This document shows, piece by piece, positions 1 to 64,000 of a stretch of DNA of 64,000 nt. Under the pieces are notes generated by a model that saw only the letters and a list, made by a program, of their open reading frames with translations, was not told the DNA's origin and did no database searches. The stretch's first letter is position 1, and the number at the start of each line of letters is the position of its first letter. The DNA comes from Yoonia sp. (GTDB taxonomy: Bacteria > Pseudomonadota > Alphaproteobacteria > Rhodobacterales > Rhodobacteraceae): positions 1 to 64,000 of the forward strand of contig NZ_JACUUJ010000004.1 in assembly GCF_014859355.1 (NCBI RefSeq). Reading direction: 5' to 3'. A program made the translations under genes and the position numbers.

Positions 1-391
1 CGCCGGTGAAGGGGGTTCTAAGCCCAGTAACAAACACCCGCAACCCCTTTTTTCGACAAAGATGCATTTTTTGTGACAAAGCCCATTTTTCTTATGTTTT
101 CAGCAATCTAGCGAAACTTCCATGCGCGGACCCTGGGTCATTTCGCAATTTTCTTAGGCGGAATGAAAACAGAACACCCTACATCTTGGGTTATCCACAG
201 ACTTGCCCACAAGACCCTTTGGACAGTTTGCAGACTCACCCCGCAAATTCGGAATGGATCGCCTCGATTCAACCTTTCTGCGCCACGGGAAAAGCGAGTC
301 GGCGGGATGAATCGGCAAAATGAATCGTCAAAAAATCATAAACCCGGCAGATTTTTCTGCCGGGTTCCCGGATTCCACCACATCCGGCGAT
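1..391. other. Noncoding stretch with one DnaA-box-like 9-mer
   Basis: No convincing gene is seen in this stretch left of msrQ. It has an AT-rich part (about 45-110) with T runs, then a perfect match to the DnaA box consensus (TTATCCACA at 191-199), and a weaker half-match (TTGCCCACA) a few bases on. The right end carries the msrPQ terminator. One box is not enough to call an origin; the left side lies outside the window. The rest of the stretch holds nothing recognisable. Confidence 0.4.
341..366 (-). terminator. Intrinsic terminator of msrPQ
   Basis: Perfect 11-bp inverted repeat (341-351 with 356-366, stem AACCCGGCAGA) with a four-base loop. Read on the minus strand it is followed by a T-rich tail, and it lies 25 bases past the msrQ stop. 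The plus-strand side has no T tract, so it acts for the minus strand. Confidence 0.85.
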
Positions 392-1003
392 TCATGCAGG
401 CTGTCGATGGCAGTTACGGGTCACGTAGCGCATAGCAATCAGACCAAGAATGACGAACAGATAGACGATCGGCGAGATCTGAAACCCTTTGACCAGCCAA
501 AGATAGTGAACCGCCCCGAGGATGGCTGCCGGATAGGTCAGCATGTGCAACTTGCGCCACCGCAATGGGCCAAGTTTGCGGACCGACAGATTGTTCGATG
601 TCGCCGCAAGGGGAACCATCATCAAAAATGCCGTCATCCCAACAGTGACATAGGGGCGTTTGAGGATATCTTGCCAAACGCGATCCAGCGTCTGCACATC
701 CAGCACGGCCCAGACCACGAAATGCGCAACGATCACGAAAAAAGCCGTCACCCCGATGGCACGCCGAAATTTCAGCAGGTTCACCCCGGTCCATTTGCGC
801 AAGGGCGTAACCAGCAGACCCAGAACCAACAGCTTTAGCCCCAGTTCACCATAGGCGCGTTCCAAGGTATTTATCGGCTCGACCCCCAGCCCCCCGGTCA
901 GGCCAAAATAAAACAGCCGGCCAACCCAAAGCACCGCCACAATATACACAGCCCACGGTGGAACCTTGCGCAACGCGCCATTGATCGTCCGGGATACCGA
1001 CAT
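392..1003 (-). CDS. msrQ: Protein-methionine-sulfoxide reductase heme-binding subunit MsrQ
   Basis: Inner-membrane heme b protein of the ferric reductase-like superfamily that passes electrons from the quinone pool or a flavin reductase to periplasmic MsrP, which repairs oxidised methionines. The 203-residue protein has several hydrophobic helices (for example around residues 15-35, 45-65, 80-100) with histidines positioned for heme ligation (HFVVW, HYLWLV). It follows msrP with a 3-base gap, so the two are co-transcribed, and a terminator lies just downstream. Length and neighbour match the MsrP/MsrQ (YedY/YedZ) pair. Confidence 0.93.
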   Translation of the reverse strand: MSVSRTINGALRKVPPWAVYIVAVLWVGRLFYFGLTGGLGVEPINTLERAYGELGLKLLVLGLLVTPLRKWTGVNLLKFRRAIGVTAFFVIVAHFVVWAVLDVQTLDRVWQDILKRPYVTVGMTAFLMMVPLAATSNNLSVRKLGPLRWRKLHMLTYPAAILGAVHYLWLVKGFQISPIVYLFVILGLIAMRYVTRNCHRQPA

Positions 1004-1006
1004 ATT

Positions 1007-1906
1007 CTAGTAGAACGCAGTCAGGTCCATACCTTCGTAAAGGCTGGCAACCTCTGGGTAGCCGTTGAACATCGGCGTTGGTTGACGCGCGGCAAACAGC
1101 CCCCCGCCCACCTTGCGTTCGGTCGCCTGTGACCAGCGCGGGTGATCCACCGTCGGGTTCACATTACTATAAAAACCGTATTCGCGCGGATTGGCCTTGT
1201 TCCAGCTTGTCGGGGGTTCCTGATCGGTCAGGGTAATGCGCACGATCGACTTGATGGATTTAAACCCGTATTTCCACGGCACCACCAGACGGATCGGCGC
1301 GCCGCACTGGTTCGCCAGCGGTTCATCATAGACCCCCGTTGCCATGATCGTCAGCGGGTGCATCGCCTCGTCCAGGCGCAAACCTTCGACATAGGGGAAA
1401 TCCAGCACGCGCCGCCGCACGCCGATCATGTTCTCGGGCTGCACCACGGTTTCAAAGGCCACGTATTTCGCACCCGCCTGCACGCCCACCTTGTTCAGGA
1501 TATCGGCCAGTTCGATGCCGTTCCATGGAATCACCATCGACCACGCCTCGACGCAGCGAAACCGATAGATCCGGTCTTCGACAGTCAGGCCGGCCAACAG
1601 ATCGTCCAGCGCGTAATCGCCGGGATTATCTACCATCCCGTCAACCTTGACCGACCAAGGCGATGTGACCAGCGCACCTGCGTTTTGGGCCGGGTCTGTC
1701 TTGCCGGTGCCGAATTCGTAGTAGTTGTTATATGTTGTGATCTCTTCCAGCGTATTCGGCTCTAGCGTTTGCGCCTGCGCGCCCGTGCCGACAAGGCCGA
1801 TCGCGCCCAGCCCTGCGGTGCCCGCCAATATCTGACGACGATTCAGAAATGCAGCCTTTGGGGTAACGTCCGCGCGGGTCAGATCGTTGTTCCAGCGATG
1901 TGCCAT
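1007..1906 (-). CDS. msrP: Protein-methionine-sulfoxide reductase catalytic subunit MsrP
   Basis: Periplasmic molybdopterin enzyme that reduces methionine sulfoxide in exported proteins. The N-terminus carries a twin-arginine signal ([16 protein letters not shown], about residues 22-37), as expected for a folded Mo-cofactor protein exported by Tat. The sulfite-oxidase-type fold is visible in the RCVEAWSM segment with the Mo-ligating cysteine and in GCAGAPIR-like [17 protein letters not shown]. 299 residues is usual for YedY. Start ATG has a GGAG ribosome-binding site. First gene of the msrPQ operon. Confidence 0.95.
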
Positions 1907-2185
1907 GTCAGTCTCCGGTCATTTTGTTTCTGTCTCTATATACGCAGACATCCGGCAATCAGTTTCATGATCACGCGAGATCAGTGAAATGCGCTGAAAA
2001 CTGGGCAAGTCGGATCACGTATTTTCACACAGTTGTGACTGGAAAAAACGATTTACCCCAGCTTAGGCGGCAAAGCGTTTTCGTCAACTCACATCAGCGG
2101 AAAACCCCGCTGATCCAGGACCGATCCCGGCCGTAAAAACCATGATGCCAACAAAGGCATCCCAAACACAAATGGGAGATCGACA

Positions 2186-2662
2186 ATGCTACGCAGAACT
2201 TTTCTTGCACTGACAACAACCGCAGCCATGTCCACCAGCGCCTTTGCCGGGGGTCATTCGATGGATATCGTTGATACTGCCGTCGGCGCCGGTTCCTTCA
2301 CCACGCTGGTCGCCGCCGTTGAGGCCGCCGGTCTGGTTGACACACTCAAGGGTGATGGCCCCTTCACCGTTTTCGCACCAACCGATGATGCATTCGCCGC
2401 CCTGCCCGAAGGCACTGTCGAGGCCCTGCTGGCCGACCCAGAAGCACTGGCCGCCATCCTGACCTATCACGTGGTTGCTGGCAAAGTGATGTCGGGCGAC
2501 CTGTCTGATGGTATGACAGCCGCGACTGTCAACGGCGCAGACATCACCATCGGCACCGAAGGCGGCGTGACCGTGAACGGTGCCAACGTGGTGACAGCCG
2601 ACATCGAAGCATCGAACGGCGTGATCCATGTCATCGACGCGGTGATCCTGCCGCCAAGCTAA
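2186..2662 (+). CDS. Secreted fasciclin (FAS1) domain protein
   Basis: 158-residue exported protein with an N-terminal signal peptide (cleavage near AFA-GG, about residue 22) followed by a single FAS1 domain. The two family motifs are visible: [14 protein letters not shown] (H1) and the C-terminal YHVVAGKV...[12 protein letters not shown] (H2). FAS1 proteins of this size in alphaproteobacteria are surface or periplasmic adhesion-like proteins; the exact role here is not known. It stands alone, with a GGAG site at good spacing and a strong terminator directly behind. Confidence 0.92.
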
Positions 2663-2683
2663 GCAACGCAAAAGCCGCAAAAC

Positions 2684-2714
2684 AAAGCCCCGGTCACCTG
2701 GCCGGGGCTTTTTT
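2684..2714. terminator. Bidirectional intrinsic terminator
   Basis: Stem AGCCCCGG/CCGGGGCT (2686-2693 with 2702-2709) with T6 on the plus strand and a TTTGTTTT tail on the minus strand. It sits between the converging fasciclin gene and the Rieske/glutamate synthase gene and serves both. Confidence 0.9.
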
Positions 2715-2721
2715 GTTCAGG

Positions 2722-4332
2722 TCATGACACCCCGCCATACGCAATGCCCGACAGCGCAGCCATGTCGCGTTTCCAGGTTGTAAGGTCATTGTTGTTAAAG
2801 TTTGACAGGTGACTATGGCCGCAGGCCCGCGCCATCACCTGCATCAGTTCAATACTGGCCGCAAAAAAGTTTGCCAGTTGTCTGGCGGAATTTTCCACGA
2901 TGATACGGCTGGCCAATTCCGGTTTTGTTGACGCAATTCCAACCGGACAATTGTTGGTATGACAGGCCCGCATGGCCAGACAGCCAATCGCCTGCAGCGC
3001 CGCGTTTGACAGGGCAATCGCATCCGCCCCCAACGCCAGCGCCTTGATGAAATCTGCCGGCTTGCGCAGCCCGCCGGTAATCACGAGCGTCACATCCTTG
3101 CGCCCCAGTTTGTCAAGGTGACGCCGCGCACGTGCAAGCGCCGGAATTGTCGGGACCGAGATATTATCACGAAAGATAATCGGTGCCGCCCCTGTGCCAC
3201 CGCCGCGCCCGTCAAGAATGATGTAATCCACCCCAACCTCCAACGCGGCATCGATATCTTTTTCGATATGCTGTGCAGACAGTTTATAGCCAATCGGTAT
3301 GCCGCCCGTCCGGCTGCGCACTTCATCCGCAAAGTCACGAATCTGCGCCGGTTCTGTCCATTCGGGAAAGCGGGCTGGCGATATGGCATCCTGACCCTCC
3401 TGCAACCCGCGCACCTGCGCTATCTTTCCGTTTACTTTGGCACCAGGCAAATGCCCGCCGGTTCCTGTCTTGGCCGCCTGCCCGCCCTTAAAATGAAAAG
3501 CCTGCACATGGTGCAGCTTGTCCCACTCAAACCCGAATCGGGCAGACGCAAGTTCATAGAAATACCGGCTGTTCGCTGCCTGTTCTTCGGGCAACATCCC
3601 GCCTTCACCCGAACAAATGCCCGTGCCGGCCATTTCCGCCCCCATCGCAAGCGCGACTTTCGCCGGTTCGGACAAAGCACCAAAGGACATATCCGAGACA
3701 AACAGAGGAATTTTCAAGCGGAGAGGCTTTTGTGCGTTTGGCCCGATCACGACATCAGTGCCAACAAAGTCATCATCCAGCAACGGTGCCTTGTGCAATT
3801 GGGCGGTCAGCAGTTGGATATCATCCCAATCGGGCAAATCCTGCCGGGGCACACCCATCGCCGCAACTTTACCGTGGTGTCCCGTTTTTGAAAGCCCGTC
3901 GCGCGCATATTGCTGGATCAGGCCAGTGTAAGGTTCCTCTGACGCGCCAGATGTCGGATCGGCGTAAAGCCCAAGATATGCTGCGCGGTTAAATGGCTGC
4001 GGATTTTTCAGCGCCCAGGCGGCGATTTCATCGGCATCCACCAGCACATCATCCCCTTCCACCCAGGATGTAAATTTGGGCAAGACTTCTTCGTTGGCAT
4101 AAGCTGACACACCACTATCAAGGCGATAATCCCAATTATGCACGCCGCAAATCAGGTCTTTTCCCCGGACAAACCCGTCCGACATCAGCGCGCCACGGTG
4201 CAGGCAACGGCCATAAAAGACCGAAATTTCATCATCAAACCGCACGACGACCAGATCAACGTCAGCCACAAGGGCATATTGCGGTTTGCGGTCGGGCAGA
4301 ACGCCCAACGCTGCGACAACAGTTTTCTTCAT
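2722..4332 (-). CDS. Rieske [2Fe-2S] / FMN glutamate synthase-like fusion protein
   Basis: 536 residues. The N-terminal ~100 residues form a Rieske domain with the ligand pattern C-L-H (in GRCLHRG) and C-G-V-H (in ICGVHNWDY). The rest is the FMN-binding glutamate synthase-like barrel (LFVSDMSFGALSEPAK, GGRGGGTGAAP, GTGGHLPGAKVNGKIA) with the CHTNNCPVGIAS cysteine cluster of the GltB family. The glutaminase domain is absent, so it cannot use glutamine by itself; the donor and product are unknown. I start at ATG 4332 (MKKTVVAALG), not 39 bases upstream. It is single, between two terminators. Confidence 0.8.
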   Translation of the reverse strand: MKKTVVAALGVLPDRKPQYALVADVDLVVVRFDDEISVFYGRCLHRGALMSDGFVRGKDLICGVHNWDYRLDSGVSAYANEEVLPKFTSWVEGDDVLVDADEIAAWALKNPQPFNRAAYLGLYADPTSGASEEPYTGLIQQYARDGLSKTGHHGKVAAMGVPRQDLPDWDDIQLLTAQLHKAPLLDDDFVGTDVVIGPNAQKPLRLKIPLFVSDMSFGALSEPAKVALAMGAEMAGTGICSGEGGMLPEEQAANSRYFYELASARFGFEWDKLHHVQAFHFKGGQAAKTGTGGHLPGAKVNGKIAQVRGLQEGQDAISPARFPEWTEPAQIRDFADEVRSRTGGIPIGYKLSAQHIEKDIDAALEVGVDYIILDGRGGGTGAAPIIFRDNISVPTIPALARARRHLDKLGRKDVTLVITGGLRKPADFIKALALGADAIALSNAALQAIGCLAMRACHTNNCPVGIASTKPELASRIIVENSARQLANFFAASIELMQVMARACGHSHLSNFNNNDLTTWKRDMAALSGIAYGGVS

Positions 4333-4420
4333 GGCATGTGCTTTCTGTTTGTGATGCCACAGACAAAGCACGAAACCCTTAACAAACCCAGTCCGCCACA
4401 GACGTTATCACCACAGCGTG

Positions 4421-4448
4421 AAAAGGGCGCCCGCAGGCGCCCTTTTTT
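4421..4448 (-). terminator. Intrinsic terminator of clpB
   Basis: Stem GGGCGCC/GGCGCCC (4425-4431 with 4436-4442) flanked by A4 and T6, so it works in both directions. It lies just past the clpB stop on the minus strand. Confidence 0.88.
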
Positions 4449-4454
4449 ACAAGA

Positions 4455-7067
4455 TCAGTGAACCACCGCGTCCTCTGGTGGTTGCCGGGTGCTGGATGAC
4501 ACCCGATCCCCAACCTTCAGTCCATCCGGCCCGGCGCTGACCCGCACCGTGTCACCTTCGCCCACATCACCGGCAAGGATCATTTCCGCCAGTTGGTCCT
4601 GCAACGAGCGCTGGATCACCCTTTTCAGCGGACGTGCGCCAAACACCGGGTCATAGCCTTCGTCGGCCAGCCATTTCAGCGCAGCATCATCCAGTTCAAT
4701 CTGGATATTGCGCCCGGCCAGCCGTTTGGCCAGCAGACCCAGCTGGATCGTGACGATCCCGGCCATATCCTCGCGGGCAAGACGATCAAAGATGATCGTT
4801 TCATCCAGACGGTTCAGAAATTCAGGCCGGAAATGCGACCGCACAGCCGCCATCACTTCGCGCTTGGCTTCACCAACATCCGCACCATCGGGCAGCTGGC
4901 TCAGGGCTTGTGCGCCAAGGTTGCTTGTCAAAATGATCAGCGTTTGCTTGAAATCGACCGTGCGCCCCTGACCATCGGTCAGCACACCGTCATCTAGCAC
5001 CTGTAACAGAACGTTGAACACATCAGGATGCGCTTTTTCAACCTCGTCGAACAGGATCACCTGATAAGGCCGCCGACGCACAGCTTCGGTCAACACGCCG
5101 CCTTCGTCATAGCCGACATAGCCGGGAGGCGCCCCAATCAGGCGGGCCACAGCGTGCTTTTCCATGAATTCCGACATGTCAATCCGCACCATCGCGTGTT
5201 CATCATCAAACAGATATTCGGCGACTGCCTTGGTCAGTTCGGTCTTGCCCACGCCGGTTGGCCCAAGAAACAGAAATGAACCCAGCGGGCGCGCCTCGTC
5301 GTTCAAACCCGCACGCGCACGGCGCACGGCATTGGCCACGGCGCGCACGGCCATCTTTTGTCCGATCACGCGCTTGCCCAACTGGTCTTCCATATGCAGC
5401 AGCTTGTCGCGTTCGCCTTCCAGCATCTTGGATGTGGGGATACCGGTCCAGCGTTCCACGACTTCGGCAATCTGTTCGGGGCGCACCGCCTCTTCGACCA
5501 TCAGGTCTTCGTTGGCTTCCACCTCGGCCAGTTTGCGTTCCAGTGCGGGGATCACGCCATAAGACAATTCACCGGCCTTAGCCAGATTGCCTTCGCGTTT
5601 GGCGATATCCAGATCGGCGCGGGCCCGGTCCAGCCGTTCCTTGACGCCACGGGTGTCTTCCATCTTGTCCCGCTCGGCCTGCCATTTCGCCGTCATTTCA
5701 GAGGCGCGTTCCTGCAGATCGGCCAGTTCCTTTTCCAGCTTTTCCAGACGATCCTTGGACGCCTTGTCGTCTTCTTTCTTCAACGCCTCGGCTTCGATCT
5801 GTAATTGCAGGATTTGCCGATCCAGCGCATCCAGCTCTTCTGGTTTGCTGTCCACCTCCATGCGCAGGCGGCTTGCGGCCTCGTCCATCAGGTCGATCGC
5901 CTTGTCAGGCAGAAACCGGTCGGTGATATAGCGGTGCGACAGCGTTGCCGCCGCCACCAGCGCGCTGTCGGAAATCCGCACGCCATGGTGCAGTTCATAT
6001 TTTTCCTTGATCCCGCGCAGAATGCTGATGGTATCGGTCACGGTCGGTTCTTCCACCATCAAAGGTTGGAAACGCCGCGCCAAAGCTGCGTCTTTTTCCA
6101 CATACTTGCGGTATTCGTTCAGCGTGGTGGCACCAATGCAATGCAATTCCCCGCGCGCAAGGGCGGGTTTGATCAGGTTGGCCGCATCCATTGCGCCATC
6201 AGATTTTCCTGCACCGACCAGCGTGTGCATTTCGTCGATGAACAGGATGATTTCACCGGCGGCGGCTTCGATTTCCTTCAGCACGGACTTGAGCCGTTCT
6301 TCGAATTCGCCGCGATACTTTGCACCGGCGATCAACGCACCCATATCCAGCGCCATCAAGCGTTTGTTGCGCAGGGACTCCGGCACGTCACCGTTGACGA
6401 TCCGCAGCGCCAACCCTTCGGCAATCGCTGTTTTCCCCACCCCAGGTTCACCGATCAGCACCGGGTTATTCTTGGTCCGGCGCGACAACACCTGCATGGC
6501 ACGGCGAATTTCCTCGTCCCGACCGATGATCGGGTCGATCTTGCCCTGTTCGGCGGCTTCTGTCAGGTCGCGGGCGTATTTTTTCAGCGCCTCAAAGCTG
6601 TCTTCGGCCGTGGCACTATCGGCGGTGCGGCCCTTGCGGACATCATTGATCGCGGCATTCAGGTTCATCGCCGTCACGCCGCCAGCGTCCAGCGAATCCT
6701 TGGCCTTGGATTTCACAACCGCCAGCGCCGTCAGCAAACGTTCAACGGCAACAAAACTGTCACCGGCTTTCTTGGCAATCTTTTCCGCCTCGTCCACCAC
6801 TTTGGCGGTCGTGTTATCCAGATAGACCTGCCCAGTATCGCCACTGACCTTGGGTATCTTGGCAATGGCAGCATCAACAGCCATCTGCACCATCTTGGCA
6901 TTACCGCCCGCACTGCTGATCAGGTTGGATGCAAGCCCTTCTTCATCGTCCATCAGGGCCTTAAGCAGATGTTCAGGCGTCAACCGCTGGTGGTTTTCGC
7001 GCATTGCGATCGTCTGTGCGGCCTGCATAAAGCCGCGCGACCGCTCGGTGAACTTTTCAAGGTTCAT
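4455..7067 (-). CDS. clpB: ATP-dependent disaggregase ClpB
   Basis: 870-residue Hsp100 chaperone that threads aggregated proteins through a hexameric pore with DnaK. Seen in order: double N-terminal Clp repeat (residues 1-150), first AAA domain with Walker [10 protein letters not shown] and Walker B ILFIDEMH, long coiled-coil middle domain (about 410-525, rich in E/K/L) that marks ClpB rather than ClpA, second AAA with GPTGVGKTE, and the C-terminal D2-small domain. Start chosen at [13 protein letters not shown] (7067), which has AAGGAGAG eight bases upstream; the longer reading frame has no such site. Confidence 0.97.
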
Positions 7068-7269
7068 GGGTCTCTCCTTTGTTAAGCGCCCGAATGTCGG
7101 CATGCCCGGCTTGCGGCACATGCCCTTGGTGGGCCTCATAGCCTAGATGGGAACAGAGTGTCGTTGACGCAAGTCAGTTGATGAAGATTCCGTTTCACAT
7201 CGTCTGGGCAATTGCGCCCCACCGACCCAGCGGATAGACCGCGCCAAACCAAATCTGAAAGGAACCCCC

Positions 7270-7965
7270 ATGTCCGATGACCGCCTGATCGTTGCGCTGG
7301 ATCTGCCAAATGTGATTGCCGGGCTGGAATTGGCCAAAACGCTGGGCGATGCCGTCAGTTTTTACAAGATCGGGTTGGGGATGCTGACCGGTGGCGGGCT
7401 GGCGCTAGCGAATGAATTGAAGCAAGAACACGGCAAGCGCATTTTTCTGGACATGAAATTTTTTGATATCGGCGCCACAGTCGAAGCCGCGGTGCGTGGC
7501 ATCGCGCAATTCGATCTGGATTTTCTGACCGTGCATGGCGACCCACATGTCGTGCGCGCCGCACGTGAAGGGGCCGGCGGGTCTGATCTTAAAATCCTTG
7601 CGGTGACGGTGCTGACATCACTCGATCGCGCCGATCTGGATGCATCCTGTATCAAGGCGGGCAATATGACCGATCTGGTGCAGGAACGCGCAGCACACGC
7701 CTTTGACGCCGGGGCGGATGGTGTGATCGCATCCCCGCAAGAGGCCGCGCTGATCCGTGCGCTACCCCAAGCGGCGGGCAAGCTGATTGTCACACCGGGT
7801 GTGCGCCCTGCCGGTGCCACCTTGGGCGACCAGAAACGGGTGACAACACCAGCACAGGCGATTGCCAACGGGGCCGATCATATCGTTGTGGGCCGCCCGA
7901 TCTGGCAGGCAACTGACCCGCGCGCCGCAGCACAGGCCATTCTGGATGAATTGGCATCTGCCTGA
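7270..7965 (+). CDS. pyrF: Orotidine 5'-phosphate decarboxylase
   Basis: Last step of UMP synthesis, decarboxylation of OMP. 231 residues, usual for the prokaryotic type. The catalytic Asp-x-Lys-x-x-Asp array is visible as DMKFFDIGATV, with the substrate phosphate loop VTPGVRP and the C-terminal GADHIVVGRPI. Ribosome-binding AAAGGAA precedes the ATG. It stands alone on the plus strand and ends 10 bases from the converging nfeD-like gene. Confidence 0.97.
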   Translation: MSDDRLIVALDLPNVIAGLELAKTLGDAVSFYKIGLGMLTGGGLALANELKQEHGKRIFLDMKFFDIGATVEAAVRGIAQFDLDFLTVHGDPHVVRAAREGAGGSDLKILAVTVLTSLDRADLDASCIKAGNMTDLVQERAAHAFDAGADGVIASPQEAALIRALPQAAGKLIVTPGVRPAGATLGDQKRVTTPAQAIANGADHIVVGRPIWQATDPRAAAQAILDELASA

Positions 7966-7975
7966 ACAGCGCCCC

Positions 7976-8248
7976 TTAATCGTTGATATCGGTGTCCCAG
8001 ATTTTCACCTGACCTTTGCGCAGGGCAAAGAACTTGCGCATGGCAAGATAAGATACCAGCGACATCACCGCAAAGATCGCGGTGGTCAGCGCGAATCCGG
8101 TCGCTGACAGGCCCAGCAGGGTCAAAATCCCCATGATCACCGCGCCGATTGCAAACCCCAGAAAGATATATCCTGGGATCAGCACCTCCAGCGTGGCAAG
8201 GACCAACGCCGCCGAAAACCACGCCCACCACATTGTCCAAAGCGCCAT
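7976..8248 (-). CDS. Short NfeD-like membrane protein
   Basis: 90 residues with three or four hydrophobic helices (about 5-25, 28-48, 52-70). Such proteins pair with SPFH/stomatin proteins, and this one starts within the last base of the upstream SPFH gene (8248), a translationally coupled pair. Full-length NfeD homologues carry a soluble OB-fold domain after the membrane part; here only about 20 residues remain after the last helix (ending in KIWDTDIND), so the OB domain is short or absent. Role: membrane-domain organisation or quality control, inferred from the family. Confidence 0.85.
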   Translation of the reverse strand: MALWTMWWAWFSAALVLATLEVLIPGYIFLGFAIGAVIMGILTLLGLSATGFALTTAIFAVMSLVSYLAMRKFFALRKGQVKIWDTDIND

Positions 8249-9141
8249 TATCCGCGCCCTTTCAACATCTTAAAGGCATCGGCGAAGGCATCCAGCGCAT
8301 TGGCGGGCAGCACGACAGTCTGGCTGCCCTGCCCTGCGCCAAGTTTCTGCAATGCCTCGACCTGTTTCAGCGCCACTTGATACTGGGCTGCCTCCAGCCC
8401 GTTTTCTGCAATCGCCACGGCGACGACCTGTGTGGCATATGCTTCTGCATCGGCCAGCACGCGGCGGGCCTTGGCCTCTTGCTCGGCTGCGTAAAGGTCC
8501 GCATCGGCCTGCAGTTCAACCGCGCGTTTCTTGCCCTCGGCCTCGGTCACTTGGGCGCGACGGGCGCGTTCGGCGTTCAGCTGTTGCAGCATCGCGGCGC
8601 GGGTCGCCTGATCAAGGTTCACATCCAGAATTTCGGCGCGCGTCACCTCGATCCCCCAATCATCCACCTGTTGGGCAACTTGTTCACGCACCGCATCAAT
8701 CAGCGTGGCGCGATTGGCCTGCACCTGATCCAGTTCCATCCGGCCAATTTCAGACCGGACAATGCCAGCCACCGTCGTGGAAATCGCCGCATCGACATCA
8801 CGAATGCGATAAACCGTCTTTTCCGGTTCGATGATGCGATAAAAGACCGATGTTTCCACCTGCACCAGCACGTTATCGGATGTGATGGCATCCTGCGTCA
8901 TCGACGGCAACTGCCGTTCCAGCACCGATACCTGGTGCCGCACCCGATCCAGAAACGGCACGATAAAGTTGATGCCCGGCCCCAACACCGACCGCAGCCG
9001 TCCCAAGCGTTCCACCACGAATTTTTCGGATTGCGGCACGATCCGCACACCTGCCGAAATGCTGACAACGATAAACACCGCCAACAAGATCAACACAATA
9101 TTCTGACCGAAAAATTCGGCGATCACGCTTTCAACCGGCAT
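8248..9141 (-). CDS. SPFH/stomatin-like membrane protease accessory protein
   Basis: 297 residues: one N-terminal transmembrane helix (about 10-32), then the SPFH/prohibitin domain (RIVPQSEKFVVERLGR...GPGINFIVPFLDRV, DVNLDQATRAAM) and an alanine/glutamate-rich coiled coil (about 180-240). Members oligomerise at the inner membrane and scaffold proteases or lipids. It is followed by the coupled NfeD-like gene, the standard partner. The start codon is inside a long inverted repeat (see 9139-9177), so translation initiation could be structure-controlled. Confidence 0.93.
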   Translation of the reverse strand: MPVESVIAEFFGQNIVLILLAVFIVVSISAGVRIVPQSEKFVVERLGRLRSVLGPGINFIVPFLDRVRHQVSVLERQLPSMTQDAITSDNVLVQVETSVFYRIIEPEKTVYRIRDVDAAISTTVAGIVRSEIGRMELDQVQANRATLIDAVREQVAQQVDDWGIEVTRAEILDVNLDQATRAAMLQQLNAERARRAQVTEAEGKKRAVELQADADLYAAEQEAKARRVLADAEAYATQVVAVAIAENGLEAAQYQVALKQVEALQKLGAGQGSQTVVLPANALDAFADAFKMLKGRG

Positions 9142-9177
9142 ATGTCCATTCCCTGAAATCTAGAGAATGGACATATG
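9139..9177 (-). promoter_or_regulatory. Start-codon-occluding hairpin of the SPFH gene
   Basis: Perfect 12-bp inverted repeat: CATATGTCCATT at 9139-9150 and its complement at 9166-9177, extendable to about 15 pairs with one G-T wobble and a 7-9 base loop. On the minus-strand transcript the stem includes the SPFH ATG (9141) and the purine-rich sequence before it. It also begins 7 bases past the dadA stop. It may hide the start codon, or end dadA transcription; no U tract follows. Confidence 0.65.
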
Positions 9178-9183
9178 CACGCA

Positions 9184-10434
9184 TCAGGCATCCTGCAACG
9201 TCGCTGTTTTGTCCTGCGCGGTAGTGTTGCGCCGAAAGCGCGCCGCAACCGCAGCCCCGATCACATCCGCCGTTGCCGGGCTGAGCGTCCAGCCCAGATG
9301 ACCGTGACCGGTGTTATAAAACACGCGGTCATTCTTGCCCGGTCCGACACGCGGCATCATGTTGGGCATCATCGGGCGCAAACCCGCCCAAGGCACATAA
9401 TTTTCGGTAGAAACGTCAGGGAAATGCGTTTCACACCACGCGACCAACGGGCGCACACGCCGTTCCAGAATATCGCGGTTTTCTCCGTTGAATTCGGCTG
9501 TCCCAGCGATCCGCAGGCGGTTCAGCCCCAAGCGCGAACTTACGATCTTGGCCTTGTCATCCAACAAAGATGTGGTCGGTGCCGCCCCCTGACTGGCCGC
9601 ATCATCAAGATTAACCGTGATCGAATAACCCTTGACAGGATAGATATTCACCCGGTCGCCCAGGATCTGCGCAAACTTGCGGCTGGCCACACCGGCCGAC
9701 ACGACGATCCCGTCAAATCGGGTTTCATCGCCGCATTCCACATAAACGCCATCATCGCGCAAATGCAGATCTGTCACCGGCACGCCCAGACGAAACGTCA
9801 CACCCTGCGTTTCCAGCCAGCGCGCCAACCCCATGGTGAATTTATGAATGTCACCGGTGCTGTCGCTTTCGGTCCAGAAACCGCCAATAATGTCGCCGCG
9901 CAGGGCGGGTTCGCGGGCCATCACCTCATCCACGGTCAGCTCACGCCGTTCCAACCCGCCTTCGGCCAACAGGTCATTGACCATGCGGGCATGTTTCAAG
10001 TCTTTTTCGGCCTTGTAGAAATGCAAAATCCCGGCTGGGCTGAAATCGAAATCAACGCCCGATTTTTCCGCCATCTCGGCCAGCCCGACACGGGCCGCCA
10101 CGGCCATACGTGCCGTTCTCACGGTGTTTGTCTTGTAGCGCGGGATATTGGCCAGAAATTCGGTCATCCAGCTAACCTTGTGCCAGCCCGGACGCGGGTT
10201 GACGAACAGGGGCGCATCGCCCTGCAACATCCACTTGATGCCCTTCAGCACCGTAGACCACTGGTTCCAGACCTCGGCGTTCGATGCGCTAAGCTGGCCA
10301 CCATTGGCAAAACTGGTTTCCATTCCGGCATAACGCTGGCGGTCATACACCGTCACGTCAAAGCCGCGGATCATCAAGGAATAGGCCGTTGTGACTCCGG
10401 TAATTCCGGCACCAAGGACAGCAATAGTAGGCAT
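9184..10434 (-). CDS. dadA: DadA-like FAD-dependent amino acid oxidase/dehydrogenase
   Basis: 416-residue DAO-superfamily flavoprotein. The N-terminal dinucleotide fold VLGAGITGVTTAYSL, the SFANGGQLSASNAE segment and the C-terminal YNTGHGHLGWTLSPATA are typical of D-amino acid dehydrogenase DadA, which strips amino groups from D-amino acids and feeds electrons to the respiratory chain. I start at ATG 10434, which has GGAGAAATGCC before it. The gene lies behind a tandem glycine riboswitch, so glycine or a glycine-derived substrate (glycine, sarcosine) is more likely than D-alanine. The true substrate cannot be read from the sequence. Confidence 0.85.
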   Translation of the reverse strand: MPTIAVLGAGITGVTTAYSLMIRGFDVTVYDRQRYAGMETSFANGGQLSASNAEVWNQWSTVLKGIKWMLQGDAPLFVNPRPGWHKVSWMTEFLANIPRYKTNTVRTARMAVAARVGLAEMAEKSGVDFDFSPAGILHFYKAEKDLKHARMVNDLLAEGGLERRELTVDEVMAREPALRGDIIGGFWTESDSTGDIHKFTMGLARWLETQGVTFRLGVPVTDLHLRDDGVYVECGDETRFDGIVVSAGVASRKFAQILGDRVNIYPVKGYSITVNLDDAASQGAAPTTSLLDDKAKIVSSRLGLNRLRIAGTAEFNGENRDILERRVRPLVAWCETHFPDVSTENYVPWAGLRPMMPNMMPRVGPGKNDRVFYNTGHGHLGWTLSPATADVIGAAVAARFRRNTTAQDKTATLQDA

Positions 10435-10475
10435 GGCATTTCTCCGCCAATCGGCGCTTGCGCGCGTTGCCCCCA

Positions 10476-10638
10476 CCGTGTCTGGGCCTGAGAGATTCAC
10501 CGCATGTCGCGGCTTGCTCCTTCGGCGGGCCAATGGCCACTCTTCGGCGTGTTGCACCCCAACCGGTCCGTTTGCCTGAGAGTGACCGGGGCGGTTGCTC
10601 CTTCGGCGACGGGCTTGACCGTTCTCTCCCGGTCGGCG
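10476..10638 (-). promoter_or_regulatory. Tandem glycine riboswitch (two aptamers)
   Basis: On the minus strand two copies of the glycine aptamer core follow one another: first aptamer about 10638-10563 (GGGAGAGA ... GCCGAAGGAGCAA ... CACTCTCAGGCAAA), second about 10554-10478 (GCCGAAGAGTGG... CCGAAGGAGCAA ... AATCTCTCAGGCCC). The conserved CCGAAGGAGCAA and CTCTCAGGC blocks appear twice in the right order and spacing. It ends about 45 bases before the dadA-like start. Such tandem riboswitches normally switch on glycine use. Confidence 0.93.
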
Positions 10639-10737
10639 TGTACCTGTCGCGGCTGATACGGCAAAATAATGCACCAAGCAAACAAAATCGCTGCCTGCCT
10701 CATGCTTCTTCCGCGCACATATATCCCCGCCGGAGAC

Positions 10738-10759
10738 ACCAAATTTCTAGAAATTTGGT
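10738..10759. promoter_or_regulatory. 22-bp perfect palindrome between divergent genes
   Basis: ACCAAATTTCT followed directly by its reverse complement, with GCCGG/CCGGC arms further out (10728-10772). It lies between the riboswitch-led dadA transcript (minus) and dinB (plus), 58 bases before dinB. No T tract adjoins, so an operator for a dimeric regulator is more likely than a terminator. The regulator is unknown. Confidence 0.55.
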
Positions 10760-10816
10760 TCGCCGGCGCAGACCAAGGCGCATTGTGTCCGTTTCAGGCG
10801 ATCCGTATGATGCATC

Positions 10817-12070
10817 ATGCCTGCACTTTGCCGCGATTGCCTGACCACATTCGACAGTGAAACCCGCTGCCCGGTCTGCCGCAGCCCGCGCGTGACGCTG
10901 CATCCGGAACTGTTTGACCTGACCATCGCGCATATGGATTGCGATGCATTTTATGCATCCGTCGAAAAACGCGACAATCCTTCACTCGCCGACAAACCCG
11001 TCATCATCGGTGGCGGACGGCGCGGCGTGGTATCGACTGCCTGCTACGTGGCGCGGATTAAGGGTGTGAAATCGGCCATGCCGATGTTTCAGGCGCTGAA
11101 ACTCTGCCCCGAGGCCGTGGTCGTAAGGCCCCGTTTCGACGCCTACACCGAGGCATCCCGCGCGATCCGCGCGATGATGGATGACCTAACACCTGTGGTC
11201 GAACCCTTGTCACTGGACGAGGCGTTCATGGATATGACCGGCACCGCCCGCCTGCATGGCGCACCGCCTGCGGTCATGCTGGCGCGGCTGATCAATCGGA
11301 TGAAAACCGAACTTGGGCTGACCGGATCGATCGGGCTAAGCCATAACAAATTTCTGGCCAAAGTGGCCTCTGATCTTGATAAACCGCGCGGTTTTTCAAT
11401 CATCGGCAAGGCGGAAACCCCCGCATTCCTGCGCCCAAAGTCCGTGCGCCTGATCTGGGGGATCGGCCCTGCGGCACAGGCCAGCCTGAACAAGGCGGGC
11501 ATCCGCACTTTCGATGATCTGCTGCGCTGGGACAGGCGCGACCTGCATGACCGTTTCGGCGGCATGGGCGAACGGCTCTATAGTCTGGCGCGGGGCGAGG
11601 ATGCGCGGCGTATTTCAGCCCATACCCCAGTCAAGACACTTTCCAACGAAACCACCTTTCACGAAGACACGGGTGATACCGACATTCTGGATGGACACAT
11701 CTGGCGCATGTCCGAAAAGGTCAGCGCCCGCGCCAAGGCAAGGGAAAAGGCCGGGCGCGTGGTGACGCTGAAGCTGAAAACATCCGATTTCAAACTGATT
11801 TCCAAACGCCACAGCCTGCACCACCCCACCCAACTGGCTGATACGATCTATCGCACCGCGCGCGCGCTTTTCGATCAGGCGGGCGATCGCGGCCCTTATC
11901 GCCTGCTGGGTGTGGGACTGTCAGAAATCACGTCAGCCCAAGATGCCGACCGCACCGGAGATCTGCTTGACCCTGACGCAGGTAAGCGCGCCCGCGCCGA
12001 ACAGGCCACGGACTTGATCCGCAAAAAATATGGGGCCGAAGCGATTATCAAAGGCCGGGCGCTGCGATGA
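10817..12070 (+). CDS. dinB: DNA polymerase IV with N-terminal zinc-ribbon extension
   Basis: Y-family translesion polymerase, 417 residues. Catalytic carboxylates are visible in MDCDAFYASVE and SLDEAFMD, with the little-finger domain at the C-terminus. Before the polymerase domain there is a 35-residue extension with two CxxC pairs (CRDC and CPVC), a probable zinc ribbon that many DinB proteins lack but which occurs in alphaproteobacteria. The ATG at 10817 is needed to include the ribbon. Ends 5 bases before the converging hutG-like gene. Confidence 0.94.
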   Translation: MPALCRDCLTTFDSETRCPVCRSPRVTLHPELFDLTIAHMDCDAFYASVEKRDNPSLADKPVIIGGGRRGVVSTACYVARIKGVKSAMPMFQALKLCPEAVVVRPRFDAYTEASRAIRAMMDDLTPVVEPLSLDEAFMDMTGTARLHGAPPAVMLARLINRMKTELGLTGSIGLSHNKFLAKVASDLDKPRGFSIIGKAETPAFLRPKSVRLIWGIGPAAQASLNKAGIRTFDDLLRWDRRDLHDRFGGMGERLYSLARGEDARRISAHTPVKTLSNETTFHEDTGDTDILDGHIWRMSEKVSARAKAREKAGRVVTLKLKTSDFKLISKRHSLHHPTQLADTIYRTARALFDQAGDRGPYRLLGVGLSEITSAQDADRTGDLLDPDAGKRARAEQATDLIRKKYGAEAIIKGRALR

Positions 12071-12075
12071 CGCGT

Positions 12076-12939
12076 TTATTCCGCCGCGACGCGCTGTTCT
12101 TTGGCGCGGCCAATTGCGGTAATCGCTGAAATAACCCTGTCCAGCAGCACCTTGAAGGCGTCAAAATCGACGTGCGGTTCCAGTGTGCGTTCGTTCATAT
12201 AAAGCGCACGGTCAATTTCGACCTGAATCGCGTGCTGATTCCGGACCGGCTTTCCATAATGTTGCGTATTATACGCCCCCGCAAAGGGCATGTTGCGCGC
12301 CACCCGCAGACCAGCGTCGGTAAACGCAGATTCAACCTGCGCGATCACATCCGCACCTGCAGCCGCCCCAAAACGATCACCCAATACAACCTCGGGACGG
12401 ATCCCACCGGCGGCGCCGATGTTTTCCAGGGCTTCATGCGGCATGGAATGGCAGTCGATCAAGATCGCCTGACCAAAGGCATTATGGCCTTCGTCCAGCA
12501 ATGTCTGAAGCTGGTCATGATAAGGCCACCAGTTATTTGTGATACGATGATGCGCCTCGGCCAAGGTGATCTTGCCGCGATAAATATGGCGGCCATTGGC
12601 AACCACCCGTGGCACAACCCCCAGCCCGCTGGCGATCCGGGGGTTATGCGGCACGCGGCGCACCCCCATGATCAGTGCGGGATCCAGTTCATCCGGGGCG
12701 CGGTTCAGATCAAGATATGCGCGCGGCGCTGTAGCTGTCAGCAGGGGCGCACCATGATCGGGTGCCGACGCAAACAGCTGATCAACAAAAGCATCTTCGG
12801 ATGACCTGATTTCGCGCGCGTCCAACACCGCCTGCCCCAGAAATGTCGCCGCATAATCCCGCCCGCTGTGCGGCGAGGCGAAAACGACGCTGCTGGTGCG
12901 TGTCGCCGGACTAAAAAGATGATAAGGTGAATGGGACAA
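12076..12939 (-). CDS. N-formylglutamate amidohydrolase family protein
   Basis: 287 residues. Family hydrolases release formate from N-formylglutamate in histidine breakdown, though many homologues act on other amides. Visible motifs: FASPHSGRDY (metal-binding His), AYLDLNRAPDELD, LIDCHSMPHEA and the C-terminal NQHAIQVEIDRALYMNE. I choose the TTG start at 12939 because AAGGAG lies six bases before it; upstream codons in the frame run towards the tRNA region without a site. No other hut genes are near, so the substrate is uncertain. Confidence 0.88.
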   Translation of the reverse strand: MSHSPYHLFSPATRTSSVVFASPHSGRDYAATFLGQAVLDAREIRSSEDAFVDQLFASAPDHGAPLLTATAPRAYLDLNRAPDELDPALIMGVRRVPHNPRIASGLGVVPRVVANGRHIYRGKITLAEAHHRITNNWWPYHDQLQTLLDEGHNAFGQAILIDCHSMPHEALENIGAAGGIRPEVVLGDRFGAAAGADVIAQVESAFTDAGLRVARNMPFAGAYNTQHYGKPVRNQHAIQVEIDRALYMNERTLEPHVDFDAFKVLLDRVISAITAIGRAKEQRVAAE

Positions 12940-13092
12940 TGGCGGCTCCTTCAAGATAATAGATAGCGCAAAAGATGAATTCACCAAAAGCCCTTGATCC
13001 CTGTTCCGACTCCTTTTATAGACCGCACACCTGACGCGGTTTGCCCCGCGTCCTGTTTCGTTATGGGACGGGCGGCAAGACGTGTTGGTCAT

Positions 13093-13167
13093 GGATGATT
13101 AGCTCAGCGGTAGAGCACTTCGTTGACATCGAAGGGGTCACTGGTTCGATCCCAGTATCGTCCACCA
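13093..13167 (+). tRNA. tRNA-Val (anticodon GAC), CCA encoded
   Basis: Full cloverleaf: acceptor GGATGAT/ATCGTCC, D-arm GCTC-AGCGGTA-GAGC, anticodon stem CTTCG/CGAAG with loop TTGACAT, T-arm ACTGG-TTCGATC-CCAGT, and an encoded CCA end. Anticodon GAC reads GUC/GUU valine codons. Confidence 0.97.
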
Positions 13168-13241
13168 TGAATTCGACAGGCTTCGGCCTGAATTGTAACC
13201 CAAGGCGCAATCCGCGCGCCGCGACATGAAGGACACGCGAC

Positions 13242-13367
13242 ATGAAAGTCCGTAACTCCCTCCGCTCGCTCAAGCAGCGCCATCGCGATTGCCGCGTCGT
13301 GCGCCGCAAGGGCCGCGTCTATGTAATCAACAAGACGCAACGCCGGTTCAAAGCCCGTCAGGGCTGA
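13242..13367 (+). CDS. rpmJ: 50S ribosomal protein L36
   Basis: 41-residue, highly basic protein that begins [20 protein letters not shown] and ends [12 protein letters not shown], the alphaproteobacterial type-B L36 sequence. This form lacks the CxxC...CxxxH zinc site of the Zn-containing paralogue (a single Cys is seen). It binds 23S rRNA late in 50S assembly. The ATG is preceded by AAGGACACGCGAC. A terminator follows 20 bases downstream, so the gene is a monocistronic unit behind tRNA-Val. Confidence 0.97.
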
Positions 13368-13387
13368 ACCTGTAAAAAAGCAGTTGT

Positions 13388-13419
13388 AAAAGGGTCGCGT
13401 AATATACGCGGCCTTTTTT
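13388..13419 (+). terminator. Intrinsic terminator of rpmJ
   Basis: AAAAGGG-T-CGCGT / ACGCG-G-CCTTTTTT stem with loop AATAT and six Ts, directly after the rpmJ stop. Confidence 0.87.
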
Positions 13420-13497
13420 CATTTAAAATCAATAACGTAGCAAAAGGCCCCGCCGTTGATGCAGGCGGGGACATGGGCGCGTGGACGATGGCCAGCG

Positions 13498-14979
13498 TCA
13501 TCGCCCAAAGGTATCCGCCAACAGCCGCGCCAGCGTTGGCTGGTTCAGATAGCCTGTAGCGGGCAGGTTTCGCTGGGCCTGATACCGTGCCAGGGCCCGC
13601 CGCGTGTCATCGTCAAACCGCCCGTCAACCGGACCCGGATCAAAGCCAAGCTGGTCCAGTCGGCTTTCGATCAGCCGCGCCAGAACAGGGTTGATGTTCA
13701 GCGCCTCTTCCTCGGCGCGGGCCAGATCGTTTCCTTGCGATTGGTTGGCTTGCAATTTCTCCAGCGCTGCGCGGGCTTCTCGGGCGAAAAGCCCCTCGGG
13801 GTAACGGTCCAGATAGGCGCGATAGCCTGCCTGATCGCCACGCGCGCCGGTTTCTTCCCAGAATGCGCGGTCAAGGCGTTCCGCCGCAGCGCGGGCCTCT
13901 GCTTCTTCTGCAGCGATGGCCGCGGCACGTCTGCTGGCCTGACCATCGATTCGGCTGATCTGTTCGGCTGTCAGATACCCGGTCTGGGCAAACCCGTTGG
14001 TTTGTTGCCAGTTTCGGATCGCGCCGCGAGTCCCGGGGCCAAAGATTCCGTCCACCCCGCGTGTGTTATAATCCAACAGCGTCAGATTTTGCTGAAGCGC
14101 GCGCCGTTCGTTGCGCGACAGGTTCAGCGCCTCCTCGGCCAATTGGGCTATGCGAAGGGGGTCATTTTCGATGTCGCCCAACCGGCGGCGCGCCTCGGCG
14201 GCATAGGGGCTGTTGGGATGGGTTGACAAAAAATCGCGGTAACTGTCGGCCGTATTGGCCGCTTGCGCGCGTTCCCAAAGCACCAGTGTGGAGTCCAAAA
14301 CAGGCGTTTGAACGGCCGGGGTGCCTTCATCAGGCTGCAATACCAGAACTTGCGGGGCATAGCCCTGCACCGCTAGCCGACGATTACCGCTGACATAGGC
14401 CATGATGTTGCCACCGGGGCGGGCCACGGCATCGGACAGAACGTCATCTGTCAGATTGGGCGGGCTGATAACAACGCTGACACCCTGTGGAATGTTCAAG
14501 CGGCCAAGACCTTCACGCAGGTATTCATCCTGCGTGGCATTGGCGCTGGCATCCAATCCCAGCACCAGCACGGCCTGCCCCGGAACACGCGCCAACACAG
14601 CCATCAGGCTTTCCAGCGACACCGCAGTGCTGGCGATCGTGAACAGGCTGGGTTGCCTTGCATCGGCCGTCAGGAACCATGTGCGTTCCCCGTCGGTCAT
14701 AAATCGCCCCGACAGGCCGACAACCAGCCGGTCGGCATTGCCCACATCGGACATAAATTCCCCCAAAACGCGCTGTGTGTCGCGGGCAGACCCGTTTGTC
14801 AGCGCTGTGACGACATAGCCCGCGTCGCGCAGATCACGGTTTGCGCGTGCCACATCGGCCCCACCCGACAAACGGCGCAGATCCTGATAGCGTTCCACCC
14901 CGATCAGCAGGGCCGCATCATCGGCCAGCGCAGGCAGCCCCAGCGCGATCAGGGCAGTTGTCAGCATCAGGTTACGCAT
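13498..14979 (-). CDS. Caspase-like (degenerate) peptidoglycan-binding protein
   Basis: 493 residues with a signal peptide (cleavage after ALA, about residue 19). Residues 22-210 follow the p20 caspase-like fold (LLIGVERYQDLRRL, ...GERTWFLTADA, VLVLGLDASA). The usual His-Gly is replaced by GR in VVGLSGRFMTDGE, and the usual Asp-Ala-Cys by LDAS, so neither catalytic residue is present: a pseudo-protease is likely. Two peptidoglycan-binding_1 modules follow (about 300-350 and 435-490; YNTRGVDGIFGPGTRGAIRNWQ and LGFDPGPVDGRFDDDTRRAL). Likely a periplasmic wall-associated scaffold. Single gene with AAAGGAG site. Confidence 0.82.
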   Translation of the reverse strand: MRNLMLTTALIALGLPALADDAALLIGVERYQDLRRLSGGADVARANRDLRDAGYVVTALTNGSARDTQRVLGEFMSDVGNADRLVVGLSGRFMTDGERTWFLTADARQPSLFTIASTAVSLESLMAVLARVPGQAVLVLGLDASANATQDEYLREGLGRLNIPQGVSVVISPPNLTDDVLSDAVARPGGNIMAYVSGNRRLAVQGYAPQVLVLQPDEGTPAVQTPVLDSTLVLWERAQAANTADSYRDFLSTHPNSPYAAEARRRLGDIENDPLRIAQLAEEALNLSRNERRALQQNLTLLDYNTRGVDGIFGPGTRGAIRNWQQTNGFAQTGYLTAEQISRIDGQASRRAAAIAAEEAEARAAAERLDRAFWEETGARGDQAGYRAYLDRYPEGLFAREARAALEKLQANQSQGNDLARAEEEALNINPVLARLIESRLDQLGFDPGPVDGRFDDDTRRALARYQAQRNLPATGYLNQPTLARLLADTFGR

Positions 14980-14991
14980 CGGGTTACTCCT

Positions 14992-16188
14992 TTAAGTCTC
15001 ATAGGTCCGGCGATCCTCGATCACGAGTCCATCGCGCGGCAATGTTCCGGGGGCGCAGCATTGCACATCGCCCTTCAGTTTCAGCACATCCTGCACCGCA
15101 GCGGCGATGACAGCAGGGTCAAACCCCGCACCTTCCAGTTGCACGGTCATGATGTCGGCATCGCCGGCACGGTCCGCAATCACGCGGGCGCGGGCGGCAC
15201 CGGTTTTCACCACCAGATCGGCAACCTGTTCGGGGCGCACGAACATCCCCTTGATCTTGGTGGTTTGGTCGGCGCGACCCATCCAGCCCTTGATGCGCAT
15301 ATTGGTGCGCCCGCAAGGGCTTTGCCCCGGCATCACGGCGCTCAGATCGCCTGTGGCAAAACGGATCAGCGGGTAATCGGGGTTCAGCGATGTCACGACA
15401 ACCTCGCCCACCTCGCCCGGTTCTACCGGCGTGCCGGTTCCGGGCGTGACAATTTCAACGATCACGCCTTCGTCCACGATCATCCCCGCGCCGGGCGTGG
15501 TTTCATAGGCGATATGCCCCAGATCGGCAGTGGCATAGCATTGCAGGCAAGCGATACCGCGATCGGCGTAGAACTGGCGCAGTTGCGGGAACAGCGCCCC
15601 CCCCGACACTGCCGCCTTGGTGATTTGCAGGCTCACGCCCATTTCATCGGCTTTTTCCAGAATAACCTTCAGGTAATCCGGTGTTCCGGCATAGGCGGTG
15701 GTGCCCAGATCGACAGCGGCACGCACCTGCAATTCAGTCTGGCCCGTGCCGGCGGGCAGCACCGTCGCACCGACCGCCCGCGCCCCGTTTTCAAACATCG
15801 TGCCCGCCGGTGTCAGATGATAGCCGAAACAGTTCTGCACGATGTCACCCCTGCCGATGCCACAGGCATGCAAGAACCGACCAAAGCGCCACCAGTCGTG
15901 CGACACACCACCCGGTTCGTAGATCGGGCCGGGAGACTGAAAAACGTGGCTGGGGTGCGAAACAGCCATGCCCCCAAAGGGGGGGGTCGCCTTTTGCCGC
16001 GCGCCCAATTCGGATTTACGCAGCACAGGAAACAGCACCAGATCGGCCAGCGATGTCATCTCGACATCTGGCAAGGCAACCTTTTCGGTCGCACGCAGGC
16101 GCAGCAGCTGCTTTTGCAACAGCGCCATGTGCCGGGCTTCGCGGCTGGCTGCGGTCTGCACTTCCAGATCGTCATATTGGGTCGTCAT
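14992..16188 (-). CDS. Phenylacetate-CoA ligase-like adenylate-forming enzyme
   Basis: 398 residues of the PaaK-type ANL superfamily, which join an aromatic or other carboxylate to CoA through an adenylate. Visible are the AMP-binding and hinge segments (TADLGHIAYET, PLIRFATGDLSAV, RIKGWMGRADQTTKIKGMFVRPEQV) and the C-terminal lid; the first 60 residues are shorter than in PaaK. It is the last member of the acyl-CoA synthetase/liv cluster, with CAGGAGAATACG before the ATG. The substrate is probably the compound imported by the liv transporter, but this is inference. Confidence 0.85.
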   Translation of the reverse strand: MTTQYDDLEVQTAASREARHMALLQKQLLRLRATEKVALPDVEMTSLADLVLFPVLRKSELGARQKATPPFGGMAVSHPSHVFQSPGPIYEPGGVSHDWWRFGRFLHACGIGRGDIVQNCFGYHLTPAGTMFENGARAVGATVLPAGTGQTELQVRAAVDLGTTAYAGTPDYLKVILEKADEMGVSLQITKAAVSGGALFPQLRQFYADRGIACLQCYATADLGHIAYETTPGAGMIVDEGVIVEIVTPGTGTPVEPGEVGEVVVTSLNPDYPLIRFATGDLSAVMPGQSPCGRTNMRIKGWMGRADQTTKIKGMFVRPEQVADLVVKTGAARARVIADRAGDADIMTVQLEGAGFDPAVIAAAVQDVLKLKGDVQCCAPGTLPRDGLVIEDRRTYET

Positions 16189-16287
16189 CGTATTCTCCTG
16201 TCCGTCATTGTGGCAATGCGGACAAGCAACGCTAGGCCCGGCACCGCCTGCTATTCAATAACCAGCATGAAATTGCCCGTGCAACGC

Positions 16288-17118
16288 TTACGCCAGCCAC
16301 CGCTTGCGGCGGCGATAACTGCGCACGTCACGAAACGATTTGCGGCCCTCGTCCGACATCCCCAGATAGAATTCCTTCACATCCGGATTCTCGCGCAACT
16401 CGTCTGCTGGCCCTTCCATGACAACGCGCCCGCTTTCCAGAATATACCCCTGATGGGCAAAGCGCAGCGCGACATTGGTGTTCTGTTCAGCCAGCAGAAA
16501 CGACACGCCTTCGTTTTCGTTCAGGTTCTTAACAATCGTGAAAATCTCTTCCACCAGCTGCGGGGCCAGCCCCATCGACGGCTCATCCAGCAAAATCGTC
16601 TCGGGTCGCGACATCAGCGCGCGCCCAATGGCGCACATCTGTTGTTCCCCACCCGAAGTATAGCCCGCCTGACTTTTGCGGCGCTCACGCAGGCGCGGGA
16701 AATAGTTATAAACCAATTCAAGATCGGCACTGACTGCGGCGGCACCATCGCTGCGCGTGTAGGCCCCCGTCATCAGGTTTTCCTCGATGGTCAGATGCTC
16801 GAAACAATGTCGGCCTTCCATCACCTGCACGACACCGCGTTTCACCAGATCGGATGGTGACAAATGCTGCACCTTTTCCCCGCGGTAGATAATCGACCCT
16901 TTGGTCACCTCACCCCGCTCGGATTGCAACAAATTCGATATCGCCTTGAGAGTCGTGGTCTTGCCCGCGCCATTGCCACCGAGCAAGGCCGTAATCCCGC
17001 CCTTGGGCACGTTCAAAGATACCCCCTTCAGCACAAGGATCACGTGATTATAGATCACCTCGATATTGTTGACCTCTAGCAGGGTCTCGGTCTTGGCGGT
17101 GTCTTGGGGCATGGGCAC
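16288..17118 (-). CDS. livF: Branched-chain amino acid-type ABC transporter ATPase LivF
   Basis: 276-residue cytoplasmic ATPase of a hydrophobic-amide uptake system. Walker A GGNGAGKTT, signature SGGEQQMCAIGRALM, Walker B LLDEPSMGLAP, and the C-terminal LivF-type region are visible. Compared with usual LivF (about 235) it has a C-terminal tail ending in RRRKRWLA. Starts at GTG 17118, which has AGGAG six bases upstream. Downstream of livK, separated by an attenuator-like hairpin that forms part of repeat A. Confidence 0.93.
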   Translation of the reverse strand: MPMPQDTAKTETLLEVNNIEVIYNHVILVLKGVSLNVPKGGITALLGGNGAGKTTTLKAISNLLQSERGEVTKGSIIYRGEKVQHLSPSDLVKRGVVQVMEGRHCFEHLTIEENLMTGAYTRSDGAAAVSADLELVYNYFPRLRERRKSQAGYTSGGEQQMCAIGRALMSRPETILLDEPSMGLAPQLVEEIFTIVKNLNENEGVSFLLAEQNTNVALRFAHQGYILESGRVVMEGPADELRENPDVKEFYLGMSDEGRKSFRDVRSYRRRKRWLA

Positions 17119-17130
17119 TGCGTGCTCCTA

Positions 17131-17180
17131 CTTCATCTTGGCCAAAAAACTCAAATCGGGTGGCCCAACGGGCCACCCGA
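17131..17180 (-). repeat. Hairpin/U-tract/CCAAGATGAAG element, copy A
   Basis: On the minus strand: perfect 11-bp stem TCGGGTGGCCC/GGGCCACCCGA (17156-17166 with 17170-17180), then GAG-T6-GGCCAAGATGAAG (17131-17152) and the livF ribosome-binding site. The hairpin plus T run looks like an intrinsic attenuator between livK and livF. The same 22-base tail is present in copies B, C and D. Confidence 0.85.
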
Positions 17181-17190
17181 ACACGACAGG

Positions 17191-18474
17191 TTACATACAG
17201 CCCGGCGTGATGTTGTTTTCCGCAGCAAATGCAGCGGAATCAGCGGCGATCAGCGGGTCGATCACCGATGCATCTGGCGTGATGAAACCGGTCAGCGGCA
17301 CCCAGACACGGTCAGCCGCATTCCACTGTTGCAAAAGCCCCTGACCAGACCCGCCATGGTTTTCGCAAGTGACCGCAAACTCTGGCCCGATGCCCGCCAT
17401 GCCCAGTTTTTCCATCCGGGCCTCGGTGATGTTCAGCGCCTCCATGCCGTCACGCACCATCGCAGGGGTCACAGCCGCGACGCCATGGATTTCCTGCGCA
17501 TTGGTAATCGCCTCGGCTGCCAGCATCGCAGCATACATCCCCCGCACATAAAGCACGGAACCAAGATTGCTGCCGTCACCGGCCGCATTGCCCGCATCAT
17601 GAACCTGCGCTTTGATTTCAGCCAGAACCGGATAATCTTGGACGGGGTTCATGTTCAGCGATTTGTAACCATTTGCCGCCATGCCCGCAGGTGTCACATC
17701 ATGTTCGGCTCCGGCCCACCAGTTCCCGATAAAGTTTTCCATCGGGAAACCGATATTCGCGGCTTCCTGCACGGCGACCTGGTTCATCACGCCCCAGCCC
17801 CACATTACAACGTAATCGGGACGTTCGCGGCGAATTTGCAGCCACTGCGATTTCTGCTCCTGACCGGGGTGGTCTACGGCAAGCTGGCTCAATGTGAACC
17901 CGTGTTTCGCGGCCAGGTCTTCCAGCGTGCGGATCGGCTCTTTGCCATAGGCAGAGTTGTGATAAATCAGCGCAATTTTCTTGCCGCTCAGATCACCGCC
18001 GTTTTCGTCCAGAAGGTAGTTGATGGCCACCGATGCCGCATCCCAATAGTTCGCAGGGTAGTTGAACACCCAGTTGAACACCTCGCCATTGGCCGCCGAT
18101 GTACGGCCATAGCCCATCGTGTGCAGCGGGATGCCATCCGCGGTGGCCTTGGGGATCAACTGATAGGTGATGCCAGTGGACAGCGGTTGATAGATCAACG
18201 CACCTTCACCCTTGGTCGCCTCATAGCATTCCACGCCACGTTCGGTGTTATAGGCGGTTTCACATTCGATCACGCGCACAGGTTCACCGCCGATGCCGCC
18301 ATCACGCGCATTCAGCAAGGCAAAGTAATCCTGGTAACCATCCGAAAACGGTGCGCCGCCTGCCGCATAGGGGCCGGTCCGATAGCTTAGGTCAGGAATG
18401 ACCAGTTCGGCCATCGCAGGTCCGGCGGCCATTGCCCCGGCCAGGGCCATTGCGGCCAGTGTTTTCAGTGTCAT
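17191..18474 (-). CDS. livK: Periplasmic substrate-binding protein of a liv-type transporter
   Basis: 427 residues with a signal peptide (AMAAGPAMA, about residue 22). It has the two-lobed type I periplasmic binding fold (YRTGPYAAGGAPFSDGYQDYFALLNARDGGIGG near the N-terminus; KIALIYHNSAYGKEP; PDYVVMWGWGVMNQVAVQEA). This long form matches branched-chain-amino-acid/urea-type binding proteins. Followed by an attenuator before livF, which fits a binding protein that is made in excess over the ATPase. Substrate unknown; the CoA ligases at both ends of the cluster suggest a carboxylic acid. Confidence 0.92.
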   Translation of the reverse strand: MTLKTLAAMALAGAMAAGPAMAELVIPDLSYRTGPYAAGGAPFSDGYQDYFALLNARDGGIGGEPVRVIECETAYNTERGVECYEATKGEGALIYQPLSTGITYQLIPKATADGIPLHTMGYGRTSAANGEVFNWVFNYPANYWDAASVAINYLLDENGGDLSGKKIALIYHNSAYGKEPIRTLEDLAAKHGFTLSQLAVDHPGQEQKSQWLQIRRERPDYVVMWGWGVMNQVAVQEAANIGFPMENFIGNWWAGAEHDVTPAGMAANGYKSLNMNPVQDYPVLAEIKAQVHDAGNAAGDGSNLGSVLYVRGMYAAMLAAEAITNAQEIHGVAAVTPAMVRDGMEALNITEARMEKLGMAGIGPEFAVTCENHGGSGQGLLQQWNAADRVWVPLTGFITPDASVIDPLIAADSAAFAAENNITPGCM

Positions 18475-18534
18475 CGGTTCTTTCCTCCCATTGGTTGATC
18501 CGATTGTAGGCCGGGGTTTACCCCGACTCGTTTC

Positions 18535-19611
18535 TTAATAAGGAAACGGCCAAAGCCGCAGCTTTTCTTTCGTCAGGCGCCACAGTTGCGCCAACCCGTG
18601 CGGTTCCTTGATCAGAAAGAACATGATCAACGCCCCCACGATGACCAGCTGCAAATGTGCCACCAGATCAGTGGGCCAGCCCAGCAGATCAACGCCAATC
18701 ACCTTAAGTGCGACAGGCAGCAGCACCAGAAACGCCGCACCCGCAAAGCTGCCAAAGATCGACCCAAGCCCGCCGATGATCACCATGAACAGCACCAGAA
18801 ACGATTTCTGGATACCGAATGCCTCGCCCACTTCGACGGCGCCCAGATAGACGGCAAAGAACAGCGCCCCCGCGATCCCGATGAAAAACGACGACACCGC
18901 AAAGGCCGTCAGCTTGGCCTTGAGCGGGTTCACCCCGATAATCTCGGCCGCAATATCCATATCGCGGATCGCCATCCACGACCGGCCAATCGTCCCGCGC
19001 GTCAGGTTACGCGCGATCAACGCACAAACGGTCAGGAACACCAGACAAATCAGGTATTTCGCTGGTGCCGCCGTATTCGCTCCGGTCACGGCAAAACCGC
19101 CGACAAACCGTTCAGGCGCACTGATCTGCCCCGATGCGGAATAGTTGTAGAACCACGGCACCTTGTTGAATAACCAGATCAGGAAAAATTGCGCCGCCAG
19201 CGTCGCCACCGCGAGATAAAACCCCTTGATCCGCAGCGATGGCAGGCCAAATGCCGCCCCCACCACCGCCGTGATGCCGCCCGCAAGGATCACATGAATG
19301 ATGATCGACACATCGGGAAAGCTGGTCATCAGCTTGTAACAGGCATAGGCCCCCACCGCCATGAACCCCCCCGTGCCCAAGCTGACCTGCCCGCAATATC
19401 CCGTCAGGATATTCAGCCCGATGGCCGCAATCGCGTAGATCAGAAAGGGCACAAAAATCGCATTGGCCCAGTAATCATTGATCATAAACGGGATCACGCC
19501 AAAGGCGATGGCCATGATCACCCAGAACCCGATGCGATCAAACCTGATCGGAAAGGTCTGGCTGTCGGCCTCATAGGATGTCTTGAAGTCACCCGCTTCA
19601 CGATAAAGCAT
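18535..19611 (-). CDS. livM: Branched-chain amino acid-type permease LivM
   Basis: 358-residue integral membrane permease with about 10 hydrophobic helices and the family motifs LNILTGYCGQVSLGTGGFMAVGAYA and WMAIRDMDIAAEIIGVN (the cytoplasmic EAA-like loop). It forms a heterodimer with LivH. I start at ATG 19611 (MLYREAGDFKTSYE), with GGAGG seven bases before, not at the TTG one codon upstream. Confidence 0.93.
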   Translation of the reverse strand: MLYREAGDFKTSYEADSQTFPIRFDRIGFWVIMAIAFGVIPFMINDYWANAIFVPFLIYAIAAIGLNILTGYCGQVSLGTGGFMAVGAYACYKLMTSFPDVSIIIHVILAGGITAVVGAAFGLPSLRIKGFYLAVATLAAQFFLIWLFNKVPWFYNYSASGQISAPERFVGGFAVTGANTAAPAKYLICLVFLTVCALIARNLTRGTIGRSWMAIRDMDIAAEIIGVNPLKAKLTAFAVSSFFIGIAGALFFAVYLGAVEVGEAFGIQKSFLVLFMVIIGGLGSIFGSFAGAAFLVLLPVALKVIGVDLLGWPTDLVAHLQLVIVGALIMFFLIKEPHGLAQLWRLTKEKLRLWPFPY

Positions 19612-19658
19612 CAAAAATCCTCCGTTGCATCATACGACCATCAGAGGCGGAAATACCA

Positions 19659-20657
19659 TCACACACGTTCAATGATCTTCTCCCCGAACAGGCCCTGCGG
19701 GCGGAACACCAGAAAAATCAGCGCTAGCATATAGGCAAACCAGTTTTCCGTCGCGCCACCCAGAAACGGCGCACCGATGGTATATTCGAACAGCTTTTCA
19801 CCCACCCCGATGATCAGCCCGCCCACAATGGCCCCGGGGATCGAGGTAAAGCCGCCCAGCATCAACACCGGCAAAGCCTTGAGCGCGATCAGCGACAGCG
19901 AAAACTGCACGCCCGATTTCGCGCCCCACATGATACCGGCCACCAATGCCACCAGCCCGGCCAACGACCACACCAGCACCCAGATAAAGTTGAGCGAAAT
20001 CCCCACGCTCAATGCCGCCTGATGGTCATCGGCCACCGCCCGCATCGCGCGCCCCTGCTTGGTATATTGGGCAAAGATGATCAAACAGATCACCAGCACC
20101 GCCGCCACAACCGTTGCCACCATGTCCAGCTTGTCGATGAAGAACCCGTAAAAATCAGCGCCACCGAACCCCGATGTCAGATCCTCGACCCAGATAGACC
20201 CGCCCTGCGGCAGCCCCAGCGCCAGCGTCTTGATGTCCGACCCCCACATCAGATCACCGACCCCTTCCAGGAAATAGGCCAAACCAATGGTTGCCATGAA
20301 CAAGATGATCGGCGCCTGCCCCACCAGATGCCGGAACACGAATTGCTGCACCGCCCATGCAAAGACAATCATCACCACCAATGTCAGCAAGATCGCCAGC
20401 AGCGCGGGCACCTCCCATCCGAAATTGTGGATGTTCGTGCCAAAAACAGCATTGATCAAATGGCTGAACGGCACCTGCCCTTCCATGATCCCCACCAGCG
20501 TCAGCGCCGCGAACAGCGCCATCACACCCTGGGCAAAATTGAAAATCCCCGACGCCTTGAAGATCAGCACAAACCCCAACGCCACCAGCGCATAAAGCAC
20601 ACCCGCCATCATGCCGTTGATGACAACCTCGATGCCGTAAAGAAAATCAGCAGACAT
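19659..20657 (-). CDS. livH: Branched-chain amino acid-type permease LivH
   Basis: 332 residues, eight or more membrane helices, with the LivH motifs FGVILFMATIGL-like APIILFMATIGLAYFLEG and GRAMRAVADDHQAALSVGI (cytoplasmic coupling loop). Partner of LivM in the liv complex. Follows livG by 14 bases and precedes livM by about 47, so all are one transcript. The C-terminal FRPQGLFGEKIIERV is the usual end. Confidence 0.93.
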   Translation of the reverse strand: MSADFLYGIEVVINGMMAGVLYALVALGFVLIFKASGIFNFAQGVMALFAALTLVGIMEGQVPFSHLINAVFGTNIHNFGWEVPALLAILLTLVVMIVFAWAVQQFVFRHLVGQAPIILFMATIGLAYFLEGVGDLMWGSDIKTLALGLPQGGSIWVEDLTSGFGGADFYGFFIDKLDMVATVVAAVLVICLIIFAQYTKQGRAMRAVADDHQAALSVGISLNFIWVLVWSLAGLVALVAGIMWGAKSGVQFSLSLIALKALPVLMLGGFTSIPGAIVGGLIIGVGEKLFEYTIGAPFLGGATENWFAYMLALIFLVFRPQGLFGEKIIERV

Positions 20658-20671
20658 CGGTCATACCTCGC

Positions 20672-21490
20672 TTAATCATGGGCCACCCCCAGATAGGCAT
20701 CAATCACCTCTTGGTTGCCGCGCACCTCGTCCGGCGTGCCATCCCCGATCTTGCGCCCGTAATCCATCACGACAACACGGTCGCTGATATCCATCACCAC
20801 CCCCATGTCATGTTCTATCAGCGCAATCGTGGTGCCAAATTCATCGTTCACATCCAGAATAAAGCGGCTCATGTCCTCTTTTTCCTCGACGTTCATGCCG
20901 GCCATGGGTTCGTCCAGCAGCAACAGCTTGGGTTCAGCCGCCAGCGCCCGCGCCAGTTCGACACGCTTCTTCAACCCATAGGGCAAGCGGCCAACGGGTG
21001 TCTTGCGAATCGCCTGAATTTCCAGAAAGTCGATGATGCGCTCTACCACTTCGCGGTTCGCCACCTCCTCGGCCTGCGCCCGCCCATACCAGAGCGCCTG
21101 TGACAGCATCCCCGTCTTCATATGGGTCAAACGACCGGTCATGATGTTATCCAGCACGGTCATCCCTTCGAACAAGGCGATATTCTGAAACGTCCGGGCA
21201 ATCCCTAACCGGGCCACCTGATAGGGCTTCATCGCAGCACGCTTTTCCCCGCGAAACCAGACCTCGCCCTCTTGCGGATGATAAAATCCCGAAATGACAT
21301 TCAGCATGGATGATTTGCCCGCACCATTCGGCCCGATGATCGCCCGAATTTCCCCCTCGCGGATATCAAAGGAAATATTCTTGATCGCCTCGACCCCACC
21401 AAACCGCAGGGTGATGCCGCGCATGTCCATCAGCACACCACCAATGGTGCGGCCATCGGCGGTCACATAAGGCTCAACACTGTCCAGCAT
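20672..21490 (-). CDS. livG: Branched-chain amino acid-type ABC transporter ATPase LivG
   Basis: 272 residues. Walker A GPNGAGKSS, Q-loop, signature/D-loop LPYGLKKRVELARALAAEPKLLLLDEPMAGMN, and the LivG-type NVISGFYHP. I start at ATG 21490 (MLDSVEPYV), which has AAGGAGGG before it; a TTG 24 bases upstream would lie in repeat B. The repeat's GATGAAGGAGGG therefore provides the ribosome-binding site. Works with LivF as heterodimeric motor of the transporter. Confidence 0.93.
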   Translation of the reverse strand: MLDSVEPYVTADGRTIGGVLMDMRGITLRFGGVEAIKNISFDIREGEIRAIIGPNGAGKSSMLNVISGFYHPQEGEVWFRGEKRAAMKPYQVARLGIARTFQNIALFEGMTVLDNIMTGRLTHMKTGMLSQALWYGRAQAEEVANREVVERIIDFLEIQAIRKTPVGRLPYGLKKRVELARALAAEPKLLLLDEPMAGMNVEEKEDMSRFILDVNDEFGTTIALIEHDMGVVMDISDRVVVMDYGRKIGDGTPDEVRGNQEVIDAYLGVAHD

Positions 21491-21499
21491 GCGACCCTC

Positions 21500-21530
21500 C
21501 TTCATCTTGGCCAAAAAACTCCCGCCGGAG
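21500..21530 (-). repeat. Hairpin/U-tract/CCAAGATGAAG element, copy B
   Basis: Minus strand: CCTCCGGCGGGAG then T6, then GGCCAAGATGAAG (21500-21521 carries the conserved part), running straight into the livG ribosome-binding site. Sequence of the 22-base tail is identical to copy A. Confidence 0.85.
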
Positions 21531-21577
21531 GCAACGGGATGGCGGGCGGGGCGATAGCGAAGCTGAGCGCCGCACCG

Positions 21578-23533
21578 TCATTCCGCCGCCACCTGCCGCG
21601 TCGGGGCCACAATCGCATCCCGCAGATCCAGCGTTGCCTTGATCTTGCCTTTGCGGCCATCCTCATAGGTCACTTCGGTCTCCGTATAAATTTCGTCCTT
21701 GCCGCCATACAGCGCGGCAATCAGATCAGCGTATTTCTCTTCCACCGTCCGGCGGCGCACCTTGCGGGTGCGGGTAATCTCGCCATCGTCAGGGTCCAAT
21801 TCCTTGTGCAGCACAAGGAAACGGTGCACCTGGCAGCCCGCCAGCATCGGATCGGCAGCGACTGATTTATTCACTTCCGCCACGTGGTCGGAAATCTGCG
21901 CCAGGACCTGCGGGTGCTGCGACAATTCCTGATAGCTGGAATAGGCGATATTGTTGCGCTCGGCCCAGTTGCCCACCGCCGTCAAGTCGATGTTGACAAA
22001 CGCTACGCAAAAATCGCGCCCTGCGCCGAACACCACCGCTTCAAGGATATTCGGATAGAATTTCAGCTTGTTTTCAACGTATTTCGGCGCGAATAGTCTG
22101 CCATCGGCCATCTTGCCCACATCCTTGGCGCGGTCGATAATCCGCAAATGGCCGCTGCCTTCCTCGATGAAACCAGCATCGCCCGTGGCAACCCAGCCTT
22201 CGGCGTCCTTGGTGTCTGCCGTGCTTTCGGCGTTCTTGTAATACGCGACGAAAACCCCGGGCGAGCGATAGAACACCTCGCCATTCTCGGCGATTTTCAG
22301 TTCCACCCCCGGTGACGGCACGCCCACGGTATCGCTGCGCACCTCGCCATCGGGTTGCTGGGTGATGAACACCGTCGCTTCGGTCTGGCCGTAAAGCTGT
22401 TTGAGATTGATGCCCAGCGCGCGGTAGAAATCGAAAATCTCGGGGCCAATCGCCTCGCCTGCCGTATACCCCACGCGGACACGGCTTAGCCCCAGCGTAT
22501 TTTTCAGCGGGCCATAGACCAGCAAATTGCCCAACCAATACCGGAACCTGTCCACCCCGCTGACCGGCTTGCCATCCAATATCGCGGGGCCGACACGGCG
22601 CGCCACGGCCATGAAATGATCAAACAACCATTTCTTGATCCGGCCCGCATCCTCCATCCGGATCATGACGGTGGTCAGCTGGTTTTCGAACACCCGTGGC
22701 GGCGCAAAGAAATAGGTCGGCCCGATCTCGCGCAAATCGGTCATCATCGTGTCGGGGCTTTCGGGGCAGTTCACGCAGAATCCCGTCCACATCGCCTGCC
22801 CGATAGAAAAGATGAAATCGCCAACCCAGGCCATCGGCAGATAGGCCAGCACTTCGTCGCCCGCTTTCAGGTGATCGAATTCAGCAGAGTTTTTAGAGGT
22901 CTCGATCACGTTGCGGTTGGACAGCACCACGCCTTTGGGGCGCCCTGTGGTGCCGGATGTATACAGCATCACGCAAGTGTCGTCATAGCTGCGCGCGGCG
23001 CTACGTCCCTCGACATCGGCGATCCTGCCTGATTTGCGCCCGGCTGCCTGCACATCGGCATAACTGGTCATATGGGAATGGTCGTATTTGCGCAGACCGC
23101 GCCCGTCCAGATAGATGATATGTTCCAGCGCATGCAGACTGGCGCGCACATCGGCAATCTTGTCCACCTGTTCCTGATCACCCACAACGGCAAACCGCGC
23201 GCCGCAGTGATCCATCGCATAGGCGACTTCCTCGGCGGCGGCATCCTGATACAGCGGCACCGGAACGCAGCCGATCCGCTGCGCCGCGACCATCGCCCAA
23301 TACAGCGCGGGGCGGTTGCGCCCGACAATGGCAATGTGGTCACCCACATCCGCGCCCATCGTCAGCAGCCCCGTGGCCAGCGCGTCGATTTCGGCGGCGG
23401 CCTCGGTCCATGTCCAGCTTTGCCAGATCCCGAATTCTTTTTCGCGGTAGGCGGTTTTTGTGCCATGCCGCGCCACGTTCCGGGCCAGAAGGTCCGGAAT
23501 GGACTTGATTCCGCTGCTGGCGGTCTCGTTCAT
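21578..23533 (-). CDS. Long-chain acyl-CoA synthetase-like AMP-binding protein
   Basis: 651-residue ANL enzyme that activates a carboxylic acid to acyl-CoA. AMP-binding motif CVMLYTSGTTGRPKGVV, gate and adenine motifs LKQLYGQTEA, A8 region GDAGFIEEGSGHLRIIDRAKD. Length fits bacterial fadD-like long forms. It heads the minus-strand cluster with the liv transporter and a second CoA ligase (PaaK-like), so import and activation of an acid is the likely theme. GGAGGATCATTGCGATG gives the start. Confidence 0.92.
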   Translation of the reverse strand: MNETASSGIKSIPDLLARNVARHGTKTAYREKEFGIWQSWTWTEAAAEIDALATGLLTMGADVGDHIAIVGRNRPALYWAMVAAQRIGCVPVPLYQDAAAEEVAYAMDHCGARFAVVGDQEQVDKIADVRASLHALEHIIYLDGRGLRKYDHSHMTSYADVQAAGRKSGRIADVEGRSAARSYDDTCVMLYTSGTTGRPKGVVLSNRNVIETSKNSAEFDHLKAGDEVLAYLPMAWVGDFIFSIGQAMWTGFCVNCPESPDTMMTDLREIGPTYFFAPPRVFENQLTTVMIRMEDAGRIKKWLFDHFMAVARRVGPAILDGKPVSGVDRFRYWLGNLLVYGPLKNTLGLSRVRVGYTAGEAIGPEIFDFYRALGINLKQLYGQTEATVFITQQPDGEVRSDTVGVPSPGVELKIAENGEVFYRSPGVFVAYYKNAESTADTKDAEGWVATGDAGFIEEGSGHLRIIDRAKDVGKMADGRLFAPKYVENKLKFYPNILEAVVFGAGRDFCVAFVNIDLTAVGNWAERNNIAYSSYQELSQHPQVLAQISDHVAEVNKSVAADPMLAGCQVHRFLVLHKELDPDDGEITRTRKVRRRTVEEKYADLIAALYGGKDEIYTETEVTYEDGRKGKIKATLDLRDAIVAPTRQVAAE

Positions 23534-23781
23534 CGCAATGATCCTCCCTCACTGACGTTACGCCAGCGCCGGGGCGAGTCGCCTCCTCGCGATCCACCCC
23601 TTTACGGTATACTGTGGGCAAGCCCCCGATCCGTCAAATCATTTTTTGAACAAGCGTTCAGTTAACTGGGCTGGTAACGTCAAGGCCGCCGTTGCCAAGC
23701 GTTCGCTTTAAACCCAGAGTTGTCGTTAGACTTACCTTAGCTTGACCGCTAGCATCACTCCAACGAAAACGAGGAGACACG

Positions 23782-24578
23782 ATGAAAGGTAGATTTTTGG
23801 ATGGCTTGGCGCTGGGCTTGCTTCTAGGATTCGCCATTAGCACAGGATCACTTTGGCTAATTGACAGCACGCAGGGTGTGGTCCGCGAATCTTTCTACGA
23901 CCACCTTACACACTTCTTCACTCTGACCGCAGCTGGCCTCGCGCTATGGGGAGTCTCTCGTCAAATCCAAAGCAATGTTGAACTCGCGGAGCATCATCGG
24001 AAAGCGAAACTAGATGCGGCTCGCAGCAGTCTACCGATCGTGCTCTCGAATATTCACGAAATGTCTGAAGCGCGGTGCGATGCTATTTCGCGGGGCAACA
24101 AGACGCGACCTGAAGACAAACACTGGGAAATCACGGATTTTGAACTCTCTACTTTACGCTCTTGTATCGAACACGCTGAAGGTATCGAGAAGGATTTGAT
24201 GCAGCAAATCATACGAGTTATCAAGTGCTCATTGCTCGTTGGAGAGGGTTGGAATTGACCGATCTGTTCTCCTCAGAAGTTTTGGCTGAAGGCGATCATC
24301 GACTTCTGGCCCGCCGAGAGCAGTTCAATGCAATGCTAAATTGGATCACCTTGAGGACAATAAGTGACGCGCTGTTTGACTATTCAAGAGGTAAGGACTC
24401 AAACCCTGACAGAGACGCGATGAAAAAATCTATCTTCTTCACGCTTAAACATATTGGGTGCGGCGGTTCCGTTGGCGACGGTGGTTGGCTTCTGGAGAAC
24501 AATGCTAACTACTCAGGTTTTCTAAAACGCAGCATGGAAAGCAACCATGTTGCCTTTATCGACGACGACTGGAAGTGA
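23782..24578 (+). pseudogene. Frameshifted membrane protein of unknown function
   Basis: Two overlapping frames read as one protein. The first (23782-24258) begins MKGRFLDGLALGLLLGFAIS with one or two membrane helices (about 8-32, 48-65); the second (in frame from about 24213 to 24578) continues with YQVLIARWRGLELTDLFSSE. At about 24215-24221 frame 1 reads ...QQIIRV-IKC and frame 3 reads Y-QVLIARW, so adding one base would restore a smooth join (QQIIRV|YQVLIARW). I therefore call a one-base deletion or a sequencing error. Base composition is less GC-rich than neighbours. Function not recognised. Confidence 0.6.
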
Positions 24579-24879
24579 AAGATGGTTCCTTTCATACGAC
24601 ACTTTGCTTGCGCCACCGGATTGGGAATCATGATTCTATAGGCTTAGCAGTCACACGGAATCTATGAGCGGAACACGCACCGAACGCATCATCAACAGAC
24701 TTTCGATTTACTTTCGTCCGGTCAGCACGCACCGGAGGACACGGATTTGTCTGCTGATTGTTGAGTGGTATCGTTTCTATAGGAGCAAGATCAAGTTCGA
24801 AGGCGCGAACGAACAAGCTCACTTGCGTCAGCATTACGCAAATCCGTTCCGCAAATCGACAGCAGCCGTCCCCCTTCCA
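24579..24879. other. Stretch without recognisable gene
   Basis: Between the frameshifted gene and fdhF. No gene with codon bias or ribosome-binding site is seen on either strand, no clear terminator, no repeat ends. Composition is as AT-rich as the frameshifted gene, so it may be part of the same acquired patch. Confidence 0.5.
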
Positions 24880-27645
24880 CTACTCCGCCGTGACATCTTC
24901 CTCTACCCTCTCCACCCGCACCGCTGCAAACTTGAACTCGGGGATCTTGCCGTAGGGGTCCACTGCCGAATTGGTCAGGATGTTCGCCGCAGCCTCTACA
25001 TAGGCGAAGGGCAGGAATACCATGTCGGGCGATACGGCGCGGTCGGCGCGGGCCATGACGGTGATGCTGCCGCGCCGTGTGGTCAGGCGCAGCATGCCGC
25101 CGGGTTCAACCCCAAGCTGGCGCAGGGTGGCGGGGTGAAGGGAACAGTTCGCCTCTGGCTCTACCGCATCCAGCACCTTTGATCGCCGCGTCATCGACCC
25201 GGTGTGCCAGTGTTCCAACTGCCGCCCCGTCGTCAGGATCATCGGATAATCTGCATCGGGGGTTTCATCTGGTGCGATCACGCTGGCGGGCGTAAACCGT
25301 GCGCGCCCGTCGGGCCGGGGGAAACCATCGGAAAACACGATGGGCTGGCCCGGGTCAGTCGGCGACAGCGACGGATAGGTCACGGCGCTATCGGTTTCCA
25401 GCCGGTCCCACGTGATGTTGTTCAGCGACCGCATGACCTGCGTCATTTCGGCAAACACCTCGCGCGGGTGGGTATAGGGCCAGTCAAGGCCAAGGCGTTT
25501 GGCCAGTTCCACGGTGATCCACCAATCCTCGCGCGCGTCACCGGGTGGCGGCACGGCAGGGCGACCCATCTGCACCTGACGGTTGGTGTTGGTCACGGTG
25601 CCTGTCTTTTCGGCAAAGGCCGATGCGGGCAGGATCACATCCGCGAAATTCGCGGTTTCGGTGATAAAGATATCCTGCACCACCAGATGATCCAGCTTGG
25701 CCAGCGCATCGCGCGCGTGGTCCACATCAGGGTCGGACATGGCGGGGTTTTCGCCCAGAATATACATCCCCTTGATGTCGCCCGCATGAACTGCATCAAG
25801 GATTTCCGTCACCGTCAGCCCCTTGTTCGGGTTTACATCGGTGTCGTCCCAGATGCGGCGGAATGCGTTGCGCACGCGCGGGTCGCCGACGGGCTGGTAG
25901 TCGGGCAGGAACATCGGGATCAGGCCCGCGTCAGATGCGCCCTGCACGTTGTTTTGCCCGCGCAACGGGTGCAGACCCGCGCCGGGGCGGCCCACCTGCC
26001 CTGTCATCAGCGCAAGGCTGATCAGGCAACGCGAATTGTCAGTGCCGTGAATGTGCTGGCTGACCCCCATCCCCCAGAAAATCATTGCCGCCTTGGCACC
26101 GGCGAACGTGCGCGCCACGTCGCGCAGGGTATCGGCATCAATCCCGCAAATACCGGCCATCTTTTCGGGCGCGAAATCGGCCAGATGCGCTTTTTCGGCC
26201 TCCCAGTTTTCGGTATAGGCAGCGATATATTGCTGGTCATACAGCCCTTCTTCGACGATCACGTGCATGATCGCGTTCAGCATCGACACATCGGCGCCGG
26301 GGCGGAATTGCAGCATATGGCTGGCAAAGCGTTTCAGCGCCTGACCGCGCGGGTCCATCACGATCAGCTTGCCACCGCGTTTGGTGAACTGTTTGAAATA
26401 GGTCGCGGCGACAGGGTGGTTTTCAATCGGATTGGCCCCGATGACGATGGCCACATCGGCGTTTTCAATTTCGTTGAACGTGGCCGTCACGGCCCCCGAT
26501 CCCACGTTTTCCATCAATGCCGCCACGGATGACGCGTGGCACAGCCGCGTGCAGTGATCCACATTGTTGTGGCCAAAGCCCTGCCGGATCAGTTTCTGGA
26601 ACAGATACGCCTCTTCATTTGTGCATTTTGCTGACCCGAAACCGGCGATTTCCTGCCCGCGCCCCTTCATGCCCTTGGCGGCGGCATCCAACGCCTCGTC
26701 CCACGTTGCCTCGCGAAAGTGTGTCTGCCAGTTGCCAGGGTCCACGTTCAACCCCTTGGCGGGGGCGTCATCACGGCGAATCAGCGGTTTGGTCAGCCGG
26801 TGCGAATGGTGGATATAGTCAAAGCCGAACCGCCCCTTGACGCACAACCGCCCTTCGTTCGCGGGGCCGTTGATACCTTCGACGAACTTAACCTTGTCGT
26901 CCTTGATCTTCAGGCTGACCTGACAACCAACACCGCAGAACGGGCAAACCGATTTCACCGCGCGGTCATAATCCGCCGTATCGCCCTGCTGGTTTTCATC
27001 CGTCACAGTGGCGGGCAGCAGCGCACCCGTCGGGCAGGCCTGCACACATTCCCCGCAAGCCACGCAGGATGACGCGCCCATCGGATCATCCATGTCGAAC
27101 ACCGGATAGGCATTGTGCCCGCGCCCCGCCATGCCGATCACGTCATTCACTTGCACCTCGCGGCAGGCGCGCACACACAGGCCGCATTGGATGCAGGCAT
27201 CAAGGTTGACCGACATCGCCACATGGCTGTCATCCAGCAGGGGGATATGATCGGCATCCATCGTGGGAAAACGGCTTTCGTGCACGTCCTGACGTGCGGC
27301 CATGTTCCACAGGTGGCTGGATTTGTCATGCGCTGCGGCCTGTTCCGGCTGGTCGGCCACCAGCAGTTCCATCACCATGCGGCGGGCCTGCACCTCGCGC
27401 GGTTGGTCGGTGGTGACGACCATGCCTTCGCTGGGCTCGCGGATACAGGATGCGGCCAGCGTGCGTTCGCCCTCGATCGCGACCATACAGGCGCGGCAGT
27501 TGCCATCGGACCGGTAACCGGGGCTGGGTTTATGGCACAAATGCGGGATCACCAGACCGCGGCCATGGGCGACCTCCCAGATCGTTTCGCCCGGTCGGGC
27601 GGTGACTGTCTGGCCGTCAAGCGTGAATGTGATCGGGTCTGGCAT
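24880..27645 (-). CDS. fdhF: Formate dehydrogenase alpha subunit (Mo/W-bis-MGD)
   Basis: 921 residues. N-terminal [2Fe-2S] domain (residues 1-90; CHKPSPGYRSDGNCRACM), NuoG-like His-Cys and 4Fe4S part, ferredoxin pair CIQCGLCVRAC and CVACGECVQACPTG, then the molybdopterin oxidoreductase domain starting CPFCGVGC. The Mo-ligating Cys is in DHCTRLCHASS; the His/Arg-type region and molydopterin_dinucleotide C-domain follow. Oxidises formate to CO2. Neither beta/gamma diaphorase genes nor fdhD lie nearby, so its electron acceptor is not clear from the window. Confidence 0.94.
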   Translation of the reverse strand: MPDPITFTLDGQTVTARPGETIWEVAHGRGLVIPHLCHKPSPGYRSDGNCRACMVAIEGERTLAASCIREPSEGMVVTTDQPREVQARRMVMELLVADQPEQAAAHDKSSHLWNMAARQDVHESRFPTMDADHIPLLDDSHVAMSVNLDACIQCGLCVRACREVQVNDVIGMAGRGHNAYPVFDMDDPMGASSCVACGECVQACPTGALLPATVTDENQQGDTADYDRAVKSVCPFCGVGCQVSLKIKDDKVKFVEGINGPANEGRLCVKGRFGFDYIHHSHRLTKPLIRRDDAPAKGLNVDPGNWQTHFREATWDEALDAAAKGMKGRGQEIAGFGSAKCTNEEAYLFQKLIRQGFGHNNVDHCTRLCHASSVAALMENVGSGAVTATFNEIENADVAIVIGANPIENHPVAATYFKQFTKRGGKLIVMDPRGQALKRFASHMLQFRPGADVSMLNAIMHVIVEEGLYDQQYIAAYTENWEAEKAHLADFAPEKMAGICGIDADTLRDVARTFAGAKAAMIFWGMGVSQHIHGTDNSRCLISLALMTGQVGRPGAGLHPLRGQNNVQGASDAGLIPMFLPDYQPVGDPRVRNAFRRIWDDTDVNPNKGLTVTEILDAVHAGDIKGMYILGENPAMSDPDVDHARDALAKLDHLVVQDIFITETANFADVILPASAFAEKTGTVTNTNRQVQMGRPAVPPPGDAREDWWITVELAKRLGLDWPYTHPREVFAEMTQVMRSLNNITWDRLETDSAVTYPSLSPTDPGQPIVFSDGFPRPDGRARFTPASVIAPDETPDADYPMILTTGRQLEHWHTGSMTRRSKVLDAVEPEANCSLHPATLRQLGVEPGGMLRLTTRRGSITVMARADRAVSPDMVFLPFAYVEAAANILTNSAVDPYGKIPEFKFAAVRVERVEEDVTAE

Positions 27646-27792
27646 GGGGCATCTCCGCCTTGGTGTTAGACAGACTAGACCACGCGCCCCAAATCACCGA
27701 AAGGTCAGGGGCGACCGCGTTAGGCGTTTTTGCGGCAACCCAGATTTCCGATAGGCAACATTGGTTGCGTTTCGCACCGCGCAGGGTGGGTT

Positions 27793-28641
27793 TTAATCCA
27801 CCTGACCTGCCAGTTCGCGTTCAACCTGCAACAGGTTCGCGCGCACTTCGGGGATCGTCGGATCCATTGCGCGGGCCTGTCGCAGCGCGCGGCGCGCACC
27901 GTGCAGATCGCCCATGCCATAGCGGGCATTTGCCAATCCAAAGGGCCACAGCCAGTTGTCGGGCCAGCGCGCTGCCCCCGTCTGATACAGCATCGCAGCC
28001 GCCTGATACTGGCCCACCCGTTCCAAGGCGGCACCAGCGTTCAAGACATCAACTTGCGGCGCGCTGGCAGGAAGGCGATCAGGCGGCAACACAACCAACC
28101 CCCAATGATCCCCCCGCCGCCACGTCCGTTCAAAAACGGCAAAGGGCATCACCATCTGATCGCGCTGGCCTGAATTCAGGTAAACCGCATCCTGCACAAA
28201 ATCATAACCCGTCACGACACCGTAGTGCCAGACCGGCGCGACCCCCAGCCCAAGGTTCTGAAACACAATCACCGGATGACCGGCGGCAACTTCGGACAGA
28301 AGCTGATCAAATGTTCCAATCTCGACGGCCAGTTGCCCCTGACGCCGGGCACTGCCGATCATATCCGCCAGATAGGTGCCGCCCGCACCGGGGCTGAAGG
28401 CAAGCGCCGCGATCTCGTCTTGGGTCACATTACTGCCGGCCCACTGCATCACCATGGCAAGCGATGCAGGGCCGCAGTAGAACGCGGCTTGCTGGATCAG
28501 CGGCACGTCGGGCACCATCGCCCACGTCGGCCTGTCCGCGACACCACGCGCGACCGGGTCAAACGGCGGCGCGCACCCTGCCAGCCAGACACAGACCAAC
28601 AGACAGGCGGCGCGGCGCAAAATCCGCCTTAGCGGATACAA
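27793..28641 (-). CDS. C39-like cysteine peptidase lipoprotein with TPR tail (PA2778 family)
   Basis: 282 residues. Lipobox LAGC at about residue 23. The peptidase core has the Cys in QQAAFYCGPASLAMVM, His in WHYGVVTGYDF, and Asn in VYLNSGQ, with the typical C39 loop PVIVFQNLG. The C-terminal third (from about 205) is TPR-like (GQYQAAAMLYQTGAARWPDN, ARRALRQARAMDP). It overlaps its partner PA2779-type gene by 13 bases. The pair is widespread and unstudied; possibly maturation of an exported peptide. Activity is inferred from intact catalytic residues. Confidence 0.86.
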   Translation of the reverse strand: MYPLRRILRRAACLLVCVWLAGCAPPFDPVARGVADRPTWAMVPDVPLIQQAAFYCGPASLAMVMQWAGSNVTQDEIAALAFSPGAGGTYLADMIGSARRQGQLAVEIGTFDQLLSEVAAGHPVIVFQNLGLGVAPVWHYGVVTGYDFVQDAVYLNSGQRDQMVMPFAVFERTWRRGDHWGLVVLPPDRLPASAPQVDVLNAGAALERVGQYQAAAMLYQTGAARWPDNWLWPFGLANARYGMGDLHGARRALRQARAMDPTIPEVRANLLQVERELAGQVD

Positions 28642-29030
28642 CGGGTAAAGTTATAGATGCGGGTGAAGCACAAAAAGTCCGTCACCAGCAGGATGATGAA
28701 CACCGTAAACAATGTGCCGACGATGTCTGCCCCGGCCGAGCCATCTTGCATTTGCTGCACCATCGTGGCGACTTCGGCGTCTGATAGGGCGGCAAGACGC
28801 TGTTCCGCCTCTGCGGGGTCCACGCCCTGTTCTATCATCGCGGCCTGCACATCGTCGCGTTGCAATTCATTCAACAGAAAACTGCGGTCTGCATGTGTGG
28901 CATATTTCGTAATTGCCGCATTGGTGCCAATCATTTCAGCCTGCGCCATTGTCACCGCTTGGGTGGCCAGCACCAATTGCGCCGAAAGAAAAATTGCGGC
29001 ACCTGTTTTGGTCAGATTCAATAGGCCCAT
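28629..29030 (-). CDS. PA2779-family membrane protein
   Basis: 133 residues with an N-terminal signal or helix (about 8-30) and a C-terminal transmembrane helix (about 105-122, VGTLFTVFIILLVTDFLCF), leaving a helical periplasmic segment (DVQAAMIEQGVDPAEAEQRLAALSDAEVATMVQQMQ). It precedes the PA2778-type peptidase and overlaps it, the standard pair order. Start MGLLNLTKTG (29030) is preferred; the longer frame adds 19 residues without a ribosome-binding site. Confidence 0.82.
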   Translation of the reverse strand: MGLLNLTKTGAAIFLSAQLVLATQAVTMAQAEMIGTNAAITKYATHADRSFLLNELQRDDVQAAMIEQGVDPAEAEQRLAALSDAEVATMVQQMQDGSAGADIVGTLFTVFIILLVTDFLCFTRIYNFTRCIR

Positions 29031-29180
29031 TCGCTTATCCCTCTTGTTTGGCGTGCCCTCAGCAAGGTGCGTGCCTGTCATCAACATTTTATGGTGCAGT
29101 TTTGAGGAATTTCAGCCCTTGTGCAACCCTTCGACCGGCCCGCGCCGGTAGGATCAGCGAAAACCCGTTTCCCTCTGCGA

Positions 29181-29468
29181 TCAATAGAACATGGCCGCAT
29201 TGTTTATCAGCAAAATGCGCAAAATCTCGATCCCGATCAGCGCCACGATGGGCGACAGGTCAATCCCGCCAAGGTCAGGCATGAACCTGCGGATCCGCGA
29301 ATACAGCGGGTTCAGGATCCGTTCCAGCGTATACCAGACCTGCCCCACGAATTGCTGGCGAATATTCAGCACCTCGAACCGGATCAGCCAGCTCATGATG
29401 AAATGCGCAAACACAAAGAACCGGGCGACCCCAAGGATCAACAGCAGGATTTGAAAGATAGATACCAT
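29181..29468 (-). CDS. YggT family membrane protein
   Basis: 95-residue inner-membrane protein with two hydrophobic helices (residues 3-28 and 66-92) and the family sequence ILNPLYSRIRRFMPDLGGIDLSPIVALIGIEILR. YggT proteins are linked to osmotic response or membrane protein integration (role not settled). Compact and intact, divergent to the thioesterase gene on its right. Confidence 0.9.
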   Translation of the reverse strand: MVSIFQILLLILGVARFFVFAHFIMSWLIRFEVLNIRQQFVGQVWYTLERILNPLYSRIRRFMPDLGGIDLSPIVALIGIEILRILLINNAAMFY

Positions 29469-29606
29469 GATTGCGCAGTCCTTTGTTTTTCCCCGCCTGA
29501 TCTAAGGCTTTGCGCCCAATCCGGCAAGGCCGCAGCTTGCCCCAAGGTTAAAGTTGACCTTGCGCTCGATTTTCTGCACCCCCAAGCTATCGAAAAAGGG
29601 GCCGCA

Positions 29607-30155
29607 ATGTATCCGCTGATCCGACTTGCAAAGGAATATCTGCTGCAACGCAAGGCACCTGCGCTGTCCATTCTAGGCACCCATGTGTCGCATCACCGTT
29701 GCTGGCCGCAGGATATCGACATTTTCATGGAAATGAACAACGGGCGCATCCTGACCATCCTTGATCTGGGGCGCACGACGCTGGCGTATCGGGTGGGGAT
29801 GTTGCGCGCCTTGCGGCAAAATGGCTGGGGGTTGACCATGGCGGGCGTTTCCGTGCGCTATCGCAAACGCATTCGCCCCTTTGTCAAATTTCGCACTGTC
29901 AGCAAGGCGGTGGGCTGGGATCACCGGTTTTTATATCTGGATCAATCTATCTGGATTGGTGACGACTGCGCAGTGCAGGCGCTGTATCGGTCTGCTGTGA
30001 CAGACAAAAACGGGATTGTGCCACCGCAGAAAATCGCCGACGCGATGGGGCATCAGGGCGTCAGCCCACCCCTGCCCGCATGGGTGCAGGCGTGGATTGA
30101 TGCCGATGCAACACGGCCTTGGCCCCCCGTCGATGACGGGTCAACCCAAGGGTAA
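29607..30155 (+). CDS. Acyl-CoA thioesterase (hotdog fold)
   Basis: 182 residues. The hotdog sequence is visible as DIDIFMEMNNGRILTILDLGRTTLAYRVGM and the later VSVRYRKRIRPFVKFRTVSKAVGWDHRFLYLDQSIW. Members cleave acyl-CoA thioesters; the physiological substrate is unknown. The start is ATG 29607 (MYPLIRLAKEYLLQ) with AAAAAGGGGCC upstream; the longer upstream reading frame runs across the yggT promoter region and is spurious. Confidence 0.85.
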   Translation: MYPLIRLAKEYLLQRKAPALSILGTHVSHHRCWPQDIDIFMEMNNGRILTILDLGRTTLAYRVGMLRALRQNGWGLTMAGVSVRYRKRIRPFVKFRTVSKAVGWDHRFLYLDQSIWIGDDCAVQALYRSAVTDKNGIVPPQKIADAMGHQGVSPPLPAWVQAWIDADATRPWPPVDDGSTQG

Positions 30156-30220
30156 ACCATTGCTTGCCAATCCCCTGCGCGCCGGTGTTCTATCAATGCA
30201 ATGAACAAAAGGTCGGGCAC

Positions 30221-31600
30221 ATGGCAGTCAGCAAAAAACGCATCTGGGGGTGGATGGCCTTTGATTGGGCCTCGCAACCCTATTACACGCTTGGTCTGAC
30301 CTTTATTTTTGGCCCTTATTTCGCCTCTGTTGCCACAGATTTCTTCATGACGCAGGGCACAGACAGCGGGCAGGCCCGTGCGCAGGCGCAAAGCCTTTGG
30401 TCATCGGGGCAGACCATCGCAGGGTTGATCATTGCGTTTTCTGCGCCATTCCTGGGGGCATGGGCCGACAGATCAGGCCGTAAGATTCCGTGGATTGCTT
30501 TCTTTTCAATTGTCTATGTCATCGCATCCTGGATGCTGTGGGGGCTGACGCCCGACGGCAGCCGCCTGATCTGGACACTGGTGATTTTCTACATCGGCTT
30601 TATCGCAGCCGAATCCGCGCTGAATTTCGTCAACGCGATCCTGCCGTCGCTGGGCAATGATCATGAGATCGGGCGCATTTCGGGGTCAGGTTCTGCATTT
30701 GGCTATTGGGGCGGGGTGCTGGCACTGTTTGCAATGCTGCTGTTTCTGGCTGAGAACGATCAGGGCGTCACATTGCTGGGCATTGCGCCGCTGTTCGGGC
30801 TGGATCCTGACATGCGCGAAGGCACGCGGTCGGTCGGGCCGTTTATCGCCATCTGGTTTGCCATTTTCATGGTGCCGTTTTTCCTGTTCGTCCGCGATGC
30901 CCCCCGCATAAAGGGTGCTGCGATGCGCGGCGGCACGGTATTCAGCGAACTGGTCACGACCTTCAAATCCCTGTTCGTGCGCCGCAGTCTGGGGGCTTTC
31001 CTGCTGGCGTCGATGTTTTATCGCGATGCGCTGAACGCGCTTTATGCCTATGGCGGGGTCTATGCGCGGCTGGTGCTGGATTGGAGCATCATCCAGATCG
31101 GTGTCTTTGGCATCGTCAGCGCGATCACGGCAGCCATTGCCACGTGGATCGGCGGATTGGCCGACCAACGGATTGGGCCAAAGCCCGTGATCACGACAAC
31201 GATCATTCTGTTGGTGGTCGTCAGCACCATCATCGTGGGCATGTCGCGCGCCAGCCTGTTCGGTATTCCGCTGGCCGAAGGATCGCTGATCCCCGACATC
31301 ATCTTTTATGTCTGCGGCGCTGCGATTGGCGGGGCGGGCGGGGCGGTTTATGCTGCATCACGGTCGATGATGGTGCGCCACACCCACCCCGATCGCCCAG
31401 CCGAGGCATTCGGCCTGTTCGCCTTGTCCGGCAAGGCAACGGCCTTTCTTGCACCTGCGCTGATCGGCCTTTTCACATGGCTGACCGGCAATGTGCAACT
31501 GGGATTCATGCCCGTGATCATCCTTTTCCTGACGGGTCTTTTCCTGTTACGGTGGGTCAACAAGGAAGGAGACCGCGCCCAATGGTCCGCATCATCATAG
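30221..31600 (+). CDS. UMF1 family MFS transporter
   Basis: 459 residues with 12 hydrophobic segments. The N-terminal FDWASQPYYTLGLTFIFGPYFAS is the signature of the UMF1/Atg22-like family (vacuolar amino acid exporter homologues), and the later ...SRSMMVRHTHPDRPAEAFGLFALSGKATAFLAPALIG is typical of the C-half. Start ATG 30221. Its last codons overlap the start of mepA by 19 bases, so the two are co-translated. The substrate is unknown. Confidence 0.9.
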   Translation: MAVSKKRIWGWMAFDWASQPYYTLGLTFIFGPYFASVATDFFMTQGTDSGQARAQAQSLWSSGQTIAGLIIAFSAPFLGAWADRSGRKIPWIAFFSIVYVIASWMLWGLTPDGSRLIWTLVIFYIGFIAAESALNFVNAILPSLGNDHEIGRISGSGSAFGYWGGVLALFAMLLFLAENDQGVTLLGIAPLFGLDPDMREGTRSVGPFIAIWFAIFMVPFFLFVRDAPRIKGAAMRGGTVFSELVTTFKSLFVRRSLGAFLLASMFYRDALNALYAYGGVYARLVLDWSIIQIGVFGIVSAITAAIATWIGGLADQRIGPKPVITTTIILLVVVSTIIVGMSRASLFGIPLAEGSLIPDIIFYVCGAAIGGAGGAVYAASRSMMVRHTHPDRPAEAFGLFALSGKATAFLAPALIGLFTWLTGNVQLGFMPVIILFLTGLFLLRWVNKEGDRAQWSASS

Positions 31601-32484
31601 CCGCATGTCTTGCCCTTGTTCTGGCGGCCTGTCAGGCAGGTAACCCGGAAGAAATATCGCTTTCCACCCAAAGCGCGCAGGATACACGCGTGGCCAAACT
31701 GTTGTTCGGGGCCATGCCGCGCGCGTCCAGTCAGCCGCCTGCGCCCTATGGCACATATGCCGGCGGCTGTCAGGCCGGTGCCACAGAACTGGCCGAAACC
31801 GGCCCTACATGGCAAGCCATGCGCCTGTCGCGTAACCGCAACTGGGGGCAACCCGAAATGATCCGCTTTATTGAGGATCTGAGCAAATTCGCCACGACCC
31901 AACCGGGGTGGGCCGGGCTTTATATCGGCGATATCAGCCAGCCGCGCGGCGGCCCGATGCTGACCGGTCACGCCAGCCACCAGACCGGGCTGGATGCCGA
32001 TATCTGGATGCTGCCACCCCAACGGTTGAACCTGAGCGTGCAGGAACGTGAAACGATTTCTGCGGTATCCATGCGCCGCAGTGCTGGCGCTTTTACCAAC
32101 GACCAATGGACCCCGCAGCACCAGGCGATCATCCGCGCCGCCGCATCCGACTCAAGGGTTGCGCGCATCTTTATCTTTCCCGGCGCCAAGGTCGCGATGT
32201 GCAACGCCGCAACGGGCGATCGGGCCTGGCTCAGCAAGGTCAGGCCCTGGTGGGGGCATCATTATCATTTCCACGTGCGGCTGACCTGCCCTGACGGGGC
32301 TGCAGGCTGTGTAAACCAGCCGCTACCGCCCGATGGTGATGGCTGCGAAGAAGCACGGGGCTGGGTGGACCAGATCCTGAACCCACCGCCGCCAGACCCA
32401 AGCGCGCCGCCGCCCACACCGCGCGCTGACCTGACCATGGCGCAACTGCCGGGTCAGTGTCTAAACGTCCTGAACGCCAACTAA
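31582..32484 (+). CDS. mepA: Penicillin-insensitive murein endopeptidase MepA
   Basis: 300 residues; a lipoprotein-like signal (ALVLAACQ, Cys about residue 17). The LAS-metallopeptidase ligands are seen: LTGHASHQTGLDADIWML (His, Asp) and GHHYHFHVRLTCP (His). Cleaves peptide cross-links in peptidoglycan (D-Ala-mDAP) without inhibition by penicillin. Starts at ATG 31582 (GGAAGGAGACC upstream), inside the MFS gene end. The C-terminal proline-rich tail (NPPPPDPSAPPPTP) is low complexity. Confidence 0.93.
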   Translation: MVRIIIAACLALVLAACQAGNPEEISLSTQSAQDTRVAKLLFGAMPRASSQPPAPYGTYAGGCQAGATELAETGPTWQAMRLSRNRNWGQPEMIRFIEDLSKFATTQPGWAGLYIGDISQPRGGPMLTGHASHQTGLDADIWMLPPQRLNLSVQERETISAVSMRRSAGAFTNDQWTPQHQAIIRAAASDSRVARIFIFPGAKVAMCNAATGDRAWLSKVRPWWGHHYHFHVRLTCPDGAAGCVNQPLPPDGDGCEEARGWVDQILNPPPPDPSAPPPTPRADLTMAQLPGQCLNVLNAN

Positions 32485-33339
32485 GTGCTGCACGTCATCT
32501 GGATTTGCGCCCTTGCCTGGGCCATCCCTGCATGGGCAGACGCGGTGCTGGTCGGGCAATACCGCTGGCAAAAAGATGACGACCCCGCCTTTGGTGGATT
32601 TTCGGCCATCGAGGTGATCAACGATGGCATGGAATTTGTGGCCATCAGTGACCGGGGCGGTTTCACAAAGGGCCGTTTTGAGCGGGAAAACGGGATCATT
32701 ACCAACATCGTCGCATCGCCCGTGCAACGCTTGCGCGGCACCGACGGCGCCCCGATCCCTGCCGGCGAAAACGACAGCGAAGGTCTGGCGATCGGCGCGG
32801 ATGGGCGGGTGTTCATTTCGTTCGAAGGTGTGCATCTGGTGCGTGCGTTTGACGACCTGAGCGCTGCATCGATGCCGCAGCCGCAGCCGCGTGAATTTGC
32901 GAATATGCAAATCAATGCATCGCTTGAGGCTCTTGCAATCGGCCCTGACGGCGCGCTTTATACCCTGCCCGAACGGTCGGGGCGGGCGGATCAGCCTTTT
33001 CCTGTGTATCGGTTCAAGAACGGGCGCTGGGACCAGCCCTTTGATATTCCCCGGCGCGGAACGTTTCTGGCGGTTGGGGCTGATATCGGCCCGGACGGGC
33101 GGTTTTACCTGCTGGAACGCGATTTTTTTGGCATCGGCTTTCGCAGCCGGGTGCGCCGGTTCGACCTGACGGGCGGGTCCGAAGAAAGGCTGCTGCAGAC
33201 GCGGATCGGCCTGCACGACAATCTGGAAGGGATCAGTGTCTGGCGCGCAGAGGACGGGCTGCGACTGACCCTGATATCGGACGATAATTTCCTGTTTTTC
33301 CAGCGGACAGAGATCGTGGAATACCGATTGACGGATTGA
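32485..33339 (+). CDS. Secreted esterase-like phytase domain protein
   Basis: 284 residues that begin directly behind the mepA stop at GTG 32485, with an N-terminal signal ([16 protein letters not shown]). The body has the esterase-like activity of phytase fold (blade-like repeats with [47 protein letters not shown]). Members are annotated as periplasmic phosphoesterase/phytase-like; substrate not shown. Translation is coupled to mepA. No catalytic residues can be assigned with confidence. Confidence 0.82.
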
Positions 33340-33411
33340 GGGGCCGGCGTTACATCACGGCGTCCCCGATCGGGGGCCAAGTGCCGCACCCTTGTCAAAA
33401 CGGAAAATCAT

Positions 33412-34041
33412 ATGACACGTATCCTTCCCGGCGTTCTCGCCATGGCCACCATTGTCGTGGCGTCCAATATCCTTGTGCAATTCCTGATCCTTGATGGTTT
33501 CCTGACTTGGGGGGCGTTCACCTATCCGCTGGCCTTTCTGGTCACCGATGTGATGAACCGGATCTACGGAACATCGGCGGCGCGCAAGGTCGTGTTTTCC
33601 GGGCTGGTCGTGGGGATCATCTGTTCGCTGATCGGCAGCCAGATCATGCTGGAATTCGGGCCTGCCGTGCCGATCCGGATTGCGATTGCATCGGCAACCG
33701 CCTTTGCCGTGGCCCAATTGCTGGATATTGCCGTGTTCAACAGGTTTCGTGGCGGGGTCTGGTGGAAGGCACCGTTGATCAGCACGCTGACGTGTTCGGT
33801 TGTAGATACCGCGATTTTCTTTTCCATCGCTTTCGCTGCGTTTTTCAACCCATTCAGCGCGATGGCCGCCGAACAGATCATCTGGGCGCAGGATACGGTG
33901 CCATTTCTGGGGGCCGGGGCACTGGTGCCGTTGTGGGTGTCGTTGGCCATAGCCGACTGGGGGGTCAAGGTCGCCGTGGCCCTGATCGCACTGGTGCCAT
34001 TCCGCCTGATTGTGGGGCAGCGGGCGCAGCCGATCACTTAA
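33412..34041 (+). CDS. VUT/YhhQ-type queuosine precursor transporter
   Basis: 209 residues with about six hydrophobic helices. The family motif FLTWGAFTYPLAFLVTDVMNRIYG at the N-terminus (here positions about 27-50) marks COG1738/VUT, the queuosine precursor uptake family of the ECF/vitamin-uptake type. Two residues later GVLVVGIICSL-type TM follows. Weak ribosome-binding site. Immediately after its stop lie the inverted repeat and the small transcription unit described next. Confidence 0.9.
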   Translation: MTRILPGVLAMATIVVASNILVQFLILDGFLTWGAFTYPLAFLVTDVMNRIYGTSAARKVVFSGLVVGIICSLIGSQIMLEFGPAVPIRIAIASATAFAVAQLLDIAVFNRFRGGVWWKAPLISTLTCSVVDTAIFFSIAFAAFFNPFSAMAAEQIIWAQDTVPFLGAGALVPLWVSLAIADWGVKVAVALIALVPFRLIVGQRAQPIT

Positions 34042-34051
34042 TTGCTATCCG

Positions 34052-34078
34052 TGGTATATTTTTACTTGAAATATACCA
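34052..34078. promoter_or_regulatory. 10-bp perfect inverted repeat downstream of VUT gene
   Basis: TGGTATATTT (34052-34061) and AAATATACCA (34069-34078) with a 7-base spacer, 11 bases after the VUT stop. No T tract follows, so it resembles an operator more than a terminator. TTGAAA at 34066-34071 with AATCTA 17 bases further is a possible -35/-10 pair, so the repeat could control the small unit to its right. Confidence 0.5.
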
Positions 34079-34128
34079 AATCTGTGCGAATCTAAGCACA
34101 GGCAAAACAATTGAAAGGAGGTGATCCA

Positions 34129-34185
34129 GTGCATCATGAGGTATTGGAGACGTGTGGCGGGACAACTTGGGGGGTGTGCAGCTAA
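34129..34185 (+). CDS. Candidate 18-residue ORF with a very strong ribosome-binding site
   Basis: GTG 34129 reads MHHEVLETCGGTTWGVCS then stop. AGGAGG ends 7 bases before the GTG, within a 14-base match (34114-34127) to the complement of the 16S rRNA 3' end. An overlapping frame from ATG 34136 gives MRYWRRVAGQLGGCAAKAALG (21 residues). I cannot tell which, if either, is translated. The first has two Cys and two Gly pairs and is unlike a typical leader. The near-perfect site is far better than most genes have. Confidence 0.4.
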   Translation: MHHEVLETCGGTTWGVCS

Positions 34186-34250
34186 GGCAGCCCTTGGCTG
34201 AATTAACCCCAAGGTGGTGATCCTAACCGAACCACCTCCGACATTCAGGA

Positions 34251-34284
34251 AAGGGCTATCCATATCGGATAGCCCTTTTTGTTT
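34251..34284 (+). terminator. Intrinsic terminator of the small unit
   Basis: Perfect 11-bp stem AAGGGCTATCC/GGATAGCCCTT (34251-34261 with 34267-34277) followed by TTTTTG. It ends the small transcription unit before arfB. Confidence 0.88.
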
Positions 34285-34353
34285 GACGTTGGGGGCTATG
34301 ACTCGACAGAAGGTGCGCAGAGCCTGAACATCCGCAATGCTGCCAGTGTCGGA

Positions 34354-34386
34354 GCCTCCGGCGGGAGTTTTTTTACCAAGATGAAG
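34354..34386 (+). repeat. Hairpin/U-tract/CCAAGATGAAG element, copy C
   Basis: Plus strand: GCCTCCGGCGGGAG, T7, then ACCAAGATGAAG (conserved tail 34365-34386). The ATG of the repeat (34381) is the start codon of arfB, so the element enters the coding sequence. Tail differs from A/B by one inserted T and GG to A. Confidence 0.82.
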
Positions 34387-34794
34387 ATTAACGACCAGAT
34401 CACGATTGCCGATTGGGAGCTGACGGAGAGCTTTACCCGCGCGTCCGGCCCCGGTGGGCAGAACGTGAACAAGGTGTCCACAGCGGTCGAGTTACGGTTC
34501 GAGGCGGCGCGGTCCCCCCACTTGCCTGATCCGGTAAAGTCACGGCTGCGGCGGCTGGCGGGGCGGCGGTGGACGACGGACGGCGCTGTGGTGATCTTTG
34601 TACAAGACACCCGCAGCCAGGCCCGCAACCGCGACATCGCGCGGGAGAGGTTAACGGAGTTGATCCTGAAAGCCTGCGAGCGGCCCAAACGGAGGCTGGC
34701 GACGAAACCGACCTATGGGTCGGTCAAGCGGCGGCTAAAGGCGAAAAAGGTGCGCGGGGATGTGAAGGCGTTAAGGGGAAAGATAGAGGAATGA
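34381..34794 (+). CDS. arfB: Alternative ribosome-rescue factor ArfB
   Basis: 137 residues. GGQ-type hydrolase core (RASGPGGQNVNKVSTAVELRF) and a basic C-terminal tail (RPKRRLATKPTYGSVKRRLKAKKVRG) that enters the empty mRNA channel. It hydrolyses peptidyl-tRNA on stalled ribosomes. Start MKINDQITIAD (34381) has no Shine-Dalgarno of its own; its ATG is inside repeat C. A longer frame from 34279 would only add poor-quality residues across the terminator. Confidence 0.92.
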   Translation: MKINDQITIADWELTESFTRASGPGGQNVNKVSTAVELRFEAARSPHLPDPVKSRLRRLAGRRWTTDGAVVIFVQDTRSQARNRDIARERLTELILKACERPKRRLATKPTYGSVKRRLKAKKVRGDVKALRGKIEE

Positions 34795-34938
34795 CCATGC
34801 TGATCTATCAACTGCTTTAGCACCGCGATGACCTGTACCATGCTTACATTAGTATCTTCATTCGAAACTCTCCTGGTTATCAGGAAGAATTCTAATTCTC
34901 GACCACTTACTATCGGCGGCTTGACCCAAAAGAGTTAT

Positions 34939-36036
34939 TTAACGAACGATGAATTCAGCATGTAAAGCCCCACTTGCCTTGATGCTTTTTAAGATGTCGA
35001 TCATATCCTGCGGCGCAACGCCTAATGCATTTAGACCCGCCACCACCTCGCTAAGGGACGTGCCGCCAGACACTTCAGCCAGCCCGATACCGGGTTCATC
35101 GATGATTGCGGCCTGCGTGCGCGGCACAACAACCGTTTCCCCCGGAGCAAAGGGATTTGGCTGTACCACCAGTGGCGCCTCTTGAATTCTCAGTGTCAAA
35201 TTGCCCTGACTTACGGCAACACGACTGATGCGTACGTCCTCCCCCATCACAATAGTGCCAGACCGTTGATCAACGACAACGCGCGCACGACGTTCCGGTT
35301 CAACCAAGATATTTTCAATCCGCCCCAATGCATGCGCAGGCGATGACATCTGCGTTGCCATGATATTCAATTCAACCGTTCCCGCATCCAGCATCATGGC
35401 GACCGGGCGCGCGAAATCATGGTTGATTGCCTGTTCAATCCGGCCAGCTGTTGTAAAGTCCGGAGTCCGCAGCGCCAACCGCAATGTTGACATGCCGCGA
35501 AAGTCGAATTGCACCTCGCGTTCTACGGTCGCGCCGGACGGGATCACACCCGCTGTCGGAACGCCGCGGACAACCGATGCTCCTTCGCCATTGGCGGCCG
35601 TACCGCCTGCGATGATCGTCCCCTGCGCCACCGCATAAATATCCCCATCAGCTGCGTTTAATGGCGTCATGATCAGCGTGCCACCCATCAGACTGCTGGA
35701 ATCACCAATTGCTGAAACCGTGACATCCACAGGGCTTCCTGCGCGTGCGAAAGGAGGAAGGCTGGCCGTCACCAGCACCGCAGCAACATTTTTTGGCCGA
35801 AACTGTTCACCAGTGACGTTGACGCCAAGACGTTCCAGGATGCTCGAGAGTATTTCTTCGGTAAACGGCGAATTGCGCAACCCATCCCCCGTACCATTCA
35901 AGCCAACGACCAAGCCATAACCAACCAGATCGTTCGTGCGAACACCGTCAAATTCCACAAGATCCTTGATCCGGATGGGTGCGGCCTGGCCGCACAACGG
36001 AAACAGAAAGATCAGAACGGCGATAAGGCGTTTCAT
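34939..36036 (-). CDS. flgI: Flagellar P-ring protein FlgI
   Basis: 365 residues with a signal peptide (CGQA cleavage, about residue 18). The motifs RIKDLVEFDGVRTNDLVGYGLVVGLNGTGDGLRNSPFT and the C-terminal GLNALGVAPQDMIDILKSIKASGALHAEFIV are the FlgI hallmarks. It makes the ring round the rod in the peptidoglycan layer. Its ATG overlaps the flgL stop by one base (TAATG), so translation is coupled. Last in the minus-strand motB-flgE-flgK-flgL-flgI operon. Confidence 0.96.
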   Translation of the reverse strand: MKRLIAVLIFLFPLCGQAAPIRIKDLVEFDGVRTNDLVGYGLVVGLNGTGDGLRNSPFTEEILSSILERLGVNVTGEQFRPKNVAAVLVTASLPPFARAGSPVDVTVSAIGDSSSLMGGTLIMTPLNAADGDIYAVAQGTIIAGGTAANGEGASVVRGVPTAGVIPSGATVEREVQFDFRGMSTLRLALRTPDFTTAGRIEQAINHDFARPVAMMLDAGTVELNIMATQMSSPAHALGRIENILVEPERRARVVVDQRSGTIVMGEDVRISRVAVSQGNLTLRIQEAPLVVQPNPFAPGETVVVPRTQAAIIDEPGIGLAEVSGGTSLSEVVAGLNALGVAPQDMIDILKSIKASGALHAEFIVR

Positions 36037-37040
36037 TATATATACCTTAAAAGACTTAATTGCGACATTCGGGCGGTCACAGTGTAATGCGTCTCGAGTT
36101 GCAGCTGCACTGCCTGCAAACGGGAGGCTGTGTCAAAAGGATCCGCTGAAATCAAATCGTTTGCGACAATTTTCAACGCAGCCTGCTGCGCATTCATCTC
36201 AACCTCTGCTCGCTGGACCGTTTCTTCGACGAGACCGATACGAGACTGCATCGCAACCAATCCACTTGACGCTGCAAAAAGCCGGGTTGCAGCCTCTTGC
36301 AAAAGCTCATATTTTGCTGCGTCGACTAGGGTTGGCACCTCGGAAACCAGCGCGGCAATCGCCGCCGCCTTGAGGGTTTGTTTGACGGCTGGATCATCGG
36401 CACGCGCATCCACACGCACTAAAGTATCGTTGTTCAGGCGCTTCTGGATTGGGTCACCGGTATCCCCAAGATAACCAATTGTGGCAAAACCACCTGCTGG
36501 ATCATCAAACCAATTATCGACAGCAGTCATGATTGCAATCGATGTTGTCGCACCACCCACAAAGACCTGAAGGTTTGCCAACATGTCATCAGCGTCCGCC
36601 AAAGGTTGCATGTCAACACTGACCCCACCCATAAGCGCTCGATCCGCCAAACGCGTGTTCAATGCGCTGACCATCGAGGCAAAAGCACCACGCGCAGCGG
36701 TGGCTGCTTCGTTGATTTGCGTTGGCTGACTGTCTGGCGTGATCGACAGTAGCTGCCGGCTAGTTTCGGCCCGCACAAGGTCCACCCGTTGAAATATCAT
36801 TTGCATGTTTGCAAGCATCTGCGAGGTTTCGCGCGCTGATTGCAGATGTCCATCCAGCTGCGCGATGCTGTGCCTGACACCCGAAAACCTTTCCGTTCGT
36901 CCATTCAAATGGGTGGTCACATCCTCTACCCGGCCGCTGGACATGCGCTGGGTTAATCGGGACAGTTCCGATTTTATTGTACCGCCATTGCGCATCGCAG
37001 AGAACTGTTGGGCCATATCACCCAGGGAAATAACCGGCAT
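36036..37040 (-). CDS. flgL: Flagellar hook-filament junction protein FlgL
   Basis: 334 residues of the flagellin-like family: N-terminal helix LGDMAQQFSAMRNGGTIKSELSRLTQRMSSGRVEDVTTHLNG and C-terminal coiled region with ...LQLETHYTVTARMSQLSLLRYI are seen. This is shorter in conserved sequence than typical flagellins and matches hook-associated protein 3. Starts at ATG overlapping the flgK stop. Confidence 0.9.
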   Translation of the reverse strand: MPVISLGDMAQQFSAMRNGGTIKSELSRLTQRMSSGRVEDVTTHLNGRTERFSGVRHSIAQLDGHLQSARETSQMLANMQMIFQRVDLVRAETSRQLLSITPDSQPTQINEAATAARGAFASMVSALNTRLADRALMGGVSVDMQPLADADDMLANLQVFVGGATTSIAIMTAVDNWFDDPAGGFATIGYLGDTGDPIQKRLNNDTLVRVDARADDPAVKQTLKAAAIAALVSEVPTLVDAAKYELLQEAATRLFAASSGLVAMQSRIGLVEETVQRAEVEMNAQQAALKIVANDLISADPFDTASRLQAVQLQLETHYTVTARMSQLSLLRYI

Positions 37041-38491
37041 TACGAGATCTCCATCAGGCGTTGCATCATGAATTCGGCAGACTGAATAACTTTGGCATTA
37101 GCCGCATAAGCCTGTTCGATCCGAAGCAGCATTTGCAGTTCAACATCAGTATCGACCCCCTGCGAAAGCTCTGCCTCGCGCAAGAAATCCCAGCGTGCTG
37201 CCGCAAAGCTTAGGTTCTCTTCTGCAAGAAGGCGGGTGCTTCCCAGATCAGCTGCAAATGCGCCAATACGCCCCGCTGCGGAACGGACCGGCGTCCCGGC
37301 CACGTCTGCGCGCACCATAGCAAGACTTGTAACCCAGCGGTTCAATTGTGTCGCGTCACCCACTGGCCCTGGGGTTGGGTTGTTCATCCCATCACGGACC
37401 AAACGTAGCGTTCCTCCAGTCGCCGGATCAATGGCCGTGTTGACCTGAATGCGCCCCGCCAAGCCAACCAGATCGGAGAAATCAAGCGATCCACCAAGAT
37501 CAGTCAACAAGCCCGGATTACCAGCGGTTAAGGTCGGGTCATTTCCAGGGTCTTGAAACCGCGCGATCAGGTCAGCAGCAATTCCATCAAGCCCCATTTG
37601 CATGTCAACCAGGGTTTGATCGCGCAAGGCGAAGGCTGCGCCGAGTGTCCCCCCCGAAAGCCGGCCGACCCCGTTCACCGGATCAAGTGGTTGCCCATCA
37701 AGCGTGATCCCGGATAACGCACCAGACATCAGCGTCATATCGGCCGTGATCGTCGGAGTTGGTGTAAAGCCGAACTGCATTGGCCGACTTTCCAACAGTA
37801 GGACACCATTCGTCGTGCGCAAACCAATTGTGCCGTTCTCACGAACCATTTCACGCACGGGGACGATCTCGGCAATTTGATCGACGACCTGCTGCCGCGC
37901 ATCAATCAGGGCCGAAGGATCATTGCCAATAGAGCCAACACGCAAGATATCACGGTTCAGGTCGGCAACCTGCGCCAACGCGCGATTAAGCTTTTTGACG
38001 TCTTGGTGAATGAGCGCATCCGCCTCTTGGCGCAGTGTCTGGGTTGTCGACGTGTTTTCCCGAAGAGTCATCGCGACATTGCCAAGGCGATCCACAACAG
38101 TTGCAAGGCGCAAGTCGGACGCCGGATCGCTGCTGGCGCTGATCAATGCTGATTCGAACGCGGCCAACCGCGACCCCAAGCTTGTAGCATCATCAGGCTG
38201 ACCCAATGTCTGTTCAAGGCGCGTCAATATTGCAGCACTGCGATCTTCACTCCCCAAGGTCGCACTAGCTTGTCTGCGGTCGGATAACAGACCCGCGTCA
38301 ACAAAACGGCTGATCGTTTCGAGCCGGACGCCGCCCCCCACCTTGCCAACCTGCGATGCATTGAGTTCAACGGAACGGCGGCCATATCCATCGGTCAAAG
38401 CGTTCGACAGGTTTGACGACACGACCTCGGCCATGCGCGCGGTGGCGCTCAGGCCGGAAAGGGCGTTGTTGAGGGCGCTGGAAATACTCAT
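37040..38491 (-). CDS. flgK: Flagellar hook-associated protein FlgK
   Basis: 483 residues. N-terminal rod-type motif ALNNALSGLSATARMAEVVSSNLSNALTDGYGRRSVEL and C-terminal LRIEQAYAANAKVIQSAEFMMQRLMEI (coiled, axial-family) bracket a variable middle. It sits at the hook-filament junction with FlgL. Translationally coupled upstream and downstream. Confidence 0.93.
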   Translation of the reverse strand: MSISSALNNALSGLSATARMAEVVSSNLSNALTDGYGRRSVELNASQVGKVGGGVRLETISRFVDAGLLSDRRQASATLGSEDRSAAILTRLEQTLGQPDDATSLGSRLAAFESALISASSDPASDLRLATVVDRLGNVAMTLRENTSTTQTLRQEADALIHQDVKKLNRALAQVADLNRDILRVGSIGNDPSALIDARQQVVDQIAEIVPVREMVRENGTIGLRTTNGVLLLESRPMQFGFTPTPTITADMTLMSGALSGITLDGQPLDPVNGVGRLSGGTLGAAFALRDQTLVDMQMGLDGIAADLIARFQDPGNDPTLTAGNPGLLTDLGGSLDFSDLVGLAGRIQVNTAIDPATGGTLRLVRDGMNNPTPGPVGDATQLNRWVTSLAMVRADVAGTPVRSAAGRIGAFAADLGSTRLLAEENLSFAAARWDFLREAELSQGVDTDVELQMLLRIEQAYAANAKVIQSAEFMMQRLMEIS

Positions 38492-38511
38492 CTGCCAGTT
38501 ATCCTGTCAAT

Positions 38512-39831
38512 TTAACGTTTGATGTTCGTCGTTTCCTGCAGCATTTCATCCACGGTCTGAATGACCTTTGCATTTGACGAATATGCGCGCTGGGTCTGGA
38601 TGAGTTCAGTCAGTTCGCCTGCCACATCAGTGGCGGATTCTTCGCGGGCATAGCTAACGATATCGCCTGTGGGACCATCGCCTGCGTCCCAAAGGAAGAA
38701 GGTGCCGCTGTCAGGGGTAACACGATAGCTTTGTTGATCAAGCGTTTCCAATCCATTCACATTTGGCACGTCCACTAAGGGAATTTGATACAGCACGCGG
38801 TTGATACCAATATCGAAAGACGCCCGGACAAATCCGTTCTGGTCAACCTCCACCGATGTCAGGCTGCCAACCGGCGTGCCATTCTTGGAAATGGACACAG
38901 GAGCAAACGCATCCGACAATTGTGTCAATCCCAGCGAACTGCCAAGTTCACCAATTTTTATCTCCATCGGGCCGCCATCCACTGCAACGGTCACTGTCCC
39001 GGTCGCGGCATCATAAGCGCCACCAGTCGTTGTTCCAACAGCGGCAAGCGTGCCACCACCGCCGCGCGTCGCGTCGAATTGCAAAGTGTATTCGCCAACA
39101 ACATCGGGAATGCCGTCCAGATCAACATCCGACTCGCTGTCGCGGACAACCATCGTCCATTCATTAGATGCCCCCGTGGCAGGCACCGTTGGTGTAAAGG
39201 TGAAATTCAAGTTGGAAGACGCCCCAAGGTTGTCAAAATATTCAACCGACAACGACTCCGATTGGCCCAGATCCCCGGCCCGGGTCGCGGTTGCAGGTAA
39301 ATTGACCGAAAGATCAACCCGCGTCGTAGGTTCGCCCGCAAACTGGTTTGCGTTGATCTGAACCGGCACAAGACCATCGATCGAATCACGTGGATAATTC
39401 GGTATTGTGCCGTCAGCCAAAGCAGGCACACCCAACAAGACCAATCCGCCCGCGCTGCGCAGATACCCCTGTGCGTCTGGGCGAAATGACCCTGTTGTCG
39501 TTAGCAAGAGTGGGTTTTCACCGTTTGCAACAGCCACGGACGTTTCAGTTGTCACGGGCAACATTCCGCGCCCACGAACTGCCAAATCTGTTGGATTCGA
39601 TGTCGAGACCAGCGCGCCACGTTCGTCAATCAGGCGCTGTGTTGTTGTGCGCACCCCTCCCGCCGAATAAGTGCCGCGTCCGCTTTCAATCACCATTGAC
39701 TCGAAATCGGTCACCGCACGTTTGTAGCCATACGTGGATGAATTCGAAATATTGTCAGAAATCGTGGCAAGCCGGGACGCGTTGGCCGCCAGCCCCGCCA
39801 CGCTTGCATTCAAAGAAGACGAAATTGTCAT
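38512..39831 (-). CDS. flgE: Flagellar hook protein FlgE
   Basis: 439 residues with axial-family N-terminus SLNASVAGLAANASRLATISDNISNSSTYGYKRAV and C-terminus ELTELIQTQRAYSSNAKVIQTVDEMLQETTNIKR, with a long variable middle. It builds the flexible hook. Coupling to flgK: stop of flgE is 20 bases before flgK. Confidence 0.94.
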   Translation of the reverse strand: MTISSSLNASVAGLAANASRLATISDNISNSSTYGYKRAVTDFESMVIESGRGTYSAGGVRTTTQRLIDERGALVSTSNPTDLAVRGRGMLPVTTETSVAVANGENPLLLTTTGSFRPDAQGYLRSAGGLVLLGVPALADGTIPNYPRDSIDGLVPVQINANQFAGEPTTRVDLSVNLPATATRAGDLGQSESLSVEYFDNLGASSNLNFTFTPTVPATGASNEWTMVVRDSESDVDLDGIPDVVGEYTLQFDATRGGGGTLAAVGTTTGGAYDAATGTVTVAVDGGPMEIKIGELGSSLGLTQLSDAFAPVSISKNGTPVGSLTSVEVDQNGFVRASFDIGINRVLYQIPLVDVPNVNGLETLDQQSYRVTPDSGTFFLWDAGDGPTGDIVSYAREESATDVAGELTELIQTQRAYSSNAKVIQTVDEMLQETTNIKR

Positions 39832-39931
39832 GTTGAGCCTTTCTGAAATGGGGTGACTACACCTGTTTCATTCCACCTAAAGGTATCGGCTTAACATTGG
39901 CCTAACGGATAAAATCCAACACAGTTTGCCC

Positions 39932-40768
39932 CTAAATATCTGTGCGGAGCAGAACGACTTCGATCCGGTTGTTGCGCAGGGCAGTTGTGTCGCGCACTGC
40001 GGGCACCCGGTCGGCCATTCCCGTCAGCCGCGCGATGCGCGCAGATGACAGGCCCGCATCCTCGAGCAGCACACGCATTTGTGCCGCGCGCCCCAGCGAC
40101 AGATCCCAGACAGGGTTATCCAATTGCAACACGGATTTCGCGCGCAAATGGGCTTGGACGGCGACAGGATTGCGAACGCTGCGGAATAAACGCCCGAGAA
40201 TTCCCCCGATTTCAACGGCAATAAGGTTTGGTGTGGTGCTATCTTCTGCAAAAAGAGCTGCCCCAGGCAGATCAAAAATTTCGATCACCAAACCTTCATC
40301 GGTCAGACGGGTCACAATGTGACGCAAAGCCTGCTCTGACAGCATGCTTTCACCGCCCAGCCCCAACAACACCTGTTCGATATCCCGCAGGGCCGCAACC
40401 TGTGCGGCAATCGCACTATCATCGCCATTCGTTGCCTCGGCGCGGACAGGGGCCATGCCGATGGTCGGCTGGTTGATGCCGGTCCCGCTTTGCGCAAGGG
40501 TTTCTTCCGTGAAAATATTATCGCCGCCAAACGCCCCTGATCCCCCACCAGACACGCGGTTGATCGGTATGGTAGGCGAAAAATAATCCGCAATCCCCTT
40601 GCGCTGCTGTTCCGTGGTCGCGTTCAGCAACCACATCAACATGAAAAACGCCATCATCGCAGTCACAAAATCGGCGTAGGCAACTTTCCATGCACCGCCA
40701 TGATGCCCGCCGCCCGACACAACCTTTTTGCGTTTGATAATTGTCGGCGCATTTGATCGCGTATCCAT
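39932..40768 (-). CDS. motB: Flagellar motor stator MotB
   Basis: 278 residues. Single N-terminal membrane helix with the key protonatable Asp (AYADFVTAMMAFFMLMWLLN, residues about 30-50), a proline-rich plug-like stretch, and a C-terminal OmpA-like region. MotB is normally partnered with MotA; no motA lies in the window. First gene of the flagellar minus-strand block. An OmpA domain with unusual N-E-rich sequence is seen but is shorter than in E. coli. Confidence 0.9.
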   Translation of the reverse strand: MDTRSNAPTIIKRKKVVSGGGHHGGAWKVAYADFVTAMMAFFMLMWLLNATTEQQRKGIADYFSPTIPINRVSGGGSGAFGGDNIFTEETLAQSGTGINQPTIGMAPVRAEATNGDDSAIAAQVAALRDIEQVLLGLGGESMLSEQALRHIVTRLTDEGLVIEIFDLPGAALFAEDSTTPNLIAVEIGGILGRLFRSVRNPVAVQAHLRAKSVLQLDNPVWDLSLGRAAQMRVLLEDAGLSSARIARLTGMADRVPAVRDTTALRNNRIEVVLLRTDI

Positions 40769-40867
40769 TCCACACCTCTGTTTTCACCCAAGATGCGGCG
40801 TAGCAGGTCAAAAATGAAAGCGAACTTAATGCCCACATTTTATGAAAATTTGCTGATTTCCCCCAAC

Positions 40868-41254
40868 CTAATGGGTGTGCCCGGTGTGGGGCTGGTCGGC
40901 ATTTTCCAACAGCGCATTGATTTGCTCCTTGATCTGGTGGCGGCTGTTTTGGGCGACAAGATAGGCTCGGGACATGGCCACAAATCCGGGGCCAAAGTCT
41001 GACGTATCCTCGCAGCGGCACAGATCAGCCCAAAGCGCAAACAGATCTGCATTGGTATCAGCAAGGTCAGACCAGAGACGTGACAGACAGTCCTGAGCCG
41101 GCAGCGCATGGTCAGCAGCTTGCTGCAACTGTGCGATCTGCCGCAAGAGCGCGGCCCGGGCCATTGGCGGACGCGCCTGTTGCAGCGCAAGCTGGAGCCG
41201 GGTCAACCTGTCAATCAGTTCAGCAGGCGAGACTGGGACCAATATCTTTGTCAT
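40868..41254 (-). CDS. DUF6165-like conserved protein
   Basis: 128 residues, mostly helical. The N-terminal TKILVPVSPAELIDRLTRLQLAL resembles the DUF6165 family start. Downstream ARAALLRQIAQLQQAADHALPAQDCLSRLWSDLADTNADLFALW and VAQNSRHQIKEQINALLE match the coiled layout of that family. Function unknown. I start at ATG 41254, not at 41338. It lies next to the motor genes but has no clear link to them; a flagellar role is only possible by position. Confidence 0.6.
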   Translation of the reverse strand: MTKILVPVSPAELIDRLTRLQLALQQARPPMARAALLRQIAQLQQAADHALPAQDCLSRLWSDLADTNADLFALWADLCRCEDTSDFGPGFVAMSRAYLVAQNSRHQIKEQINALLENADQPHTGHTH

Positions 41255-41542
41255 CAGTTGCGCCCTAGCTGTGACTGTGGTGACAATATGCGCATTTGTT
41301 CTAACGTGACTTTCCTTTTGGGTGGTGATCCATCTCAACGCAGCTATCGCAGAAGACGCGCAACCCCTGATGAATATGCCGCCAAAGGTGTAAAAAATCG
41401 GTTCCTCCGGGCCAAGATGGCAGAAGCGAACGCTATCAGCGCCGTCTTGTCAAAGTCACCCCACCGAACGCTGCCTCGAATAACCCACTTGATTCACATG
41501 CGATTCCGTGCATTGCCATGCTACAGCGACATGTTGGCGCAG

Positions 41543-41560
41543 TGTCTAGTTGTGTTTACA
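41543..41560. promoter_or_regulatory. PpsR/CrtJ-type site 1 (TGT-N12-ACA)
   Basis: TGT at 41543-41545, 12 bases, ACA at 41558-41560. Matches the PpsR/CrtJ redox repressor consensus. The nearby site 2 and the downstream bchG strengthen the call. Both sites begin TGTCTAG. Confidence 0.75.
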
Positions 41561-41577
41561 CTTGCCTATTCGAATAA

Positions 41578-41595
41578 TGTCTAGATAAACTGACA
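41578..41595. promoter_or_regulatory. PpsR/CrtJ-type site 2 (TGT-N12-ACA)
   Basis: TGT at 41578-41580, 12 bases, ACA at 41593-41595. It ends two bases before the bchG start codon, so repressor binding would cover the initiation region. Paired with site 1 by 17 bases, as is usual for cooperative PpsR binding. Confidence 0.75.
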
Positions 41596-41597
41596 TA

Positions 41598-42512
41598 ATG
41601 AGTGTCACATCCGCCTTGCCCTTGCCCGATACCGTCCGCCGCTGGCCACAGCCGCGCGCGACGCTGCGCCTGATCAAGCCGGTCACATGGTTTCCACCGA
41701 TGTGGGCCTATCTGTGCGGCGTGGTGTCATCAGGGGCTAGCCCCTCTGGCCAATGGTTGCTGGTGGTTCTTGGGGTGATCCTAGCCGGGCCGATTGTCTG
41801 CGGCATGTCACAGGCCGCAAATGACTGGTGCGACCGGCATGTAGATGCGATCAACGAACCGGACCGGCCTATTCCATCGGGGCAAATTCCGGGGCGCTGG
41901 GGGCTTTATATCGCATTGGCGATGACGGTGTTGGCGCTGGTCGTGGGGTATCAACTGGGGCCTTGGGGCTTTGGCGCGACCATTCTGGGCATCGCGGCTG
42001 CATGGGCCTATTCCGCCGAACCGATTCGCGCCAAACGGTCGGGCTGGTGGGGGCCGGGGCTGTGCGGTCTGGCTTATGAAACGCTGCCTTGGGTTACGGG
42101 GGCGGCGGTTGTATCAGCGGGCGCGCCCAGCCTGCAGGTTATCGTCATCGCCGTGCTTTACGGGCTAGGTGCGCATGGCATCATGACGCTGAACGATTTC
42201 AAGGCGATCGCGGGCGACCGGCAAACCGGCCTGCGGTCACTGCCCGTGACACTTGGCCCGGACAAGGCCGCGCGCGTTGCCTGCTGGATCATGGCGGTGC
42301 CACAGATCGCGGTGATCGGCCTGCTGACCTATTGGGACAAACCGTTTCATGCGCTTGGCGTTGCCGCGATGCTGGCGGTGCAACTGGGCGCGATGCGCGT
42401 TCTGCTGCGCGACCCCGAAGGCAAAACGCCGTGGTATCAGGGCATGGGCATTCTGTTCTACATCAGCGGCATGATGATCGCCGCCACCGCACTGCGCGGC
42501 ATCGGAGGCTGA
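41598..42512 (+). CDS. bchG: Bacteriochlorophyll synthase (geranylgeranyl/phytyl attachment)
   Basis: 304-residue UbiA-family membrane enzyme that joins bacteriochlorophyllide with a prenyl diphosphate. The prenyl diphosphate motif ANDWCDRHVDAINEPDRPIPSG and the second motif NDFKAIAGDRQTGLRSLPV are seen, with about nine hydrophobic helices. Starts at ATG 41598, right behind the PpsR site. First of bchG-bch2-bchP-idi, which are tightly spaced. Confidence 0.95.
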   Translation: MSVTSALPLPDTVRRWPQPRATLRLIKPVTWFPPMWAYLCGVVSSGASPSGQWLLVVLGVILAGPIVCGMSQAANDWCDRHVDAINEPDRPIPSGQIPGRWGLYIALAMTVLALVVGYQLGPWGFGATILGIAAAWAYSAEPIRAKRSGWWGPGLCGLAYETLPWVTGAAVVSAGAPSLQVIVIAVLYGLGAHGIMTLNDFKAIAGDRQTGLRSLPVTLGPDKAARVACWIMAVPQIAVIGLLTYWDKPFHALGVAAMLAVQLGAMRVLLRDPEGKTPWYQGMGILFYISGMMIAATALRGIGG

Positions 42513-42513
42513 T

Positions 42514-43794
42514 ATGACCCTTTCATGGTTCCAGATTTTCCGTCTTGGCCTTGTGCAAATGGCGCTTGGGTCCATCGTCGTTCTGACCACATCGACACTG
42601 AATCGGCTGATGGTAGTGGAACTGTCCTTGCCCGCCATCCTGCCCGGTCTGCTGGTCGGGCTGCACTATGGTATCCAGATGACACGGCCGCATTGGGGGT
42701 TCATGTCCGACGCAGGCGGTCAGCGGACACGCTGGATCATTGGCGGCATGGCGATGCTGGCGTTGGGGGCGTTTATCGCGGCCTGCGGGGTGCTGGTGCT
42801 GGAAAGCAGCTTTGCGATGGGCCTGGTAATCTCTGTCATTGCCTACGCGCTGATCGGGCTGGGCGTGGGCGCATCGGGCACATCATTGCTGGCGTTGCTT
42901 GCCACGACCACCGCACCACACAGGCGGGCAGCAGCGGCGACAATCACATGGTTGATGATGATTTTCGGAATCGCGATGACCGCCGGTGTCGTCGGGTCGC
43001 TGATCGACCCCTATAGCCCGCAACTGTTGATCGAAATTGTGGGCATTGTCGTGCTGACCGCCGTCGCCGTGACCTGCCTTGCCGTCTGGCGGATTGAACG
43101 CGGGCTGAAAGTCGTGCGAGAGCCCGACCCGACCCCGTTCCGCCAAGGTCTGGCCGAGGTCTGGGCCGAACGCCGCGCACGCAATTTCACGCTGTTCGTA
43201 TTCCTCTCGATGACTGCCTATTTCATGCAGGAACTGATCCTTGAACCTTACGCCGGGTTGGTCTTTGGATTTACGCCGGGGCAGTCCACCACGCTGTCAG
43301 GCGCACAGAACGGCGGCGTCTTTATCGGGATGCTGGCTGTGGGGATAATGGCGACAGGCCTGAAAATCGGCGCGCTGCGCAATTGGGTCATGGCCGGATG
43401 CCTTGGGTCTGCCGCCACGCTTGCGGTGATCACGTTGCTTGGGCCGCTTGGCCCCGGTGCGCCGCTGCTGCCTGCCGTTGTGGGCCTGGGCTTTTTCAAC
43501 GGCATGTTCGCCGTCGCCGCCATTGGGTCGATGATGGCGCTGGCCGGTCAGGGGCGCGGTCAACGCGAAGGCACCCGCATGGGGCTTTGGGGTGCCGCAC
43601 AAGCGATTGCCGCTGGTTTTGGCGGGCTGGTGGGCGCAGGCTTGGTTGATCTGTTGCGCCTATCCTTCACTGACGCGCAGGCCTTTGGCGCGGTGTTTCT
43701 GTTCGAGGCCACACTTTTCATCGCCGCCACCATCATGGCCGCCAAAATCATGGAGGGCAAAGCGCCCTCTGCCACCCTGGTTCCGGGAGAATAG
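42514..43794 (+). CDS. bch2: PucC-family MFS protein Bch2
   Basis: 426 residues, about 12 hydrophobic segments, of the BCD/PucC MFS family (LVGLHYGIQMTRPHWGFMSDAGGQRTRWIIGG). In related organisms this gene follows bchG and helps bacteriochlorophyll or antenna assembly; the exact function is not fixed. Start 1 base after the bchG stop. The symbol is assigned from position and family. Confidence 0.9.
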   Translation: MTLSWFQIFRLGLVQMALGSIVVLTTSTLNRLMVVELSLPAILPGLLVGLHYGIQMTRPHWGFMSDAGGQRTRWIIGGMAMLALGAFIAACGVLVLESSFAMGLVISVIAYALIGLGVGASGTSLLALLATTTAPHRRAAAATITWLMMIFGIAMTAGVVGSLIDPYSPQLLIEIVGIVVLTAVAVTCLAVWRIERGLKVVREPDPTPFRQGLAEVWAERRARNFTLFVFLSMTAYFMQELILEPYAGLVFGFTPGQSTTLSGAQNGGVFIGMLAVGIMATGLKIGALRNWVMAGCLGSAATLAVITLLGPLGPGAPLLPAVVGLGFFNGMFAVAAIGSMMALAGQGRGQREGTRMGLWGAAQAIAAGFGGLVGAGLVDLLRLSFTDAQAFGAVFLFEATLFIAATIMAAKIMEGKAPSATLVPGE

Positions 43795-43797
43795 CAA

Positions 43798-44979
43798 ATG
43801 CAATATGATGTCGTTGTCGTGGGCGCAGGCCCGTCCGGGGCCACTGCCGCCGAAGACCTTGCAAGGTCGGGCCATTCAGTCGCCTTTATTGACCGCGAGG
43901 GGCGGATCAAACCCTGTGGCGGGGCCATTCCACCGCGTTTGATCGCCGATTTTTTCATTCCCGACGACAAGCTGGTGGCGCGCGTCAACACCGCACGCAT
44001 GATTTCGCCCACCGGGCGGCACGTGGATATCCCCATCGAAAACGGCTTTGTCGGGATGGTTGACCGCGAATCATTTGACCCGTTTCTGCGGCAACGGGCG
44101 GTTGATGCCGGCGCGCATCGCTATGCGGGCACATTTACCCGCATTGACCGCGATGCCAATGGCACACATGTCATTTACCGCGACAAGATCAGCGGCAATG
44201 AAATGAAACTGTCAGCAAAGTTGGTCATCGGTGCCGATGGCGCGCGATCAAACGTCGCACGCGCCGAAATCAAGGACGGCGACAAGATCCCCTATGTGAT
44301 CGCCTATCACGAAATCATCGAAGCGCCGCAAGCAACCGCAAACTATGATCCGCTGCGCTGTGATGTGATCTATGATGGCCGCATTTCCCCTGATTTTTAT
44401 GGCTGGGTGTTTCCGCATGGCGGACAGGCCAGCGTTGGCATGGGGTCGATGATCAAATCGGTCGATGTCAAACAGGCCACCGCCGATCTGCGCGCAGCAT
44501 CCGGACTTACTGACTGCAAGACGATCCGCAAGGAAGGCGCGCCCATTCCACTGAAACCGCTGGATCGCTGGGACAACGGGCGTGACGTGGTGCTGGCGGG
44601 CGATGCGGCGGGCGTTGTCGCACCGTCATCGGGCGAAGGCATTTATTACGCGATGGTCGGCGGTCGTGTTGCGGCAACGGCGGCAGCGGCGTGTCTGGCC
44701 AGTGGGCGAGTCAAAGATCTGCAAATCGCCCGACGCCTGTTCATGCGCGAACACAAACAGGTTTTCAGGGTTTTAGGCGCGATGCAAAACGCCTATTACC
44801 GCAGCGACGAACGGCGCGAACGCTTTGTGTCGCTTTGCCATGACGTTGACGTACAAAAACTGACGTTCGAGGCATATATGAACAAGAAACTGGTCAAGGC
44901 CCGGCCTATGGCGCACCTGAAAATCGGGATCAAGAATCTGGCCCACCTGACCCGGCTTGTGTCGCCTTTGCGCACATGA
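43798..44979 (+). CDS. bchP: Geranylgeranyl-bacteriochlorophyll reductase BchP
   Basis: 393-residue FAD enzyme that reduces the geranylgeranyl tail to phytyl. GxGxxG motif VVVGAGPSGATAAEDLARSG, GGAIPP segment CGGAIPPRLIADFF, and later GWVFPHGGQASVGMGSM and DAAGVVAPSSGEGIYYAM are typical of ChlP/BchP. Three bases after bch2. Confidence 0.96.
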   Translation: MQYDVVVVGAGPSGATAAEDLARSGHSVAFIDREGRIKPCGGAIPPRLIADFFIPDDKLVARVNTARMISPTGRHVDIPIENGFVGMVDRESFDPFLRQRAVDAGAHRYAGTFTRIDRDANGTHVIYRDKISGNEMKLSAKLVIGADGARSNVARAEIKDGDKIPYVIAYHEIIEAPQATANYDPLRCDVIYDGRISPDFYGWVFPHGGQASVGMGSMIKSVDVKQATADLRAASGLTDCKTIRKEGAPIPLKPLDRWDNGRDVVLAGDAAGVVAPSSGEGIYYAMVGGRVAATAAAACLASGRVKDLQIARRLFMREHKQVFRVLGAMQNAYYRSDERRERFVSLCHDVDVQKLTFEAYMNKKLVKARPMAHLKIGIKNLAHLTRLVSPLRT

Positions 44980-45506
44980 CGGTCATGATCCCGGCTTGGG
45001 TGAACGGCACGCTGACACCGGTGGAAAAACTGGAAGCCCATCAAAAGGGTCTGAAACACAAGGCCGTCAGCGTTTTTGTGATGAACCGGGGGCGCGTGCT
45101 GATCCAGCAACGCGCCATGCATAAATACCACACACCGGGGCTGTGGGCGAACACCTGCTGCACCCATCCCGCATGGAACGAGGACGCCACCGACTGCGCT
45201 ATGCGCCGTCTGGACGAAGAACTGGGGATCACCGGGCTTTACCCCAGCCACCGCGATCAGATCGAATATCGTGCCGACGTCGGAAACGGGTTGGTCGAAC
45301 ATGAGGTGGTTGAAGTTTTCGTCGCCGATGCCCCCGACACGCTGAAAGTCACCCCGAACCCGGACGAGGTGATGGCGACGCGCTGGGTCGACTTCTATGA
45401 CCTGACAGCAGATGTTGTGCGGCACCCGGGTGAATATACGCCTTGGCTACAAATCTACCTGCGGGACCATCAAACCGCCATATTTGGCGACTTGATCCGC
45501 GCCTGA
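44976..45506 (+). CDS. idi: Isopentenyl-diphosphate delta-isomerase, type I
   Basis: 176-residue Nudix-fold isomerase (IPP/DMAPP), with the catalytic Cys in LWANTCCTHP and the Nudix-like Glu series (DCAMRRLDEELGI, EHEVVEVF). ATG overlaps the bchP stop by four bases. It supplies DMAPP for geranylgeranyl formation, so its position with bchG/bchP suits photosynthesis. Last gene of the operon. Confidence 0.96.
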   Translation: MTVMIPAWVNGTLTPVEKLEAHQKGLKHKAVSVFVMNRGRVLIQQRAMHKYHTPGLWANTCCTHPAWNEDATDCAMRRLDEELGITGLYPSHRDQIEYRADVGNGLVEHEVVEVFVADAPDTLKVTPNPDEVMATRWVDFYDLTADVVRHPGEYTPWLQIYLRDHQTAIFGDLIRA

Positions 45507-45599
45507 TCCGGTCAACCTGCACCTATTCCTGTTGGCCCCCTCTTCCTGTTGCACCTGTCCGATGCTATGGCAGTGGGGCACGAAAAAGGGCGGATCACC

Positions 45600-46130
45600 A
45601 TGTCATTTTGGGTTTTTGGTTACGGTTCACTGCTCTGGAATCCCGGTTTCACACCTACACAATCTGTCAAGGCGCGTTTGCACGGCTACCACCGCAGTTT
45701 TTGCATGTTGTCGATCCATCACAGAGGCACTGAAACCGACCCCGGGCTCGTGCTGGCGCTGGATGCAGTCCCAAGCGGGCAATGCACCGGAGTTGCCTTG
45801 CAGGTCGCAGCCACAGAACAAGACAGCGTATTGACGGCCCTGCGCGAACGCGAACTGATCTCGTCCGCCTATATAGAACAGCACGTGGACCTTGAAACGG
45901 ACGCAGGCGACGTGATCAGCGCACTCGCCTATGTGATCGACCCTGATCATCCGCAGTACTGTCAGTTTGAACTTGAAAGACAGGCACAGATGATTGCCCG
46001 TGCCGCTGGCGGCCGCGGACCGAATACAGAATATCTGTATAACACCGCCGCACATCTGACTCAGTTGGGCATCAAGGATTCCGACATGGACTGGCTGGTA
46101 AAGCGTGTGCGTGCTTTGACAGCAACATAA
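45600..46130 (+). CDS. Gamma-glutamylcyclotransferase (ChaC-like)
   Basis: 176 residues. The family start WVFGYGSLLWNPGF with the glycine/serine P-loop-like site and the later RELISSAYIE plus the catalytic-Glu-bearing region are seen. Cleaves gamma-glutamyl peptides, mainly glutathione, to 5-oxoproline. Start ATG 45600 (MSFWVFGYG) preferred over the longer frame at 45549. Single gene. Confidence 0.9.
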   Translation: MSFWVFGYGSLLWNPGFTPTQSVKARLHGYHRSFCMLSIHHRGTETDPGLVLALDAVPSGQCTGVALQVAATEQDSVLTALRERELISSAYIEQHVDLETDAGDVISALAYVIDPDHPQYCQFELERQAQMIARAAGGRGPNTEYLYNTAAHLTQLGIKDSDMDWLVKRVRALTAT

Positions 46131-46220
46131 ACGACCTGCGATTTTATTTGGGTTTGTGTCAACCCGGACCTATGGTCCAAATCGAGGCAGATCAGCAACA
46201 ACACACAAGGACTCCCATCC

Positions 46221-47369
46221 GTGACGGACAAACGGGAACCAAAGACAACACCGCAGTTTTCACAACCACTCCGCCAGATCCTGTTCATGTCAGTCGTGCT
46301 TGGGCTCGCAGCGGTTGGTGTTTATTTGGGGCAGAGACAGTTTATCGCGATCTATAACTCCAACCCCTATTTGAACGGGGTGATCGTCGGTGTTTTTGTT
46401 CTCGGGGTGTTGTCATGCATCAACCAGGTGTTCCTGTTGATCAAATCGGTGCGCTGGATCGAACATTTTGCACGCGAAACCGGCGGCCATGGCTATACAA
46501 AGGCACCTTCGCTATTGGCACCTTTGGCGACCTTGTTGCGCTCACGCGGGGCCCGCACACAGGTGTCGTCCAGTTCCGGTCGGTCGATCCTTGATTCCGT
46601 CGCGCAACGTATCGACGAAGACCGTGAAATCACCCGCTACATCGGAAACGTTCTTATTTTCCTTGGTCTTTTAGGCACGTTTTATGGGCTGGCCACCACT
46701 GTGCCGGCCCTGGTCGAGACGATCCGGTCGTTGAACCCGGTCGAGGGCGAAGACGGCGCGGGCATTTTCGCCCGCTTGCAATCGGGCCTAGAAAGCCAGC
46801 TTGGCGGCATGGGCACGGCTTTTTCCAGCTCGCTTTTGGGGCTGGCAGGATCCTTGGTGGTGGGGTTGCTGGAACTGTTCACCGGTCACGGGCAAAACCG
46901 CTTTTACCGCGAACTGGAGGAATGGCTGTCCACTATCACACGCGTCGGTTTTGACGGTGATGACGGGGTCAGCGCGGACATGGGGGCCATGGCGGGCTTT
47001 GTCGAACATCTGGGCGAACTGATGGACACCATGCAAATGATGATGGGCCAGACCGATGCCGACCGCGAACAGAACGACCATAGGTTTGCCAGCTTGGCCT
47101 CCGCCATGGAACAGTTGGCAACAGCCCAACGCGCCGACGATAGCGCAGACCTGCTGCGCCGGGTCGCGGAAGGGCAAGAAAAGCTGATAAAGAAACTAGA
47201 TGACAGTGGCATGGAAGGAATCGATGCCGAAAGCCGGATGCGCCTGCGTTCGATCGACGTGCAATTGCTCCGCATTCTCGAAGAAATGTCCACCGGCCGT
47301 TTGGAAAGCACCGGCGACCTGCGTGGCGACATTGCCAAACTGACCGACGCCATCAAAGATAGGGGTTGA
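46221..47369 (+). CDS. ExbB/TolQ/MotA-type proton-channel protein
   Basis: 382 residues. N-terminal two helices (about 20-36, 50-72), a large cytoplasmic loop, then the MotA/TolQ/ExbB core helices (about 138-158 IGNVLIFLGLLGTFYGLATTV and 192-212 GTAFSSSLLGLAGSLVVGLLEL). The long C-terminal coiled part (250-380) faces the cytoplasm. GTG start. Followed by the OmpA coiled-coil gene with a 3-base gap: a two-gene proton-driven unit. Target process unknown. Confidence 0.88.
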   Translation: MTDKREPKTTPQFSQPLRQILFMSVVLGLAAVGVYLGQRQFIAIYNSNPYLNGVIVGVFVLGVLSCINQVFLLIKSVRWIEHFARETGGHGYTKAPSLLAPLATLLRSRGARTQVSSSSGRSILDSVAQRIDEDREITRYIGNVLIFLGLLGTFYGLATTVPALVETIRSLNPVEGEDGAGIFARLQSGLESQLGGMGTAFSSSLLGLAGSLVVGLLELFTGHGQNRFYRELEEWLSTITRVGFDGDDGVSADMGAMAGFVEHLGELMDTMQMMMGQTDADREQNDHRFASLASAMEQLATAQRADDSADLLRRVAEGQEKLIKKLDDSGMEGIDAESRMRLRSIDVQLLRILEEMSTGRLESTGDLRGDIAKLTDAIKDRG

Positions 47370-47372
47370 TCC

Positions 47373-49163
47373 ATGGCACTGCGCCGCAGGTCATCCAACA
47401 GATTTCAAAACGCCATCTGGCCGGGGTTCGTTGATGCCATGACCGGTCTGCTGCTGGTGCTGATGTTCGTGCTGACGATCTTCATGGTGATCCAATTCGT
47501 GCTGCGCGAAACGATCACCGGGCAAGAAAGCGAACTGGACCTGCTTAGCAACGAAGTAGCCGCGCTTGCCGCGACATTGGGGATGGCCGAAGATCGCAAC
47601 GCCGCACTGACCGCTGATCTGGACGCAGCCAATGCGCAAGCCATCCAACAAGCGAACCGGATCGCCGGGCTGATTGCAGAACGCGATGCGCAAGCCAGCG
47701 CATTGGCGCAAGCGCAAAGCCAGATCACCACCTTCGAAGCACAGGTTGCCGGGCTTCTTGCGGATCGCGCCACAGCGCAGGTCACCATCGCTGACCTGCA
47801 AGACACGCAAGCCCGCTTGTTATCGCAGCAAGAGGCATTGAACCTCGCCCTTGCCCAGGCGCGCACCGAAATCGACGCCGGGGCAGAGGCTGCGCGCCTT
47901 GCCGCCGCCCGCCGCGAAGCGTTAGAGGCGCTCGTTGCCGATCTGCGTGATGAAACCGATACCCAGGCCGCAGCAATCACTGAACTGGAAGCCGCGCGCC
48001 TGACCGACGCCGCCGCAGCAGCAGCCCTGCGCGACAGGTTGGAAAATGCCGACACCGAACTGACCGCGATGACCCTGAACCTTGAACAGCAACGTCGCGA
48101 GGCCGAGGAAACGCTGACCTTGCTGGCCGCCGCCCGTCTTGTCCGCGCCGAACTGGAACAAGAGCTTGCCGCGATACGCAGCGCCCAATCCGAAAGCGCC
48201 CGTTCGCTGACTGCAGCAGAAGCCGCGCGCGAGGCCGCCGAAGCGCAAGCCGCGGCCACTACCGCTGAAAATGCCGACCTGAACGCCCGGTTGATCGACG
48301 CGCTGGCTGCATTGTCACGTGCGCAAGGGGATCAATCAGCAACTGCGACAGAGGCAGAGCGCCAGGCGGCCCTGCTGGCCCAAGCCAATCGGGCGCTGGC
48401 CGAGCAAGAGGCGCGATCGGCTGAAAGCCAACGGCAAGTTGCCTTGTTGAACGAACAGATTACCGCGCTGCGCATGCAGGTTGGCAATTTGCAGGATTTG
48501 CTGAACCTCGCCGAAGACGCCGATCGCGCAGCACAGGTGCAAATCGAAACGCTTGGCGCACAATTGAACACCGCACTGGCCAGGGTCGCGTCCGAAGAAC
48601 GCCAGCGTCGCGTGCTGGAAGAAGCAGAGCGTATCCGGCTTGAGGCCGAAGCTGCCCGCCTGGAACAAGAGGCCGAACGGCTAGCTGCCGAGGCGCAAGA
48701 CCTCGCGCGGTTCAAATCCGATTTCTTTGGACAATTGCGGCAGGTGCTGGAAGGACAAGATAGAATTCGCATCGAAGGTGACCGTTTCGTCTTTGCATCC
48801 GAGGTGCTTTTTGCGCCGGGGCGGGCAGAACTGTCTGCCCAAGGCGAAGCTGAAATCGCCAATATCGCGGGCATCTTGCGTGGCATCGCCGATGATATTC
48901 CACCGGGGATCGACTGGATCATCCGGGTGGACGGCCACACCGATGATGTCCCCATCGCACCCGGTGGACGCTATGGAGACAACTGGGAACTTAGTCAGGC
49001 CCGTGCGCTATCGGTCGTGCGGTTCATGTCCCAGGATCTTGGCATTCCATCGAACCGGCTGGCGGCCAATGGTTTTGGCGAATACCAACCAATCGTCCCC
49101 GCAGATACGCCACAGGCCCGCGCCGCGAACCGGCGAATCGAGTTGAAATTAACTGAAAGGTAA
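47373..49163 (+). CDS. OmpA/MotB-like protein with long coiled coil
   Basis: 596 residues. One membrane helix at residues about 14-40 with the conserved Asp (WPGFVDAMTGLLLVLMFVLTIFMV), a very long Ala/Glu/Gln/Arg-rich coiled coil (about 50-440) and a C-terminal OmpA domain (about 460-596; NRRIELKLTER, with DGHTDDVPI and LSQARALSVVRFM). Paired with the ExbB-like gene. The architecture resembles MotB but the coil is far longer. Not clearly flagellar; cell-envelope or division linkage is possible. Confidence 0.86.
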   Translation: MALRRRSSNRFQNAIWPGFVDAMTGLLLVLMFVLTIFMVIQFVLRETITGQESELDLLSNEVAALAATLGMAEDRNAALTADLDAANAQAIQQANRIAGLIAERDAQASALAQAQSQITTFEAQVAGLLADRATAQVTIADLQDTQARLLSQQEALNLALAQARTEIDAGAEAARLAAARREALEALVADLRDETDTQAAAITELEAARLTDAAAAAALRDRLENADTELTAMTLNLEQQRREAEETLTLLAAARLVRAELEQELAAIRSAQSESARSLTAAEAAREAAEAQAAATTAENADLNARLIDALAALSRAQGDQSATATEAERQAALLAQANRALAEQEARSAESQRQVALLNEQITALRMQVGNLQDLLNLAEDADRAAQVQIETLGAQLNTALARVASEERQRRVLEEAERIRLEAEAARLEQEAERLAAEAQDLARFKSDFFGQLRQVLEGQDRIRIEGDRFVFASEVLFAPGRAELSAQGEAEIANIAGILRGIADDIPPGIDWIIRVDGHTDDVPIAPGGRYGDNWELSQARALSVVRFMSQDLGIPSNRLAANGFGEYQPIVPADTPQARAANRRIELKLTER

Positions 49164-49220
49164 ACCGGGCCTGCGTTAACATGTGCAACCGCAGAAAATG
49201 ACGGTTTCATCATTTCAAAC

Positions 49221-49257
49221 AAATTGGCCTGCCACACAACAGGTGACAGGCCAATTT
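49221..49257. terminator. Bidirectional terminator between OmpA-like gene and clpA
   Basis: Perfect 11-bp stem AAATTGGCCTG/CAGGCCAATTT with a 15-base loop, T-rich on both strands. It lies between the converging genes. Confidence 0.85.
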
Positions 49258-49277
49258 TCATGGGTACAAGTTGCAGC

Positions 49278-51602
49278 TCACTCCGCCGTTAACAGCGGGG
49301 GCTTGTCGCCACCGCTGGTCAGGCGGCCTTGCTGCGGGGATTCGAACGTCAAGTCCAGTGCGCCTTTTTTGACCCCTACCTTGACGATGCCACCTTTGAC
49401 CAGCTTGCCAAACAGCAATTCTTCGGCCAGCGGCTTTTTGATGTATTCCTGAATGACACGACCCAAGGGCCGCGCGCCCATTTTTTCATCATAGCCTTTA
49501 TCGGCCAGCCATTCAGCCGCAGCCTTGGTCAGTTCGATATGCACGTTACGATCGATCAACTGCGCCTCAAGCTGGAGGATAAACTTTTCGACAACTTGCA
49601 TGATCACCGGTTTCGGCAGGGCACCAAAGCTGATGATCGCATCCAGACGGTTGCGAAACTCTGGTGTGAATGTCCGTTCGATTGCGGCCGTATCTTCGCC
49701 AGTGCGCGCTTCACGGCCAAAGCCTAGCGCATTCTTTGACATTTCAGCCGCACCCGCGTTCGAGGTCATGATGATGATCACATTGCGGAAATCCGTTGTC
49801 CGGCCATTGTGGTCGGTCAATTTCCCGTGGTCCATCACCTGCAACAGGATGTTATAGACATCCGGGTGCGCCTTTTCCATTTCGTCCAACAGCAACACAC
49901 AATGCGGGTTCTGGTCCACACCATCAGTCAGCATACCGCCCTGGTCGAACCCGACATAGCCCGGAGGCGCACCAATCAGCCGGCTCACAGCGTGTTTTTC
50001 CATGTATTCCGACATGTCGAACCGCAGCAGTTCCACACCCAACGTATCGGCCAGTTGTTTCGCCACCTCGGTCTTGCCCACACCAGTCGGCCCAGCGAAC
50101 AGATAGTTACCAATCGGCTTTTCAGGTTCACGCAACCCGGCCCGCGCCAGTTTGATCGCAGAAGCCAGCGATTCGATCGCATGATCCTGGCCAAAGACAA
50201 CGCGTTTCAGCGACCCTTCCAGATCTTTCAGCACCTCGGCATCGTCCTTCGACACATTTTTGGGCGGAATGCGCGCAATCTTGGCCACCACGGCCTCGAT
50301 CTCTTTGGTGCCGATGGTTTTGCGGCGCTTGGATTCGGACAAAAGATGTTGCGCGGCACCGGCTTCGTCGATCACGTCAATCGCCTTGTCGGGCAGTTTG
50401 CGGTCATTGATGTAACGCGCAGAAAGTTCCACCGCCGTTCTGATCGCATCTGCGGTGTATTTTATGTTGTGATGTTCCTCGAAATAGGGTTTCAGCCCGC
50501 GCAAAATTTTCACGGTATCTTCCACCGACGGCTCTGTGACGTCGATTTTCTGGAACCGGCGTGACAGCGCGCGGTCCTTTTCAAAATGCTGGCGGAATTC
50601 CTTGTAAGTCGTGGACCCCATGCAGCGCAGTTTGCCGCCCTGCAAGGCGGGTTTCAGCAGGTTCGATGCATCCATCGCCCCGCCTGATGTCGCACCAGCC
50701 CCGATCACGGTGTGAATTTCGTCGATGAACAAAACCGCGTCCTTGTGGTTTTCCATCTCGTTCATCACGGCCTTCAGCCGTTCTTCGAAATCACCGCGAT
50801 AACGGGTGCCGGCCAACAGCGCGCCCATATCAAGCGAATAGATTGTCGTATGCGCCAACACTTCGGGCACTTCGCTATTGACGATCTTGTAAGCCAAGCC
50901 TTCGGCGATTGCCGTTTTGCCCACGCCGGGGTCACCCACCAGCAAGGGGTTATTCTTGCGGCGACGGCACAGCACCTGAATACAGCGTTCCACCTCGTTG
51001 GCGCGCCCGATCAGCGGGTCAACGTCACCCTTGGACGCCTTGGTGTTCAGGTCCACACAGTATTTCGCCAGTGCGCTTTCCTTGTCTTGGCCTTCACCGC
51101 TTGAAATCGTTTCCGATTCTTCATTTGAGCCGGTCACGGGGCGCTGTTCGCCGAATGCCGGATCCTTGGCCACGCCATGTGCAATGAAATTCACCGCGTC
51201 ATAACGGGTCATATCCTGTTCTTGGAGAAAATAGGCCGCATTGCTTTCGCGTTCGGCAAAGATGGCGACCAGCACATTTGCACCGGTCACTTCGTTGCGG
51301 CCAGACGATTGCACATGGATCGCGGCACGTTGAATCACGCGCTGAAACGCCGCTGTTGGCACAGCTTCCGACCCTTCAACATCGGTGATCAGCGTTGACA
51401 GATCATCTTCGATGAATTCTTCCAGATCCTTGCGCAACTCGTCAAGGTTCACCGAACAGGCCCGCATCACGCGCGCCGCGTCAGGTTCGTCAATCAGCGC
51501 AAGCAGCAGATGTTCCAGAGTCGCAAGCTCGTGCTTGCGCGCATTTGCCAGCGCCAACGCGCCATGAATGGACTGCTCAAGTGTTGTCGAGAATGATGGC
51601 AC
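49278..51602 (-). CDS. clpA: ATP-dependent Clp protease ATPase subunit ClpA
   Basis: 774 residues. Clp N-domain, AAA1 with Walker A GDPGVGKTA, AAA2 with GPTGVGKTE, and the P-loop-like IGF-type region; the middle coiled domain of ClpB is absent, which makes ClpA. Works with ClpP and normally the ClpS adaptor. GTG start at 51602 with AAGGAGCACGAAG. No clpS in the 188 bases upstream, where I see nothing. Confidence 0.94.
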   Translation of the reverse strand: MPSFSTTLEQSIHGALALANARKHELATLEHLLLALIDEPDAARVMRACSVNLDELRKDLEEFIEDDLSTLITDVEGSEAVPTAAFQRVIQRAAIHVQSSGRNEVTGANVLVAIFAERESNAAYFLQEQDMTRYDAVNFIAHGVAKDPAFGEQRPVTGSNEESETISSGEGQDKESALAKYCVDLNTKASKGDVDPLIGRANEVERCIQVLCRRRKNNPLLVGDPGVGKTAIAEGLAYKIVNSEVPEVLAHTTIYSLDMGALLAGTRYRGDFEERLKAVMNEMENHKDAVLFIDEIHTVIGAGATSGGAMDASNLLKPALQGGKLRCMGSTTYKEFRQHFEKDRALSRRFQKIDVTEPSVEDTVKILRGLKPYFEEHHNIKYTADAIRTAVELSARYINDRKLPDKAIDVIDEAGAAQHLLSESKRRKTIGTKEIEAVVAKIARIPPKNVSKDDAEVLKDLEGSLKRVVFGQDHAIESLASAIKLARAGLREPEKPIGNYLFAGPTGVGKTEVAKQLADTLGVELLRFDMSEYMEKHAVSRLIGAPPGYVGFDQGGMLTDGVDQNPHCVLLLDEMEKAHPDVYNILLQVMDHGKLTDHNGRTTDFRNVIIIMTSNAGAAEMSKNALGFGREARTGEDTAAIERTFTPEFRNRLDAIISFGALPKPVIMQVVEKFILQLEAQLIDRNVHIELTKAAAEWLADKGYDEKMGARPLGRVIQEYIKKPLAEELLFGKLVKGGIVKVGVKKGALDLTFESPQQGRLTSGGDKPPLLTAE

Positions 51603-51790
51603 CTTCGTGCTCCTTCACATCGGGGGTCGGCATCTGATGCACATCTGCAAACCGTGGCCTCTTATCCTTAAGGTTTGGTTTTATTCGCCAAGCTTCAAGG
51701 ACTATTTTTCAATTCTTCGTCACAAAGCGCGTCAATCTTTGTTAAGACGGTGATTTCATCGGCTTTGATCACGGTATCACACATCCGTGG

Positions 51791-52567
51791 TCAAAATCTG
51801 TCTTTTCGCGCCCTGATTTCGGCAAATACGTCAACATCAGGGCTGTCAGTCATCGTCAAAGCAACTTTCATACCCGGATCGTCTGCACGCAAAAACGGAT
51901 TGGTGCGTATTTCATCATCAAGCGCCGAGGGAACAGTGGGCCGGTTCGCCGCGCGTGCGGCCGTGATCCTCTTGTAACGAGAGATAAGCGCGGCATTGTC
52001 CGGGTCAAGGGACAGCGCGAAGCGCGCGTTCGATTCTGTGTATTCATGCCCCGAACAGACGGTCGAATCCGCAGGCAACGCCCGCAACTTTTGCAGACTG
52101 TCCCACATTTGCGCTGCTGTCCCTTCAAACAAGCGACCGCATCCCAGCGCCATCAGGCTGTCACCGGTAAACACAAGCCCCGCGTCGGGCATGTGATAGG
52201 CAACATGGCCCAAGGTATGCCCTGGCACCTCCATGACATGGGTTTTCACACCACAAATTTCAATCATATCGCCATCAGCGACATTCACATCAATCGCTGG
52301 CAGGCGGTGGGCATCGCGGGCGGCCCCGATAACACGGGCACCGGCGCGCAAATCCGCCAAGGCACCGATGTGATCATCGTGATGATGGGTGATCAAAATA
52401 TCAGTCAGGGCCCACCCTCTGGCTTGCAACACACGCCTGACAGGCAGGGCTTCGGGCGCATCGACCAAGGCTGTCTGCTCTGTCTGATTATTGTGCACCA
52501 GAAAGGCATAATTATCCGACAGGCAGGGCACGACCACCAGTTCGATGGGTGGCAAATCGTTTGTCAT
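51791..52567 (-). CDS. gloB: Hydroxyacylglutathione hydrolase (glyoxalase II)
   Basis: 258-residue metallo-beta-lactamase-fold enzyme that hydrolyses S-lactoylglutathione. The metal motif THHHDDHIG and the later GHTLGH, GDSL and [10 protein letters not shown] are seen. Start at [10 protein letters not shown] (52567); the longer track frame would add 89 residues upstream. Divergent to the methyltransferase gene. Confidence 0.94.
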
Positions 52568-52629
52568 GGCAAAACCGCTTTCTGTTGTTATGCTTGCCCC
52601 GAGCTTTGCCGAAGGAGAGCCGAACCGCA

Positions 52630-53382
52630 ATGCATCTGGACGTTTTGGACCTGCAAAACTTTTATTATCGGAGCGCTTTGGGACGTGCAGCGCAAAAGGT
52701 GATCCGCGATGAATTGACCGGGCTCTGGCCCGAGGCGAAGGGCCAGATGGTCGCAGGTTTTGGCTTTGCGGTACCTCTGTTGCGGCCCTATCTGAAAGAT
52801 GCGCGCAGGGTGGTCGGCCTGATGCCAGGCCCACAGGGTGTAATGCGCTGGCCCCCCGATGGTAAAAACGTCAGTGTTCTCTGCGAAGATACGCTTTGGC
52901 CTATTGAAACGGGCCATGTGGATAAACTTGTGGTGATGCACGGGCTAGAAACAACCGATCAGCCCGCGGCCTTGCTGGACGAAGTGTGGCGCGTTCTTGG
53001 CCCCGGCGGGCGCGCGGTATTCGTGGTGCCGAACCGCGCCGGCCTATGGTCACGGTCGGACAAGACGCCGTTCGGCTATGGGCGGCCCTATTCGCTGGGC
53101 CAGCTTGAGGCGCAGTTGCGCAAACACAGGTTTTTGACCGAATGCACAATGTCGACGCTGTTTCAACCACCATCGACCCGCAGGATCTGGCGCAAATCCG
53201 CAGGGTTTCTGGAACGTATGGGCCACCGGATGCCCCTGATTGCAGCAGGCGGTGTGCTGATCGTCGAGGTCAGCAAACAAACTGTCGCCCCCACCCGCCC
53301 CGGGTTGGGCGAAACCGTCAAACGCCCCCTGCGCGTGTTGGAAGGCATCGGAAGACCGCAGCCCAAGCCCAAAGGTGCCTGA
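52630..53382 (+). CDS. SAM-dependent methyltransferase-like protein
   Basis: 250 residues. The region [25 protein letters not shown] resembles motif I, and [20 protein letters not shown] the motif IV-V part of a class I methyltransferase. Target unknown. Start ATG 52630 with AAGGAGAGCCGAACC. C-terminal tail is basic/proline-rich. Precedes an rRNA methyltransferase-like gene by 43 bases. Confidence 0.82.
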
Positions 53383-53424
53383 CGTGGCTTGCGCCCGACC
53401 TGATCGTAGCGCAAACACAGGACG

Positions 53425-54531
53425 ATGACGCAGCCGTTTGAAATTTTTATGACCGCCACGCCTGGGCTGGAACGCGCCCTGCACGCCGAGGCGTTGGAAA
53501 ACGGCTTTGCCGATGCGCAAATAACCCAAGGCGGCGTGACCGTCATGGGCACATGGCCGGATGTCTGGCGCGCCAATCTGACGATGCGCGGGGCCAGCCG
53601 TGTTCTGGCGCGGGTGGGCGATTTCATGGCGTTTCATCTGGCGCAACTGGACAAGCGGGCGCGCAAGTTTCCATGGGGCGACATCCTGCGCGCCGATGTG
53701 CCGCTGCGGGTCGAGGTGTCGACGAACCGCAAATCGAAAATCTATCACGCCGGTGCGGCGATCCAGCGGTTTGAAACCGCCCTTACGGCGAATGGCTATC
53801 AGATCAGCCCCGATGCGGCGCTGGCGCTCAAGGTGCGGATCGACGACAACCGCGTGACGATCAGCATCGACACATCGGGCGAAAGCCTGCACAAACGCGG
53901 CCACAAGGAAGCGGTGAACAAGGCGCCCATGCGCGAAACGCTGGCCAGCCTGTTTTTGCGCGAATGCGGCTATCGCGGAACCGAACCGGTGCTGGACCCG
54001 ATGTGCGGATCGGGCACATTCGTGATAGAGGCCGCGGAAATCGCCGCCGGCCTGCACCCCGGACGCACGCGGCATTTCGCCTTTGAACAGCTGGCCAGTT
54101 TCGATGCGGATGCATGGCAGGATCTGCGGAAGATGGGTGATATCACCCATCCTACCGGCCTGCGATTTTACGGATCAGACCGCGACGCCGGTGCCACCCG
54201 GATGAGCCGCGCCAACGCGGAACGCGCGGGTGTGGCGCACCTCACGACATTCGAAACCCTTGCTGTTCGTGACTTGCAACGCCCCCACGGTCCTGCCGGA
54301 TTGGTCATCTGCAACCCGCCCTACGGCGAACGCATCGGCAACCCCAAACTGCTGTTCGGGCTTTACGCAAACCTTGGGCAAGTGCTGCAAGAACGATTCA
54401 AAGGCTGGCGCGTGGGGATCATCACCAGCGACGCAGGATTGGCCAAGGCGACCGGCCTGCCCTTGAAACCCAAAGGCGCGCCGGTGCCGCATGGCGGAAT
54501 CAAGGTCTGGCTGTTTCACGCCCACCTGTAG
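53425..54531 (+). CDS. THUMP-domain 23S rRNA (RlmL-like) methyltransferase
   Basis: 368 residues: N-terminal THUMP RNA-binding domain, then the Rossmann-type catalytic part with DPMCGSGTFVIEAAEI and NPPYGER. Resembles the RlmL/UPF0020 family, which makes m2G2445 in 23S rRNA. At 54132-54151 a 20-bp palindrome lies inside the gene and is read as GDITHP. Ends at a hairpin that overlaps its stop codon. Confidence 0.88.
   Translation: MTQPFEIFMTATPGLERALHAEALENGFADAQITQGGVTVMGTWPDVWRANLTMRGASRVLARVGDFMAFHLAQLDKRARKFPWGDILRADVPLRVEVSTNRKSKIYHAGAAIQRFETALTANGYQISPDAALALKVRIDDNRVTISIDTSGESLHKRGHKEAVNKAPMRETLASLFLRECGYRGTEPVLDPMCGSGTFVIEAAEIAAGLHPGRTRHFAFEQLASFDADAWQDLRKMGDITHPTGLRFYGSDRDAGATRMSRANAERAGVAHLTTFETLAVRDLQRPHGPAGLVICNPPYGERIGNPKLLFGLYANLGQVLQERFKGWRVGIITSDAGLAKATGLPLKPKGAPVPHGGIKVWLFHAHL
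54132..54151. repeat. GATGGGTGATATCACCCATC palindrome, copy inside rlmL-like gene
   Basis: Perfect 20-bp palindrome within the coding sequence (residues read MGDITHP). A near-identical copy with TT spacer lies at 54531-54552, 380 bases downstream. Confidence 0.75.
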
Positions 54532-54552
54532 GATGGGTGATTTCACCCATCC
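54531..54552. repeat. GGATGGGTGA/TCACCCATCC hairpin at converging gene ends
   Basis: 10-bp perfect inverted repeat with a 2-base spacer that spans the rlmL-like stop (54529-54531) and the dxs stop (54543-54545). Could end both transcripts; no T run. Second copy of the palindrome at 54132. Confidence 0.75.
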
Positions 54553-56468
54553 GTGACGCGCATCTTGTGCACATCCACCCCAGCCGCCTGCATCGCCATT
54601 GCGGCGATATCAACCGCCGTCATGCCCGCATCGGCATACATCGCATCGGGGGCGGCCTGATCAATGAAACGATCTGGCAATGTCATCGTGCGCACCTGGC
54701 AGCGCCCATCCAGCAGGCCATCATTGGCCAGATCATGCAACACCATCGCGCCAAAGCCGCCGCGGCTGCCCTGTTCCACCGTCACCAGCGCCTTGTGATG
54801 GCGCAGCAACTGCCGGATCAGTGCATGGTCCAGTGGTTTGGCGAAACGCGCATCGGCAATGGTGACAGACACACCGCGCGCTTCCATCGCACGGGCGGCC
54901 TTGCGGCATTCGCCCAGATGCGCCCCAAAGGACAAAAGCGCCACATCGGTGCCTTGCTGCACGATCCGGCCCTTGCCGATCTCGATCACTTCACCCCGGT
55001 CAGGCAGGTCCAGCCCCTCGCCTTCGCCGCGTGGATAACGGAACGCGATGGGGCCATCGTCATAGGCGGCGGCTGTGCGGACCATATGCATCAGCTCCAG
55101 CTCGTCGCCCGCCGCCATCACCACCATATTGGGCAGTGCGGCCATATAGCCAATGTCGAACGCGCCAGCGTGCGTCGGCCCGTCAGCCCCGACCAGCCCT
55201 GCACGGTCAATCGCGAAACGCACAGGCAGGTTTTGCAGCGCGACATCATGCACCACCTGATCGTAACCGCGTTGCAGGAAAGTGGAATAAATCGCGCAGA
55301 AGGGTTTCAGCCCGCTGGCCGCCATCCCGGCGGCAAAGGTCACGCCATGCTGTTCGGCAATGCCTACGTCAAAAACACGCGCCGGAAAACGCGCACCCAT
55401 GATGTTCACACCCGTGCCATCCGGCATCGCCGCTGTCACCGCCACAATGCCAGGGTCAAGTGCTGCCTCGGTCGTCAGGGCGGTGCCGAATACCTTGGTA
55501 TAGCTTGGCGCGTTCGGTTTTGATTTCGCCTGTGTCCCGCTGACCACATCGAATTTCGATACCCCATGCCCGCGGTCGGCACTGGTTTCAGCGGGGGCGT
55601 AGCCCTTGCCCTTTTTCGTGCAGACATGGATCAGCACAGGGCCGGTCGCCCGCGTGCGGGCCGCGCGCAAAACCGGCAAAAGCTGCGACATGTCGTGCCC
55701 GTCAATCGGGCCGATATAGCTGAACCCCAATTCTTCGAACAAGGTGCCAGACCCGCCGGTCTGCATCCCCGTCACCAACTGCCGCGCACGGCGGGCGTGG
55801 TCGCGCAGCGGGCCGGGCAATGCGGCCTCGAACCCTTCAGCCATCTTGTGCAATTCGCCCATAGGGGAAGCATAAAGCCCCGACAGGTATTTCGACATCG
55901 CGCCCACAGGCGGGGCGATGGACATTTCATTGTCGTTCAGAATGACGAACAACCGCCGCCCTTCGGCACCGGCGTTGTTCATCGCCTCATAGGCCATGCC
56001 CGCGCTGATCGACCCGTCACCGATCACGGCAATCGCGTCGCCGGTGGGCATCCCCATGTCGCGGCCAATGGTAAACCCAAGGGCTGCGGAAATCGACGTG
56101 CTGGAATGCGCAGCACCAAAGGGATCATAATCGCTCTCGGTGCGTTTGGTGAACCCGCTCAACCCGCCTTCCTGGCGCAGTGTGCGGATGCGATCGCGCC
56201 TGCCGGTCAGAACCTTGTGAGGATAGCATTGATGGCTGACATCCCAGATCAGTTTATCCCGCGGGGTGTCGAACACCGCGTGAATGGCAACAGTCAGTTC
56301 CACCACGCCCAGCGATGACCCCAGATGCCCGCCGGTCTCCGACACCGCCGAAATAACCTCGGACCGCAGATCATCGGCCAGATTGGCCAGCGATGTGTCA
56401 TTCATCCGCCGCATATCCGCGGGACTGGTCACACAATCAAGAAACGGGGTCTCGGGGCGATTGGTCAT
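54543..56468 (-). CDS. dxs: 1-deoxy-D-xylulose-5-phosphate synthase
   Basis: 641-residue thiamine-diphosphate enzyme that starts the MEP isoprenoid pathway. Motifs: [18 protein letters not shown], thiamine loop [18 protein letters not shown], and the transketolase-like second half ([31 protein letters not shown]). Start [10 protein letters not shown] (56468). It follows pufX in the same direction, as in other Rhodobacter-type clusters, and provides isoprenoids for pigments. Confidence 0.96.
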
Positions 56469-56648
56469 GACGGCACCTTTATATGAAAAAGGCGTCGCAA
56501 GCGGGGCAAACCGTCTGCGACGCCAGTCTCCTGTAGCCAACAGGAAGGGAACTGGGGCTATACCCCAAGACGGACCCACCAGGGAGGGTTGGTCCGACGG
56601 CGAAGGGCCGTGGGCGGCAGCGTCACGCGCCGCCCGGGCCCAATCTGC

Positions 56649-56882
56649 TCAGCCGATCGTAACCTCGGGGGCCATGATCACCAGCGACGACAGCGGGGTT
56701 GGATCAGGCTGTTGCCGGCTTTCCTCGGGCAAAGCCCGCCCGATCAGCGCGATCACCGCGATCACAAACCAGACCGACAGCACGAACACAGCTGCATAAC
56801 CGGCCCCTTTGAGCATCAAGAGCGTGATATCAGCGGTTAACCTGCTTTTTTCGCTCATATGGAGGATGTTTTCGTTTTTCAT
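56649..56882 (-). CDS. pufX: Photosynthetic core protein PufX
   Basis: 77 residues. N-terminal soluble part, then the membrane helix LLMLKGAGYAAVFVLSVWFVIAVIALIGR with the KGAG segment found in PufX helices. PufX opens the LH1 ring for quinone exchange and dimerises core complexes. Start at ATG 56882 (MKNENILHMSEK); an ATG one codon upstream (56885) has an equally good AAGGAGAGAG. 11 bases after pufM. Confidence 0.88.
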   Translation of the reverse strand: MKNENILHMSEKSRLTADITLLMLKGAGYAAVFVLSVWFVIAVIALIGRALPEESRQQPDPTPLSSLVIMAPEVTIG

Positions 56883-56893
56883 CATCTCTCTCC

Positions 56894-57820
56894 TTAGTTG
56901 ACTGGCGCATAGCCATGGATTTGTGCCCAGACGAACCAGTTGTCCACAACCGTGCCTGACAAAAGGATCCCGATCCCACCAGTCAGCGGGGTCAACACGG
57001 CAAACCACCAGGCCCAACGGTGAATCCCTTCCATCGTGGCGTTGAAACCCATAGTCCAGCGCCAGAACAGGGCGGCCCGTTCGGTGGCCGTGCCACGGTC
57101 AACGATCTGTTCCAACTCGCGGTCGCCGCCGAAACGGGTTACCGCCAGAATGGTCGCACCATGCATCGCAAACAGCAGGGCCGATCCATAAAGGAACGCA
57201 ATCGAAAGCGCGTGGAACGGGTTATAGAACAGGTTGCCGTGGGTGATCGAGAACAGGTTGGTCCAGTCCAGATGCGGGAAGATGCCGTAGGGCACTGCCT
57301 CTGACCACGACCCCATCAGGATCGGACGGAAAAAGTTCAGCACAAAGATCAGCCACAGCAGCGCCGCAAAGGCCCATGCCACGTGCAATCCCATGCCCAG
57401 CGCCTTGGCGCGGGTATAGGTCCGCATCCACCACGCCCCGCAACCGACAGCAAAGAAGAAGCTGGCGATCATCCACCATCCGCCTTCGGCCAGTGGCGCA
57501 AAGCCCAGCCCGTATTCCGGGCCCGGTGGTTCCAGCGCCAGCCAGAACAGATCGCGCAGGAACACACCGGGGCTATAATCGACCTGCGCCCAGAAATTCA
57601 TGCCGATGATAAAGAACCACGCAGCAAACCCGATGACAGCAACCAACCCGTAAGAGCCATAGTGCACCGGCCCGACCTGGGCGTTCCCGAACAGACCAAA
57701 CAGCGTGTTGAACCCTGCCTTGCCGGACCTTTCGCGCATCGTGTCAGCGTCGGCGGGTACGCCCATTTCGGGCGGCCCCTGCACCTGAACCTGCGTAAAG
57801 ATATTCTGATATTCAGCCAT
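56894..57820 (-). CDS. pufM: Reaction centre M subunit
   Basis: 308 residues, five membrane helices. Known L/M features: [21 protein letters not shown], special-pair and iron histidines ([25 protein letters not shown]), and C-terminal [15 protein letters not shown]. No cytochrome fusion and no pufC gene downstream, so the secondary donor is soluble or elsewhere. Pairs with PufL. Confidence 0.97.
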
Positions 57821-57833
57821 TTTTCATACCCTC

Positions 57834-58667
57834 CTACAGGTTCACCCACCAAGGCAGTTCATAGTACCAATCCCACCACACGATCCATTCGTCGAACCAG
57901 ATGGTGCCGGAAATCACGATGCAGACCGCGCTCCAGAAACCAGCCATCAGCGCAAGGAACAGGCCCAGACGGTGAATGCCAAGTGGCCCGATCGAGTAAC
58001 CGATCAGATCGCGGAAATAGGTATCTTCGTGGTCTGGCGTGCGGATTTCATCACCCTTCTTGCCCGGATTGATCGCCGACAAAATCAGCGACCCGTGCAA
58101 CGCAAGTGCAACCGCATTGATCCAGAAGAAACTGATCGCGATCATATGGGCAGGGTTGTAGTGAAAGTTGCCATAGGCATAACCCACGTTGTTCACCCAA
58201 TCGAGGTGGCTGAAGATGCCATAGGGAAACGCATGCCCCCAGGCCCCCATCAGCACCGGACGGATAACGACCAGCGTGACATATGCAAAAATCGCCACAC
58301 CAAAGGCAAACGGCACGTGATAGCCGATGCCCAGTTTGCGGCAAATCTCGACCTCGCGCATCATCCAGCTGACAAAGGCGCCGATGGCGCAAATCGTGAT
58401 GACCTGCCACAACCCGCCTTCCAGCAGCGGTGCCGCACCCAGACCATACTCCAGCGATGGCGGATTGATCGAGATCAGCCATGGATTCCACGTGGGGCCT
58501 TGGCTGGCCCCGTAAAATATCAAAATCGTCCCAAGGACGGCGAAAAAGAACGTCGTGACCCCGAAGAAGCCAACGTAAAATGGCCCCACCCAAAAGTCGA
58601 ACAGATCACCGCCAACCAAAGTCCCGCCACGGACCCGGTATTTTCTTTCGAAGCTGAGCTGTGCCAT
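57834..58667 (-). CDS. pufL: Reaction centre L subunit
   Basis: 277 residues, five helices, reaction centre L. N-terminal [16 protein letters not shown]-type start, [36 protein letters not shown] with the special-pair and accessory histidines, and C-terminal [25 protein letters not shown]. Overlap with pufA region is prevented by a strong hairpin intergenic. Confidence 0.97.
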
Positions 58668-58745
58668 CTTCCTACTCCATTCATGGACAGGCCCTGCATC
58701 CGCGTTCCGGTGCGCCCTGTCATCGTCAATGTCTTGCGGTTGCCC

Positions 58746-58767
58746 CGGGCGGGTCTAGCCCCGCCCG
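58746..58767 (-). promoter_or_regulatory. Intercistronic pufA-pufL stability hairpin
   Basis: 8-bp GC stem CGGGCGGG/CCCGCCCG with a 6-base loop, between pufA and pufL. Such hairpins protect the pufBA mRNA segment from 3' decay and give more LH1 than reaction centre. No T tract, so not a terminator. Confidence 0.75.
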
Positions 58768-58796
58768 TCGCTATGATATTGCCGTGAAACGGCTGG

Positions 58797-58952
58797 TTAT
58801 TGTGCGCCAAAGGCGAGTGTGAACCAGTTTGTTTCAGGGTTGCTAAGCAGGACGAGGTGAATCATCGCTGCCAGCAGGAACAGGAAAACGCCCTGTGCCA
58901 CGAAAACGCGGCGTGGGTCGAAAACCAGCCAGATCTTGTAGAACTGTGCCAT
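58797..58952 (-). CDS. pufA: Light-harvesting 1 alpha polypeptide
   Basis: 51 residues, [20 protein letters not shown] at the N-terminus, then a single helix with the BChl-binding His ([10 protein letters not shown]). Ends LAFGAQ. Short length, start and position after pufB identify the alpha chain. Too short to be listed as a long reading frame but fully supported. Confidence 0.96.
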
Positions 58953-58968
58953 GTGAATATTCCTCTTC

Positions 58969-59124
58969 TTACCAGCTGAACCAAGGAAGCTTGATGTACG
59001 TCAGGACATGCGCAACGACGGCGACGATCGTGAAGATCGTGAACCCGCTCATGTACACTGTGTGCAGCTCTTGGGCCTGCTCGTCAGTGAGACCTGTGAA
59101 AGAAAGGTCAGATTTGTCAGCCAT
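58969..59124 (-). CDS. pufB: Light-harvesting 1 beta polypeptide
   Basis: 51 residues, [20 protein letters not shown] start, then a membrane helix with His for BChl ([16 protein letters not shown]). GGAGACAAAAC precedes ATG 59124. Forms the LH1 ring with PufA. The longer upstream frame from 59211 is spurious. Confidence 0.96.
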
Positions 59125-59180
59125 GTTTTGTCTCCAAAAATAAGTACTGACGCCGCGCACCCCCCGCGGCCGGGTTACGA

Positions 59181-59229
59181 CAGAAGCTCGTCTTCTGCCC
59201 CAATCCATCATCCCGGGGGGGAATGATGA
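59181..59229 (-). promoter_or_regulatory. pufQ-pufB intercistronic hairpins
   Basis: Two hairpins in the pufQ-pufB gap (59125-59268): CAGAAG/CTTCTG (59181-59197) and CATCATTCCC/GGGATGATG with a C-rich loop (about 59206-59229, one bulge). Processing of the puf mRNA in this region is known in Rhodobacter; these are candidates for the protective structure. Confidence 0.5.
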
Positions 59230-59268
59230 ACATCGGATGCCCCGTAGGGCAAATGTCGTGCCAGCAGA

Positions 59269-59493
59269 TCAAGCGCTGAAGATCTGCGGCGTAATGATAC
59301 GGGCCTGTGTCCACGCTTTGGCCAGCGGGCCCTTTTCGGGCAATGCCATCCGACGCGCCGCACTCAGCACCCATGTCAGGATGCAAAGCGGCAATGTCGC
59401 CAGAAAGATCAGCGCGAAATAGGCATAGTATTCACGTTTGGGCGGCGTTGTGCGGGCCCGTAGAACCGGTGCGTCGGTTGTGAAATCAGTCAT
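59269..59493 (-). CDS. pufQ: PufQ, bacteriochlorophyll synthesis/assembly factor
   Basis: 74 residues, one helix ([22 protein letters not shown]). Matches PufQ, which affects bacteriochlorophyll formation. ATGA overlap with the bchZ stop (59490). First gene of the puf group. Confidence 0.93.
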
Positions 59494-60950
59494 TTGCGTC
59501 CTCCAAAGGATGGTTGCAGTGTCTCGACGGTTTCCAGCACGACCCTGTCGTTGCCGGCATCAAGCGCGGCCCGTTCTGCGGCATCGCGCAGAGTCTTGGC
59601 CGCGGAAATTCGTGTCAAGATCGGGTGCGTCGCCACGATCTCGTCCAGCTTGGCCTGCGCATCGGCATCCCAGGGGAAATCGCGACGCAAGGGTGTCAGC
59701 GTGGCGTCAGTCGCGTCCATATCCGACCCCAGCGGCAGAATGTGGAACAGCGCGTCAAACAACCCGTTGCAAACCTCTTGCAGCACATATGTCGCGCCGG
59801 CATAGCCCATGAATGGCGTGCCCGTAGCGCGCCGGATCGCGGCACCGGGAAAACTGGCAGGGATAAACACGGGGCTTGGCCCATGCCCGGCCTTCATTTC
59901 GGCCAAATACATCTTTTCATTGATCGATCCCATCACGATCAGCGGACGCTTGGTGTGCAACATGTTGCGCACCTCGTCATTGTTGGTTTTCTTGCCACGA
60001 CAGCGCGCCACGGCAAAGGCGCAAGGAAAGCCCAGATCACCTTCTAGGTAATGGCGAATGCCGCGGGCATAGGTTTCATTCGCGACAATCGCGAATTCCG
60101 CCGTAGCAAAGAAATCCTGTGTCACCGACCGCCACAAATCCCAGACCGGTTTGATCGTCGAATGTTTCTCGCGTTCGATGAACGGTTCGGGGTCCAGCCC
60201 CGTCAATTCACCCAGCTTGCGCAGGAACTTGGTGGTTGAATCAATCCCGAAGGGCGCTTGTAGATAGGGCTTGCCCAACACCTCGCAGAGGCCCCGGCCA
60301 AATTCGCGGTACATGCAGATATTCACATCCGCATTCACAAGGTTGCGCATCTCGGCCAGATGTGCGCCCAGTGGCATCACCATATTGACCTCGGCCCCGA
60401 TCCCTTCGACAAGGCGGCGGATTTCAGCCAAATCGGATGGCATGTTGAACGCGCCATACATCGGCCCAAGGATATTGACGCGCGGTGCATCACCCTCTGC
60501 CCGCTTCTTCTCGGGCGGCATCCGGCCCTTGGTCATGCCGAATTCGGTGAAAATCCACGTCATCGCACGGTCGGCGCATTCCCACTGATCCTCGTCAATG
60601 GTGCGCGGTAGGAACCGCTGGATATTCGTGCCCTGCGGTGTCACGCCGCCGCCGATCATCTCGGCAATCGACCCGGTCACGACAACGGCAGGTAACGCAG
60701 GGTCCAGAACCTTCCAGGCGCGTTTCATCGCAGCCTCGGTGCCTTCGCCCATTTCGCTTTCGCCCAGACCCGTCACGACAATCGGCAATTCATGCGGAGG
60801 AAGGCCATCAGTATAGTGCAGCACCGATGTCACCGGCAGGTTTTCACAGCCCACAGGCCCGTCGATGACAACCTGCAATCCCTTCACGGCGCAGAAAGCA
60901 TAGACCGCCCCCCAATAGCCGCCAGCGCGATCATGATCAGTGACAAGCAT
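59490..60950 (-). CDS. bchZ: Chlorophyllide a reductase subunit BchZ
   Basis: 486 residues of the nitrogenase-MoFe-like family (COR, third subunit). Motifs: [24 protein letters not shown] start, [21 protein letters not shown] (cysteine ligand), and the conserved [21 protein letters not shown]. Acts with BchX (reductase) and BchY to reduce chlorophyllide a ring B. Start ATG 60950 with GCAGGGGG. Repeat D separates it from bchY. Confidence 0.96.
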
Positions 60951-60963
60951 GACGCACCCCCTG

Positions 60964-61014
60964 CTTCATCTTGGCAAAAAAACTCCGGGGGAGCGAAGCG
61001 GGGGCAGCGCCCCC
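60964..61014 (-). repeat. Hairpin/U-tract/CCAAGATGAAG element, copy D (bchY-bchZ gap)
   Basis: Minus strand: GC-rich hairpin GGGGGCGCTGCCCCC (61000-61014), then CCCCCGGAG-T7-GCCAAGATGAAG (60964-60985). Terminator-like structure directly before bchZ, inside the bchCXYZ-puf operon, so it might reduce downstream expression. Confidence 0.85.
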
Positions 61015-61037
61015 TCCAACATATGCAGAACGCACCA

Positions 61038-62645
61038 TCATATCATCTGCTCCGCCGCTGCCACACGCGCTTGCTTTTCGAGCTTTTTCTGATGCTGGGC
61101 GCGGAAATCCGGGCGCAGGTTCGGCGCACCTTCCCAGACACCGGCGGTATCACCATTACCGACGCCTTCGAAAAACGCGCGCATCGTGTCCATCTTTGCC
61201 TTGCCCGCAATCGCGGCATTCACCACCTGCGCCAGTGAACCAGCACCCGCCGGCCCCATCAGTGGACGGGCCGAAATTAGGTTCGTGAAATAAAGCGCCG
61301 GGATGCCATGTTCCTTGGCGTGCTGCACCACGGGTGTCGTGCCAATCGCCAGATCTGGCTTGATCGCATCGACCGCCGCCAGATCATCCTCAAGCGAGGC
61401 ACGATAAACCACTTTTACACCACGCACAGACAGCCATTCAGCATCGGCGCGGGACCATTCCGTTTTCGGGCAGGCAGTCCCGACATAGGGCACATCCGCG
61501 CCGCTTTCGATCAGCAGACGTGCAACCAGCAATTCAGATCCTTCGTAGCCGGACAGTGTGACCGTGCCAGTGATCTGCGATCCGGCCAATGCGGCCTTGA
61601 TCGCGGGAAGGAAAGCATTTTGCGCTGCTGCAATCTGGTCGGGGCTGACGTTATACGCGTCGCCAATCGCGGCCAGCCACGCAGCGGTGCCATCATGCCC
61701 CACCGGAGCCGATCCGATAATCTTGCGGCCTGCGGCCTGAAATTCACGGATACTGGCGGTATAAAACGGGTGGATCGCCGCCGCGACACCACAATCAAGT
61801 GCTGCATAAAGCTCGCGCCATTCGCGGGTGGGCACAACCGGACCAGCGGCCAGGCCCATGGGGGCCAGCATCGCGCCGATCATCATCGGATCAGCGGGGA
61901 ACATTTCCCCCAACAGCGCCACGGTCGGACGGTCCGATTTACCGCCCACAGGGCGGGCAACGGGGCCTGCCTTGATCTCGGCGCGGGCGTAATTCAGCAT
62001 GGCACCTGCCAGCACATCCTTGGCCTCGGCATGGGTCGGGATGCCGAAACCGGGCACGTCTATGCCCACGATGCGCACGCCGTTGATTTCCTTTGGCAGC
62101 AGCCGCAGCGGCACACCCGATGCCGTCGGCACGCACAGGTTCGTCACCACGATCGCGTCATAACGATCAGGATCGGCCATATCATGGACCGATTCGCGGA
62201 TATCCTCGAACAACTTGCCCGTGACCAATGTTTCGGAATTGAACGGCACATAGCCGACTGACCGGCGCGCGCCATAGAAATGCGACACGAATGTCAGGCC
62301 ATAAACACAGCAGGCAGACCCTGACAACACCGTCGCCACGCGTTTCATCCGCAGGCCCACACGCAAAGATCCGAACGCAGGGCACATCGACTGTGGCTGG
62401 TCATGTGGCCCTTGCGGATAATCCCGCGCATACTGATCCAGAATTTCCGATTTGCCAGCGGCACGGGCCGCGGCTGCCATCGTGGCAGCACCGGCGCTGC
62501 AACCGCCATCCAGCGCTGTCTTGGCAACATCAGGCGACAGGTCATGCGGCACGTCATCGCGCGCCACACCTTCGATGATACGGACCTTGCCCGCCTCGTC
62601 ATAGCCGACTTCATAACCTTGGGTGTCTGCATCATGCGTCATCAT
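61038..62645 (-). CDS. bchY: Chlorophyllide a reductase subunit BchY
   Basis: 535 residues, nitrogenase-alpha-like subunit of chlorophyllide a oxidoreductase. Cys ligands in QSMCPAFGSLRVG, GSACCVYGLTFVSHF and TNLCVPTASGVPL region are seen. Start ATG 62645 (MMTHDADTQ) overlaps the bchX stop by about 14 bases and has GAGG upstream. A longer open frame upstream of that overlaps bchX and is not coding. Slightly longer than some relatives. Confidence 0.95.
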   Translation of the reverse strand: MMTHDADTQGYEVGYDEAGKVRIIEGVARDDVPHDLSPDVAKTALDGGCSAGAATMAAAARAAGKSEILDQYARDYPQGPHDQPQSMCPAFGSLRVGLRMKRVATVLSGSACCVYGLTFVSHFYGARRSVGYVPFNSETLVTGKLFEDIRESVHDMADPDRYDAIVVTNLCVPTASGVPLRLLPKEINGVRIVGIDVPGFGIPTHAEAKDVLAGAMLNYARAEIKAGPVARPVGGKSDRPTVALLGEMFPADPMMIGAMLAPMGLAAGPVVPTREWRELYAALDCGVAAAIHPFYTASIREFQAAGRKIIGSAPVGHDGTAAWLAAIGDAYNVSPDQIAAAQNAFLPAIKAALAGSQITGTVTLSGYEGSELLVARLLIESGADVPYVGTACPKTEWSRADAEWLSVRGVKVVYRASLEDDLAAVDAIKPDLAIGTTPVVQHAKEHGIPALYFTNLISARPLMGPAGAGSLAQVVNAAIAGKAKMDTMRAFFEGVGNGDTAGVWEGAPNLRPDFRAQHQKKLEKQARVAAAEQMI

Positions 62646-63636
62646 AAATGACCTCAAGGCTTTCCATCGGCTTGGCGTTCTTACCGCGCATGTCGATGTC
62701 GGTGGCTGGAACAAGCTTGTAATCGCCGCCGGTATCCTTGGCATCGAACAACCCCAGCAGTCCGTCCTGATCCAGCGGGTTCGGGCGTACGGGCGGGGCA
62801 ATACCCACGGCATCGGCCAGACCTTCAAACATCGCGCCCCATTGGCTTTGGTGGGTGCCGACAATCTGGTAATTCGCGGATTTCTTGCGCAGGTCATCAT
62901 CTTGTGGAATTGCTGCCAAAATCGGAATGCTGACCGCCTTGGCAAAGGCCTGCGCCTCGCCGGTGCCGTCATCCTTGTTGATCACAAGACCAGCCACACC
63001 GACGTTGCCACCCAGCTTGCGGAAATATTCCACCGCCGAACAGACGTTGTTGGCCACATAAAGCGATTGCAGATCGTTGGATGCGACCAGAATGACCTTT
63101 TGCGCCATATCGCGGGCAATCGGCAGGCCAAAGCCGCCACACACCACATCACCCAGAAAATCCAACAGGACATAGTCGAAATCCCAATCATGGAACCCCA
63201 GCTTTTCCAGCAGTTCGAACCCGTGGATGATCCCGCGACCGCCGCAACCGCGGCCCACCTCTGGCCCGCCAAGCTCCATCGCAAAGACGCCGCCGCGTTT
63301 GAAACAGACATCGCCAATCTTGACCTCTTCACCGGCGATTTTCTTTTTCGCCGATGTTTCGATGATCGTCGGGCAGGCCTTGCCGCCGAACAGAAGGCTG
63401 GTGGTGTCGGATTTCGGGTCGCAGCCGATCAGCAGCACGCGTTTGCCCATTTCGGCCATCATGTGCGACAGGTTGGCCAGCGTGAACGATTTGCCGATCC
63501 CGCCCTTGCCATAGATTGCGATAATCTGGGTTTTCGATGTCGGTTCGCCCTGCGGCACTTCCAGCGACGGTTCTTCATGCGCTTCGTCACGCAGACGCTG
63601 ATCGAAATCCTTCAGGTTCGGAATTTCGTCTTTCAT
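62632..63636 (-). CDS. bchX: Chlorophyllide a reductase iron protein BchX
   Basis: 334 residues, nitrogenase-iron-protein-like. P-loop [10 protein letters not shown] and the 4Fe-4S cysteines in [26 protein letters not shown] and [11 protein letters not shown]. Binds ATP and transfers electrons to BchY/BchZ. ATG overlaps the bchC stop (ATGA). Confidence 0.96.
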
Positions 63637-64000
63637 GCGGTTCCCCAGTTCAAAATCATTTTCAGGCAGGCCGGATCGGTAAAGGCCGTTTCATAGGCCT
63701 GCGGCGCTGCGTCTGCCGGTTGTTGGTGTGTAATCAGATCGGCCAATTCCAACGCGCCCGCCTCGACCAGTGACTTGGTTGCGGTCATGTCGGCAGGTGT
63801 CCATTCCGCGCTAACGCGGAAACGGGCCTCTTTCATGAAAGCGGGAGGAAAGGCGAATTGCAGCGGCGCGGTATAAAAGCCCGCCAGCACGATTTCGCCA
63901 CCCTTGGAGATGCGGCCAATCAGGTCATTCAGTAAATCACCGCGACCCGATGCATCGTAGATCGACATGTAATCGCGGCGCGGATCCGATTCCGGTGTCA
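63633..64000 (-). CDS. bchC: Bacteriochlorophyllide a dehydrogenase BchC (partial, N-terminus missing)
   Basis: The gene continues beyond the right edge. The visible C-terminal part reads on through 63968 as an MDR-like dehydrogenase end ([56 protein letters not shown]). BchC makes the 3-acetyl group. It heads bchCXYZ-puf; the ATGA overlap with bchX shows coupling. Confidence 0.9.

Follow-up and report, generated by a model that had tools for sequence, protein, structure and literature searches.

The closest described relatives of the locus analysed here are the small mRNAs rreB and rreR. Hahn and colleagues, in 2017, reportedly described rreB of Bradyrhizobium as a 14-residue frame behind a Shine-Dalgarno (SD) sequence of 17 nt; its RNA is said to co-sediment with the 30S subunit, to be weakly translated, and to be stabilised by a mutation that turns the start codon into a stop codon. 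The rreR gene of the Rhodobacter/Roseobacter lineage is said, in the same work, to encode 18 residues. We take a segment of the window (the whole 64,000-nucleotide stretch of DNA analysed here) to belong to this kind of small mRNA. With rreB/rreR, as reportedly described, it shares the 17-nt extended SD, the GTG start and a predicted free-standing transcript. The 16S complement directly before the start, reportedly at least 16 nt for rreR, measures 17 nt here; the 18-residue ORF occurs here in the Rhodobacter/Roseobacter lineage; and, where rreR reportedly has its own promoter and terminator, the sequence here shows a conserved promoter-like region and a terminator hairpin. The 14-residue frame of Bradyrhizobium rreB is represented by eight loci in our set. 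From rreR as reportedly described, the window gene shows no departure.

Table 1 of PMC7217052 contains two unstructured peptides, one of 14 residues and 1.6 kDa from B. japonicum and one of 18 residues and 1.9 kDa from D. shibae, which we infer to be rreB and rreR. The corresponding peptides in the present set measure 1.6 and 1.9-2.0 kDa. These sizes, together with the match to the reported traits, lead us to class the window gene as almost certainly rreR, the form that rreB takes in the Rhodobacter/Roseobacter lineage, and to regard the Rfam family RF01867 (Caulobacter sRNA CC2171) as a description of homologous RNAs. At the gathering threshold Rfam returned nothing at this segment. A permissive scan found a full-length alignment to RF01867 at 34105-34276 (39.7 bits, E 2.9e-7), and its four other matches (E 1.5 to 6.1) were disregarded. 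Rfam's gathering score is 75, which 39.7 bits does not reach, and the gene is therefore a homologue of the family and not a member by Rfam's rule. The CC2171 RNA has the same extended SD and start, whereas its long-range helix (codons 3-5 with a stretch before the terminator) is missing in the window type. Rfam types CC2171 as an sRNA gene, and in the literature that we found it appears in table entries only; the present assignment connects this sRNA-gene family with rreB and rreR as small mRNAs. Extended SD motifs of Staphylococcus aureus (PMC13009471) have likewise been described as forming long SD:anti-SD pairings during initiation; they appear to concern mRNA starts generally and not a dedicated small RNA family.

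A literature search of incomplete coverage returned no follow-up on rreB/rreR function. A sequence-only reading of this DNA had called the segment the least explained structure in the window; that label does not hold for the kind of gene, which, as far as can be told, is already known and named (apparently published as rreB/rreR). Found in the present analysis are a kept reading frame with a drifting peptide, an internal copy of the anti-SD core, and members in another class. The locus is laid out as follows.

33412-34041: Vut_1-type transporter gene, upstream neighbour
34066-34094, + strand: probable promoter, TTGAAA, 17-nt spacer, AATCTA (sequence conservation across genus loci)
~34101-34280, + strand: small gene unit, from a probable start to the end of the terminator
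34113-34129, + strand: extended Shine-Dalgarno GAAAGGAGGTGATCCAG, 17 nt, complement of the 16S rRNA 3' end
34129-34185, + strand: 18-codon ORF (rreR), VHHEVLETCGGTTWGVCS, GTG 34129-34131, TAA 34183-34185, kept in 53/53 distinct genus sequences
34166-34171 with 34208-34213, + strand: helix enclosing the stop-codon hairpin, 98.7% of cells paired, 2/6 pairs changed on both sides
34179-34187 with 34192-34200, + strand: stop-codon hairpin, 96.8% of cells paired, 4/9 pairs changed on both sides
34213-34217, + strand: GGTGG arm, putative alternative partner of 34232-34236, GGTGG in 54/54 genus loci
34233-34239, + strand: CACCTCC, same sequence as the 16S anti-SD core, predicted to pair with 34117-34123
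34251-34280, + strand: intrinsic terminator, 11-bp stem (34251-34261 with 34267-34277) and U-run, in the letters and both folds, with covarying pairs
ATG at 34381, + strand: downstream neighbour on the same strand, RF-1-domain gene, ArfB-like by our own reading

DNA matches to the segment occur in 57 of 99 relatives. Of these, 55 are among the 56 genomes of the genus, counting the window's own, and two come from other genera of the family; genus genome G037 gave no DNA match for it. Of the 55 genus loci with a match, 54 were read letter by letter, and L106 (genome G015) enters only the wider set described below. The segment is kept far outside close strains, and its structure is real and deeply conserved. 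At the -35 position 39 of the 54 genus loci carry TTGAAA, the remaining 15 having TTGATT (6), TTGACT (5), TTGACA (3) or TTGAAT (1), and transcription probably starts near 34101. A consensus scan of the window for promoters and terminators listed neither the unit's promoter nor its terminator; the terminator that the sequence-only reading had placed at the end of the unit is nevertheless present in the letters and in both folds. That reading had also proposed a GTG opening an 18-residue frame after AGGAGG, which we found in place with its 18 codons, and an overlapping ATG frame at 34136, which has 21 residues here and the same length in 44 of the 53 distinct genus sequences. Its second copy of the SD, AAGGTGGTGATCC at 34211-34223, is 12/13 identical in the window but is not a conserved repeat, because the genus keeps GGTGG alone (54/54 loci) and the following bases vary; it probably serves as a hairpin arm. 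Two further elements lie upstream. The stem CTGTGCGAATCTAAGCACAG (minus strand), from the consensus scan, is not kept in relatives and was set aside. An inverted repeat, GGTATATTT...AAATATACC, surrounds the -35 region at 34053-34077; it is kept in part of the genus only and is possibly an operator or an upstream terminator.

Complementarity to the 16S 3' end, claimed for 14 bases, proved to extend over 17 (34113-34129). GAAAGGAGGTGATCCAG complements, without a mismatch, the CTGGATCACCTCCTTTC that stands at the 16S 3' end in three genomes of the genus (L285, L286, L290). In the window's own assembly tail patterns detected no 16S copy, their sole match being the 34113-34129 site itself. Given the established extent of helix 45, the complement covers the single-stranded 16S tail plus about two bases of that helix, and its last G is the first base of the GTG. 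By computation the duplex with the 16S tail amounts to about -31 kcal/mol and opening the SD costs about 10 kcal/mol, and therefore the 30S subunit should win. The start of the RNA follows the host in the one other-class genome that was checked: in G682 the 16S ends CCTCCTTA (CCUCCUUA) and the family RNA begins UAAGG, which answers CCUCCUUA. Six other-class genomes were queried for their 16S end; four of them yielded none, and the G453 locus did not show it in the strand read.

A duplex of about -31 kcal/mol along the full tail would also suit an abundant RNA that acts purely as a sink for small subunits. We consider such titration very improbable. The pattern of extended SD plus start codon gave 68 matches in 67 of 385 class genomes (a reversed control pattern gave none among the matches listed), so the gene is nearly always present in one copy, whereas a sink needs very high RNA abundance and does not require a fixed frame length.

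The folded RNA is where the site and the anti-SD copy would meet. The window segment folds with a z-score of -5.9 against 200 shuffles, with the SD paired to CACCUCC, and we predict that the RNA's own anti-SD copy thereby locks the ribosome-binding site. SD:CACCUCC is retained in the consensus fold of 52 sequences (alignment A1, 52 of the 54 genus loci, with near duplicates L006 and L277 left out), the column 18 pair being lost in two. Over 54 sequences the mean pairing probability of this helix is 0.95, with two sequences carrying CCUCU scored 0; at the DNA level CCTCC stands in 52 of 54 genus loci and CCTCT in two. Because the SD bases never vary, the helix can display one-sided changes only. 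The sequence ACCACCTCC was confirmed at 34231-34239, and the earlier proposal that CACCUCC is able to pair with either the ribosome-binding site or GGUGG is supported, the former pairing being predicted by folding and the latter putative. Two further helices, one of which contains the stop codon, covary: the cells in which both partners have changed number 50, compared with 13 for shuffles and 4-9 for slid controls. Counted by pairs, 6 in these two helices show changes in both partners, a figure that 30 of 500 shuffles also attained, whereas the other four covariation measures were attained by 0 of 500.

To look beyond the genus we used a wider set of 223 distinct loci, in which the window genus is defined, for the energy and long-range-helix tests, by a VHH peptide (34 sequences, 7 after redundancy filtering, some from other named genomes). 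The best SD complement was ranked against shuffles in 219 of the 223 loci, with a cut-off at rank 0.05. Judged solely on duplex energy, the window type was no better than shuffles (1 of 34, 3%, within the cut-off), and neither Sphingomonadales (0/34) nor the Bradyrhizobium type (0/8) had a sequence at this cut-off, which was reached by 48% of 44 VSHCH-type sequences, 41% of 17 other Rhodobacterales, 28% of 25 MSSE-type sequences and 39% of 57 others. In the examples listed from other clades the SD complement lies inside the ORF; in VSHCH-type sequences it is CUGGAUC..GCCUC, within the T-W-I-V-A-S codons. Rfam's long-range helix, when own partners were compared with swapped ones over 164 sequences, is well supported (p 7e-15) and strongest in Sphingomonadales, and it is absent in the window type and the MSSE type (0/7 and 0/18 in the best tenth of swaps).

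These comparisons bear on the idea of a trans-acting sRNA, in which CCUAACCGACCCACCUCC would block the Shine-Dalgarno sites of other mRNAs and the SD-like part would serve as its own lock or sponge. The conservation of CCTAACCG (54/54) and CCTCC (52/54) in the genus loci suits this idea, as does the anti-SD motif reported for Caulobacter Sis sRNAs (PMC12559287). We nonetheless judge it decidedly unlikely, since in other clades the best SD complement lies elsewhere or does not exceed chance, and since both the kept start, frame and length and the reach of the SD along the full 16S tail would go unexplained.

The reading frame is kept as if translated. Of the 223 distinct loci, 216 had enough sequence and 164 non-redundant ones entered the frame analysis. 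Frame 0 spans 14-27 codons in 87% of these 164 relatives, with a single one below 14, whereas frames 1 and 2 fall in this range in 22% and 18% and below 14 codons in 43% and 42%; shuffled bodies fall in the range in 26%. Within the genus every distinct sequence (53/53, from 54 loci) has exactly 18 codons, as do other Rhodobacterales-type loci listed; Loktanella L138 and L180 share the VHHEVLE start, and it is from such named loci that we deduced the lineage. Among the 42 distinct genus ORFs, starts are GTG (38) or ATG (4) and stops are TAG (28), TAA (12) or TGA (2).

The peptide itself drifts. We counted synonymous changes by parsimony in three clades, the genus part comprising the 42 distinct ORFs of the 54, and found 28/87 (expected 26.8%, p 0.15), 27/138 in the second clade (expected 28.4%, p 0.99) and 41/129 in the third (expected 29.0%, p 0.27). 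No excess of synonymous changes was thus seen in the three clades, with the low power of 18 codons overlaid by structure; a synonymous excess did appear in a non-coding frame of Sphingomonadales (p 0.00016). In the genus 19 changes fall in codons 2-13 and 68 in codons 14-18. With frame and length kept and no synonymous excess, we read this as selection on translation and on the RNA, and not on the product. Of the micropeptide that the sequence-only reading had offered as one option, the kept frame is supported and a selected peptide is not.

A functional 18-residue micropeptide gene with an unusually strong ribosome-binding site is, in our estimate, unlikely. It would account for the retention of start, frame, length and stop, for the interchange of GTG with ATG and of TAA, TAG and TGA, and for the well-kept codons 2-13 of the genus. 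It fits poorly with a synonymous fraction that is not above expectation in any of the three clades, with variable C-terminal residues, and with dissimilar peptides of mostly 14-27 residues in different orders; moreover, Table 1 of PMC7217052 gives the 14-residue B. japonicum and 18-residue D. shibae peptides as unstructured.

We lean towards, without holding firmly to, a reading of rreR as a 30S-gated RNA whose peptide is incidental. Its function most likely lies in the encounter between RNA and 30S subunit, because site, start, frame, length and stop are kept and the amino acids apparently are not. The gene would produce a small mRNA, some 180 nt long and transcribed as a unit of its own, which, when alone, would keep its ribosome-binding site paired to its own CACCUCC copy of the anti-SD core. 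A free 30S subunit could open this lock because 17 nt of the RNA provide a partner for its entire single-stranded 16S tail. Once engaged, the ribosome would start at the GTG, read 18 codons and stop, and the freed CACCUCC might pair with GGUGG. In this way the folding, stability or availability of the RNA may report or buffer free 30S subunits. Translation capacity has to be kept in step with growth, and an RNA that directly reads free 30S subunits, if true, would be a simple means to this end. The retention of frame and length, with no sign of peptide selection, shifts the question from what the rreR peptide does to what the engagement of a ribosome does to the RNA.

Other alphaproteobacteria share the architecture of this gene, and it is also found, though rarely, in a second class. 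The RF01867 profile matched 61 of 289 class genomes, nine above the Rfam cut-off; among 14 control genomes its single match was Caulobacter vibrioides. When genomes were drawn from the whole phylum, a pattern with TC after the start, which misses the window genus because TC is demanded, matched 50 of 299 genomes: counted from the rows, 44 of 86 in the class (Alphaproteobacteria) against 6 of 213 others. Two of these six resemble the family, and the other four were dismissed as ordinary gene starts. One outside member, G453, probably belongs to Gammaproteobacteria; in its class the exact pattern was found in 4 of 274 genomes and a two-mismatch pattern in 5 of 274, and in its family 4 of 118 genomes matched. 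The architecture is present in seven other-class genomes, with frames of 18 codons in G453 (MSRVKVFGQAAMSEGRSS), G682 (MSSVLKIRKSAMSEGRVY) and G1053 (MSSVLNFGDMTMGEVLFS), 22 in G955, 26 in G795, 14 in G759 and 11 in G925. A hairpin and a T-rich run lie 3' of all seven (by eye, with folds computed for five). No terminator was seen in an eighth other-class genome (G1079). L303 has the start and a 25-codon frame, with no terminator seen; L297, one of the four exact-pattern genomes, did not show the architecture and was dropped.

This distribution invites a broader and rather doubtful proposal, in which the RNAs form a family of ribosome-availability sensors in Alphaproteobacteria with a few members in a second class. 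Each RNA would contain a mimic of the 16S tail in addition to a perfect complement of its host's tail, free 30S subunits and the mimic would compete for the 17 nt, and a short frame encoding a meaningless peptide would set the length of the ribosome's stay.

Several single loci stand apart. Genome G070, the sole duplicate among the 67 pattern-positive class genomes, carries two members, L045 and L116, of different type (MSHCH... and MSHGS...). L147 is a match with a 12-codon ORF in a contig labelled Phycisphaerales, which could be a binning error. At L068, L084, L125, L126, L173 and L212 the same extended SD precedes ORFs of 55-59 residues, against the usual 14-27 codons; these look like small exported proteins with a hydrophobic N-terminus.

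The gene appears to be free-standing, and the stand-alone unit of the sequence-only reading is supported. At 60-260 nt downstream, 127 of 216 loci have terminator-like signals; the upstream control had them in 4 of 218. Over the 223 loci the largest neighbour clusters are the Vut_1 gene (40) and the gene before Vut_1 (38); next come the ArfB-like gene (26) and, in Sphingomonadales-type loci, an upstream gene (25). Neighbour strands occur in every combination. A leader-type switch acting in cis, the further option of the earlier reading, finds no support here because neighbours are shared only among relatives. Its most specific form, in which the element would act as leader or attenuator for the arfB-like gene behind it, strikes us as most improbable: an RF-1-domain gene does follow on the same strand in the window, and in 19 of the 29 genus loci examined the next gene downstream is of the GGQ type, but a terminator lies in between, such a gene follows in only 5 of the other 194 loci, and the strand combinations vary freely. 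In the Sphingomonadales-type loci (e.g. L171) the upstream gene family recurs in 25 loci, and synteny is kept inside the order. Elsewhere in the window, at 10554-10641 on the minus strand, lies a glycine riboswitch aptamer that scores 65.9 bits, above the Rfam threshold.
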